The notes below the pieces were generated by a model. It worked only from the letters and a program-made list of their open reading frames with translations. It had not been told where the DNA came from and made no database searches. Of a DNA stretch of 37,216 nt, positions 1-37,216 are shown in pieces. This stretch comes from an uncultured Lachnospiraceae bacterium (lineage in GTDB: Bacteria; Bacillota; Clostridia; Lachnospirales; Lachnospiraceae): positions 1-37,216 of the forward strand of contig CANQRW010000031.1 of assembly GCA_947626365.1 (NCBI GenBank). Reading direction: 5' to 3'. Numbering within the stretch: position 1 is the first letter of the stretch; the number at the start of each line of letters is the position of its first letter. The translations under genes were made by a program, and so were the position numbers.

Positions 1-5
1 ACGGT

Positions 6-77
6 TGTAACCGTATTTAGTGGTAGAGCACGCGGCTGTTAACCGCGCTGTCGTAGGTTCGAGTCCTACTCGGGGAG
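6..77 (+). tRNA. tRNA-Asn (GTT), 5' part damaged or chimeric
   Basis: The anticodon arm (31-47, loop CTGTTAA, anticodon GTT at 38-40), T arm and 3' acceptor strand TCGGGGA (70-76) are intact and normal for tRNA-Asn. The 5' side is not: a TCCCCGA strand is expected near 6-12, but the bases there do not pair with 70-76, and the 5' strand of the D stem (15-18, ATTT) pairs poorly with GAGC. The first 14 bases form their own 6-bp hairpin (ACGGTT/AACCGT). The break lies at the window edge, so a misassembled contig end within a tRNA cluster is the simplest explanation; a tRNA pseudogene is the alternative. Confidence 0.7.
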
Positions 78-131
78 TTGAATTCCGTATTGTTTTGGGA
101 AAGGTTTTTCAAAAATGGACCTGAATATCAC

Positions 132-160
132 TTGCCAAGAGGTCAGAAGTATGCTAGAAT
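132..160 (+). promoter_or_regulatory. sigma-A-like promoter of the tRNA cluster
   Basis: TTGCCA (132-137), a 17-base spacer and TAGAAT (155-160) with an extended-10 TG at 152-153 lie 18 bases ahead of tRNA-Glu. They are well placed to transcribe the four following tRNAs as one unit. Confidence 0.6.
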
Positions 161-178
161 AAGTTGCGTTAAGACTCA

Positions 179-250
179 GGCCCCATGGTCAAGCGGTTAA
201 GACATCGCCCTTTCACGGCGGTAACACGAGTTCGAATCTCGTTGGGGTCA
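179..250 (+). tRNA. tRNA-Glu (TTC)
   Basis: Complete cloverleaf. Acceptor GGCCCCA (179-185) pairs with TGGGGTC (243-249), discriminator A250. The anticodon loop CTTTCAC gives anticodon TTC, and the T arm is ACGAG/CTCGT around TTCGAAT. CCA is not encoded. Confidence 0.95.
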
Positions 251-259
251 TTTTATTTT

Positions 260-333
260 GGACCTTTAGCTCAGTTGGTTAGAGCAGACGGCTCATAACC
301 GTCCGGTCCTGGGTTCGAGTCCCCGAAGGTCCA
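260..333 (+). tRNA. tRNA with CAT anticodon, probably tRNA-Ile2 (lysidine type)
   Basis: Cloverleaf with acceptor GGACCTT/AAGGTCC and anticodon loop CTCATAA. A CAT anticodon can be Met or the TilS-modified minor isoleucine tRNA. The acceptor with C4-C5, the D arm and the GACGG/CCGTC anticodon stem closely match my memory of the Bacillus subtilis Ile2 tRNA, whereas elongator and initiator Met tRNAs look different, so Ile2 is preferred. One T-stem position is mismatched (T310 against C324). CCA is not encoded. Confidence 0.85.
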
Positions 334-338
334 TGTCA

Positions 339-374
339 GCAAACACGGGCGAGCGAAGTTCGCTGGCGGTTTGC
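339..374 (+). repeat. inverted repeat in the tRNA spacer
   Basis: GCAAAC and GTTTGC enclose an inner AGCGAA/TTCGCT stem, giving one long imperfect hairpin between the CAT-anticodon tRNA and tRNA-Asp. The spacer could act as an RNA-processing signal. The GCAAACA motif recurs at 372-380 and in the direct repeats at 633-712. Confidence 0.5.
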
Positions 375-404
375 AAACAAGACAGCGGTTGCTGTTGTCA
401 GTTT

Positions 405-478
405 GGCCCGGTGGTTCAGTTGGTTAGAACGCCGCCCTGTCACGGCGGAGGTCGTGGGTTCGAGTCCCATCCGGGTCG
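405..478 (+). tRNA. tRNA-Asp (GTC)
   Basis: Acceptor GGCCCGG (405-411) pairs with CCGGGTC (471-477). The anticodon loop CTGTCAC gives GTC, and the T arm GTGGG/CCCAT encloses TTCGAGT. CCA is not encoded. Confidence 0.95.
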
Positions 479-518
479 TTGACTGGCAGTTTTGAATGTC
501 GGCAGAAGAAAAGAATAT

Positions 519-592
519 GTGTGCGTAGCTCAGCTGGATAGAGCACTTGGCTACGGACCAAGGTGTCGGGGGTTCGAATCCTCTCGCGCACG
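519..592 (+). tRNA. tRNA-Arg (ACG)
   Basis: Acceptor GTGTGCG (519-525) pairs with CGCGCAC (585-591), with one T-G wobble. The anticodon stem CTTGG/CCAAG holds loop CTACGGA, anticodon ACG (read as inosine-CG). It is the last tRNA of the cluster and a terminator follows after 3 bases. Confidence 0.94.
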
Positions 593-595
593 TAT

Positions 596-627
596 AAGAA
601 CCCTTGAATTTTCAAGGGTTCTTTTTC
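596..627 (+). terminator. intrinsic terminator of the tRNA cluster
   Basis: A 12-bp perfect stem (596-607 with 612-623) around a 4-base loop, followed by a T-rich tract. It ends transcription directly after tRNA-Arg. Confidence 0.9.
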
Positions 628-632
628 TTACA

Positions 633-712
633 TCAGTATGCAAACAAAGCGCCAGTGACGCGTTTTTGTATTACGTCAGTATGCAAACAAAGCGCCAGTG
701 ACGCTTTGTTTG
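633..712 (+). repeat. 29-bp direct repeat, second copy completing a hairpin
   Basis: A 29-base unit starting TCAGTATGCAAACAAAGCGC is present at 633-661 and again, identically, at 676-704. The second copy runs into a perfect 11-bp inverted repeat (684-694 with 702-712, loop CCAGTGA). The first copy has only a degenerate form of the 3' arm. No open frame of interest lies here. The unit looks like a duplicated small hairpin element between the tRNA terminator and the next gene. Confidence 0.8.
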
Positions 713-714
713 TA

Positions 715-743
715 TTGACGCGATTTCCCGCAAAATATATTTG
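715..743 (+). promoter_or_regulatory. possible promoter of the AEC transporter gene
   Basis: TTGACG (715-720), 17 bases, then TATTTG (738-743). The -35 is good and the -10 poor. It lies 67 bases ahead of the start codon. Confidence 0.3.
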
Positions 744-810
744 TAAATCAGCATGCTTTGTGTTAAATTATCCATCAGAGACTTTTTATGCGGAAAGAAG
801 GAAGGAAATT

Positions 811-1725
811 ATGACACTTTTCACTGTGTTTTTCCAGATGCTTGCGCTTCTGATTATGATAGGCGCCGGGTACTATATGTCCAGAAAAGGAATGCTGGAT
901 GAACATACCAACAGCCATATGTCTACAATGCTGGTTAATGTATTCAATCCCATGCTGATTGTTTCCAGCGCAATAGGTGCCGTAGGACAGGTATCCGGCG
1001 ATGCGCTGATTCTGGGCGGAACGATAGCCGTAGGCATGTTTGCCCTTTTTATTGTCATTGGAATGTTTGTGACGCCGCATTTTGACAGGGATCCGGAGCA
1101 GAAGAAGCTGTTCCAGGCTATGTTTGTGTTCTCCAACGTGGGCTTTATCGGCATTCCTGTTGTGTCCAGTATTCTGGGACCTGAGTATGTGGTCTATGTG
1201 ACAGAATTCATGCTGGTGTATTCGATAGTCTTCTATACGTATGGCGTGGCGCTGCTGAGCGGAAAATTCAATTTGTCTTCCCTGAAATCTATGGTGAACC
1301 CCGGCACAATTTTCAGCATCATAGCGCTCCTTATTGTGGTATTTAGCATTGAGCTGCCTGGCTTTCTCAAGACGGCAGTGACTTATCTGGGCAATGTGAC
1401 ATCTCCTATGGCGCTGGTGGCAGTAGGATTTTCACTGGCCCATTCTGATGTCAGAAAAATTTTCCTCCAGCCGCGTCTCTATGTGTTCTCTGCGGTAAAG
1501 CTTCTGATTCTTCCGCTGATTATGCTGCCGGTTCTGCGTCTGATCGTGGGAGGAACAGACCTGCTTCCTTTGTGTATGGTTATGTTTGGGATGCCGGCCG
1601 GCAATCTTCCGCTGATTTTTGCTACGGAAAGAGGTATGGACTGTACTGCCTGCAGCGCGATCATCATCATGACGACAGTGCTCTGCGTGTTTACCATACC
1701 CGTGCTTATGGCTGTGGCATATTGA
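811..1725 (+). CDS. AEC family transporter (auxin efflux carrier type)
   Basis: A 304-residue integral membrane protein made almost wholly of hydrophobic helices (about ten), the usual size and texture of the AEC family that exports or exchanges small organic anions such as malate or malonate. Typical segments are the early NVFNPMLI stretch, the middle FSNVGFIGIP motif (a conserved half-repeat signature) and the late GMPAGNLPLIFA motif in the second half-repeat. The start at 811 is chosen because AAGGAAGG sits just upstream; an open frame extends back to 604 through the tRNA terminator and repeats and is not coding there. The amidohydrolase gene follows 91 bases later, so the substrate may relate to that enzyme's product, but this is inference. 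Confidence 0.88.
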   Translation: MTLFTVFFQMLALLIMIGAGYYMSRKGMLDEHTNSHMSTMLVNVFNPMLIVSSAIGAVGQVSGDALILGGTIAVGMFALFIVIGMFVTPHFDRDPEQKKLFQAMFVFSNVGFIGIPVVSSILGPEYVVYVTEFMLVYSIVFYTYGVALLSGKFNLSSLKSMVNPGTIFSIIALLIVVFSIELPGFLKTAVTYLGNVTSPMALVAVGFSLAHSDVRKIFLQPRLYVFSAVKLLILPLIMLPVLRLIVGGTDLLPLCMVMFGMPAGNLPLIFATERGMDCTACSAIIIMTTVLCVFTIPVLMAVAY

Positions 1726-1816
1726 AAATCCATATGGAAGGGACTATAATTAGATATTAAAGGCAAATAATAATGAGTTTCCTGACAAATAAAAACGGAT
1801 ATACAAGGAAAAGGTG

Positions 1817-3271
1817 ATGGATATGACGAAGGAAAAGCAGGCTGCCGTGGCGGCCATTGAGGCAAAAGCAGATGTGATATGCGGCGTGGCGGATCAGATC
1901 TGGGAGTATGCGGAATTGTCCCTTCAGGAAAAGAAATCGGCAGAACTGTACTGCAGAGTGCTTGAGGAAGAAGGGTTCACTGTGGAAAAAGGAATCTGCG
2001 ATATCGAGACTGCGTTCTCGGCAAGCTTCGGCGAAGGAAGGCCTGTGATCGGAATTTTGGCGGAATATGATGCGTTGTCGGGACTCTCCCAAAAGGGCGG
2101 AAGCCTTGTGAGGGAGGAGATTGTCTCCGGGGGAAGCGGACATGGCTGCGGACATAATCTGCTTGGCGCAGGCGCGTTGGCCGCGGCCCTTGGCGTAAAG
2201 GCCTATCTGGAAGAGACCGGGCATCTGGGGACAGTAATTTTATACGGCTGTCCCGGTGAGGAGGGAGGAGCGGCCAAGGCCTTTATGGCCAGAGACGGAC
2301 TGTGGAAGTCGCTGGATGCGGCGCTGACCTGGCATCCGGAAGATGTGAACGAGGTGGCTACCGGTTCCTCCAACTCCTGTATCCAGACCCAGTATAAATT
2401 TACGGGAGTGGCTTCCCATGCGGCAGGCGCGCCGGAGAAGGGCAGAAGCGCGCTGGATGCGGTGGAGCTTATGAATATCGGAGTCCAGTTTTTGCGGGAG
2501 CATATGAGCGATAAGGCGCGGATTCACTATGCCATCACCGACGGCGGAGGGGTCAGTCCTAATGTGGTGCAGCCCAGGGCCAGCGTTCTCTATATGGTTC
2601 GTTCCAATCATGTGGCGGAGGCAGTGGAACTGCAGAAACGGGTAGACAGGATTGCCCAGGGAGCGGCTCTTATGACGGATACAACTTTTGAGAAGAAATT
2701 CATTGATGGGCTGGCGGATACGGTCAGCAATTTTGTCATAGAAAAGGTCCTTTATGAGAATTTCAGAGAACTTGGGGTACCTCAGTATACGGATGAGGAA
2801 AATGCGTTCGCTGATGAGCTGGCGAAGACTTATTCCGGCAGCGATGCTGTGCCGGGAGTTGCCGCGGAAAATGATGAGGGCATGAAGGAGAAGGTAAGGG
2901 TCATGAGGGCGGAGACAGGCCACGCGATGAACGCGTTTCTGGCGCCTCTCTATGCGGGAGATGCCTTTAAGGCCGGTTCTACTGATGTGGGGGATGTCAG
3001 CTGGCTGACGCCTACGGCGCAGATCCATGTGGCATCCTGGCCTAACGGGTGCCCCGGCCACAGCTGGCAGAATGTGTCCTGCGACCGGACGGAGATTGGT
3101 CATAAGGCTGCGCTTCATGCAGGCAAAGTGCTTGCGGCAGGAGCCATTGATCTGATCACTAAGCCGGAACTTCTGGCGGAAGCACGGGCTGAGTTTGAGC
3201 GGCGGACAGCGGAGGGTTACACCTGTCCCATACCGATGGATGCGGTCCCGGTAGTGCCGGATCTGTCATGA
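1817..3271 (+). CDS. M20 family amidohydrolase, AbgB-like (p-aminobenzoyl-glutamate hydrolase subunit B type)
   Basis: A 484-residue cytoplasmic metallopeptidase of the M20D group. HGCGHN at residues 109-114 carries the dinuclear metal ligands, including the bridging Cys that replaces Asp in this subgroup. CPGEEGG (145-151) holds the catalytic acid pair. The segment around SHAAGAPEKGRSALDA starts the dimerisation lid domain, and the late DVGDVSW motif is typical of AbgB proteins, which split p-aminobenzoyl-glutamate, a folate breakdown product. I see no AbgA partner, so the substrate may be another N-acyl amino acid or dipeptide. ATG 1817 is used with AAGGA at 1805; GTG 1814 and ATG 1823 are close alternatives. 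The neighbouring AEC and MATE transporters suggest one small uptake and export unit. Confidence 0.88.
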   Translation: MDMTKEKQAAVAAIEAKADVICGVADQIWEYAELSLQEKKSAELYCRVLEEEGFTVEKGICDIETAFSASFGEGRPVIGILAEYDALSGLSQKGGSLVREEIVSGGSGHGCGHNLLGAGALAAALGVKAYLEETGHLGTVILYGCPGEEGGAAKAFMARDGLWKSLDAALTWHPEDVNEVATGSSNSCIQTQYKFTGVASHAAGAPEKGRSALDAVELMNIGVQFLREHMSDKARIHYAITDGGGVSPNVVQPRASVLYMVRSNHVAEAVELQKRVDRIAQGAALMTDTTFEKKFIDGLADTVSNFVIEKVLYENFRELGVPQYTDEENAFADELAKTYSGSDAVPGVAAENDEGMKEKVRVMRAETGHAMNAFLAPLYAGDAFKAGSTDVGDVSWLTPTAQIHVASWPNGCPGHSWQNVSCDRTEIGHKAALHAGKVLAAGAIDLITKPELLAEARAEFERRTAEGYTCPIPMDAVPVVPDLS

Positions 3272-3366
3272 GGAATTGTATGGCAGTAATGAAGTTACGA
3301 GAAGATATTCGCTGCGGCAGGCTGGAAACAGGCATCCGCGGCGGTGGACTTGGAGGAAATTAATAT

Positions 3367-4737
3367 ATGGGAGACAGAGAACGGCTGGGGACGGCGCCCC
3401 TGGGACGTCTGATGTTTGAGCTGGCAGTGCCTACGGTGCTGGCCCAGCTGATCAATATGCTTTATAATATGGTAGACCGGATTTATGTGGGGCGGATTCC
3501 GGGAACCGGATCCCTGGCCCTGGCCGGGCTTGGAGTCAGCTTCCCCATAATCATGCTGGTGTCGGCGTTTTCCGGCCTGGTAGGCATGGGCGGAGCGCCT
3601 CAGGCGGCTATCCGCATGGGCAGAAAGGAATACGATGAGGCGGAACGAATCCTGGGCAGCGGTGTGGTATTTCTGGTGCTGCTGGCTGTGACGCTGAGCG
3701 TGATCTTCCAGATATGGAAGACGCCCATTCTTATGATGTTCGGGGCCAGCGAGGCTACGGTTCCCTACGCGAACCAATATCTTGGCATCTATCTGTACGG
3801 AACCATCTCCGTGCAGCTGGCTCTGGGACTGAATCAGTTTATCACCTGCCAGGGATTTGCCAAAACCGGAATGGTTACGGTTGTGATCGGAGCCATTTTA
3901 AATATTATCCTGGACCCGATCATGATCTACGGTTTGGGTATGGGCGTAGCGGGAGCGGCCCTGGCTACCATTATCAGTCAGACCGTGTCGGCAGTTTGGG
4001 TGGTCTGGTTTCTTTGCAGCAAAAAGAGCACCATACGGATACGGCGAAAGAACCTGAAGCTGGATATGGAGATGTTAAAGCCGGTGATTCTTCTGGGAGT
4101 TTCGCCTTTTATCATGCAGTCTACGGAATGTCTGGTGCAGCTGACTTTCAATACCGGCATGCAGACTTACGGAAACGATTACTATGTGGGAGCCATGACC
4201 ATTCTGTACAGTCTGTCCCAGCTTCTGTTTATGCCGGTGCAGGGCATCGCTCAGGGCGGTACGCCTATCATCAGCTATAACTACGGGGCCGGCAACAAGA
4301 AGAGGGTGAAAAAAGCCTTCTATATGCTTTTGCGCACGACGTTTTTGTTTACGGCTGTGTGCGCAGGCACTTTTGTGCTGTTCCCCCGGCCCTTTGTATC
4401 CCTGTTCAGTTCCGATCCGGAGATTCTTGAGATTGCCGCTTACGGACTTCGGATCTACAGTTTTGGATTTATCATCTTCGGCGCGCAGACAGCCTGCCAG
4501 CAGACCTTCCTGGCTCTGGGCGAGGCGAAGATTTCCATGTTTATCGCCTGCCTGAGAAAAATCATTCTTCTGGTGCCTCTGGCTATCATTCTGCCAAAGC
4601 TTGGCATGGGCACTGACGGACTGTTCTATGCGGAGCCCATATCCGATATCATCTCCGTATGCGCCACTGTGACACTGTTCTTCCTGAACTTCAACAAGAT
4701 TCTGGCCAGGGTGCAGACGGCGCCGGGGCAGGAGTGA
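3367..4737 (+). CDS. MATE family multidrug/metabolite exporter
   Basis: A 456-residue polytopic membrane protein with the two-fold MATE layout: an N-terminal half starting LGRLMFELAVPTVLAQLINM and a second half with a repeated LLGVSPFIMQS segment near residue 240. The motif NMLYNMVDRIYVG and the later QGIAQGGTPIISYNYGAGN are classic for the DinF/NorM-like MATE group in Firmicutes. It exports cationic drugs or metabolites using Na+ or H+ gradients. GGAGG at 3352-3356 sets the start ten bases later. It lies 95 bases after the amidohydrolase with no terminator visible between, so cotranscription is plausible. Confidence 0.92.
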   Translation: MGDRERLGTAPLGRLMFELAVPTVLAQLINMLYNMVDRIYVGRIPGTGSLALAGLGVSFPIIMLVSAFSGLVGMGGAPQAAIRMGRKEYDEAERILGSGVVFLVLLAVTLSVIFQIWKTPILMMFGASEATVPYANQYLGIYLYGTISVQLALGLNQFITCQGFAKTGMVTVVIGAILNIILDPIMIYGLGMGVAGAALATIISQTVSAVWVVWFLCSKKSTIRIRRKNLKLDMEMLKPVILLGVSPFIMQSTECLVQLTFNTGMQTYGNDYYVGAMTILYSLSQLLFMPVQGIAQGGTPIISYNYGAGNKKRVKKAFYMLLRTTFLFTAVCAGTFVLFPRPFVSLFSSDPEILEIAAYGLRIYSFGFIIFGAQTACQQTFLALGEAKISMFIACLRKIILLVPLAIILPKLGMGTDGLFYAEPISDIISVCATVTLFFLNFNKILARVQTAPGQE

Positions 4738-4780
4738 GAAATATTGCCGTTCAGAGGCAGCCAAAAATTTTAAAATGTAC

Positions 4781-4808
4781 TTGCATTTTTCTACATAAGG
4801 CGTATAAT
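4781..4808 (+). promoter_or_regulatory. promoter of the HMA protein gene
   Basis: TTGCAT (4781-4786), 16 bases, TATAAT (4803-4808). It lies directly upstream of an inverted repeat that would cover the transcription start. Confidence 0.7.
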
Positions 4809-4812
4809 AAAC

Positions 4813-4832
4813 ATATGAACATTTATTCATAT
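4813..4832 (+). promoter_or_regulatory. ArsR/SmtB-type operator overlapping the start of transcription
   Basis: A perfect 7-6-7 inverted repeat, ATATGAA-CATTTA-TTCATAT, starts 5 bases after the -10 box. ATGAACA half-sites with this geometry are the known operator form of the SmtB/CzrA/CadC group of metal-responsive repressors. A repressor bound here would block transcription of the HMA gene until metal is present. No ArsR gene lies in the window. Confidence 0.65.
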
Positions 4833-4900
4833 ATAAATTTATGAATAGACAGACATGCAGAAGCGGATGTGTCGATATCAATAACAGGAGGGAATGCCTT

Positions 4901-5116
4901 ATGAAGAAAAAGTACAAAGTGGAAGTGGACTGCGCGAACTGTGCCGCGAAGATGGAGACAGCAATCAACAAGATTGACGGCGTGAAGGCCGCCACCATCA
5001 GTTTCATGACTCAGAGAATGATTGTTGAGGCGGACGACAACAGGTTTGACGAGATCATGCAGGAGGTAGTGAGAACCTGTAAGAGAGTGGAGCCGGACTG
5101 CGTAATTTTTGTGTAG
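4901..5116 (+). CDS. small heavy-metal-associated (HMA) domain protein
   Basis: A 71-residue single-domain protein with the HMA ferredoxin-like fold pattern. The metal site CANC (Cys11, Cys14) follows the first strand, then a helix (AAKMETAINKI), a GVKAATISFMTQRMIV strand pair and a second helix. Such proteins bind Cu(I), Zn(II) or Cd(II) as chaperones for P1B-type ATPases, or are the detached N-terminal domain of such a pump. The consensus MxCxxC is CANC preceded by Asp here rather than Met. AGGAGGG at 4886 fixes the start. It stands alone between its own promoter/operator and a terminator, with no ATPase next to it. Confidence 0.88.
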   Translation: MKKKYKVEVDCANCAAKMETAINKIDGVKAATISFMTQRMIVEADDNRFDEIMQEVVRTCKRVEPDCVIFV

Positions 5117-5149
5117 CAGCTGCTGTATTAAATAAATAAAATTTTTTGT

Positions 5150-5180
5150 CTGCCTGGTTTATGCCAGGCAGCATTTTTTT
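5150..5180 (+). terminator. intrinsic terminator after the HMA gene
   Basis: An 8-bp perfect stem CTGCCTGG/CCAGGCAG (5150-5157 with 5164-5171), a 6-base loop and a run of seven T. Confidence 0.92.
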
Positions 5181-5320
5181 GCCATGAAAATAATACTTTT
5201 TCTGTCAATACAATGTGTAACCGGAAAACGCGGCGAGCGGTTCCTCTTTAAAATAGTTAAAAAATAGGGGGGATTAATACGTTGAAATTGTTAAAAAATT
5301 AAAATGAGTTCATTTGAATG
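5181..5320 (+). other. AT-rich intergenic stretch
   Basis: There is no gene here. The stretch is AT-rich with several short GTTAAAAA and GTTGAAAT repeats (for example 5257, 5281, 5289), which could be regulator half-sites for the sugar-binding protein gene. I recognise no known operator. Confidence 0.4.
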
Positions 5321-5350
5321 TTGACAAAAGATATAACATGGTAGTATTAT
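5321..5350 (+). promoter_or_regulatory. promoter of the binding-lipoprotein gene
   Basis: TTGACA (5321-5326), 18 bases, TATTAT (5345-5350). This gives an untranslated leader of about 160 bases before the start codon at 5516. Confidence 0.65.
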
Positions 5351-5515
5351 AAAAATGCTTAATATTATTGCATTTGCAATAGACGAAATGGTTAAAAATG
5401 TTGAAATAATAGTAAATTTAGCGCGGGAAATGCCAGATAATATTTTGCTATGTTTAACAACAAAACCTTCGTCAGCCACAGTTAACTATTTTACAATTAA
5501 GGAGGCATGCGTCAG

Positions 5516-6920
5516 ATGAAAAAGAAGTTAGCGACTCTGTTAACAATGGCAATGACCGTAGGTCTGTTGGCAGGATGTGGGGGGGGGTAAAACCCAGACT
5601 ACACAAGTTGTAGCGGATTCCTCAGACAGTGAGGGAACGCAGCAGACTACGCAGGCGGCAGCGGATCCCGCAGACAAAGAGGAGACGGCGGACACCAAGG
5701 CAATGGAAGCAGACGCTTCCATGTATGAAGTGACGGAGCCTATCACCATCCAGTGGTGGCATTCCGTAGAGGACCAGCATAGCTGGGTCGTGGAAGAGGT
5801 TGTGAATGATTTTAACAATTCACAGGATTTGATTACAGTTGAACCGGTTTATGTCGGCTCTTATATCGAGGCCAATGAGGCGCTGGTCACGGCTCAGGCG
5901 GCAGGTCAGGGGCTCCCGGCGGTGTGTGTTGCTCAGACTTCTTATTTGGCCGGATACGGCGCTGGAGGACTGCCTGAGGATCTGGGTCCGTATGCAGCCG
6001 CTACCGGTTATGATTTAGATGATTTTTCGACCGGTATGCTTTTGGCCTCTCAGTATGAAGGTAAGCAGGTATCTCTTCCGTTTCTGATTTCCACACAGGC
6101 GATCTATTATAATAAGGACATTGCCGAAGCGGAAGGTATTGAGATTCCTGAGGATTGGAGCGGCATGGACGAGTTTCTGGAGAAGGCCGCTGCTAATGGC
6201 CGTACCGGTTTGAGTATTCCCGGGTGGGGAGAGTGGTATTTTGAGACATTCTTCCTGAATAATGGACTGAAGATTATTAATGATGACCAGGTTTCTACCG
6301 ATCTGGGCAGCGAAACAGGACTGAAGCTTGCTCACCAGTTCAAGGACTGGCATGACAAGGGCTGGGTTTACTGGTGCAATAATGGAAGCGATGCTTCTTC
6401 CAATATGAGGCAGAGTTTTATTGACGGGAGATCTTTCGCGGTTTGCCATACCAGCGCTATGTATACAACGTATGTGGATTCCTGCGATTTTGAAGTCGGT
6501 ATGGCATGGCTGCCAGGCAGCGACGGCCGTAAAAATCAGGAACTTGGCGGATGCTTTCTGCTGATTCCGGCCAAGAATGATCAGGCTACCAAGAATGCGG
6601 CCTGGCAGTTTTTGGCCTATCTGTGCGGCAAAGAGACAAACATGAAATGGGTAAATGCAACCGGTTATCTGCCTACCAGAAATTCTGTGCTGACCACTGA
6701 GGAAGGCGAGGCATACCTCGCGGAGAAGCCGGCATTTCAGTGTATCTTTGACAATCTTAACCTGATTTATCCGGTAATCCAGCATTCCGGTTGGAACCAG
6801 TTAGCCACCGTTTGGAGAAACTGCATGATTGAGATCATGTATGAGGATGTAGATGTGGATGAGAAGATTGCGGCCATGGCTGAGGAAATCAATGAAGTCC
6901 TTGAGGATGCTGCAGAGTAA
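5516..6920 (+). pseudogene. ABC transporter sugar-binding lipoprotein, frame split at a nine-G run
   Basis: ATG 5516, behind AAGGAGG (5498), starts a lipoprotein signal peptide (MKKKLATLLTMAMTVGLLAG with the lipobox Cys next). It hits TAA at 5588 right after nine consecutive G (5579-5587). The remaining 444 codons continue in another frame from there to 6920; eight G would join them seamlessly. The mature part has a Thr/Gln/Ala-rich linker and then a full family-1 solute-binding fold: IQWWHS near its start, AIYYNKD, EDWSGMDEFL, GRSFAV and the ATKNAAWQFLAYLCG motif of UgpB/MalE-like proteins. No permease or ATPase gene adjoins it. The split could be a sequencing error, a real null mutation or slipped-strand phase variation. 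Confidence 0.85.
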
Positions 6921-6943
6921 TCTGATTTGTGGAGGCTTGCATA

Positions 6944-7579
6944 ATGAAAACAATTCTATGTTTTGGAGATTCCAATACTAACGGCAGCAATCCGAATGGG
7001 GTTCCCATCCGTCATCCCTATAACGTGCGGTGGACTGGCCGGATTCAAACGCTGCTGGGAGAAGATTATTATGTAATTGAGGAAGGCCTGGGCGGCCGGA
7101 CTACAGTCTGGGATGACCCGTTGGAGCCATATCGCTGCGGCAAGGATTTTCTGCCGGCGGCACTGCGTACTCACCGTCCCTTGGATTTGGTAATCCTGTC
7201 GTTGGGAGGCAATGACTGTAAAAGCATTTTCAATGCCAATGCCAGGACAATTACCCGAGGCATGGGAGTTCTGGTAAATATTGTGAAGAAGTTTGATTAT
7301 GGTCCGGACAGTTGTGTTCCGCAGATTCTTTTGATTTCACCGATTCACATGGGACCGAATATTGCCAACAGTATTTTTGAGACCTTTAATGAAGAATCCG
7401 CTGAGAAAGTGAAGCAGCTGGCATCTCTTTATGAGGATTTGGCGGCTCGAACCGGCTGCGGTTTCCTGGATGCGGCAAAAGTGGCTGGCCCAGGTTCCGA
7501 CCAGCTTCATATGGACGGTGAGAATCACCGGGCCCTGGCGGAGGCCCTGGTTCCGGTGATCAAGGGGATGCTGGGATAG
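6944..7579 (+). CDS. SGNH/GDSL hydrolase (esterase)
   Basis: A 211-residue cytoplasmic SGNH-fold esterase with all blocks visible: GDSN with nucleophile Ser10, Gly in GLGGRT (block II), GGND at 88-91 (block III) and DQLH with catalytic Asp186 and His189 (block V). The pattern FGDSNTNG...R..WTGR and the length fit the arylesterase/acyl-CoA thioesterase-like group found in Firmicutes, which often deacetylates sugars. GGAGG at 6931 places the start at 6944. It follows the binding lipoprotein by 23 bases and is probably cotranscribed, so deacylation of an imported saccharide is a reasonable guess. Confidence 0.9.
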   Translation: MKTILCFGDSNTNGSNPNGVPIRHPYNVRWTGRIQTLLGEDYYVIEEGLGGRTTVWDDPLEPYRCGKDFLPAALRTHRPLDLVILSLGGNDCKSIFNANARTITRGMGVLVNIVKKFDYGPDSCVPQILLISPIHMGPNIANSIFETFNEESAEKVKQLASLYEDLAARTGCGFLDAAKVAGPGSDQLHMDGENHRALAEALVPVIKGMLG

Positions 7580-7644
7580 CCCGTCGTGTAATTTGTTCCA
7601 TAGCAAATCTTTAAATGCTATTATATTACATAATAAAGGGAAAT

Positions 7645-7689
7645 GGGGCCGCTGCAGAATGCTGCACTGAATATTTCTGCGACGGCCCC
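7645..7689. terminator. hairpin between convergent genes, probable bidirectional terminator
   Basis: GGGGCCG (7645-7651) pairs with CGGCCCC (7683-7689), and GCAGAA/TTTCTGC pair inside it. It lies between convergent genes. No long T tract is present on the plus strand, so termination may be imperfect. Confidence 0.55.
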
Positions 7690-7744
7690 CTCAAAAGAAT
7701 TTCAATAACATCATAGTATATGTTGCTCAGTCAAATTATCCTTT

Positions 7745-8938
7745 TTATCTGCATTCCAGAACGTCAGCGTAGAATTTGTTCAGTTCCTCTTCGCTGTCGC
7801 ACAGTCTCAGGTACATCTGGTTGCCCATGGCGCCGGAGAGGGCGTCGGGAATCCGGTCCACCATCACCATCTTGTCGCCGTATTTCTCCATGATGTCTTC
7901 ATGACTCATGACAAAATTCTTGCCGTCCCGGCGGCCGGCGAAGGCGCAGAAGGTATGCTTGCCTACGGGCATGGTGGAGCGGTCGAAGGCGATCATGTCT
8001 GCCCAGATCTTATACACATTGGTGGAATGGGCGAAATTGATCATGTCAGGAGTGAAGCCGCCGCAGGGCCGCATGTTCACTTCCAGGGCCATGATATCGC
8101 CTTTTTTGCCCAGGCCCTCCTGATCTCTCTGGAGGCGGAAGAACTCGAAGTGAATGAAGCGGCTCTTTACGCCGAAGCTTTTGACAGCGGCCCGTCCGGC
8201 TGCCCGGGTGTCCTCGGGCAGTTCCTTTACAATATAGTAGACGGAGTTGTCCGCATTGTTGACGATATCCATGATGGAGACAGGAGACACGTTGCCGGTC
8301 TCAAACATGGGCTCGCCGTTGGAGTCAATGATGGCGTCATAGGAGTTGACGGCTCCGTAGACGAACTCTTCCATGATATATGGAACGTCGGGAAGTTTGG
8401 TGTCAAAAAACTTCTGCAGGTCTTCTTCATTCTCAATCTTGTGAGTGTCGGAAGCGCCTACGCCGTTGTCCGGCTTGGCTACCACCGGATAGCCTACCTT
8501 CTTGATGAAGGTGCGGCAGCCCTGTATGGTATTCACCATATGGTAGCGTGCCACGGGGATTCCGGCCTTCTTATAATATTCCTTCATCTTGGATTTGTAT
8601 TTGATTCTGGAGATATCACTGACCTGGAAGCCGCTCTGGATATTGAAATCCGTGCGGAACCGGGCGTCCCGCTCCAGCCAGTATTCGTTGTTGGACTCCA
8701 GCCAGTCGATGCGGCCGTACTTGAAGATAAAGAAGGCGATGGCCCGGTACACTTCGTCGGTATTCTCCAGGCTGGACACCTTATAATACTCGTTCAGGCT
8801 GCCTTTCAGTTCATTGGTCAGTTCGTCGTAGGGGGCGTCGCCGATGCCCAGGACGTTCATTCCGTTGTTCTTCAGTTCCCGGCAGAACTGCCAGTAGTTG
8901 GTGGGAAAGTTGGGCGAGATAAATACTACGTTTTTCAT
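7745..8938 (-). CDS. ATP-grasp domain ligase
   Basis: A 397-residue ATP-grasp enzyme of the carbamoyl-phosphate-synthase-like or PurK-like type, which activates a carboxylate as an acyl phosphate and couples it to an amine or thiol. Visible parts are an N-terminal Rossmann-like preATP-grasp region (NVVFISPNFPTNYWQFC), the ATP-binding stretch VAKPDNGVGASDTH, the adenine-contact YIMEEFVYG and the metal-binding EVNMRPCGGFTPDM. The substrate is not evident. GGAGG ten bases upstream supports ATG 8938; ATG 8944 is an alternative with very short spacing. It is the last gene of a minus-strand operon with two alpha/beta-hydrolases, suggesting a ligase plus esterases acting on one metabolite. Confidence 0.85.
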   Translation of the reverse strand: MKNVVFISPNFPTNYWQFCRELKNNGMNVLGIGDAPYDELTNELKGSLNEYYKVSSLENTDEVYRAIAFFIFKYGRIDWLESNNEYWLERDARFRTDFNIQSGFQVSDISRIKYKSKMKEYYKKAGIPVARYHMVNTIQGCRTFIKKVGYPVVAKPDNGVGASDTHKIENEEDLQKFFDTKLPDVPYIMEEFVYGAVNSYDAIIDSNGEPMFETGNVSPVSIMDIVNNADNSVYYIVKELPEDTRAAGRAAVKSFGVKSRFIHFEFFRLQRDQEGLGKKGDIMALEVNMRPCGGFTPDMINFAHSTNVYKIWADMIAFDRSTMPVGKHTFCAFAGRRDGKNFVMSHEDIMEKYGDKMVMVDRIPDALSGAMGNQMYLRLCDSEEELNKFYADVLECR

Positions 8939-9000
8939 AATCATAAATCCTCCTTGGGTAATTCATTTTCATATCTTTTAAACAGCGCTCCATGTGCTTG

Positions 9001-9096
9001 CGCATTGCCGCGGCCGCAGCCATTTTCAGGCAGCGCCCCGCGCGATCGCGCATTGCCGCGGTCGCAGACGTTTTCAGGCAGCGCTCCGCGCGGCCG
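9001..9096 (-). repeat. 48-bp GC-rich tandem repeat (2.4 copies) between operon genes
   Basis: Two 48-base units (9001-9048 and 9049-9096) differ at only a few positions, and the end of a further degenerate copy lies at about 8983-9000. The unit contains CGGCCGC and TTTTCAGGCAGCGC. The length is a multiple of three, and on the minus strand the repeats stay open as a 16-residue RGALPEN...RGNA repeat, though no start signal supports translation. It fills the gap between the esterase and ATP-grasp genes. Confidence 0.8.
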
Positions 9097-9113
9097 CAGG
9101 CGTCCGCTTACTT

Positions 9114-9872
9114 TCAGCCCATATCCAGCAGATACGGAGCGAAGTATACCACCTGCTTGTACCACCAGTCCCAGTCGTGGGCGCAGTCATACCCCCAGTA
9201 ATCCACCCAGGCGTAGATGCCCTTCCAGTCCAGAATGCCGTGGAGCTGTCTGGTGGAATCCGGCTGTTCCCAGGGACCCTGTCCCACGCAGATTACCGCT
9301 TTTCTCTGATTATACATGGTGATATAAGGGTGATCCGCGGGCAGATTGGCCATGTAATGAACCGGGGAATTCAGGTAGACCAGATCGTCCATGTAGCTGC
9401 CGAAGCCGTACTCGGCGGTGTAGATGCCGCTGAGGGCCAGAAGCCGGTCAAAGATCTGGGGCCAGCGGAAATACAGGTTCACCGCATGGGTCGCGCCCAG
9501 GCTGCTTCCGAAGGCCATGATTCCCGGAGTGCCGGACCAGCCGTTCCGCTCATTGACCACGCCGTGGATAAAGGGGGCCACCTCCTCGATGATATACCGG
9601 TTCCAGGCCTCGTGGCGCTCGATGCGCCGGCGGGGATCACCGTATTTGTCTGACCAGGTCTCTTTGTCCATGGTGTCGATGGAGAAGACCATCAGCTTGC
9701 CGCTGTCGATCCAGGGAGACCAGGTGTCAGCCATGTGAAAATTCTCAAAATCATAGAAGCGCCCGTCCTGGCATGGAATGTAGAGCATGGGCCGTCCGGC
9801 GTGGCCGTAGACCTTCAGCTCCATATCCCGGTTCAGGGAAGGGCTGTACCATTTGTGGTATTGTGTTTCCAT
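9114..9872 (-). CDS. alpha/beta-hydrolase, esterase D/PHB-depolymerase-like
   Basis: A 252-residue cytoplasmic alpha/beta-hydrolase. The nucleophile elbow GSSLG puts Ser124 in place, and a late HDWDWW segment offers the catalytic His232. The start YHKWYSPSLNRDMELKVYGH, the IDTMD...D.R..RHEAWNRYI segment and the aromatic C-terminus are features of the 'esterase family protein' group related to Esterase D and mycolyltransferases. AAGGAGG upstream fixes ATG 9872; the frame is open 36 bases further back. It is the second gene of the minus-strand operon, flanked on both sides by tandem-repeat spacers. Deacylation of a sugar or small metabolite is likely, substrate unknown. Confidence 0.87.
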   Translation of the reverse strand: METQYHKWYSPSLNRDMELKVYGHAGRPMLYIPCQDGRFYDFENFHMADTWSPWIDSGKLMVFSIDTMDKETWSDKYGDPRRRIERHEAWNRYIIEEVAPFIHGVVNERNGWSGTPGIMAFGSSLGATHAVNLYFRWPQIFDRLLALSGIYTAEYGFGSYMDDLVYLNSPVHYMANLPADHPYITMYNQRKAVICVGQGPWEQPDSTRQLHGILDWKGIYAWVDYWGYDCAHDWDWWYKQVVYFAPYLLDMG

Positions 9873-9946
9873 TAAGTAATCCTCCTTGCAGTAGGTTATT
9901 GCTGTCATTTTGTCTGCGCGCTATGTCAGGCGCCGCCTGTGATAAG

Positions 9947-10061
9947 AATCTGTCACAGCAGGCCGCGAATCCTCACAGCAGGCTGCGGAACTGTCACAGC
10001 AGGGTGCGGAACCATCACAGCAGGGTGCGGAACCGTCGCAGCAGGCCGCGAATCCTCACAG
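9947..10061 (-). repeat. 21-bp tandem repeat (about 5.5 copies) between the two esterase genes
   Basis: Five units of 20-21 bases start at 9947, 9968, 9989, 10010 and 10031, each around CACAGCAGG(C/G)(T/C)GCGG, with a partial sixth that contains the stop codon of the upstream esterase (10056-10058). In one minus-strand frame they read as a VPHPAV-type heptapeptide repeat, but out of frame with the esterase. A VNTR-like array. Confidence 0.85.
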
Positions 10062-10820
10062 ATCGTACAGAAGAGTCTCCATGAAGAACGGAATCTGTTT
10101 TTCCCAGCTGGCCTCCGAGTGAGTTCCTTTGGGAACAATGCGGCTGGTCAGGTAAACCTGCTTCTTCATCAGCTGGTCGCAGACCGACTGGTACTGGCAT
10201 GCCATGTCAGGATGGTTGCGGAACTCCCTGGAACCGTAGTCCATGTAGAGAACCGTGTTGGTCCGCAGGGGTGTCTTCTGAATCAGGTCGTGGATCGCCG
10301 CCGGCGCCGTCCACAGAGAAGGCGATAATGCCGCTGCCCGGGAGAACACCCGATTGTAGGCGATAAGGGCAAACAGGCTCATAAGACCGCCCATGGAGCT
10401 GCCGGCGATAAAGGTGCAGCGCCTGCCGGGCATGGTCCGGTAATGTTCGTCGATATAGGGCTTGAATGTGCGGGTCAGCCACCGCATGGTGGTTCTGCCC
10501 CGGCCGGCAATGTGTCCGACGGACGGATCCTCAAAAGTGAAAGGCGAATATTCGATAAGCCGTCCGTTGTCCGGATGATGATTGCACTCCACGGCGGCAA
10601 TGATGACCTGGGTCTCCGTAAAATCCATGTAATCGCCCATGCCCCAGGATTTGCCGTAGGTAGCGTCCTCGTCGAAGAACACGTTGTGTCCGTCGAACAT
10701 GTAAAGCACGGGATAGCGCCGGTCCGGCTCATACGCATAAGACTCCGGCAGATAGACGTAAGCCCGGCGGGGTTCGTCGCCGGTCAATGCCGGAATGGTG
10801 ACGTCCCAGGAATCGATCAT
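10056..10820 (-). CDS. alpha/beta-hydrolase, enterochelin-esterase/IroE-like
   Basis: A 254-residue alpha/beta-hydrolase of the putative esterase (Esterase D) superfamily. AYVYLPESY...YPVLYMFDGHNVF at 20-48 is the typical strand and oxyanion region. GSSMGG at 140-145 contains nucleophile Ser142, and GTHSEASWEKQ near the end carries His234. Relatives cleave siderophore esters, acetyl or feruloyl groups. GGAGG eight bases upstream sets ATG 10820, with no support for the further open codons. It is the first gene of the minus-strand operon with the second esterase and the ATP-grasp ligase. Its stop codon lies inside the last unit of the adjacent 21-bp repeat array, so array expansion could alter the C-terminus. 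Confidence 0.88.
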   Translation of the reverse strand: MIDSWDVTIPALTGDEPRRAYVYLPESYAYEPDRRYPVLYMFDGHNVFFDEDATYGKSWGMGDYMDFTETQVIIAAVECNHHPDNGRLIEYSPFTFEDPSVGHIAGRGRTTMRWLTRTFKPYIDEHYRTMPGRRCTFIAGSSMGGLMSLFALIAYNRVFSRAAALSPSLWTAPAAIHDLIQKTPLRTNTVLYMDYGSREFRNHPDMACQYQSVCDQLMKKQVYLTSRIVPKGTHSEASWEKQIPFFMETLLYDL

Positions 10821-10843
10821 AAAGAATGCCTCCACTTTGATGA

Positions 10844-10858
10844 TGTAACGCTTTTACG
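10844..10858 (-). promoter_or_regulatory. possible operator (imperfect palindrome)
   Basis: TGTAA-CGCTT-TTACG is a near-palindrome of the LacI/GalR-operator kind with a CG core. It lies about where transcription of the minus-strand operon should begin. The regulator is not in the window. Confidence 0.3.
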
Positions 10859-10864
10859 TGCTTT

Positions 10865-10893
10865 ACTATAGCATAGGAACGAAAAAATAGCAA
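10865..10893 (-). promoter_or_regulatory. promoter of the esterase/ATP-grasp operon
   Basis: On the minus strand, TTGCTA (10893-10888), 17 bases, TATAGT (10870-10865). Confidence 0.6.
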
Positions 10894-10935
10894 GTCCATG
10901 TGTATATCCATACATTTTTTAAAATGGGAAATGTA

Positions 10936-10965
10936 TTGACGTTTATCATGAGAAACCTCTATAAT
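10936..10965 (+). promoter_or_regulatory. promoter of the MBL-fold/cupin/MscS operon
   Basis: TTGACG (10936-10941), 18 bases, TATAAT (10960-10965). It is divergent from the esterase operon promoter, with about 40 bases between the two -35 boxes, so one regulator could control both. Confidence 0.65.
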
Positions 10966-11017
10966 AATAGAAGCCAAATAGAAGTCAGATCAATCAGGAT
11001 AAGGCGGTGATGCGTAT

Positions 11018-11896
11018 ATGTATGAACTGATACAGGCGGCGGGAAACAGCTGGTATATTCAGAGTCCGGCCAAAATCGGACTGGTAAAGCTGAACGAGGG
11101 AGAGGTCTGTCTGATCGACAGCGGAAGCGATAAGGATGCGGGGCGGAAGGTGCGCCAGATTCTGGACGCCAATCACTGGAAGCTGAAAGCCATTTACAAT
11201 ACTCACTCCAATGCGGACCACATCGGGGGCAACCGCTATCTTCAGGGTCAGACCGGCTGCAGGATCTACGCGCCAGGCATAGAATGTGATTTTACCAGAC
11301 ATACCATTCTGGAGCCTGCGTTTCTGTACGGCGGATATCCCTGCAAAGACCTGCGCCATAAGTTCCTTCTGGCTCAGGAGAGCGGGGCGGAAGAACTGAC
11401 AAAGGAGGTTCTGCCGGGGGGATTTGAGACGATCTCTCTGCCGGGACATTTCTTTGACATGGTGGGATTTCGGACCCCGGATGACGTGGTGTATCTGGCG
11501 GACTGTCTTTCCAGCCGGGAGACGCTGGATAAGTATCGGATCGGATTTATCTATGACGTGGGCGCGTACCTTCAGACGCTGGAGATGGTGCTGACGATGA
11601 AGGCACGGCTGTTTGTGCCGGCCCACGCGGCGGCAGCGGAAGATGTGTCGGAGCTGGCACAGTACAATATCGATAAAGTAAATGAAATCGGCGAAAAGAT
11701 ACTGGATCTCTGCAGGGAGCCGATGTGCTTTGAAATGATCCTTAAGAGGCTGTTTGCGGATTACGGACTGACCATGAATTTCGAGCAGTACGCGCTGGCA
11801 GGAAGCACGGTGCGCTCCTATCTGTCCTGGCTGAAGGACGGCGGCCGGCTGAGCGCCGTGTTTGAGGATAATATGCTGCTGTGGCAGAGAGCATAA
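11018..11896 (+). CDS. metallo-beta-lactamase-fold metallo-hydrolase
   Basis: A 292-residue cytoplasmic MBL-fold hydrolase. The metal motif reads HSNADH (His63, Asn65, Asp67, His68), so the second His of HxHxDH is Asn. The later ligands are present: PGHFFDM (His), VYLADCL (Asp) and PAHA (His). The fold start (KIGLVKLNEGEVCLIDSG) is normal. The C-terminal 80 residues form a small helical domain of the type that follows the MBL core in several thioesterase-like and DNA-binding-like members. Substrate unknown. It starts the plus-strand operon, followed after 33 bases by a cupin. The start has only weak SD support (AAGGCGG at 11001). Confidence 0.87.
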   Translation: MYELIQAAGNSWYIQSPAKIGLVKLNEGEVCLIDSGSDKDAGRKVRQILDANHWKLKAIYNTHSNADHIGGNRYLQGQTGCRIYAPGIECDFTRHTILEPAFLYGGYPCKDLRHKFLLAQESGAEELTKEVLPGGFETISLPGHFFDMVGFRTPDDVVYLADCLSSRETLDKYRIGFIYDVGAYLQTLEMVLTMKARLFVPAHAAAAEDVSELAQYNIDKVNEIGEKILDLCREPMCFEMILKRLFADYGLTMNFEQYALAGSTVRSYLSWLKDGGRLSAVFEDNMLLWQRA

Positions 11897-11929
11897 AAAA
11901 GATTAAAATGTGAAAGGAGCAAAGGTATT

Positions 11930-12280
11930 ATGAAATCAGTAAAAGGAGCTAACTGGTGTTTTGGAAAGGACATTGACGCGGAGGCTACGGCCCCCGGAGT
12001 GGAGCGGAAGGTTCTGGCTTACTGCGATGAGCTGATGTGTGTGGAGAATGTTTTTAAGGCAGGCGGAATCGGCGCCATGCATCATCATCCCCACACCCAG
12101 ATCACTTACGTGGCGAAGGGACGTTTCCGCTTTACCATCGGAAATGAGACGAAGGAAGTGTCTGCCGGAGATACGCTGCTTAAGCAGAATGATATCGTTC
12201 ACGGCTGCGAGTGTCTGGAAGACGGAATCTTAGTGGATTTCTTTACGCCCATGCGGAGGGATTTCGTGCCGGAGGAGTGA
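11930..12280 (+). CDS. cupin domain protein
   Basis: A 116-residue single-domain cupin. Motif 1, MHHHPHTQITYVAKGRFRF, contains three potential metal-binding His plus a Gln in place of the usual Glu, and motif 2 is seen in AGDTLLKQNDIVHGCE. The size and pattern match KdgF-like cupins and small regulatory or isomerase cupins, so an exact reaction cannot be assigned. GAAAGGAG ahead of the ATG is a good ribosome site. The MBL-fold gene is 33 bases upstream and the mechanosensitive channel gene follows 73 bases downstream. Confidence 0.87.
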   Translation: MKSVKGANWCFGKDIDAEATAPGVERKVLAYCDELMCVENVFKAGGIGAMHHHPHTQITYVAKGRFRFTIGNETKEVSAGDTLLKQNDIVHGCECLEDGILVDFFTPMRRDFVPEE

Positions 12281-12353
12281 GAGCGGCGGAAAAACCTGAC
12301 GGATGGCGGCAGACGGACCGGCAGCGGATTTTGCTGAAGCAGGAGAACGGAAA

Positions 12354-13739
12354 ATGATTAGATATATTGACGAGATAATCGGAGAACTTCAGAATGCGGG
12401 GCAGGATACCCAGGCAGGCGGAGGGCGCACGGAAGCAGCCGGAACTGCAGGTGGAGAACACACGGAGGCAGCCGAAGCAGCAGGCGCAGGGCACACAGAA
12501 GCAGCCGAAGCAGCAGGGCACACGGAAACAGCGGAAGCAGCAGGTGCAGGGCAAGCGGGAGAAGCCGGGGCGGCAGATGGAGAACGCACGGAAGCAACGG
12601 ACGGAGAGAATACAGAAGCAGGCGGAGATCAGGATGCGGCTGCCGGTGAGCAGAGCGGAGCGGGCGGAGAGATGACCGGAGATGATCCTTCCGAGGGAAC
12701 TCATGAAGAAGCCGGGGAAGACGGCCAGGAAGAGGGACCGTCGGAAGGGACCGCGGAGGAGACTTTGGATGCCGTTATCAGCGATAACGGGGAGACTGTC
12801 GCAGTCTTTCAGGCAGAGCCGGAGACTGCTTATGTCACGGCTACGCCGGCAGATACGGACACCATTTCCAGAACCCATTCTTCTGTTGCCGAGGTAGTCA
12901 GCAAGACGGCTCACAATGCGGCGGAAAGCGCTGTGCCGGCGATGAAATCCATTGCGTTCAACCTGGTGAATGCCATTATTATCATGTTTATCGGCGTGCA
13001 GGTAGCCAGGCTGCTTCGGAAGATGCTCAGGGACGCGCTGGGGCGCATGCATATGGACGAGTCCCTTCAGTCCTTTTTGTCATCTGTGATTTATGTTTTA
13101 ACCTGCGGCGTGTCGGCGTTTGTGGCGCTGGAGCGGCTGGGAGTCAGTTCCGCGTCGATCGTTGCCATTCTGGGTTCTGCCGGCCTGGCAATCAGCCTGT
13201 CCCTGCAGGATTTTCTGGGGAATTTTGCAGGCGGCATCATCATTATGACGCTAAAGCCCTTCCATGCGGGAGATTACATTGTCTGCGATTCCATGGAAGG
13301 AACTGTGGCGGCTACGGGACTGTTCTACACTACCCTGAGAACGGTAGACAACCGGCAGGTGATCCTGCCTAACGGCAAGCTTGCCAACGCGGAGATTATC
13401 AATGTCACGGCAGAAGCCAGAAGGCGTCTGGAGATTGCGGTCACCATCAGCTATGAGTCAGATCTGCGGCGTGCCAAAGACATCCTTAAGAGGCTGTTTG
13501 ACGAATGCCCGGATATCTATCACGACGAAGAACTGCTTTTGTTTGTCAGCGATCTCGGGGAGGACGGCGTGGTCTTGAAAGCCAGGGGCTGGATCGATCA
13601 GGATAAATACTGGACTGCCAGATGGGCGATCACAGAGCAGCTGAAGCTGGCTTATGATGAGGCCGGAATCGAGATTCCATATCGGCAGATGGATGTATAT
13701 TTAAGCAATAAAGAGACAAAGAAGGGGTCCGGAAACTGA
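12354..13739 (+). CDS. MscS-family mechanosensitive channel with repetitive acidic N-terminus
   Basis: A 461-residue channel protein. Residues about 15-165 are an Ala/Gly/Glu/Thr-rich low-complexity region without predicted structure. Then come three membrane helices (FNLVNAIIIMFIGVQVARLL, a second around SSVIYVLTCGVSAFVALE and the pore-lining TM3 SIVAILGSAGLAISLSLQDF) and the cytoplasmic beta domain with the family signature VRP-like stretch KPFHAGDYI...T..TTLRT.DNRQVILPNG. It releases solutes on osmotic down-shock. A normal MscS is about 280 residues, so the N-terminus is extra; by MscS topology it would face outside. AGGAG at 12341 sets the start; an upstream ATG at 12303 lacks a ribosome site. 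Confidence 0.9.
   Translation: MIRYIDEIIGELQNAGQDTQAGGGRTEAAGTAGGEHTEAAEAAGAGHTEAAEAAGHTETAEAAGAGQAGEAGAADGERTEATDGENTEAGGDQDAAAGEQSGAGGEMTGDDPSEGTHEEAGEDGQEEGPSEGTAEETLDAVISDNGETVAVFQAEPETAYVTATPADTDTISRTHSSVAEVVSKTAHNAAESAVPAMKSIAFNLVNAIIIMFIGVQVARLLRKMLRDALGRMHMDESLQSFLSSVIYVLTCGVSAFVALERLGVSSASIVAILGSAGLAISLSLQDFLGNFAGGIIIMTLKPFHAGDYIVCDSMEGTVAATGLFYTTLRTVDNRQVILPNGKLANAEIINVTAEARRRLEIAVTISYESDLRRAKDILKRLFDECPDIYHDEELLLFVSDLGEDGVVLKARGWIDQDKYWTARWAITEQLKLAYDEAGIEIPYRQMDVYLSNKETKKGSGN
12447..12575 (+). repeat. 33-bp-type coding repeat inside the MscS gene
   Basis: Consecutive degenerate units of about 33 bases encode AG(G/A)(E/G)HTEAAEA-like 11-residue blocks, the third shortened to 9 residues. 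This is a minisatellite kept in frame. Confidence 0.7.
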
Positions 13740-13747
13740 AAAACTTC

Positions 13748-13776
13748 TTGCATAACCCTATGGAATGCGCTATACT
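13748..13776 (+). promoter_or_regulatory. promoter of the riboswitch-controlled ribU gene
   Basis: TTGCAT (13748-13753), 17 bases, TATACT (13771-13776), 15 bases ahead of the FMN riboswitch. Confidence 0.7.
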
Positions 13777-13790
13777 AGGCATTGTAAATA

Positions 13791-13906
13791 AGTTCTTCGG
13801 GGCGGGGCGCAATTCCCCACCGGCGGTACAGTCCGCGAACCGTTTCGGCGGCCGATTTGGTGAGATTCCAAAACCGACAGTATAGTCTGGATGAGAGAAG
13901 AAACTG
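13791..13906 (+). ncRNA. FMN riboswitch (RFN element)
   Basis: The conserved RFN core is unmistakable: TTCTTCGGGGCGGGG at the 5' side, AATTCCCCACCGGCGGT, AGTCCGCGAACCG, GATTTGGTGAGATTCC and AGTCTGGATGAGAGAAGA closing the P1 stem. It binds flavin mononucleotide and turns off the downstream riboflavin transporter gene. The expression platform is the terminator hairpin at 13949. Confidence 0.97.
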
Positions 13907-13948
13907 CGAGTGATGTGCGGTTGCATATCAGACAGTGCGTAAATGAGA

Positions 13949-13978
13949 GCCTCGGGTGAACACCCGGGGCTTAATTTT
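13949..13978 (+). terminator. riboswitch-controlled terminator
   Basis: GCCTCGGG pairs with CCCGGGGC (one wobble) around a 6-base loop, followed by TTAATTTTAT. It lies between the FMN aptamer and ribU and is the likely off-state structure. Confidence 0.75.
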
Positions 13979-14074
13979 ATGCTTGCCGCAGCTCCTCTTG
14001 AAGATGAACTTAGAAATTCTGCCGGCGGCGGACTGCAGACGCACCGGCAAAAAAATTCAAGGAGGATTTGTAAA

Positions 14075-14671
14075 ATGCAGGAGAAAAAGCTGTTATCGGT
14101 GAAACATGTGGTTTTGATGGGGATGTTCGGCGCGCTGGGAGCAGTACTTATGCTGTTTGAATTTCCGCTGCCTTTTATAGCGCCGTCCTTCTATGGGCTG
14201 GATCTGAGCGAGATTCCGGTGCTGGTGGGAGCGTTTTCCATGGGTCCGGCGGCCGGCGTTATCATCGAGCTGGTGAAGATTCTGGTGAAGCTTGTGCTGA
14301 AGCCTACCTCTACTGGTTTTGTAGGCGAGTTTGCCAACGTGTGCATCGGCTGCGCCCTGGTACTTCCGGCCGCTGTGATCTACCATTTTAACCGGACCAA
14401 GAAGGGAGCCATTGTTGGAATGGTAGTAGGAACTGTCTGTATGGCCCTTGTGGGAGCGGTGCTGAACGCTTTGGTCATGCTGCCTTTCTACTCCAACTTT
14501 ATGCCGCTGGAATCCATTATCGAGGCCGGCGCGGCCATCAATCCGGCGATCTCCAACGTATGGACCTTTGTGTTTCTGGCAGTGGCACCCTTTAATCTGA
14601 TCAAGGGAGCGATTGTGTCGCTGATCACGACGCTGGTGTATAAAAGAATCAGCATTATCATTCACGGTTGA
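14075..14671 (+). CDS. ribU: riboflavin ECF transporter S component RibU
   Basis: A 198-residue membrane protein with six hydrophobic segments, the size of an ECF substrate-binding subunit. The stretch FEFPLPFIAPSFYGLDLSEIPVLVGAFSMGP is broken by conserved Phe/Pro/Asp positions typical of RibU, and TSTGFVGEFANV follows as expected. It binds riboflavin (and FMN) outside the cell and imports it with the shared EcfAAT module, whose genes are not in this window. The FMN riboswitch directly upstream confirms the substrate. GGAGG upstream sets the start at 14075; codons further upstream belong to the leader. Confidence 0.95.
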   Translation: MQEKKLLSVKHVVLMGMFGALGAVLMLFEFPLPFIAPSFYGLDLSEIPVLVGAFSMGPAAGVIIELVKILVKLVLKPTSTGFVGEFANVCIGCALVLPAAVIYHFNRTKKGAIVGMVVGTVCMALVGAVLNALVMLPFYSNFMPLESIIEAGAAINPAISNVWTFVFLAVAPFNLIKGAIVSLITTLVYKRISIIIHG

Positions 14672-14696
14672 ATTTGCGTGTGATCCGGTTTATAAT
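14668..14696 (+). promoter_or_regulatory. promoter of the GH3 gene
   Basis: TTGAAT (14668-14673, overlapping the ribU stop), 17 bases, TATAAT (14691-14696). Confidence 0.7.
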
Positions 14697-14767
14697 GAGG
14701 GAATGATGATACCGGAACAGGGCGCAGAGATTATCAGGATTCCAATCCGGGGAAAGGGACAGATGGT

Positions 14768-17002
14768 ATGAGAGATTTCAGAAAGCAGGCGGAAGAACTT
14801 GTAGATCAGATGACGGTGGAGGAGATGGCCTCCCAGCTGAAATATGACGCTCCGGCCATTCCACGGCTGGGGATTCCCGGTTATAACTGGTGGAACGAGG
14901 CCCTTCACGGGGTGGCGAGGGCCGGAACGGCCACGGTGTTTCCCCAGGCAATCGGTATGGCGGCTATGTTTGACGCAGACCTGCTGGGAGAGATTGCCGA
15001 TGTGATCGCCACCGAGGGAAGAGCCAAGTACAACGCGCAGTCGGCCCATGGCGATGTGGGAATCTACAAGGGACTGACCTTCTGGTCTCCTAATGTGAAT
15101 ATTTTTCGGGATCCCAGATGGGGCAGAGGCCATGAGACCTACGGTGAGGACCCGTATCTGACATCCCGCCTGGGCGTAGCCTTCATCGAGGGGCTGCAGG
15201 GGGATGGCTGGAAGACGGATCAGCCGGAAGGCGGCGGATATATGAAGGCGGCCGCCTGCGCCAAGCATTTCGCAGTCCATTCCGGTCCGGAGAAGGAGCG
15301 GCACAGCTTTGACGCCGCGGCCTCGGCCAAGGATATGGAGGAGACTTATCTGCCGGCTTTTAAGGCGGCGGTCTGCGAGGCAGGGGTGGAGGCGGTCATG
15401 GGCGCTTACAACCGCACCAACGGAGAGCCCTGCTGCGGCAGCGAAACCCTGCTTAAGAAGATCCTGAGGGGAAAATGGGGATTCCAGGGCCATGTGGTAT
15501 CCGACTGCTGGGCCATCCGGGACTTCCACGAGCATCATATGGTGACGGCTACCGCCACGGAATCGGCGGCGCTGGCGCTGAAAAACGGCTGTGACTTAAA
15601 CTGCGGAAATACGTATCTTTACATATTGAAGGCCTATGAGGCGGGACTGATCACAAAGGAAGAGATCCGCCAGGCGGCCGTGCGGCTGTTTACCACCCGT
15701 ATGAAGCTGGGGCTCTTTGCGGATGACTGCGAGTATGACCGGATTCCTTATGAGGAAAATGACTCCGCGGAGCACAACCGGCTGTCCCTGGAGGCTGCCC
15801 GCCGGTCGGCGGTCCTTTTGAAGAACAGCGGCATCCTGCCGCTTGATAAAGAAAAACTGAAAACCGTGGGAGTGATCGGTCCCACGGCAGACCGCAGGAC
15901 TGTCCTGGAAGGCAATTACTGCGGGACGGCTTCGGAGTATGTGACCAATCTGGAGGGGATCCGGCGGATTGCCGGAGAGGATATCCGGATCCTGTATTCC
16001 GAGGGGAGCCATCTGTGGAACTGGCGTGTGGAAGGACAGGCGGAGGCGGACGACCGGCTCAGCGAGGCCGTGACTGTGGCGGAACACAGTGATGTGGTCG
16101 TCCTGTGCCTGGGACTTGACGCGACGCTGGAAGGCGAGCAGATGGACAGAAGCAATACCTTCGATTCCGGGGACAAGCCCAATCTTCTTCTGCCCCAGTG
16201 CCAGAGAAATCTTCTGGAGGCGGTTTGCGCCGTCGGAAAGCCGGTGGTCCTGGTGCTCAACGCAGGCAGCGCCATTGATTTAAGCTATGCTCAGGAACAC
16301 TGCGGCGCCATTCTTCAGTGCTGGTACAGCGGCGCCCGGGGCGGCCAGGCCATGGCGGAAATCCTTTTCGGCCAGGTCAATCCCTCAGGAAAGCTTCCAG
16401 TAACCTTCTACTATGACGGCACCCTGCCGGACTTCCAGGATTACAGCATGAAGGGACGGACCTACCGGTATTTGAAGGAGAAGCCTCTGTACCCCTTCGG
16501 CTATGGCCTCAGCTACAGCAGCTTCCGGTTTGACGAGCTGAAGACGGAGGCGTGTCCGGACCGGCCTGAGACTGCGGCGAAAGGATCAGAGAATCGCGGG
16601 CCGGAGGCGGATGCTTCAGTCATGGTGCTTCGGGGCAGTATCCGGGTGACTAACCAAAGCGATCGGGACGGTGCGGCTGTAGTGCAGGTTTATCTGGACA
16701 AGCAGCCTGCGGAGAAGCTTTCCAATGGAAGAAATGAACGATATATGACGGTCTTTGACCCGGATAACCAGCCAATCCGCAGCCTTGTGTGGTTTAAAAG
16801 GGTGCCGGTAAAGTCTGGCGAAGCTGTGACGGTACCATTTGAACTGCCCGACACAGCTTTTGAGACGGTTATGGAAGATGGAAGCCGCAGGATTTTGGAC
16901 GGCCGGTATACGGTGTACGCGGGAGGTTCCCAGCCGGACGAGAGAAGCCGTGAGCTTCTGGGGAAAGAGGACTGGCAAAGCGCGGAGATCACTCTGACGT
17001 AA
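14768..17002 (+). CDS. glycoside hydrolase family 3, beta-xylosidase/beta-glucosidase type
   Basis: A 744-residue cytoplasmic GH3 enzyme (no signal peptide). The N-terminal TIM-barrel domain includes NWWNEALHG, the KHFAVHSGPEKERHSF substrate-binding motif seen in Xyl3/Bxl-type beta-xylosidases, and VVSDCWAI with nucleophile Asp246. The alpha/beta C-domain holds the acid/base Glu in LEGEQMDR (455 or 457). The last 120 or so residues form the fibronectin-III-like domain. It should remove terminal beta-xylose, glucose or arabinose units from imported oligosaccharides. The WNEALHGVAR and HSGPEKERH motifs favour xylosidase, but substrate specificity cannot be fixed by eye. It is transcribed from its own promoter and closed by a terminator at 17081. 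Confidence 0.92.
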   Translation: MRDFRKQAEELVDQMTVEEMASQLKYDAPAIPRLGIPGYNWWNEALHGVARAGTATVFPQAIGMAAMFDADLLGEIADVIATEGRAKYNAQSAHGDVGIYKGLTFWSPNVNIFRDPRWGRGHETYGEDPYLTSRLGVAFIEGLQGDGWKTDQPEGGGYMKAAACAKHFAVHSGPEKERHSFDAAASAKDMEETYLPAFKAAVCEAGVEAVMGAYNRTNGEPCCGSETLLKKILRGKWGFQGHVVSDCWAIRDFHEHHMVTATATESAALALKNGCDLNCGNTYLYILKAYEAGLITKEEIRQAAVRLFTTRMKLGLFADDCEYDRIPYEENDSAEHNRLSLEAARRSAVLLKNSGILPLDKEKLKTVGVIGPTADRRTVLEGNYCGTASEYVTNLEGIRRIAGEDIRILYSEGSHLWNWRVEGQAEADDRLSEAVTVAEHSDVVVLCLGLDATLEGEQMDRSNTFDSGDKPNLLLPQCQRNLLEAVCAVGKPVVLVLNAGSAIDLSYAQEHCGAILQCWYSGARGGQAMAEILFGQVNPSGKLPVTFYYDGTLPDFQDYSMKGRTYRYLKEKPLYPFGYGLSYSSFRFDELKTEACPDRPETAAKGSENRGPEADASVMVLRGSIRVTNQSDRDGAAVVQVYLDKQPAEKLSNGRNERYMTVFDPDNQPIRSLVWFKRVPVKSGEAVTVPFELPDTAFETVMEDGSRRILDGRYTVYAGGSQPDERSRELLGKEDWQSAEITLT

Positions 17003-17080
17003 AAAATGGTGATGGTTCTTACCGGAACTATCGGGATATGGAATGTGAGACAAATTAAAACAGGCAGGACAGAGCGGCAG

Positions 17081-17125
17081 GGCCGGGATGGATGCGTGAT
17101 TTCGTGCGTACATCCTGGCCTTTTT
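17081..17125 (+). terminator. intrinsic terminator after the GH3 gene
   Basis: GGCCGGGATG (17081-17090) pairs with CATCCTGGCC (17111-17120), one wobble, with an internal smaller stem and five T directly after. Confidence 0.88.
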
Positions 17126-17280
17126 GCGTGCGGTTTGTCCAATGGCGCGGCCCTGCCAGAGGAACGTAAGGAAAGAAAAGAAAAAAGTTTTTCCTGAAAG
17201 AAACACAGAATGAACACAGAAAAAACACATTTAACTGATAAAGTAAACGGAAATCATAACAATCCGGAGGAAGCAGATAT

Positions 17281-18387
17281 ATGAACAGATACGGAGTACA
17301 GGCGGCCGCGGCTGTGGTCATGGCGGCCACAGCTGTGACATCGGTGCCGATGACGGCGCAGGCTGCCGACAATTATGAGTTGAGGAAGAAGGTAGTCCAA
17401 CTGGCAGGAATTACCGGATACGGCACTACCGGAGAATACGTGACCAGGGGAAATTTCGCTCAGATGCTGGTGAATGCCACGGCCTACAAGATTGTGGGAA
17501 CCGGAGCCAGCGGTACGGCCGTGTTCGCCGATGTGGCAGCGGGAAGCGAGTACGCCTCGGCCATCCGGGTGGCAGCGGAAAACGGCTGGATGACCGGATA
17601 TCTGGGCGGAGCTTTCCGACCGGATCAGCAGATCACCCTTCAGGAGGCGGCCCGGGGCATACTGGCTCTGTTAGGATATACCAATGAAGATTTCAGCGGC
17701 AATCAGATTGGAGGAAGGTGGGCCCAGTTCCAGAAACTGGAGCTGAATGAGAATATCAACAAACAGGCCGCGGAGATTCTGACACAGGAGGACTGTGTCA
17801 ATCTGTTTTACAATCTGCTTCGGACGGAGACGAAGAACGGCCCTGCTTACTGTACGACTCTGGGATATGAGCTGTCGTCTGACGGAGAGGTCAATCCCCT
17901 GACTATCGCGGACAATGAGCTGAAGGGACCGAAGGTAGTGAGGAAAAGCGAAAGCATCGATGATTACCTGCCGTTTAAGGCAAGCGAGGCCACTTTCTAC
18001 CTGAACGGAGAATACTCCTCCTTCGAGAGAGTGAAGCAGGAGAAGCAGAGCGAGGGATTCCTGGTCATCTATTACAATACAACGAGCAAGACGGTGTGGG
18101 CGTACAGCTCCGCGGATAACTGGTCGGAAGGCACTGTAGGGCAGGTTGCAGTCAAAGGAACCGTCAGCGGTATTTTCTACAATTCCAGTGATGTGATGAC
18201 GCCCAGCGTGGTGATGCTGGAGGACGGAGACGATGTTCAGTTTAAGCTGGGCAGCTCGGATGTGCAGTTTGGATTTTCCATTTACGGAGATGTCAAGGTG
18301 GGAGATGACGTGATTCTGCTCTGTGAAGCTACCGGCGGTTCCGAGGGAAACATGTCCTACACAGTAATAGATTATGTAAAATATTGA
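17281..18387 (+). CDS. secreted protein with S-layer homology (SLH) repeats
   Basis: A 368-residue protein with a signal peptide ending near AQAADN (residue about 30). Two SLH-type repeats follow: YVTRGNFAQMLVNAT near 55-70 and the well-kept VFADVAAGSEYASAIRVAAENGWMTG...FRPDQQITLQEAARGILALLGY around 81-140. SLH domains hold proteins to pyruvylated cell-wall glycan. The C-terminal 200 residues are beta-rich with no family I recognise. GGAGG at 17265 sets the start. It leads an operon with a membrane-fusion protein, ABC ATPase and permease (gaps of 15 bases, about 98 bases and an overlap), so it may be the wall-spanning piece of that export machine. Confidence 0.85.
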   Translation: MNRYGVQAAAAVVMAATAVTSVPMTAQAADNYELRKKVVQLAGITGYGTTGEYVTRGNFAQMLVNATAYKIVGTGASGTAVFADVAAGSEYASAIRVAAENGWMTGYLGGAFRPDQQITLQEAARGILALLGYTNEDFSGNQIGGRWAQFQKLELNENINKQAAEILTQEDCVNLFYNLLRTETKNGPAYCTTLGYELSSDGEVNPLTIADNELKGPKVVRKSESIDDYLPFKASEATFYLNGEYSSFERVKQEKQSEGFLVIYYNTTSKTVWAYSSADNWSEGTVGQVAVKGTVSGIFYNSSDVMTPSVVMLEDGDDVQFKLGSSDVQFGFSIYGDVKVGDDVILLCEATGGSEGNMSYTVIDYVKY

Positions 18388-18402
18388 TGAGGCAGGTGCG
18401 GT

Positions 18403-20295
18403 ATGTCTGAAGCAGAGAAGAATTTGCAGGGACCAGAGGAAAAACGGCAGGAGGGAGCCGGGTTGGACGCCGTACCGGCGCTGGAGGCGGAGCATCTTCC
18501 GGTTAAGGGGAACGGAGCCGGGCTTACACAGACCGGGAAGGAAAAGAAAGGTAAGAAGAAAAGAACAGGCCGTCTGACGGACAGGCAGAAGCGGATTCGG
18601 ATCATTCTGATTCTTGGGGCGCTGCTTCTGCTGGCGATTTTGGCCTGGGTATTTCTGACCAGAAGAGGCGCGGCCGGGGGCAGCAGGCGGGCCGCGGCGT
18701 CCGGGGAAGGACAGAGGACCGCCGTGGTGCAGCGGATGAGCATTACCTCGGAATTGTCTTCCGCGGGAACATTGGCGCCTAAAAACACTTACAATATCAC
18801 ATCCCTGGCTTCCGGAGAGGTGGTGGGGGCTGATTTCGAGGAAGGGGATCAGGTGGCAGAAGGGCAGGTCCTTTACCGGATCGATTCCTCCAATCTGGAT
18901 ACGGATCTTAAGACTGCGGAAGGTTCCCTGACCAGAGCTCAGTCCTCTTATGACCAGGCGGTGGAAGATTATAACGAAGTGTTGGCTGATTACAGCGGAA
19001 ACACATACAAGGCCACGGAGACCGGATACATAAAATCTCTTCGGGTGAAGGAAGGGGACCGGATCAGCAACGGCACAGCCCTGGCGGATATCTATGATGA
19101 CACCACCATGAAGCTGAAGGTGCCGTTCCTGAGTACGGAGGCGGTCATGATCGGCGTGGGAAATGAAGGGCTGATTACCCTCAGCGAGACCGGCGAACAG
19201 CTGGGAGGAGTAGTGACGGCAGTAAGCAACATGGATGAGACCCTGACCGGCGGCCGGATTGTCCGCTATGTGACTATGCAGGTCGCCAATCCGGGAGGAC
19301 TGACGACAGAACATTCTGCCACAGCGCAGATTGGGGAATGGCTCTGCGCCCAGGAGGGAACCTTTGAGCCGATTCAGGATATGACCATGATGGCCAATCT
19401 GTCGTCCAACACCAATATCGAGATCGAGGCCCTTCTGTTTCACGAGGGGGATTACATTACGGAAGGAAGCGCCCTGTTCCGGATGACGGACAAAAGCGCT
19501 CAGGATGTGCTGCGGACCTATAAAAACGCCGTGGACAGCGCTGAGGAAAATCTGGAGTCTGCCCAGAACCGGCTGACTACGACCCAGGATTCCTATGCGG
19601 ACTATACCATTACTGCCCCGATTTCCGGACAGGTGATCACCAAGACCACCAAGGTGGGGGATAAAGTGACCACCGGAGGCAATAACAGCACGGTGATGGC
19701 CACCATTTATGATCTGTCGGGACTGACCTTTGAGATGTCTGTAGATGAACTGGATGTTCAGAAGGTACAGGTGGGACAGAAGGTGGAGGTTCAGGCGGAT
19801 GCCTTTGAGGGAGAGACATTTACGGGCACGGTGACCAATATCAGCCTGGCCAGCTCCTACTCCAATGGTGTGACCAATTATCCGGTTACGGTGACGCTGG
19901 AAGATGCGGGCAGCCTTCTGCCGGGAATGAATGTGGACGGCAGCATCATTCTGGATGAAGCGGAAAATGTCCTGGCGGTTCCGGTGGACGCCCTTATGAG
20001 AGGCAACCGGGTCTATGTAAAGGATCCGTCCGTCACGGAAAGTACGGACGGGGTTCCGGCAGGATTCCGGGCGGTTTCCGTGGAGACCGGACTGATGAAT
20101 GACGATTATGTGGAGATTGTAAGCGGTCTGGAGGAGGGCGACGAGGTGTATGTGGCGGAATCCTCTGTATCGAACAACGGCTTTATGATGCCCGGCGGCA
20201 TGGGAGGTCCCGACAGAGGCGGTATGGGAGGCCCGGGCGGGGGAGCTCCGTCCGGCGGCGGCAACCGGGGAAATATGGGCGGCGGAAGGCCGTAG
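18403..20295 (+). CDS. membrane-fusion protein (HlyD/MacA-like adaptor) of a MacAB-type exporter
   Basis: A 630-residue periplasmic-adaptor-type protein. Residues 1-62 are a charged cytoplasmic tail, 64-87 the membrane anchor, and then come the lipoyl/barrel-sandwich halves (NTYNITSLASGEVVGADFEEGD and TITAPISGQVITKTTKVGDKV) separated by a helical hairpin. A beta-barrel follows (ISGQV... to SIILDE) and a Gly/Met/Pro-rich tail from about 597 ends the protein. MacA proteins are about 370-400 residues, so both an N-tail and an extra inserted segment enlarge this one. In a monoderm it would bridge the membrane and the wall with the SLH protein. A weak ribosome site lies 15 bases after the preceding stop. 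Confidence 0.88.
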   Translation: MSEAEKNLQGPEEKRQEGAGLDAVPALEAEHLPVKGNGAGLTQTGKEKKGKKKRTGRLTDRQKRIRIILILGALLLLAILAWVFLTRRGAAGGSRRAAASGEGQRTAVVQRMSITSELSSAGTLAPKNTYNITSLASGEVVGADFEEGDQVAEGQVLYRIDSSNLDTDLKTAEGSLTRAQSSYDQAVEDYNEVLADYSGNTYKATETGYIKSLRVKEGDRISNGTALADIYDDTTMKLKVPFLSTEAVMIGVGNEGLITLSETGEQLGGVVTAVSNMDETLTGGRIVRYVTMQVANPGGLTTEHSATAQIGEWLCAQEGTFEPIQDMTMMANLSSNTNIEIEALLFHEGDYITEGSALFRMTDKSAQDVLRTYKNAVDSAEENLESAQNRLTTTQDSYADYTITAPISGQVITKTTKVGDKVTTGGNNSTVMATIYDLSGLTFEMSVDELDVQKVQVGQKVEVQADAFEGETFTGTVTNISLASSYSNGVTNYPVTVTLEDAGSLLPGMNVDGSIILDEAENVLAVPVDALMRGNRVYVKDPSVTESTDGVPAGFRAVSVETGLMNDDYVEIVSGLEEGDEVYVAESSVSNNGFMMPGGMGGPDRGGMGGPGGGAPSGGGNRGNMGGGRP

Positions 20296-20393
20296 ACGGC
20301 CGGCTGTGAACGGCGGCAGACGGAATACCGGGAATCGGCAGGCTGCATGAGGCAGCCGCCGGAAAATCTTTCAAATTGCGGGAGAATAGATTC

Positions 20394-21101
20394 ATGGCGG
20401 AACCCTTGATTCAACTGAGTCATATTTACAAGATCTATATGATGGGCGATGAGGAAGTCCGGGCCAACGATGATATCAGCCTGACCATTGATAGGGGTGA
20501 ATTTGTGGCGATCGTAGGCAAGTCCGGCAGCGGAAAGTCCACTTTGATGAACATTATCGGAGCCCTGGACGTGGCCACGGACGGAGAGTATATCCTGGGC
20601 GGCGAAGATGTGGGAGAGATGAGCGACAATCAGCTGGCGGAAATCCGCAACAAGATGATCGGTTTCGTGTTTCAGCAGTATAATCTGCTGCCGAAGCTGA
20701 ATCTGCTGGAGAATGTGGAGCTGCCCCTTCTCTACGCCGGAGTGGGCACGGCGGAGCGGCGGGAGAGAGCCATGCAGTCTCTGGAACGGGTGGGCCTTGC
20801 GGAGAAATGGAAGAATCTGCCCAATCAGCTGTCCGGCGGCCAGCAGCAAAGGGTGTCCATTGCCAGGGCGCTGGCAGGCAATCCTTCCCTGATCCTGGCC
20901 GATGAGCCTACAGGGGCCCTGGATTCCAGGACCAGCCGGGAGGTGCTGGATTTTTTCAAGAAGCTGAACGACGAGGGCAACACGATCATCATTATCACCC
21001 ACGACAATTCCATTGCCCTGGAAGCCCGGAGGGTGGTGCGGATCCATGACGGAAAAATCAATTTTGACGGAGATGTGAAAGACTATGCTGCAATCCTTTA
21101 A
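20394..21101 (+). CDS. MacB/LolD-like ABC transporter ATPase
   Basis: A 235-residue ABC ATPase. Walker A GKSGSGKS at 42-49, the Q-loop FVFQQYN, the signature LSGGQQQR and Walker B LILADEPTGALDS are all intact, with the H-loop in IITHD. The sequence pattern (NIIGALD, EIRNKMIGFVFQQYNLL) is the MacB/FtsE-like group that powers mechanotransmission exporters. ATG 20394 with GGGAG at 20380 is used; a frame-opening TTG at 20376 lacks a ribosome site. The permease start overlaps its last 17 bases. Confidence 0.93.
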   Translation: MAEPLIQLSHIYKIYMMGDEEVRANDDISLTIDRGEFVAIVGKSGSGKSTLMNIIGALDVATDGEYILGGEDVGEMSDNQLAEIRNKMIGFVFQQYNLLPKLNLLENVELPLLYAGVGTAERRERAMQSLERVGLAEKWKNLPNQLSGGQQQRVSIARALAGNPSLILADEPTGALDSRTSREVLDFFKKLNDEGNTIIIITHDNSIALEARRVVRIHDGKINFDGDVKDYAAIL

Positions 21102-22263
21102 ACTGGCCCTGAAAAGCATACAAAGCAACAAAATGAGGTCTTTTCTGACCATGCTGGGCATTATTATCGGCGTGGCTTCCGTAATCATACTGGTGAGCCT
21201 GGTCAATTCTTACATGTCTTATATGACGGAAAGCTTTGCCAGTCTGGGCACGAACCAGATCAATGTGAATGTGACTAACATCTCTTCCCGATCGGTCTCT
21301 GTGGATCAGATGTATGAGTTTTATGAGGAGCACACGGATATGTTCGACAATATGACGCCTATGGTGCAGGTGGGGACCACGGTAAAGCATGGCAGCGATA
21401 CCATGTCGGCCACCAGTGTGGCGGGAGTCAGCGAGGAGTATCTGGATATCAAGGCCTATGAGCTGGAACAGGGGCGGAATATCCAGTATTCCGATATCGT
21501 ATCCCGCCAGAAGGTCTGCGTCATCGGATATTATGTGGCCCATGAGCTGTACGGAAGTCCGGAAAAGGCTGTGGATGAGACGCTGAAGATCGGCGGCTAC
21601 GCCTTCCGGATCGTAGGCGTGGTGAAACGGCAGGACGAGGAGGAACTGGAGGACGGAGGAACCGACGATTTCGTCTGGATGCCTTATAGCTGTGCCGTGA
21701 AAATGGCCAGAAACGCCAATATCGGCAGCTATACATTTACGATCATGGATCTTTCATCGGCCGGCGACGCCACGGAGCTGATTGAGAATTTCCTGTATGA
21801 AATATTTAAAAACGACGACCTGTACCGGGTGACTGCCATGAGCGAGATGCTGGATTCTCTGAATTCCATGATCACCATGGTGTCCGCCGGCCTGGGCGGA
21901 ATCGCCGGAATCTCGCTTCTGGTAGCCGGCGTAGGCGTCATGAACATCATGCTGGTGTCGGTGACGGAACGGACCAGGGAGATCGGCATCCGGAAGGCCC
22001 TGGGAGCCAAGAAAAGCGTGATCCTGCAGCAGTTCGTCATCGAGGCGGCGGTTCAGAGCGCTCTGGGCGGCATCCTGGGAATCCTCCTGGGAAGCGTGGC
22101 TACGGAGGCCGTGGGCGCCCTGGCCGGACTGGATGCGAAGCCGACGCCGGGAGCCATCCTGATCTCCTTCAGTGTATCCGTCGCCATCGGACTGTTCTTC
22201 GGATATGCCCCGGCCAGACGGGCCGCCGGTCTGAATCCCATCGACGCCCTGCGAAGCGAGTAA
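21085..22263 (+). CDS. MacB-type ABC transporter permease
   Basis: A 392-residue MacB-like permease. An N-terminal transmembrane helix (SKMRSFLTMLGIIIGV-type stretch, here NKMRSFLTMLGIIIGVASVI) is followed by a large extracytoplasmic MacB_PCD domain (about 45-265), then three C-terminal helices with the conserved MNIMLVSVTERTREIGIRKA motif and a PARRAAGLNPIDAL ending. This is the mechanotransmission type that works with a membrane-fusion protein to expel peptides, antibiotics or small molecules. It is the last gene of the SLH/MFP/ATPase operon. Its last codons and stop are partly duplicated downstream. Confidence 0.93.
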   Translation: MLQSFKLALKSIQSNKMRSFLTMLGIIIGVASVIILVSLVNSYMSYMTESFASLGTNQINVNVTNISSRSVSVDQMYEFYEEHTDMFDNMTPMVQVGTTVKHGSDTMSATSVAGVSEEYLDIKAYELEQGRNIQYSDIVSRQKVCVIGYYVAHELYGSPEKAVDETLKIGGYAFRIVGVVKRQDEEELEDGGTDDFVWMPYSCAVKMARNANIGSYTFTIMDLSSAGDATELIENFLYEIFKNDDLYRVTAMSEMLDSLNSMITMVSAGLGGIAGISLLVAGVGVMNIMLVSVTERTREIGIRKALGAKKSVILQQFVIEAAVQSALGGILGILLGSVATEAVGALAGLDAKPTPGAILISFSVSVAIGLFFGYAPARRAAGLNPIDALRSE

Positions 22264-22333
22264 GTTTGAGGCCCTGCGGAGCAAATAAGTTTTACGCCCC
22301 TGCGGCGTGTTCCTGCGGGGAGAATAAGTTTTT
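22246..22333 (+). repeat. duplicated 3' tail of the permease gene
   Basis: GCCCTGCGAAGCGAGTAAGT (22246-) recurs as GCCCTGCGGAGCAAATAAGT (22271-) and, more loosely, CCTGCGGGGAGAATAAGT (22312-). The first two share stop codon and following TT. This is a short tandem duplication of the gene end. Confidence 0.7.
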
Positions 22334-22334
22334 C

Positions 22335-22363
22335 TTGCCTTGAAAGGCGGATAGTGATAGAAT
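22335..22363 (+). promoter_or_regulatory. promoter of the dipeptidase gene
   Basis: TTGCCT (22335-22340), 17 bases, TAGAAT (22358-22363). Confidence 0.5.
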
Positions 22364-22441
22364 AAGAAGCTGCAAAGGGGCGTCTTGCGGGGCCGCTCCT
22401 TTCGTATATTGTAAAAGAAAAGGGAAGAGGGAGTTATTCGT

Positions 22442-23446
22442 ATGAAAGTCGTTGATATGCACTGTGATACCATGGGCGAGATTCATGACAGGAGAAGAGA
22501 GGGAGAGGAGATCTGCCTGCGGAAGAGCCGTCTCCACATGGATCTGGAGAAAATGCAGACAGGAGATTACGGCCTGCAGAACTTTGCGGTGTTTGTTCAT
22601 CTGGGGCGGGAAAAAAAGCCCTTTGAATATGCCATGGAGACCATCGACACCTTCTATCAGGAGATAGAGGCCAACAGCGATGTGATCGGTGCGGTGAAGT
22701 CCTGGGCGGATATCGAGAAAAACTGGGCGGAGGGAAAGATGTCGGCCCTTCTGACGCTGGAGGAGGGCGGTGCCTGCCAGGGCAATCTGGCCTATCTGCG
22801 GGATTTCTACCGGCTGGGCGTGCGGATGATGACCCTGACCTGGAATTTTCCCAATGAACTGGCCTGGCCCAACAATATGAAACTGAAGATCCGCTCCACC
22901 ATGGGAGAGCCGGATACGGAGCATGGCCTGACAGAGACCGGAATTGAATTTGTCCGGGAGATGGAGCGCCTGGGCATGATTGTGGATGTGTCTCATCTGG
23001 GCGACGCCGGCTTCTGGGATGTGGTGAAGTATACAAAACGGCCTTTTGTTGCCAGCCATTCTAATTGCCGCGCCCTGGTGCCAAGCTGTCCCAGAGATCT
23101 GACGGATGAGATGCTGAAGGCCCTGGCGGAGCGAGGCGGCGTGGCCGGAATCAATTACTGCATCGATTTTCTGCGGGAGCCGGGAGAGTGGAAGGAAGGC
23201 GAGCGGAAAATGAGCCGGGTCTCCGATATGGTCCGCCATATGAAGCATATGAAAAAGGTAGGAGGTATCGGCTGCGTTGGCCTGGGCTCCGATTTCGACG
23301 GCATTGAAGGTACATTGGAGATGGGCTCCGCGGCAGGCATGCAGATGCTGGCGGAGGAGATGAAAAAACAGGGATTCGCCCCGTCGGAGATTGAAGCGGC
23401 GTTCTATAAAAATGTGCTTCGGGTCTACAAAGAGATATTGAAATAA
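22442..23446 (+). CDS. membrane dipeptidase family (M19) protein
   Basis: A 334-residue zinc dipeptidase of family M19 (renal-dipeptidase-like). Metal-binding residues are visible: HCD (His7, Asp9), the EEGG bridging Glu, and two His in DVSHLGD and ASHSNCR, with GSDFDG near the end. It cleaves dipeptides, including those with a D-residue, in the cytoplasm here as no signal peptide is seen. GGGAG ahead of ATG 22442 supports the start. It stands as a separate unit after the MacAB-like operon. Confidence 0.93.
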   Translation: MKVVDMHCDTMGEIHDRRREGEEICLRKSRLHMDLEKMQTGDYGLQNFAVFVHLGREKKPFEYAMETIDTFYQEIEANSDVIGAVKSWADIEKNWAEGKMSALLTLEEGGACQGNLAYLRDFYRLGVRMMTLTWNFPNELAWPNNMKLKIRSTMGEPDTEHGLTETGIEFVREMERLGMIVDVSHLGDAGFWDVVKYTKRPFVASHSNCRALVPSCPRDLTDEMLKALAERGGVAGINYCIDFLREPGEWKEGERKMSRVSDMVRHMKHMKKVGGIGCVGLGSDFDGIEGTLEMGSAAGMQMLAEEMKKQGFAPSEIEAAFYKNVLRVYKEILK

Positions 23447-23448
23447 CG

Positions 23449-23472
23449 GATGCCGGAGAAGGCTGCGGCATC
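23449..23472 (+). terminator. hairpin after the dipeptidase gene, weak terminator
   Basis: GATGCCG (23449-23455) pairs with CGGCATC (23466-23472). No T run follows, so termination is doubtful. Confidence 0.35.
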
Positions 23473-23550
23473 GCGGAGGATGGCACAGTTACTTTAATGA
23501 TTTTATGCTTCAATGCGTTGAATTTCTAAAAAAATTATCGCTTTAAAACA

Positions 23551-23579
23551 TTGACTATAACGAAAAAATGTAGTATGAT
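23551..23579 (+). promoter_or_regulatory. promoter of the TrpXYZ-like importer operon
   Basis: TTGACT (23551-23556), 17 bases, TATGAT (23574-23579). Confidence 0.7.
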
Positions 23580-23652
23580 ATGCAAGTGGTTTTGTAAACA
23601 AAGCCGCGAGTCATGAGATGAAGAAATGAAACAAAGAAAAGAGGATGAGATT

Positions 23653-24738
23653 ATGAGAAAATCAAGCAAGTTACTGTCCATGGTTCTGGCAGGAACCATG
23701 GTATTGTCTCTGGCTGCATGTTCCGGCGGAAGCGCGCAGGAGACTACGGCGGCTGCGACTGAGGCTGCTACGGAAGCCGTAACCGAGGCCGCAGAGACTG
23801 AGGCGGAAGAGACTGAGACCGAGACAGAAGAGACCGAGGCAGAGGCTGCTGCCGACGGACAGACCTACACCGTAGGAATCTGCCAGCTGGTACAGCATGA
23901 CGCTCTGGATGCCGCTACTCAGGGCTTTAAGGATGCCATCACCGAGGCTCTTGGCGACGCCGTTACCTTTGATGAGCAGAACGCTCAGGGCGATTCTAAT
24001 ACCTGCTCTACTATCATCAACAGCTTTGTATCCAACAATGTGGATCTGATTCTGGCCAACGCTACGCCGGCCCTTCAGGCGGCGCAGGCCGGCACCAATG
24101 AGATTCCGATTCTGGGCACCTCCGTTACCGAGTACGGCGTAGCCCTTGGAATTGAGAATTTCTCCGGCACCGTAGGCGGCAACATCTCCGGTACTTCCGA
24201 CCTGGCTCCCCTGGATGAGCAGGCTGCCATGCTTCACGAGCTGTTCCCGGATGCCGAAAAGGTCGGCCTTCTGTACTGCTCAGCTGAGGCGAACTCTCAG
24301 TACCAGGTAGATGTGGTGAAGGAAGCTCTGGAAGAACTGGGCTACACCTGCGAGTTCTATGCTTTCTCCGATTCCAACGACCTGGCTACCATCGCTACCA
24401 ATGCTGCCGCTGACTGTGACGTGATCTACGTTCCCACCGACAACACTGTGGCTTCCAACACGGAGATTCTGGACAATATCTGCCGTCCGGCTAAGGTTCC
24501 GGTTATCGCCGGCGAGGAAGGAATCTGCGCAGGCTGCGGCGTGGCGACTCTGTCCATCAGCTACTATGACCTGGGCGTAGGCACCGGCAACATGGCGGTG
24601 AAGATTCTGACCGGCGAGTCCGATATCTCTGAGATGCCTATCGAGTATGCTCCTCAGTTCACCAAGAAGTACAACAAGACTATCTGTGATGAGCTGGGCG
24701 TTACCATTCCCGATGATTATGTAGCCATCGAGGAATAA
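23653..24738 (+). CDS. ABC transporter substrate-binding lipoprotein (ABC_sub_bind, COG2984/TrpX-like)
   Basis: A 361-residue lipoprotein. The signal peptide ends in the lipobox LAAC, then a 40-residue Ala/Thr/Glu linker precedes the periplasmic-binding fold. The fold starts YTVGICQLVQHDALDAATQG, with VDLILANATPALQAA and IPILGTSVTEYG as expected for the PF04392 family. Characterised members bind tryptophan or aromatic amino acids (Streptococcus TrpX); other substrates are possible. GAGGA at 23641 selects ATG 23653 over ATG 23626. The permease and ATPase follow; an internal hairpin terminator at 24775 would give more binding protein than membrane parts. Confidence 0.9.
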   Translation: MRKSSKLLSMVLAGTMVLSLAACSGGSAQETTAAATEAATEAVTEAAETEAEETETETEETEAEAAADGQTYTVGICQLVQHDALDAATQGFKDAITEALGDAVTFDEQNAQGDSNTCSTIINSFVSNNVDLILANATPALQAAQAGTNEIPILGTSVTEYGVALGIENFSGTVGGNISGTSDLAPLDEQAAMLHELFPDAEKVGLLYCSAEANSQYQVDVVKEALEELGYTCEFYAFSDSNDLATIATNAAADCDVIYVPTDNTVASNTEILDNICRPAKVPVIAGEEGICAGCGVATLSISYYDLGVGTGNMAVKILTGESDISEMPIEYAPQFTKKYNKTICDELGVTIPDDYVAIEE

Positions 24739-24774
24739 TGAGACAGGGCGAAAGCCCGGAATTTCAAAATAGAC

Positions 24775-24811
24775 CACAGCGGGTCGGAGCGTTCCGCCCG
24801 CTGTGATTTTT
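24775..24811 (+). terminator. intercistronic attenuator
   Basis: CACAGCGGG pairs with CCCGCTGTG (24775-24783 with 24797-24805), with a smaller inner stem and a T tract. It sits between the binding-protein and permease genes. Confidence 0.75.
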
Positions 24812-24842
24812 ACAGAGGGATTTTCAAAAAGGGGAAACCAAT

Positions 24843-25784
24843 ATGCTGAATATGTTTACCATTGGGGAACTGACAAAGCTGTTTAACGCCCTGCCCGGGG
24901 CTGTGGCCCAGGGGCTGATCTGGGGGATCATGGCAATCGGGGTTTATATCACATACCGGGTTCTGGACATCGCCGATCTGACAGTAGACGGTTCTCTGGG
25001 AACCGGAGGCGCTGTCTGCATCATGCTGATGCTTTCCGGCCACAGTGTACAGGTGGCTATGCTGGGGGCTCTCCTGGCCGGTATGCTGGCCGGCATGGTT
25101 ACCGGCATTCTTCACACTTTCATGGGTATTCCGGCAATCCTTTCCGGAATCCTGACGCAGCTTGGACTGTATTCCGTAAATCTGAAAATCATGGGAAAGG
25201 CAAACCAGGCCATCAATGTGGACAAGTTTGATCTGCTGGTGTCCCTGCGTTTTATCCGCAATGTCCCTGTCTATAAAAATACCATATTGATTGTAGCGGT
25301 CATTGTTATAATTCTGATCGTTCTGCTGTACTGGTTCTTCGGCACGGAGCTGGGATGTTCCCTGCGGGCTACGGGCTGTAATGACCGGATGGCCAGGGCA
25401 CAGGGCATCAACACTGATTTCTGCCGGGTGCTGGGCCTGATGATCTCTAACGGCCTGGTGGCTTTCTCCGGCGCCCTGCTTTCCCAGTACCAGGGGTTTG
25501 CGGACATCAATATGGGCCGCGGAGCCATCGTTATCGGCCTGGCCGCAGTGATTATCGGCGAGGCTCTGTTCGGAAAGATTTTCCACAACTTCGCGCTGCT
25601 GCTGCTCAGCGTAGGATTGGGCTCCATCGTATATTATCTGGTATATCAGGTGGTAATCTGGCGAGGGATCGATACGGATCTTCTGAAGATTCTGTCGGCG
25701 GTGGTTGTGGCTGTCTTCCTGGCGATTCCCTACTGGAAGAGCAAATATTTTACCAAGCCTGTAAAGAAAGGAGGAAATAACTGA
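24843..25784 (+). CDS. ABC transporter permease, TrpY/COG4120 type
   Basis: A 313-residue permease of the branched-chain-amino-acid-type family with about nine membrane helices. VYITYRVLDIADLTVDGSLG near residue 35 and GCSLRATGCNDRMARAQGI (EAA-like cytoplasmic loop) around 172 are typical. It partners the preceding binding lipoprotein and following ATPase. GGGGAAA upstream of ATG 24843. Its stop codon overlaps the ATPase start by one base. Confidence 0.91.
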   Translation: MLNMFTIGELTKLFNALPGAVAQGLIWGIMAIGVYITYRVLDIADLTVDGSLGTGGAVCIMLMLSGHSVQVAMLGALLAGMLAGMVTGILHTFMGIPAILSGILTQLGLYSVNLKIMGKANQAINVDKFDLLVSLRFIRNVPVYKNTILIVAVIVIILIVLLYWFFGTELGCSLRATGCNDRMARAQGINTDFCRVLGLMISNGLVAFSGALLSQYQGFADINMGRGAIVIGLAAVIIGEALFGKIFHNFALLLLSVGLGSIVYYLVYQVVIWRGIDTDLLKILSAVVVAVFLAIPYWKSKYFTKPVKKGGNN

Positions 25785-26581
25785 TGTTAGAGATCAAAGG
25801 TATTTCCAAGACTTTCAATGTAGGTACGGTCAATGAGAAACAGGCTTTGAACAATTTAAGCCTTACTTTGGAGGATGGCGATTTCTGTACCGTGATCGGC
25901 GGCAACGGCGCCGGAAAATCCACCATGCTCAACGCCATCGCCGGTGTGTGGCCGGTGGACGAGGGACAGATCATCATCGACGGCACCGATGTGACGAAGC
26001 TTCCGGAATATAAGAGAGCTGCTTTTCTGGGGCGGGTGTTCCAGGATCCCATGAACGGCACGGCGGCTGCCATGGGCATCGAGGAGAATCTTGCCCTGGC
26101 CCTGAGAAGGGGCGGCCGCAGAACCTTAAAGCCCGGCATCCGCAATGAGGAGCGGAAGCTGTACCGTGAGATGCTGTCCAAACTGGGACTTGGCCTGGAG
26201 ACCAGACTGACTTCCAAGGTGGGACTTCTGTCCGGCGGGCAGAGGCAGGCCCTGACCCTTCTGATGGCTACCCTGGAGCGGCCCAAGCTGCTGCTTCTGG
26301 ATGAGCACACGGCGGCTCTGGATCCCAAGACGGCCAGAAAGGTTCTGGAGCTGACCCAGGAGTTTGTGGATGAGCAGAAGCTGACGGCTCTTATGGTGAC
26401 CCATAATATGAAAGATGCCATTGCCATGGGAAACCGCTTGATTATGATGCACGAAGGCCGGATCATCTACAATGTGGCCGGTGAGGAGAAGAAGAAACTG
26501 AAGGTGTCCGACCTTCTTCAGAAGTTTGGAGAGGTCAGCGGCGGAGAGTTCGCCAATGACCGGATGATGCTGGCCAATTAA
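25784..26581 (+). CDS. ABC transporter ATPase, TrpZ/COG1101 type
   Basis: A 265-residue ABC ATPase. Walker A GGNGAGKS, Q-loop in VFQDPMNGTA, signature LSGGQRQ, Walker B LLLLDEHTAALDP and H-loop in VTHNM are intact. The Thr-Ala pair after the Walker B Glu and the long GGRRTLKPGIRNEER loop are typical of the COG1101 group that pairs with COG4120 permeases. It shares the TGATG start/stop overlap with the permease, so the two are translationally coupled. Confidence 0.93.
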   Translation: MLEIKGISKTFNVGTVNEKQALNNLSLTLEDGDFCTVIGGNGAGKSTMLNAIAGVWPVDEGQIIIDGTDVTKLPEYKRAAFLGRVFQDPMNGTAAAMGIEENLALALRRGGRRTLKPGIRNEERKLYREMLSKLGLGLETRLTSKVGLLSGGQRQALTLLMATLERPKLLLLDEHTAALDPKTARKVLELTQEFVDEQKLTALMVTHNMKDAIAMGNRLIMMHEGRIIYNVAGEEKKKLKVSDLLQKFGEVSGGEFANDRMMLAN

Positions 26582-26613
26582 GTTCTGAGAGACTTAAGGA
26601 GTTACCATATAAT

Positions 26614-28176
26614 ATGAGGCGTAACGGACGTTTTACGGCAGCCATGATAAGCCTGATCCTGGCTGCCGGTTTTTTGACAGGCTGCGGGGGAACTTCCCGC
26701 GATATCCAGGAAACTGTGGTGAGCAGCGAGGCTGCGGCGGACGGAGAGAACGCGGTGAGCAGTGAGACCGTGGAAACCGGAGAGAATGCGGTGAGCAGCG
26801 AGGCTGCGGCGGACGGAGAGAGTGCGGCGGGCAGCGAGGCTGCGGCAGACGGAGAGACTGCGGTGAGCAGTGAGACTGCGGAAGCCGGAGAGACTGCGGT
26901 GGGCAGCGGGGCTGCGGCAGCCGGAGAAGATGCGGAGACGGCAGAATCCGCCTCTGATGACATCGCTGCGAAAAGCAAAGAAGATGGGGAGACGGTCTCA
27001 GGAGCCGATGAGGCGGTATCCGCAGACGAAGAGACCGCGGAATCAGAGTCCGCCGAGGAAGAGATTCCTGCCGAGGAGCTGGAAGCAGATGTGGTGGTCG
27101 TAGGCGCCGGAGGCGCCGGAATGGTGGCGGCGGTTACGGCTGCCCAGAGCGGAAAAGCGGTTCTTGTGATAGAGAAGACGGATGCTGTAGGCGGCAATAC
27201 GGCGCTGGCGCAAGATGCCGTGACAGAAGAAGTTTCTGCGGCCCTCCACGCGGATGATGACGGGAGCAGCGGCGTTACAGTGCGGTACAACACAGCAGCA
27301 AAACATTTTATTGTAGAAGAAGGATATGTGACAGGCGTAGAGTGCGAGAGCCAGGACGGTTCCAAAGTGCTGGTGAAAGCCTACAACGGCGTGGTTCTGG
27401 CTACAGGCGGTTTTGCCTGCAACGTGGCTATGCGCACGGCGTACAATTCCATTGGCAAAAAATGGCCGTCGGTAGGAGATAATATAGGTTCTACCAATAC
27501 CCCAGCCTCGACCGGAGACGGCATCCTCATGGCAGAGGAGATCGGCGCCCAGCTTTCCCAGATGTCCGATATCCAGCTTCTTCCCATTGGGGATCCGGAG
27601 AGCGGCAGTCTGTCCGGCAGCATTGTACCTGATTCGGGCAGTTACGTCTTTATCAATGAGAAGGGCGAACGCTTTGTGGATGAGAACGCCGATAATGATA
27701 CCAGGGTTCTGGCTCTGTTTGGCCAGCCGGATGATGCCATGTTTGTACTGACGGACGGTTCCGCCTATCCCACCGGGGAAGAGACCAATGATTTCGGAGA
27801 GACGATAAATGGGCTGGCGGAAGCGGGCCGTGTCTATAAGGCAGATACGCTGGAAGAACTGGCCGGCCAGATTGGCCTTTCCGCTGAAAGGCTGACTGCC
27901 GCCGCGGAAGAACTGAAGACGCCTCCGTATTACGCGGCAAAGAGGGTTCCTACGGTTCACCACACGATGGGCGGCGTGAAGGTCGATGGATATGCCCAGG
28001 TTCTGGACACGGAGAATAATATCATTCCGGGCCTGTACGCGGCGGGGGAAGTGACCGCTGAGAGTGCCGGAAGCTGGCAGGGCTACGGGAACACGTTGGT
28101 CCGGACGATGGTGCAGGCCCGCATCGCAGGCAAAAGAGCGGCCGCGTTTTTGAGACAGCAGCAGACGCGGCAATGA
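26614..28176 (+). CDS. lipoprotein FAD-dependent reductase-like protein, internally shortened
   Basis: A 520-residue lipoprotein with lipobox FLTGC (Cys24). Residues 25-157 are a Glu/Ala/Ser/Gly-rich linker with six 12-residue repeats (37-108). The flavoprotein part begins VVVVGAGGAG (160-169, GxGxxG) and ends with HHTMGG, YAAGEVTAESAG and NTLVRTMVQARIAGKRAA, the order seen in FrdA/urocanate-reductase-type extracytoplasmic reductases. That catalytic part is only about 360 residues against roughly 450 in the family. About 90-100 residues seem missing after GGNTALAQ and about 20 before PPYYAAK, and the usual catalytic-Arg motif NRLGGN reads WQGYGN. It may have altered or no activity. The gene follows the importer ATPase by 32 bases and may share its transcript. 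AAGGAG upstream. Confidence 0.84.
   Translation: MRRNGRFTAAMISLILAAGFLTGCGGTSRDIQETVVSSEAAADGENAVSSETVETGENAVSSEAAADGESAAGSEAAADGETAVSSETAEAGETAVGSGAAAAGEDAETAESASDDIAAKSKEDGETVSGADEAVSADEETAESESAEEEIPAEELEADVVVVGAGGAGMVAAVTAAQSGKAVLVIEKTDAVGGNTALAQDAVTEEVSAALHADDDGSSGVTVRYNTAAKHFIVEEGYVTGVECESQDGSKVLVKAYNGVVLATGGFACNVAMRTAYNSIGKKWPSVGDNIGSTNTPASTGDGILMAEEIGAQLSQMSDIQLLPIGDPESGSLSGSIVPDSGSYVFINEKGERFVDENADNDTRVLALFGQPDDAMFVLTDGSAYPTGEETNDFGETINGLAEAGRVYKADTLEELAGQIGLSAERLTAAAEELKTPPYYAAKRVPTVHHTMGGVKVDGYAQVLDTENNIIPGLYAAGEVTAESAGSWQGYGNTLVRTMVQARIAGKRAAAFLRQQQTRQ
26722..26937 (+). repeat. 36-bp coding minisatellite in the flavoprotein linker
   Basis: Six consecutive 36-base units encode SSEAAADGENAV-like 12-residue blocks. 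Confidence 0.85.
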
Positions 28177-28201
28177 GACAAAAGCGGTTAAGGTGGTACA
28201 T

Positions 28202-29695
28202 ATGCAGTTTAATTCTCTGAGTTTTATGATATTTTTTCCTGTGGTTTTAGCGGTTTATTTCGTGATACCGAGAAAGCTTCGGGAGATATGGCTTCTGCTG
28301 GCCAGCTATTATTTTTATATGAACTGGAATCCCCGGTACGCGGTGCTGATTGGCGCGTCTACCCTGATTACCTATATCAGCGGTATTCTTATGGAAAAGT
28401 GCCGGGGCCTGCAGTCGAAAAGCAGAAAAAAAGGGATACTGGTTTTATGTCTGGTCAGCAACCTGGGGATTCTGGCGTTGTTTAAATACGGCAATTTTGC
28501 GCTGGAGACGGCAGACCGTATCCTGGAAATGCTGGGTATTTCCGGAGGCGGACGCCGGCTGGATCTGCTTCTGCCGGTGGGAATCTCATTTTATACCTTC
28601 CAGGCCCTTGGATATATCATAGATGTGTACCGGTCTGATGTGAAAGCGGAACGGAATCTGGTCCGTTACGCTTTATTTGTGTCGTTCTTTCCACAGCTGG
28701 TGGCAGGTCCCATCGAGCGTTCTGGAAATCTGCTGGCCCAGATAAGGAAGGTTCCGGAGATGGAACTGTGGAACGGGAAACGGATAACCTCCGGGGCGAT
28801 TCTGATGGTCTGGGGATTCTTTATGAAGATGGTCATCGCCGACCGCGCCGCCATTCTGGTGAATACGGTTTTCGACAATTTCAGGGTATATGGAAGCACG
28901 GAGCTGTGCCTGGCGGCGGTCTGCTTTGCCATTCAGATCTACTGTGATTTCGGCAGCTATTCCGCCATTGCGATCGGCGCGGCCAGAATCATGGGATTTC
29001 AGCTGATGGAGAATTTCAATACGCCCTATTTTGCCGTCAGCATCCGTGATTTCTGGGCCAGGTGGCACATTTCCCTGAGCACATGGTTTCGGGATTACCT
29101 GTATATACCGCTGGGAGGCAACCGCAAAGGCCGCGGAAGAGAGCGGCTTAACAAGATGGCGGTGTTTCTGGTCAGCGGCCTGTGGCACGGCGCCAGCTGG
29201 AATTTTGTCCTGTGGGGAGGAATTCACGGGATGTATCAGGTGGCGGCAGATGTGCTGGCCCCCTGGAAGGAAGCCCTGTGCAGGAAAATGAAGATCCGGC
29301 AGAATTGTTTCAGCTGGACTTTCCTGAAAATGGCGGTTACATTTGTTCTGGTTGATTTCGCGTGGATTTTCTTCCGGGCCAATTCCGTAATGGATGCCCT
29401 GCGGATTTTGAAACGGATTCTTCTGCGGCCTACGCCGTGGCTTCTGTTTAACGGAGGAATCTATGAACTGGGGCTGGACAGAGGCGAGTTCGGAATTCTG
29501 ATGATTGCTCTTCTGTGTCTGCTTTTGGGAGATCTGATTCGCTATATGAAGAAGGTGACCATCGATGGATTTCTGATGGAACAGAATCTGTGGTTTGAGT
29601 GGCTGGCAGTGATTCTCCTGGTGACGGCGATTTTTGTCTTTGGGGAATATGGCCCGGCAGTTGATGCCCAGCAGTTTATCTATTTTCAGTTTTAG
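28202..29695 (+). CDS. MBOAT O-acyltransferase (AlgI/DltB-like)
   Basis: A 497-residue polytopic membrane protein of the MBOAT family. FNSLSFMIFFPVVLAVYFVIP opens it, followed by GISFYTFQALGYIIDVYR, FFPQLVAGPIERS and the RDFWARWHISLSTWFRDYLYIPLGGN motif. The active-site His lies in LWHGASWNFVLWG. These enzymes move acyl groups, usually acetyl, across the membrane onto surface polysaccharides. ATG 28202 with AGGTGG five bases upstream is used; GTG 28193 is an alternative. The SGNH gene starts 14 bases after its stop, the classical AlgI/AlgJ or DltB/DltD-like pairing. Confidence 0.94.
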   Translation: MQFNSLSFMIFFPVVLAVYFVIPRKLREIWLLLASYYFYMNWNPRYAVLIGASTLITYISGILMEKCRGLQSKSRKKGILVLCLVSNLGILALFKYGNFALETADRILEMLGISGGGRRLDLLLPVGISFYTFQALGYIIDVYRSDVKAERNLVRYALFVSFFPQLVAGPIERSGNLLAQIRKVPEMELWNGKRITSGAILMVWGFFMKMVIADRAAILVNTVFDNFRVYGSTELCLAAVCFAIQIYCDFGSYSAIAIGAARIMGFQLMENFNTPYFAVSIRDFWARWHISLSTWFRDYLYIPLGGNRKGRGRERLNKMAVFLVSGLWHGASWNFVLWGGIHGMYQVAADVLAPWKEALCRKMKIRQNCFSWTFLKMAVTFVLVDFAWIFFRANSVMDALRILKRILLRPTPWLLFNGGIYELGLDRGEFGILMIALLCLLLGDLIRYMKKVTIDGFLMEQNLWFEWLAVILLVTAIFVFGEYGPAVDAQQFIYFQF

Positions 29696-29709
29696 CCGGA
29701 GGAGATGCC

Positions 29710-31143
29710 ATGAAGAAATCAGTTGTGAGAATTCTGTGTTTCATCTTCCTGTTGTCCGGCGTATTATGGTGTGCCAATCGGGTGCTGGCGTTCAAGCATG
29801 GAGACGGAATCTACAGTATGGCGAAGTTTTATCAGCAGAAAGAGAATACGGTGGATGTGTTGGTGATGGGAAGCAGCCGTGCCTTTGAAAATGTCAACAC
29901 AGGGCTTTTATGGGAGGAATATGGTATCGCCGCCTACGACCTGTGCGGCTCCCTGCAGCCTGTGTGGAATACTTATTATTATCTGAAGGAAGCCCTGAAA
30001 ACCCAGAAACCGAAGCTGATCGTTCTGGAAACGTATATGTTCAGCGAAGGAGATGAATACGCCGATGATTCCCGCATTATCAAAAATACGTTTGGAATGA
30101 AATGGTCGCGGGATAAGATAGAGGCAATCAAGACCAGCGCTCCCCGGGAGCGGTGGAAGGAATTTCTGTTTGGATATGTCTGGTACCATTCCCGTTATGC
30201 GGAGCTGTCCAGGGAAGATTTTTTCCGGGATAAGGGGGATGTCTACTATAAGGATTGGAAGGGATTCGGCTGCAATATGGATACCCGGGTTTTTGACAGG
30301 CCGGATACAACTGTCACGGACGGCCGATGGAATGTTCTGGATAAAACCAGGGATTATTTCCAAAGGTTCATGGAACTGGCGGAGGAGAACGATATTCCTG
30401 TGCTGATGTTCGTGGCGCCCTATGCGGGGATCACGGAACATGAGAAGGAGGTTTTCAACACGGTATCAGACATGGCGGCGGAATATGGGGTTGATTTTAT
30501 CAATTACAATCTGATGTATGATCAGCTGGGGATGGATTTCTCTCAGGATGCGGCCGATGTGTTTCATCTGAATTACCGGGGGAATCAGAAGCTGACCAGG
30601 GCGCTGGGAGATTATATTGTAAGTCATTATTCAGTTCCGGACAGGCGGGGAGATGAGGATTATGCCTCATGGGAGGGAAATGCTCGATATATTTCCGCTC
30701 AGATCGGGAATCAGCTGCTGAAGGAAACTGCGGAACTGAGCCGTATGACGGAACAACTGAAAAATCCGGATTATCTTCTGGTGGTAACTGTTGACGGCAC
30801 CTGCACCACAGCGGACGAGAACCTGGAAGACCTGTGGACAGCTCTCGGGATCTCCCAGGAGATTGGCAGCGGAATCTGGTGCATCGACAATTCCAAGGGA
30901 CCGCTTTATATATCAGGCGAGGGAATATCCAGTCAGTATATCCGCATGGACTATCACGACATATCTATGGAAAGGACCTGGGAGGCAGACAGCGGCAGCT
31001 GGCAGAATACAGTGTCCGTAGACCGCAGGGAATACCGGAAGACGGATAACGGCGTAAATGTGCTCGTGTACAGCAAGGTAACCCAGGAGGTGGCAGATGT
31101 CTTCGGAATCCGGACAGAGGAGGATTATGCCCTTGTTCGCTGA
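29710..31143 (+). CDS. membrane-anchored SGNH hydrolase-like protein with ILEI/FAM3-like C-terminal domain
   Basis: A 477-residue protein. An N-terminal anchor/signal (residues 5-28) is followed by an SGNH-like domain: VLVMGSSRAFENVN (nucleophile Ser57) and DVFHLNYRGN with Asp283 and His286, resembling DUF1574/AlgJ-like partners of MBOAT transferases, which place the acyl group on the glycan. Residues about 353-440 form a separate domain, LLVVTVDGTCTTADENLEDLWTALG followed by IWCIDNSKG. This looks like the ILEI/FAM3 (PANDER-like) fold also found on bacterial polysaccharide proteins; that identification is by eye. GGAGGA upstream sets ATG 29710. The MBOAT gene directly upstream defines the system. 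Confidence 0.83.
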   Translation: MKKSVVRILCFIFLLSGVLWCANRVLAFKHGDGIYSMAKFYQQKENTVDVLVMGSSRAFENVNTGLLWEEYGIAAYDLCGSLQPVWNTYYYLKEALKTQKPKLIVLETYMFSEGDEYADDSRIIKNTFGMKWSRDKIEAIKTSAPRERWKEFLFGYVWYHSRYAELSREDFFRDKGDVYYKDWKGFGCNMDTRVFDRPDTTVTDGRWNVLDKTRDYFQRFMELAEENDIPVLMFVAPYAGITEHEKEVFNTVSDMAAEYGVDFINYNLMYDQLGMDFSQDAADVFHLNYRGNQKLTRALGDYIVSHYSVPDRRGDEDYASWEGNARYISAQIGNQLLKETAELSRMTEQLKNPDYLLVVTVDGTCTTADENLEDLWTALGISQEIGSGIWCIDNSKGPLYISGEGISSQYIRMDYHDISMERTWEADSGSWQNTVSVDRREYRKTDNGVNVLVYSKVTQEVADVFGIRTEEDYALVR

Positions 31144-31235
31144 GATGTAAGATTTTCTTAAAAAAATGTTTTTAATCGTTACGGAATCGTTGGAAACTAT
31201 AAGGGAATGGTAAAGTCTTCCCGGAAAATTTCTGC

Positions 31236-31241
31236 TAGAAT
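31236..31241 (+). promoter_or_regulatory. extended -10 promoter of the transglycosylase gene
   Basis: TGC-TAGAAT with no convincing -35 box, a TGn extended-10 type promoter 75 bases ahead of the start codon. Confidence 0.5.
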
Positions 31242-31315
31242 AGTCTCAGATGAAAGAAATGGAAAGAGACTAAAACAGCCTGAGAAGGCAGGCAGAAATG
31301 GGAGGGAAGACGGCT

Positions 31316-32050
31316 ATGATTCTGAAATTATTCCGCAATATGATCCTGGCAGCGGCGGCAGCGGTATTCTGCACCGGATTTGTCGTGGCGGGCGAAGGAT
31401 ATCACATCTACCAGGAGGCGGTAGAAGAGACCAGCCTTCAGGAAAAGACTGAGGAGATTCAGTCCAGAGAGAGTTATACTGAGTACGAGGAGCTTCCGGA
31501 GGATTATGTGGATGCTGTGGTGGCCGTGGAAGATAAGCGGTTTTTCAGCCACTTTGGCCTGGATCCTATCGCCATCTGCAGGGCGGTCATCAACGATCTG
31601 AAGGCCGGCGCTTTCGTGGAGGGAGGCAGCACCATCACTCAGCAGCTGGCTAAGAATCTGTATTTCAGCCAGGACAAGGAACTGACCCGAAAGGCCGCGG
31701 AGGCATTTCTGGCCATGGATCTGGAGAGAACCTACACGAAGGAAGAGATTTTTGAATTGTATGTGAATAGTATTTATTTCGGAGATGGATATTATGATGT
31801 GGCTTCCGCCAGCGAAGGTTATTTCGGCAAGGAACCGGCGGAGATGAGCGAGTATGAGAGCACCCTTCTGGCCGGGATTCCCAACGCCCCATCCGTGTAC
31901 GCTCCTACGAAGAATCCGGATCTGGCAGCCAAAAGACAGCTGCAGGTTATAAGGCGGATGGCGGCCTGCGGATATTTCTCCGATGAGGAGACAGAAGCTG
32001 TGAGGGAGACGGTGGCCGAGACCATGGCGGCGCTGGCAGCAGCAGACTGA
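31316..32050 (+). CDS. monofunctional peptidoglycan glycosyltransferase (GT51)
   Basis: A 244-residue membrane-anchored GT51 enzyme without a transpeptidase domain. A signal anchor (2-25) precedes the motifs EDKRFFSHFGLDP (catalytic Glu72), GGSTITQQLAKN, RKAAEAFLAMDLERTYTKEE and ELYVNSIYFGDGYYDV. It polymerises lipid II into glycan strands. GGAGGG at 31301 supports ATG 31316; ATG 31298 upstream of that site is less likely. It stands alone between the acyltransferase pair and the two-component system, so a wall-assembly theme runs through this region. Confidence 0.93.
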   Translation: MILKLFRNMILAAAAAVFCTGFVVAGEGYHIYQEAVEETSLQEKTEEIQSRESYTEYEELPEDYVDAVVAVEDKRFFSHFGLDPIAICRAVINDLKAGAFVEGGSTITQQLAKNLYFSQDKELTRKAAEAFLAMDLERTYTKEEIFELYVNSIYFGDGYYDVASASEGYFGKEPAEMSEYESTLLAGIPNAPSVYAPTKNPDLAAKRQLQVIRRMAACGYFSDEETEAVRETVAETMAALAAAD

Positions 32051-32101
32051 GGGCAAATTATTCCGGAATGATGACGGAGCAATACAGACACAAATTCCCA
32101 T

Positions 32102-32168
32102 GCCTGACGGTGACCGATGCTTATTGAACTGCCGATGTTTGATAAGACGGATTTACGGTCAGGCTTTT
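32102..32168 (+). terminator. long-hairpin terminator after the transglycosylase gene
   Basis: GCCTGAC (32102-32108) pairs with GTCAGGC (32158-32164), followed by four T. The 49-base interior has smaller stems. A T-poor but plausible terminator, or a short structured RNA. Confidence 0.45.
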
Positions 32169-32248
32169 GCTTATCCGGATTGCGTAAAAATCAGATTTGA
32201 TTACAAAAATGTCAGTATCGGCGTATCGGAAAAAGCAGAAAGTCGTGA

Positions 32249-32254
32249 TATAAT
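32249..32254 (+). promoter_or_regulatory. extended -10 promoter of the two-component operon
   Basis: TGa-TATAAT (TG at 32246) with a weak -35 (TCGGAA near 32226). It lies 46 bases before the response-regulator start. Confidence 0.5.
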
Positions 32255-32299
32255 AAAAATAATGTTCTGCAGAGGCCTTGCCGGAGAGGAGGATGTTAT

Positions 32300-33025
32300 A
32301 TGCGGATCGCGATCTGCGATGACGACCCGAGAGAGCAGGAACAATTTGAAGAGGCGCTGCGGGGGTGGGATCCGACGCGGAATGCGGAGAAATATCTGGA
32401 TGGGGCATCTCTGCTTGAGGCGGCTGCAAGACGGCCCTATTTTGATATTGTTTTTCTGGACATCTACATGCCGGGAGAGAACGGCATCGATATTGCAAAG
32501 GCGCTTCGGGAGATATCCCCGGAGACAGGAATCGCGTTTGTCACGACCAGCGTGGAGCATGCGGTGGATGCCTTTTCTCTGCAGGCGCTGCATTATCTGG
32601 TAAAACCGGTGACGACGGAAGGCGTGGTGGAAGCGTTTCGGAGGCTGACAGGCCTTCGTTTAAGGCAGAAAGCGAGGGTATCGTTTACGGTGGGTTCCGA
32701 CCGGTATACGGTGTTCCTGGATCAGATCTGCCTTCTGGAGAATGACAATCATGCCGTAAATATTTCCCTGTCCGACGGGAGGCGCCTGAAGGTCTGGATG
32801 TCTTTCCGGGAACTGGAACAAAAGCTGGACGGAAGTTTTCTAAAGATTAACCGTGGAATTGTTGTTAATATGGACTATATTGTGCAGATGGGAACAGATA
32901 CCTGCACTCTGCAGAACGGGAACCGGCTGCCCATTGCCGTGCGGCAGCGCGCCGCGATCCGCGCGGCCTATGATAATTATGTGTTTGACCGGCTTTCCCG
33001 GCGGAAAGATTTCGATGGAGGTTAA
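32300..33025 (+). CDS. LytTR-family response regulator (AgrA/BtsR-like)
   Basis: A 241-residue response regulator. The receiver domain has the acidic cluster DDD at 7-9, phospho-acceptor Asp54 in FLDIYMP and the conserved Lys in YLVKPV. The C-terminal LytTR DNA-binding domain (about 140-235) contains FLKINRGIVVNMDYI. AGGAGG seven bases upstream of the ATG. The kinase gene follows after three bases, and a CstA-type transporter lies beyond it, as in BtsSR-BtsT systems that sense pyruvate or nutrients, though the real signal is unknown. Confidence 0.93.
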   Translation: MRIAICDDDPREQEQFEEALRGWDPTRNAEKYLDGASLLEAAARRPYFDIVFLDIYMPGENGIDIAKALREISPETGIAFVTTSVEHAVDAFSLQALHYLVKPVTTEGVVEAFRRLTGLRLRQKARVSFTVGSDRYTVFLDQICLLENDNHAVNISLSDGRRLKVWMSFRELEQKLDGSFLKINRGIVVNMDYIVQMGTDTCTLQNGNRLPIAVRQRAAIRAAYDNYVFDRLSRRKDFDGG

Positions 33026-33028
33026 ATC

Positions 33029-34402
33029 ATGGCGGCGTTTGCGCAGAATGCTCTGGGATTTTTCGTACAGCTTTTTCCCTGTGCCCTGATGATTTTTTTG
33101 CCGTTTCCCCAGGAGGATTACCGCTTTCGGCCCAGGCAGATATTTGTCTGGATGACGATTGTTTCTGTGCTTCTTGCGGTATTGTTCTCCGCTGTGCTGT
33201 GTATGCGGGACATGGGCATGTATCCCAAGCATATCGTTATATCTAACCCGTTTATGTTTGCCGCCATACTGCTTATACTGGCGGCTTACATCTGGCTGGT
33301 GCGGGAAACGCTGATGAAAAAGCTTCTGGTATTTTTCATCGTGGTGTTCTATGGGGTGACAGAGTTTGTGCTGGTCAATGCAATCTATGCTGTCTGGAAT
33401 CCCGGCGTTCCGGACACTACGGCGTACCCATATACCGGAGATTTTCTGCTGCTGTATGCCGGCACGACTGCCCTGCTGATGCCATTGGTGCTGGCAGCGG
33501 TGATACGGCCGCTGAAAGAATATATTCAAAAGATTGAGCCCCGGAATATGCAGCGGGAGTTTTTCATCACCATATTTTCCACGCTGGTGTATTTTATCAT
33601 GACGATTTACTGCGAAACGATCATCGGAAAAGCGGGATATCTCTGGTATTTTCTGCTGCCGATGCTGTTTTTGACGCTGAATCAGATATTGATTTACTGG
33701 CTGCTCTTTCGGGAATCGGTGCGGCGCAGGCTGGACAGCGAACGCCAGCAGGCCATGGAGATCCGGCAGTTTCAATATGAGAAGATTGTCGGCGATATGG
33801 AGAATACCCGGCGGATGCGCCATGACCTGCGTCATCATTACAATTCTCTGAACGATATGCTTGACCGAGGCCGGCTGAGTGAGATGAAAGAGTATCTTTC
33901 CGAGGTGATCGACACGACCGTCAGGCGGGACAATGAAGTGTATTGCAGGAATATGACGGTCAACGGGCTGCTGCAGTATTATATCGGCATTGCCAGGGAC
34001 GAAGATATCCGCTGTGTGGTCCGCGCCGAGTGCGGAGAGCCGGCCATAGAGCCCGCGGATTTGACGGTACTGTTTGGCAACGCCATGGAAAATGCCATTA
34101 ACGCATGCAAAAAATGTCCGGAAAACCGATGGATCGATGTACAGGTGGGCACGGTGCAGGGGTCCCTTGCCATTGAAATATCCAATTCCTGCAAAGGGGT
34201 GCGTCTCAGCCGCTATTTTCAAAGTTCAGATGGTTTTTCCCCGGCGGAGGCGTTTGTGAGCGAAGGGACAGGAGGCGGGTACGGTCTTCGCAGCATAGCC
34301 CACACCGCCCAGAAGTACGGCGGCAGCGCCGGGTTCCGCTTCAACGCTGAAAAAGAAATGTTTACGGCAAGGATCCGGCTGAATATGCCTACGGATGTGT
34401 AG
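33029..34402 (+). CDS. AgrC-like sensor histidine kinase (GHKL)
   Basis: A 457-residue kinase. Six or so N-terminal membrane helices (to about residue 210) form the sensor, followed by a short coiled coil. The H-box RRMRHDLRHHYNSL has phospho-acceptor His265, and the ATPase domain has the N-box NAMENAINAC and the GGGYGLRSI glycine loop. This is the layout of AgrC and other LytTR partners. GGAGG at 33017 marks the start. It is read with the response regulator and possibly with the following transporter gene. Confidence 0.93.
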   Translation: MAAFAQNALGFFVQLFPCALMIFLPFPQEDYRFRPRQIFVWMTIVSVLLAVLFSAVLCMRDMGMYPKHIVISNPFMFAAILLILAAYIWLVRETLMKKLLVFFIVVFYGVTEFVLVNAIYAVWNPGVPDTTAYPYTGDFLLLYAGTTALLMPLVLAAVIRPLKEYIQKIEPRNMQREFFITIFSTLVYFIMTIYCETIIGKAGYLWYFLLPMLFLTLNQILIYWLLFRESVRRRLDSERQQAMEIRQFQYEKIVGDMENTRRMRHDLRHHYNSLNDMLDRGRLSEMKEYLSEVIDTTVRRDNEVYCRNMTVNGLLQYYIGIARDEDIRCVVRAECGEPAIEPADLTVLFGNAMENAINACKKCPENRWIDVQVGTVQGSLAIEISNSCKGVRLSRYFQSSDGFSPAEAFVSEGTGGGYGLRSIAHTAQKYGGSAGFRFNAEKEMFTARIRLNMPTDV

Positions 34403-34447
34403 GACGGCGCCGGATTTAGGGAATCTATAAATAATTATGGGCAGAAA

Positions 34448-34470
34448 GCGCCCGGGATTTAAATGGGCGC
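34448..34470 (+). promoter_or_regulatory. hairpin in the kinase-cstA gap
   Basis: GCGCCC (34448-34453) and GGGCGC (34465-34470) form a perfect 6-bp stem with an 11-base loop in the 120-base gap. There is no T tract. It could be an mRNA-processing or stability element separating the two-component part from cstA. Confidence 0.4.
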
Positions 34471-34522
34471 GGTATGCGATATGAGAATGATAAAAATACA
34501 GCCTGGAGAGGAGTGACATTGT

Positions 34523-35956
34523 ATGATTACATTTTTGATTGGTCTTGCGATTCTTTTTGTCGGAGGCGCTTTGTATGGAAAGGTGTGCGAAAAGATTTTC
34601 GGGCCGGACGACCGGCAGACGCCGGCAGTGCGCATGAACGACGGCATGGATTTCGTGCCGATGAAAAAGTGGAAGAATTCCCTGATTCAGCTTTTGAACA
34701 TTGCCGGGACAGGGCCTATTTTCGGACCGATTCAGGGAATCCTGTTCGGACCTGTCGCCTTTCTGACCATACCCATCGGCTGTGTCCTGGCCGGTGCCTT
34801 CCATGACTATATGTGCGGCATGATCTCCGTGCGCAGCGACGGCGCGCAGATGCCGGTTCTCATACGGAAGTACCTGGGAAACCGTACGTATCCGGTTTAT
34901 AATGTATTCGTATGTCTTCTGATGCTGCTTGTGGGAACGGTGTTCATCTATACGCCCGGCGATCTGTTCATTACGCAGATCCTGGGGATGGACAGCGGCA
35001 TCGCCAACTCTGTGGTCTGGCTGGTGTACGGCGCGATCTTTGTGTACTACGTGATCGCGACCCTGTTTCCCATTGACAAGATCATCGGCAAGGTCTATCC
35101 GGTCTTCGGGCTGCTGCTGATCCTGTCGGCCATCGGCGTGTTTGTCGGCATTTTCGCAAAGGGCTATTCCCTTGACAATATATGGACGACGGGAGTTGTG
35201 GGCGTTCATCCCCAGGGGCTCCATTTTATACCGGTATTCTTCGTGACGGTTGCCTGCGGGATCGTGTCCGGTTTCCATTCCACACAGGCCACTCTTATCT
35301 CCCGCACCATGGGGCATGAGAAAGAGGGCCGCATGACCTTCTACAATATGATGATCGCCGAGGGCCTGATCGCCATGATATGGGCGGCCGCCACCATGGG
35401 CGTGATGAAGCTGGGACTGGCTACGGCAGAGACAAGCACTACCAACGTAGTGGGAATTATCGCCAGGAATCTTCTGGGCAGCGTGGGCGGCGTGATCGCG
35501 ATCATAGGGATCATCGTGCTCCCCATCACCTCCGGCGATACGGCTCTTCGCTCCCTCCGGCTGATCGTTTCGGACGCCCTGAAGATCGACCAGTCGAAGA
35601 AAAGAAACCGTCTGGGAGTTTCCCTGGTGATCTTCGCCATCGTGGCGGCGGTTCTGGTGTTCGCGAAGATGAACGCGGGAGGATTCAACGTGCTCTGGCG
35701 GTATTTCGCCTGGGCGAATCAGACCATCGCTGTGTTCGCTTTCGCCATGATCACGGTTTACATGATGGGGAACCGGCAGCCCTTTGGCATGGCGCTGGTT
35801 CCGGGCATGTTCTATATGTTTATCATATCCAGCTTTATTTTAAACGCGTCCATCGGGTTCCGCCTGTCCTGGCCGGTCAGCTACGCAGTCGCCGGAATTC
35901 TCACGGCGGTCTACGCGGCGGCGGTGGTACGCCGTGGCAGAAAAAGCGGGTCATGA
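34523..35956 (+). CDS. cstA: CstA-family (carbon starvation/BtsT-type) transporter
   Basis: A 477-residue polytopic membrane protein of the CstA family. The N-terminal YGKVCEKIFGPDDRQTPAVRMNDGMDFVPM, the RNxxxGPxFG-like IAGTGPIFGPIQGILFGP segment, the HDYMCGMISVR loop and the FHSTQATLISRTM motif identify it. Relatives take up peptides (CstA) or pyruvate (BtsT). It is shorter than E. coli CstA (about 700) but normal for the short form found in Firmicutes. AGGAG nine bases upstream of the ATG. It lies downstream of a LytTR two-component pair, as btsT does in E. coli. Confidence 0.93.
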   Translation: MITFLIGLAILFVGGALYGKVCEKIFGPDDRQTPAVRMNDGMDFVPMKKWKNSLIQLLNIAGTGPIFGPIQGILFGPVAFLTIPIGCVLAGAFHDYMCGMISVRSDGAQMPVLIRKYLGNRTYPVYNVFVCLLMLLVGTVFIYTPGDLFITQILGMDSGIANSVVWLVYGAIFVYYVIATLFPIDKIIGKVYPVFGLLLILSAIGVFVGIFAKGYSLDNIWTTGVVGVHPQGLHFIPVFFVTVACGIVSGFHSTQATLISRTMGHEKEGRMTFYNMMIAEGLIAMIWAAATMGVMKLGLATAETSTTNVVGIIARNLLGSVGGVIAIIGIIVLPITSGDTALRSLRLIVSDALKIDQSKKRNRLGVSLVIFAIVAAVLVFAKMNAGGFNVLWRYFAWANQTIAVFAFAMITVYMMGNRQPFGMALVPGMFYMFIISSFILNASIGFRLSWPVSYAVAGILTAVYAAAVVRRGRKSGS

Positions 35957-35988
35957 TGCGCAGGATCAGAAAAATCCCGCTGCTTTTT
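35941..35988 (+). terminator. terminator of cstA
   Basis: AAAAAGCGGG, at the gene end, pairs with CCCGC(TG)CTTTTT, ending in five T. The stop codon lies inside the loop. Confidence 0.65.
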
Positions 35989-36001
35989 GCATACTGACGT
36001 A

Positions 36002-36042
36002 ATAAGAGGTATACGAACGCAGGATGTTCGTATACCTCTTAT
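36002..36042. repeat. 17-bp perfect inverted repeat
   Basis: ATAAGAGGTATACGAAC (36002-36018) and its exact complement (36026-36042) with a 7-base loop sit 5 bases before the 3' end of the minus-strand tRNA-Val. No strong T run on either strand (only CTTATT on the minus side). A terminator for the tRNA is likely. Confidence 0.75.
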
Positions 36043-36046
36043 CTAG

Positions 36047-36119
36047 TGGAGACGACAGGACTCGAACCTGCGACCCTCTACACGTCAAGCAGATGCTCTC
36101 CCAGCTGAGCTACATCTCC
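36047..36119 (-). tRNA. tRNA-Val (GAC)
   Basis: Minus-strand cloverleaf of 73 bases. Acceptor GGAGATG pairs with CGTCTCC, anticodon stem TCTGC/GTAGA, loop TTGACGT with anticodon GAC, and T loop TTCGAGT. CCA is not encoded. Confidence 0.93.
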
Positions 36120-36128
36120 AACGACACT

Positions 36129-36157
36129 ATTATAAGCGATAAGGTGATTTTTTGCAA
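36129..36157 (-). promoter_or_regulatory. promoter of tRNA-Val
   Basis: Minus strand TTGCAA (36157-36152), 17 bases, TATAAT (36134-36129), ten bases ahead of the tRNA. Confidence 0.75.
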
Positions 36158-36180
36158 CAGGAATTTACGCTGCCGGCGAA

Positions 36181-36214
36181 ATATCTTCACGATATCTTCA
36201 CTAAATATCTTCAC
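36181..36214 (-). repeat. three direct repeats ATATCTTCAC upstream of the tRNA-Val promoter
   Basis: ATATCTTCAC occurs at 36181, 36192 and 36205 (GTGAAGATAT on the minus strand), 11 and 13 bases apart. They lie 24-60 bases upstream of the tRNA-Val -35 box, the location of UP or activator sites. Confidence 0.55.
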
Positions 36215-36292
36215 GTATCTTTGCGAATGTCTTTCCATATCCTTCGATTTCCTGCGAAAAAGGGTTCTGCGGCCCGAGTCGGGAGACGGAAC

Positions 36293-37090
36293 TTAAAGGG
36301 GGAGAAATTCCGGCCTGCGCCCGTGATATACGGTGTAATAGCGGAACCCGCATTCCTTCAGAAGCTCTGCCGTCCGGTCAAATTCATATCCCAGATAATC
36401 AGGAGTGTGGGCGTCGGAGCCGACGGTCAGAAGTTCGCCGCCCAGCGCGCGGTACCGGCGCAGGATGTCTTCGCAGGGATTGGGCTGGCCCAGCCCATAG
36501 CGGAAGCCGCCGGTGTTGCATTCCAGGGCCCTGCCCTTCTCAATCAGAGTTTTAAGGAGCGGCGAGATATAATCCATATAGTCCGCGGCGCAGTATTCCC
36601 GGCCCTTTGAGGGGCAGTAGCGCACCATGTAGTCCAGGTGGCCGCAGGAGTCGAAACAGTCCAGCGTTCGGACCATCTCAAGGGATACCTGGAAGAAACG
36701 TTCCAGGGCTTCTTTTTCGGTACGGCCTTCATAGAAAGAAGGCAGATAGGGGTCCTGTCCATCGATGAAATGGCAGGAGCCTATGATAAAATCAAGATCA
36801 CAGGTATTCACGAGTTCATTCAGATATCCGGCGATATGGCCCTGGAGGCCCAGCTCCACGCCGATCTCCAGACGGATCTGATTCCGGTACTGTTCCCGAA
36901 GCTCTCTCATGGTCTGTAAATATGCGGGAAAATCCAGATTGAAATCGCAGTCGGAGTTTACGTCATAATCATGGTGGTCAGTGACACAGATACGACCCAT
37001 GCCCAGGGCGATGGCCCGCTCAATCTGCCGCGCGGGAGGCGTGTCGCTGTCGCCGGAAAAATCGGTGTGAATATGAAAATCACAGAGCAT
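36293..37090 (-). CDS. PHP-domain histidinol-phosphatase-like phosphatase
   Basis: A 265-residue PHP-domain hydrolase. Metal ligands appear in CDFHIHTDFSGDSD, TDHHDYD, a central GVELG Glu, GSCHF, CGHLDY and the final GSDAH, the complete set for the trinuclear site of HisJ/HisK-type enzymes. It probably dephosphorylates histidinol phosphate, the step before histidinol dehydrogenase, but no other his genes are nearby and the HisJ family has other substrates. GGGAG five bases ahead of ATG 37090. No promoter is clear in 37091-37216. Confidence 0.9.
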   Translation of the reverse strand: MLCDFHIHTDFSGDSDTPPARQIERAIALGMGRICVTDHHDYDVNSDCDFNLDFPAYLQTMRELREQYRNQIRLEIGVELGLQGHIAGYLNELVNTCDLDFIIGSCHFIDGQDPYLPSFYEGRTEKEALERFFQVSLEMVRTLDCFDSCGHLDYMVRYCPSKGREYCAADYMDYISPLLKTLIEKGRALECNTGGFRYGLGQPNPCEDILRRYRALGGELLTVGSDAHTPDYLGYEFDRTAELLKECGFRYYTVYHGRRPEFLPL

Positions 37091-37216
37091 AAAAACTCCC
37101 TTCTGTTATGAAGTGACTTTTGTCAAGAGGTAAATTTGTATTTCACAAACTTTTTTCTTCCCCTGACAAGTCTCATATTTTTGTCGTCTGACAGCGCCGG
37201 AAAAGGGCTCTGATTT

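What the first reader, a model, noticed from the sequence alone, without database searches (positions are those of the whole stretch)
5516..5640. Nine-G run separates the signal peptide from the mature binding lipoprotein
Seen: ATG 5516 with a strong ribosome site encodes a perfect lipoprotein signal and stops at TAA 5588, just after G5579-G5587. The intact solute-binding domain continues in the frame that would follow if one G were removed (or two added). The run lies right after the lipobox Cys, where Gly codons are common, so it is a natural slippage site. It could act as an ON/OFF switch of a surface receptor (slipped-strand phase variation), or use transcriptional slippage. A sequencing or assembly homopolymer error is the main alternative.
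Basis: partly seen in the sequence, partly recalled or inferred. Interest (0 to 1): 0.72.

Follow-up and report, generated by a model that had tools for sequence, protein, structure and literature searches.

The report
G-run switch on a nutrient receptor
In a gut bacterium a run of nine G's splits the gene of a nutrient-catching surface protein right behind its membrane anchor, and similar G-runs break other surface and regulatory genes in this bacterium and its relatives, so it is probably a random genetic on/off switch, though sequencing reads would be needed to prove it.

Summary
In detail: ATG 5516 opens a 24-codon lipoprotein signal that stops at TAA 5588, directly after G9 (5579-5587); an intact solute-binding domain runs to 6920 in another frame. 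It is the only G/C run of nine or more in the 3.50-Mb genome. The number of long tracts is what chance gives; what is unusual is the frame. Of 86 G/C runs of eight or more from seven genomes of the genus, 21 could be decided by a strict test and 12 of these are out of frame, against 4 of 59 A/T runs of seven or more and 18 of 581 G/C runs of five or six. Out-of-frame tracts lie in binding proteins, BTAD regulators and glycan or surface genes; in-frame ones in addB, recU, PTS and others. In 397 family genomes, six lipoproteins carry G8-9 directly after the anchor cysteine: three out of frame, three in frame. A slipped-strand ON/OFF switch, OFF in this assembly, is the best reading. Length variation within the population could not be tested, so an assembly error or a one-off mutation at this locus remains possible.

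The parts
5150..5180 (+). terminator-like hairpin and T-run after the upstream MATE gene
   Evidence: consensus scan, (3 terminator-like sites found, 2.4 expected)
5321..5350 (+). promoter-like site TTGACA-18-TATTAT, 11 of 12
   Evidence: consensus scan, (6 sites found, 4.1 expected); the intact C2 copy has TTGACA upstream too (by eye)
5500..5505 (+). ribosome-binding site AGGAGG, 10 nt before ATG 5516
5516..5590 (+). short ORF: lipoprotein signal with lipobox LAGC and three Gly codons, then TAA
5579..5587 (+). G9 tract directly after the lipobox Cys codon
5589..6920 (+). mature solute-binding domain, UgpB-like, in the other frame
   Evidence: PF13416 2e-40; best solved relative 9lff_A 3.2e-24; NCBIfam UgpB 71 bits, under its cut-off of 411
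6944..7579 (+). next gene, GDSL-type esterase
   Evidence: PF13472 4e-16, start ATG 6944

Best explanation
A poly-G contingency locus. Replication slippage changes the tract length; in some lengths the signal peptide and the mature solute-binding domain form one lipoprotein that is exported and anchored through the cysteine (ON), in others translation stops within a few codons of the cysteine and only a lipidated stub can be made (OFF). The assembled genome shows an OFF length. Shown here: anatomy, open and constrained binding domain, excess of frame breaks at G/C runs of eight or more, recurrence of the layout with both states. Inferred: length variation inside a population, reversibility, effect on uptake.
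For: Single lesion at the tract and 389 stop-free codons beyond it, dN/dS 0.06 against the intact paralog. Frame breaks: 12 of 21 decided G/C runs of 8 or more, against 4 of 59 A/T runs of 7 or more and 18 of 581 G/C runs of 5-6, Fisher 5e-6 and 5e-12; without three calls that lack Pfam support 9 of 18, Fisher 1e-4 and 7e-9. Three binding lipoproteins of this one genome are broken at G7-G9: the window's, L003 and L026. Lipobox tracts in both states in four genomes, one of them (G038) heading an operon with a permease and a GH38 mannosidase. Homologous BTAD regulators L034 (G7) and L157 (G9) broken at the same place in two species. Out-of-frame and in-frame tracts lie in different gene classes.
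Against: No reads, no second strain. Tract numbers are not above expectation in G000 (1 of 9 or more, 2.2 expected) or G001 (6, 14.6 expected); only G005 is higher (20, 11.3 expected, P 0.012). MutS is present, which would slow slippage. Only 21 of 86 tracts were decided by the strict test, the window's not among them; the classifier errs (L085 is called shifted but reads in frame). The 12 related copies of this protein read in the genus show no G/C run over 6, so the tract at this gene is not conserved. The window copy evolves faster at replaced sites than the C2 copy (dN to G005 0.222 against 0.151).
Confidence: 0.6

Rival explanations
1. Assembly or sequencing error: the tract length in the real cells is another one and the gene is always intact.
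For: One locus, one assembly of 144 contigs; poly-G artefacts occur in the collection (L245 and L247, G runs beside N or oddly long); PMC9187656 reports Illumina trouble behind G-tracts (passages).
Against: A/T runs of 7 or more are rarely out of frame in the same genomes (4 of 59), and in-frame versus out-of-frame tracts sort by gene class, which an error would not know. The same layout is out of frame in G038 and G141.
Confidence: 0.2
2. Plain frameshift mutation: a hypermutable tract in a dispensable extra copy has slipped once, and the gene is a young pseudogene without a selected switch.
For: Extra copy found in 1 of 26 genomes of the genus, an intact paralog at C2, no permease among the window ORFs scanned, faster replaced-site change.
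Against: Otherwise intact reading frame and low dN/dS; recurrence of the layout with both states.
Confidence: 0.14
3. The full protein is made from the nine-G gene by RNA polymerase slippage or by ribosomal frameshifting at the Gly codons before the stop codon.
For: A homopolymer followed at once by a stop codon is a plausible slip site (established knowledge, recalled).
Against: No conserved tract in related copies, as a programmed event would have; tract length varies between paralogs in G141. Not tested directly.
Confidence: 0.06

Closest known systems
Bifidobacterium breve UCC2003 sortase pili bbr_0113 and bbr_1889 (PMC9187656, passages read)
   Same: Secretion signal and mature protein encoded by two ORFs split by a G-tract; replication slippage gives mixed tract lengths; gut commensal.
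   Different: Pilin with LPXTG anchor, longer tract (G11/G12 reported), length variation measured; here a lipoprotein receptor, nine G, not measured.
Mycoplasma fermentans P78 (seen only as described in PMC2831843 and PMC3711429 passages; the original paper is not held)
   Same: Phase-variable surface lipoprotein of an ABC transporter operon, frameshift in a 7-base homopolymer at the 5' end.
   Different: Poly-A, mycoplasma; shown by experiment.
Poly-G/poly-C contingency loci of Campylobacter, Helicobacter, Neisseria (PhasomeIt and others, search listings only)
   Same: G/C tracts in surface, glycan and regulatory genes that are out of frame in part of the genomes.
   Different: Here a Lachnospiraceae genus, tract numbers not above expectation, MutS present.

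Membership tests
Simple-sequence-repeat contingency locus (phase-variable gene) | Homopolymer or short repeat whose length decides frame or promoter spacing | tested here: met
   G9 between the two halves of one protein
Simple-sequence-repeat contingency locus (phase-variable gene) | More than one tract length at the locus within a population or species | not testable with these tools
   one genome per species, no reads; between paralogs of G141 lengths 8, 9, 8
Simple-sequence-repeat contingency locus (phase-variable gene) | Reversible change of expression | not testable with these tools
   needs culture and deep sequencing
Simple-sequence-repeat contingency locus (phase-variable gene) | Over-representation of long tracts in the genome | tested here: not met
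   1 run of 9 or more against 2.2 expected; often seen in such genomes but not required of each locus
ABC transporter solute-binding lipoprotein | Signal with lipobox and SBP_bac domain | tested here: met
   lipobox LAGC by reading, PF13416; in two frames as assembled
ABC transporter solute-binding lipoprotein | Permease genes beside it | tested here: not met
   none among the 18 window reading frames scanned, which reach to 22.3 kb; ORFs beyond were not scanned. The paralog at C2 is followed by permease-like ORFs (by eye)
UgpB (glycerol-3-phosphate binding protein) | NCBIfam equivalog score over its cut-off | tested here: not met
   71.2 bits, cut-off 411

The most novel reading that the evidence does not exclude
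This Lachnospiraceae genus has a poly-G phasome that switches nutrient-capturing lipoproteins, BTAD regulators, glycan-modifying enzymes and, through promoter spacers, secreted surface proteins: bet-hedging on which nutrients and surfaces a gut commensal shows. In the lipobox type the OFF state would not be silent but would leave a short lipidated stub, since in the three out-of-frame lipobox cases the stop follows within a few codons of the cysteine.
Probability: 0.4. Interest if true: 0.75.

Novelty: new member of a known kind. Interest (0 to 1): 0.58.

Why it matters
If true, a commensal of the large gut family Lachnospiraceae would randomly switch its nutrient receptors and regulators by the mechanism known best from mucosal pathogens. 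Assembled genomes and metagenome bins would then report such genes as broken when they are only OFF, and strain-level diet or colonisation differences could come from tract lengths that standard variant calling skips. My searches for such loci in Lachnospiraceae gave 1, 547 (mostly microbiome surveys by title) and 0 papers; I read none of these, and most subscription journals are not held.

Tried and rejected
Counting tracts: tried as evidence for selection, rejected, because numbers fit a geometric expectation in G000 and fall under it in G001. A permissive frame test gave 36 shifted of 58 decided G/C runs of 8 or more, but also 32 of 162 A/T runs of 7 or more and 71 of 739 G/C runs of 5-6, so it is too noisy alone and put L003 on the wrong strand; the strict test is used instead. 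Among its 12 shifted calls, L151, L185 and L187 gave no Pfam match in the one piece of each that I tested and may be gene boundaries. Lipobox pattern: 25 hits against 12 for the reversed control (binomial P 0.047); only 6 of the 25 read as lipoproteins, the others are chance, other proteins or artefacts. Conservation of the tract at this gene: not found; 15 related copies were displayed (ten from nine-plus other genomes of the genus, the C2 paralog, four named records, some of these evidently the same genomes), while 15 of the 19 named records were not read there because the search motif was missing. Sigma-70 and terminator scans are little above shuffles. Structure prediction was not used.

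Not followed: of 94 distinct G/C runs of eight or more listed for G001-G008, 79 were fetched (G002, G004 and 6 of 11 of G006 left out); the list was cut inside G008, so G009-G025 were counted but not read.

Full report
ATG 5516, behind AGGAGG 5500-5505, opens 24 codons that read MKKKLATLLTMAMTVGLLAGCGGG and stop at TAA 5588; G9 fills 5579-5587, directly after the cysteine codon. The frame that continues beyond is open from 5577 to 6920 and is a solute-binding protein, PF13416 at 2e-40. Its best solved relative is a glycerol-3-phosphate binding protein (9lff_A, 3.2e-24), but it is far under the NCBIfam cut-off for UgpB (71.2 against 411 bits), so the substrate is open.

The gene body looks constrained. 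Over 389 codons it has no stop and differs from the intact paralog at contig C2 with dS 1.55, dN 0.094, ratio 0.06. It does change faster at replaced sites than the C2 copy (dN to G005 0.222 against 0.151). The C2 copy has an intact signal without a G run, as have the ten copies from other genomes of the genus and four named records displayed, where no G/C run exceeds 6; 15 of the 19 named records were not examined at this point. Only G000 among 26 genomes of the genus has two copies at E 1e-60. No permease was met among the 18 window reading frames scanned, which end at 22.3 kb.

Is the tract more than chance? By number, no. The 3.50-Mb genome has 54 distinct G/C runs of 7 or more (47, 6 and 1 of lengths 7, 8, 9), and a geometric expectation from 380 kb of its own sequence gives about 50, 9.5 and 1.8. 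G001 has fewer runs of 9 or more than expected (6 against 14.6) and G005 more (20 against 11.3, P 0.012).

By frame, yes. Reading the seven own runs of 8 or 9 with Pfam on the pieces, five lie at a frame break: the window gene, a second solute-binding lipoprotein (L003), a secreted choline-binding/transglutaminase protein (L005) and two acyltransferases (L008, under the Pfam cut-off, and L009); two are unclear (L004, L010). Among the 47 runs of exactly 7, L026 (a third solute-binding lipoprotein) and three BTAD regulators (L030, L034, L074) are broken too, and L046 reads like a fourth BTAD protein (by eye). Runs of 7 beside a lipobox that are in frame exist as well (L029, L041, L085).

I extended this to 79 runs of 8 or more from six other genomes of the genus; these are 79 of the 94 listed for G001-G008, the list being cut. 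With a strict coding test, 12 of 21 decided runs are shifted and 65 of 86 undecided, the window's among them; controls from samples of G000, G001 and G005 give 4 of 59 for A/T runs of 7 or more and 18 of 581 for G/C runs of 5-6 (Fisher 5e-6 and 5e-12). Leaving out three shifted calls without Pfam support gives 9 of 18 (1e-4 and 7e-9). In the own genome alone, runs of exactly 7 gave 5 shifted, 12 same, 30 undecided; one of the five, L085, is a misjudgement by eye.

Gene class separates the two states. Shifted: BTAD regulators (L143, L157), a PL8 lyase (L150), a CBM_X2 protein (L154), a flagellin with an inserted domain (L156; insert by eye), a rhamnosidase (L159), a GtrA-type glycosyltransferase (L181), a MATE protein (L200), the solute-binding protein L003. 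In frame: MBOAT, AddB, AraC, PTS EIIC, a histidine kinase, M16C peptidase, RecU, a proton antiporter subunit, and one without Pfam match. Base-calling or assembly errors would not sort genes in this way, and they would hit A/T runs too. BTAD proteins L034 (G000, seven G) and L157 (G003, nine G) are homologous on both sides (64 of 127 and 169 of 278 identical residues) and are broken at the same place.

The layout itself recurs. The pattern Ala/Gly-Cys-G8 has 25 hits in 20 of 397 family genomes against 12 hits of the reversed pattern (binomial P 0.047). Reading all 25, six are lipoproteins with the tract right behind the anchor cysteine: out of frame in the window, in G038 and in one of three G141 paralogs; in frame in the other two G141 paralogs and in G319. 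Two of the G141 paralogs are neighbours and the third lies about 9 kb away, with tracts of 9, 8 and 8. In G038 the broken gene is a solute-binding protein followed by a permease and a GH38 mannosidase. In the three out-of-frame cases the stop comes within a few codons of the cysteine.

A second class was met on the way: G runs between promoter-like hexamers. 13 of 133 runs are followed within 5 nt by a -10-like hexamer against 70 of 4024 runs of 4-6 G (Fisher 1.6e-6); some of the 13 lie inside genes, but L037, L049, L089, L148 and L201 precede reading frames with signal-like starts (by eye).

Mechanism. Most likely slipped-strand mispairing at the tract toggles the lipoprotein: ON lengths give an exported, lipid-anchored receptor, OFF lengths a lipidated stub. 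Shown: anatomy, constraint, excess of frame breaks, recurrence in both states. Inferred: variation within cells of one population, reversibility, the effect on uptake. MutS is present, so rates may be lower than in Campylobacter (recalled: it lacks MutS). An assembly error or a single fixed slip at this locus stays possible; one genome per species is held, and no reads.

Known relatives. The B. breve pili (PMC9187656, passages) show signal and mature part split by a G-tract with measured length mixtures; M. fermentans P78 (described in PMC2831843 and PMC3711429, passages) is a phase-variable lipoprotein of an ABC transporter with a poly-A tract. PMC2831843 (passages) finds poly-A and poly-T, not poly-G, generally over-represented in genes. 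So the kind is known; the taxon and the position behind the lipobox are what is new, as far as ten searches of an open-licence library show.

Noticed in passing
G000 contigs C3, C6, C41 (L030, L034, L074; neighbourhoods L269, L268, L270): Three BTAD regulators, two with weak GGDEF similarity, are broken at G7 tracts; L030 and L074 lie 1-2 kb from reading frames of 2304 and 2468 aa with signal-like starts. L046 looks like a fourth (by eye).
   Followed up: partly
L037, L049, L089 (G000), L148 (G001), L201 (G007): G7-G9 between -35-like and -10-like hexamers in front of reading frames with signal-like starts: a possible promoter-spacer switch.
   Followed up: partly
L267 (G000 C2:40001-60000): Three solute-binding protein genes within about 12 kb, the outer two broken at G8 and G7 and the middle one intact, beside a GDPD gene.
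   Followed up: partly
L265 (G141 C1:343001-363000): Three lipoprotein paralogs with nearly the same signal and G8, G9, G8 behind the cysteine; two give no Pfam match, the third a weak DUF4923 match.
   Followed up: partly
L181 and L182 (G005 C8): Two glycosyltransferase-like genes with G10 and G9 at a similar place, both out of frame by eye.
   Followed up: no
L156 (G003 C31): Flagellin-like gene with an inserted peptidase-like stretch, out of frame at G10.
   Followed up: no
L245, L247: Very long or N-flanked poly-G in assemblies, a reminder that poly-G artefacts exist in the collection.
   Followed up: no
window 5589-6917 against L022: The window copy has lower third-position GC (0.535) than the C2 copy (0.689), which may point to transfer from a relative.
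   Followed up: no
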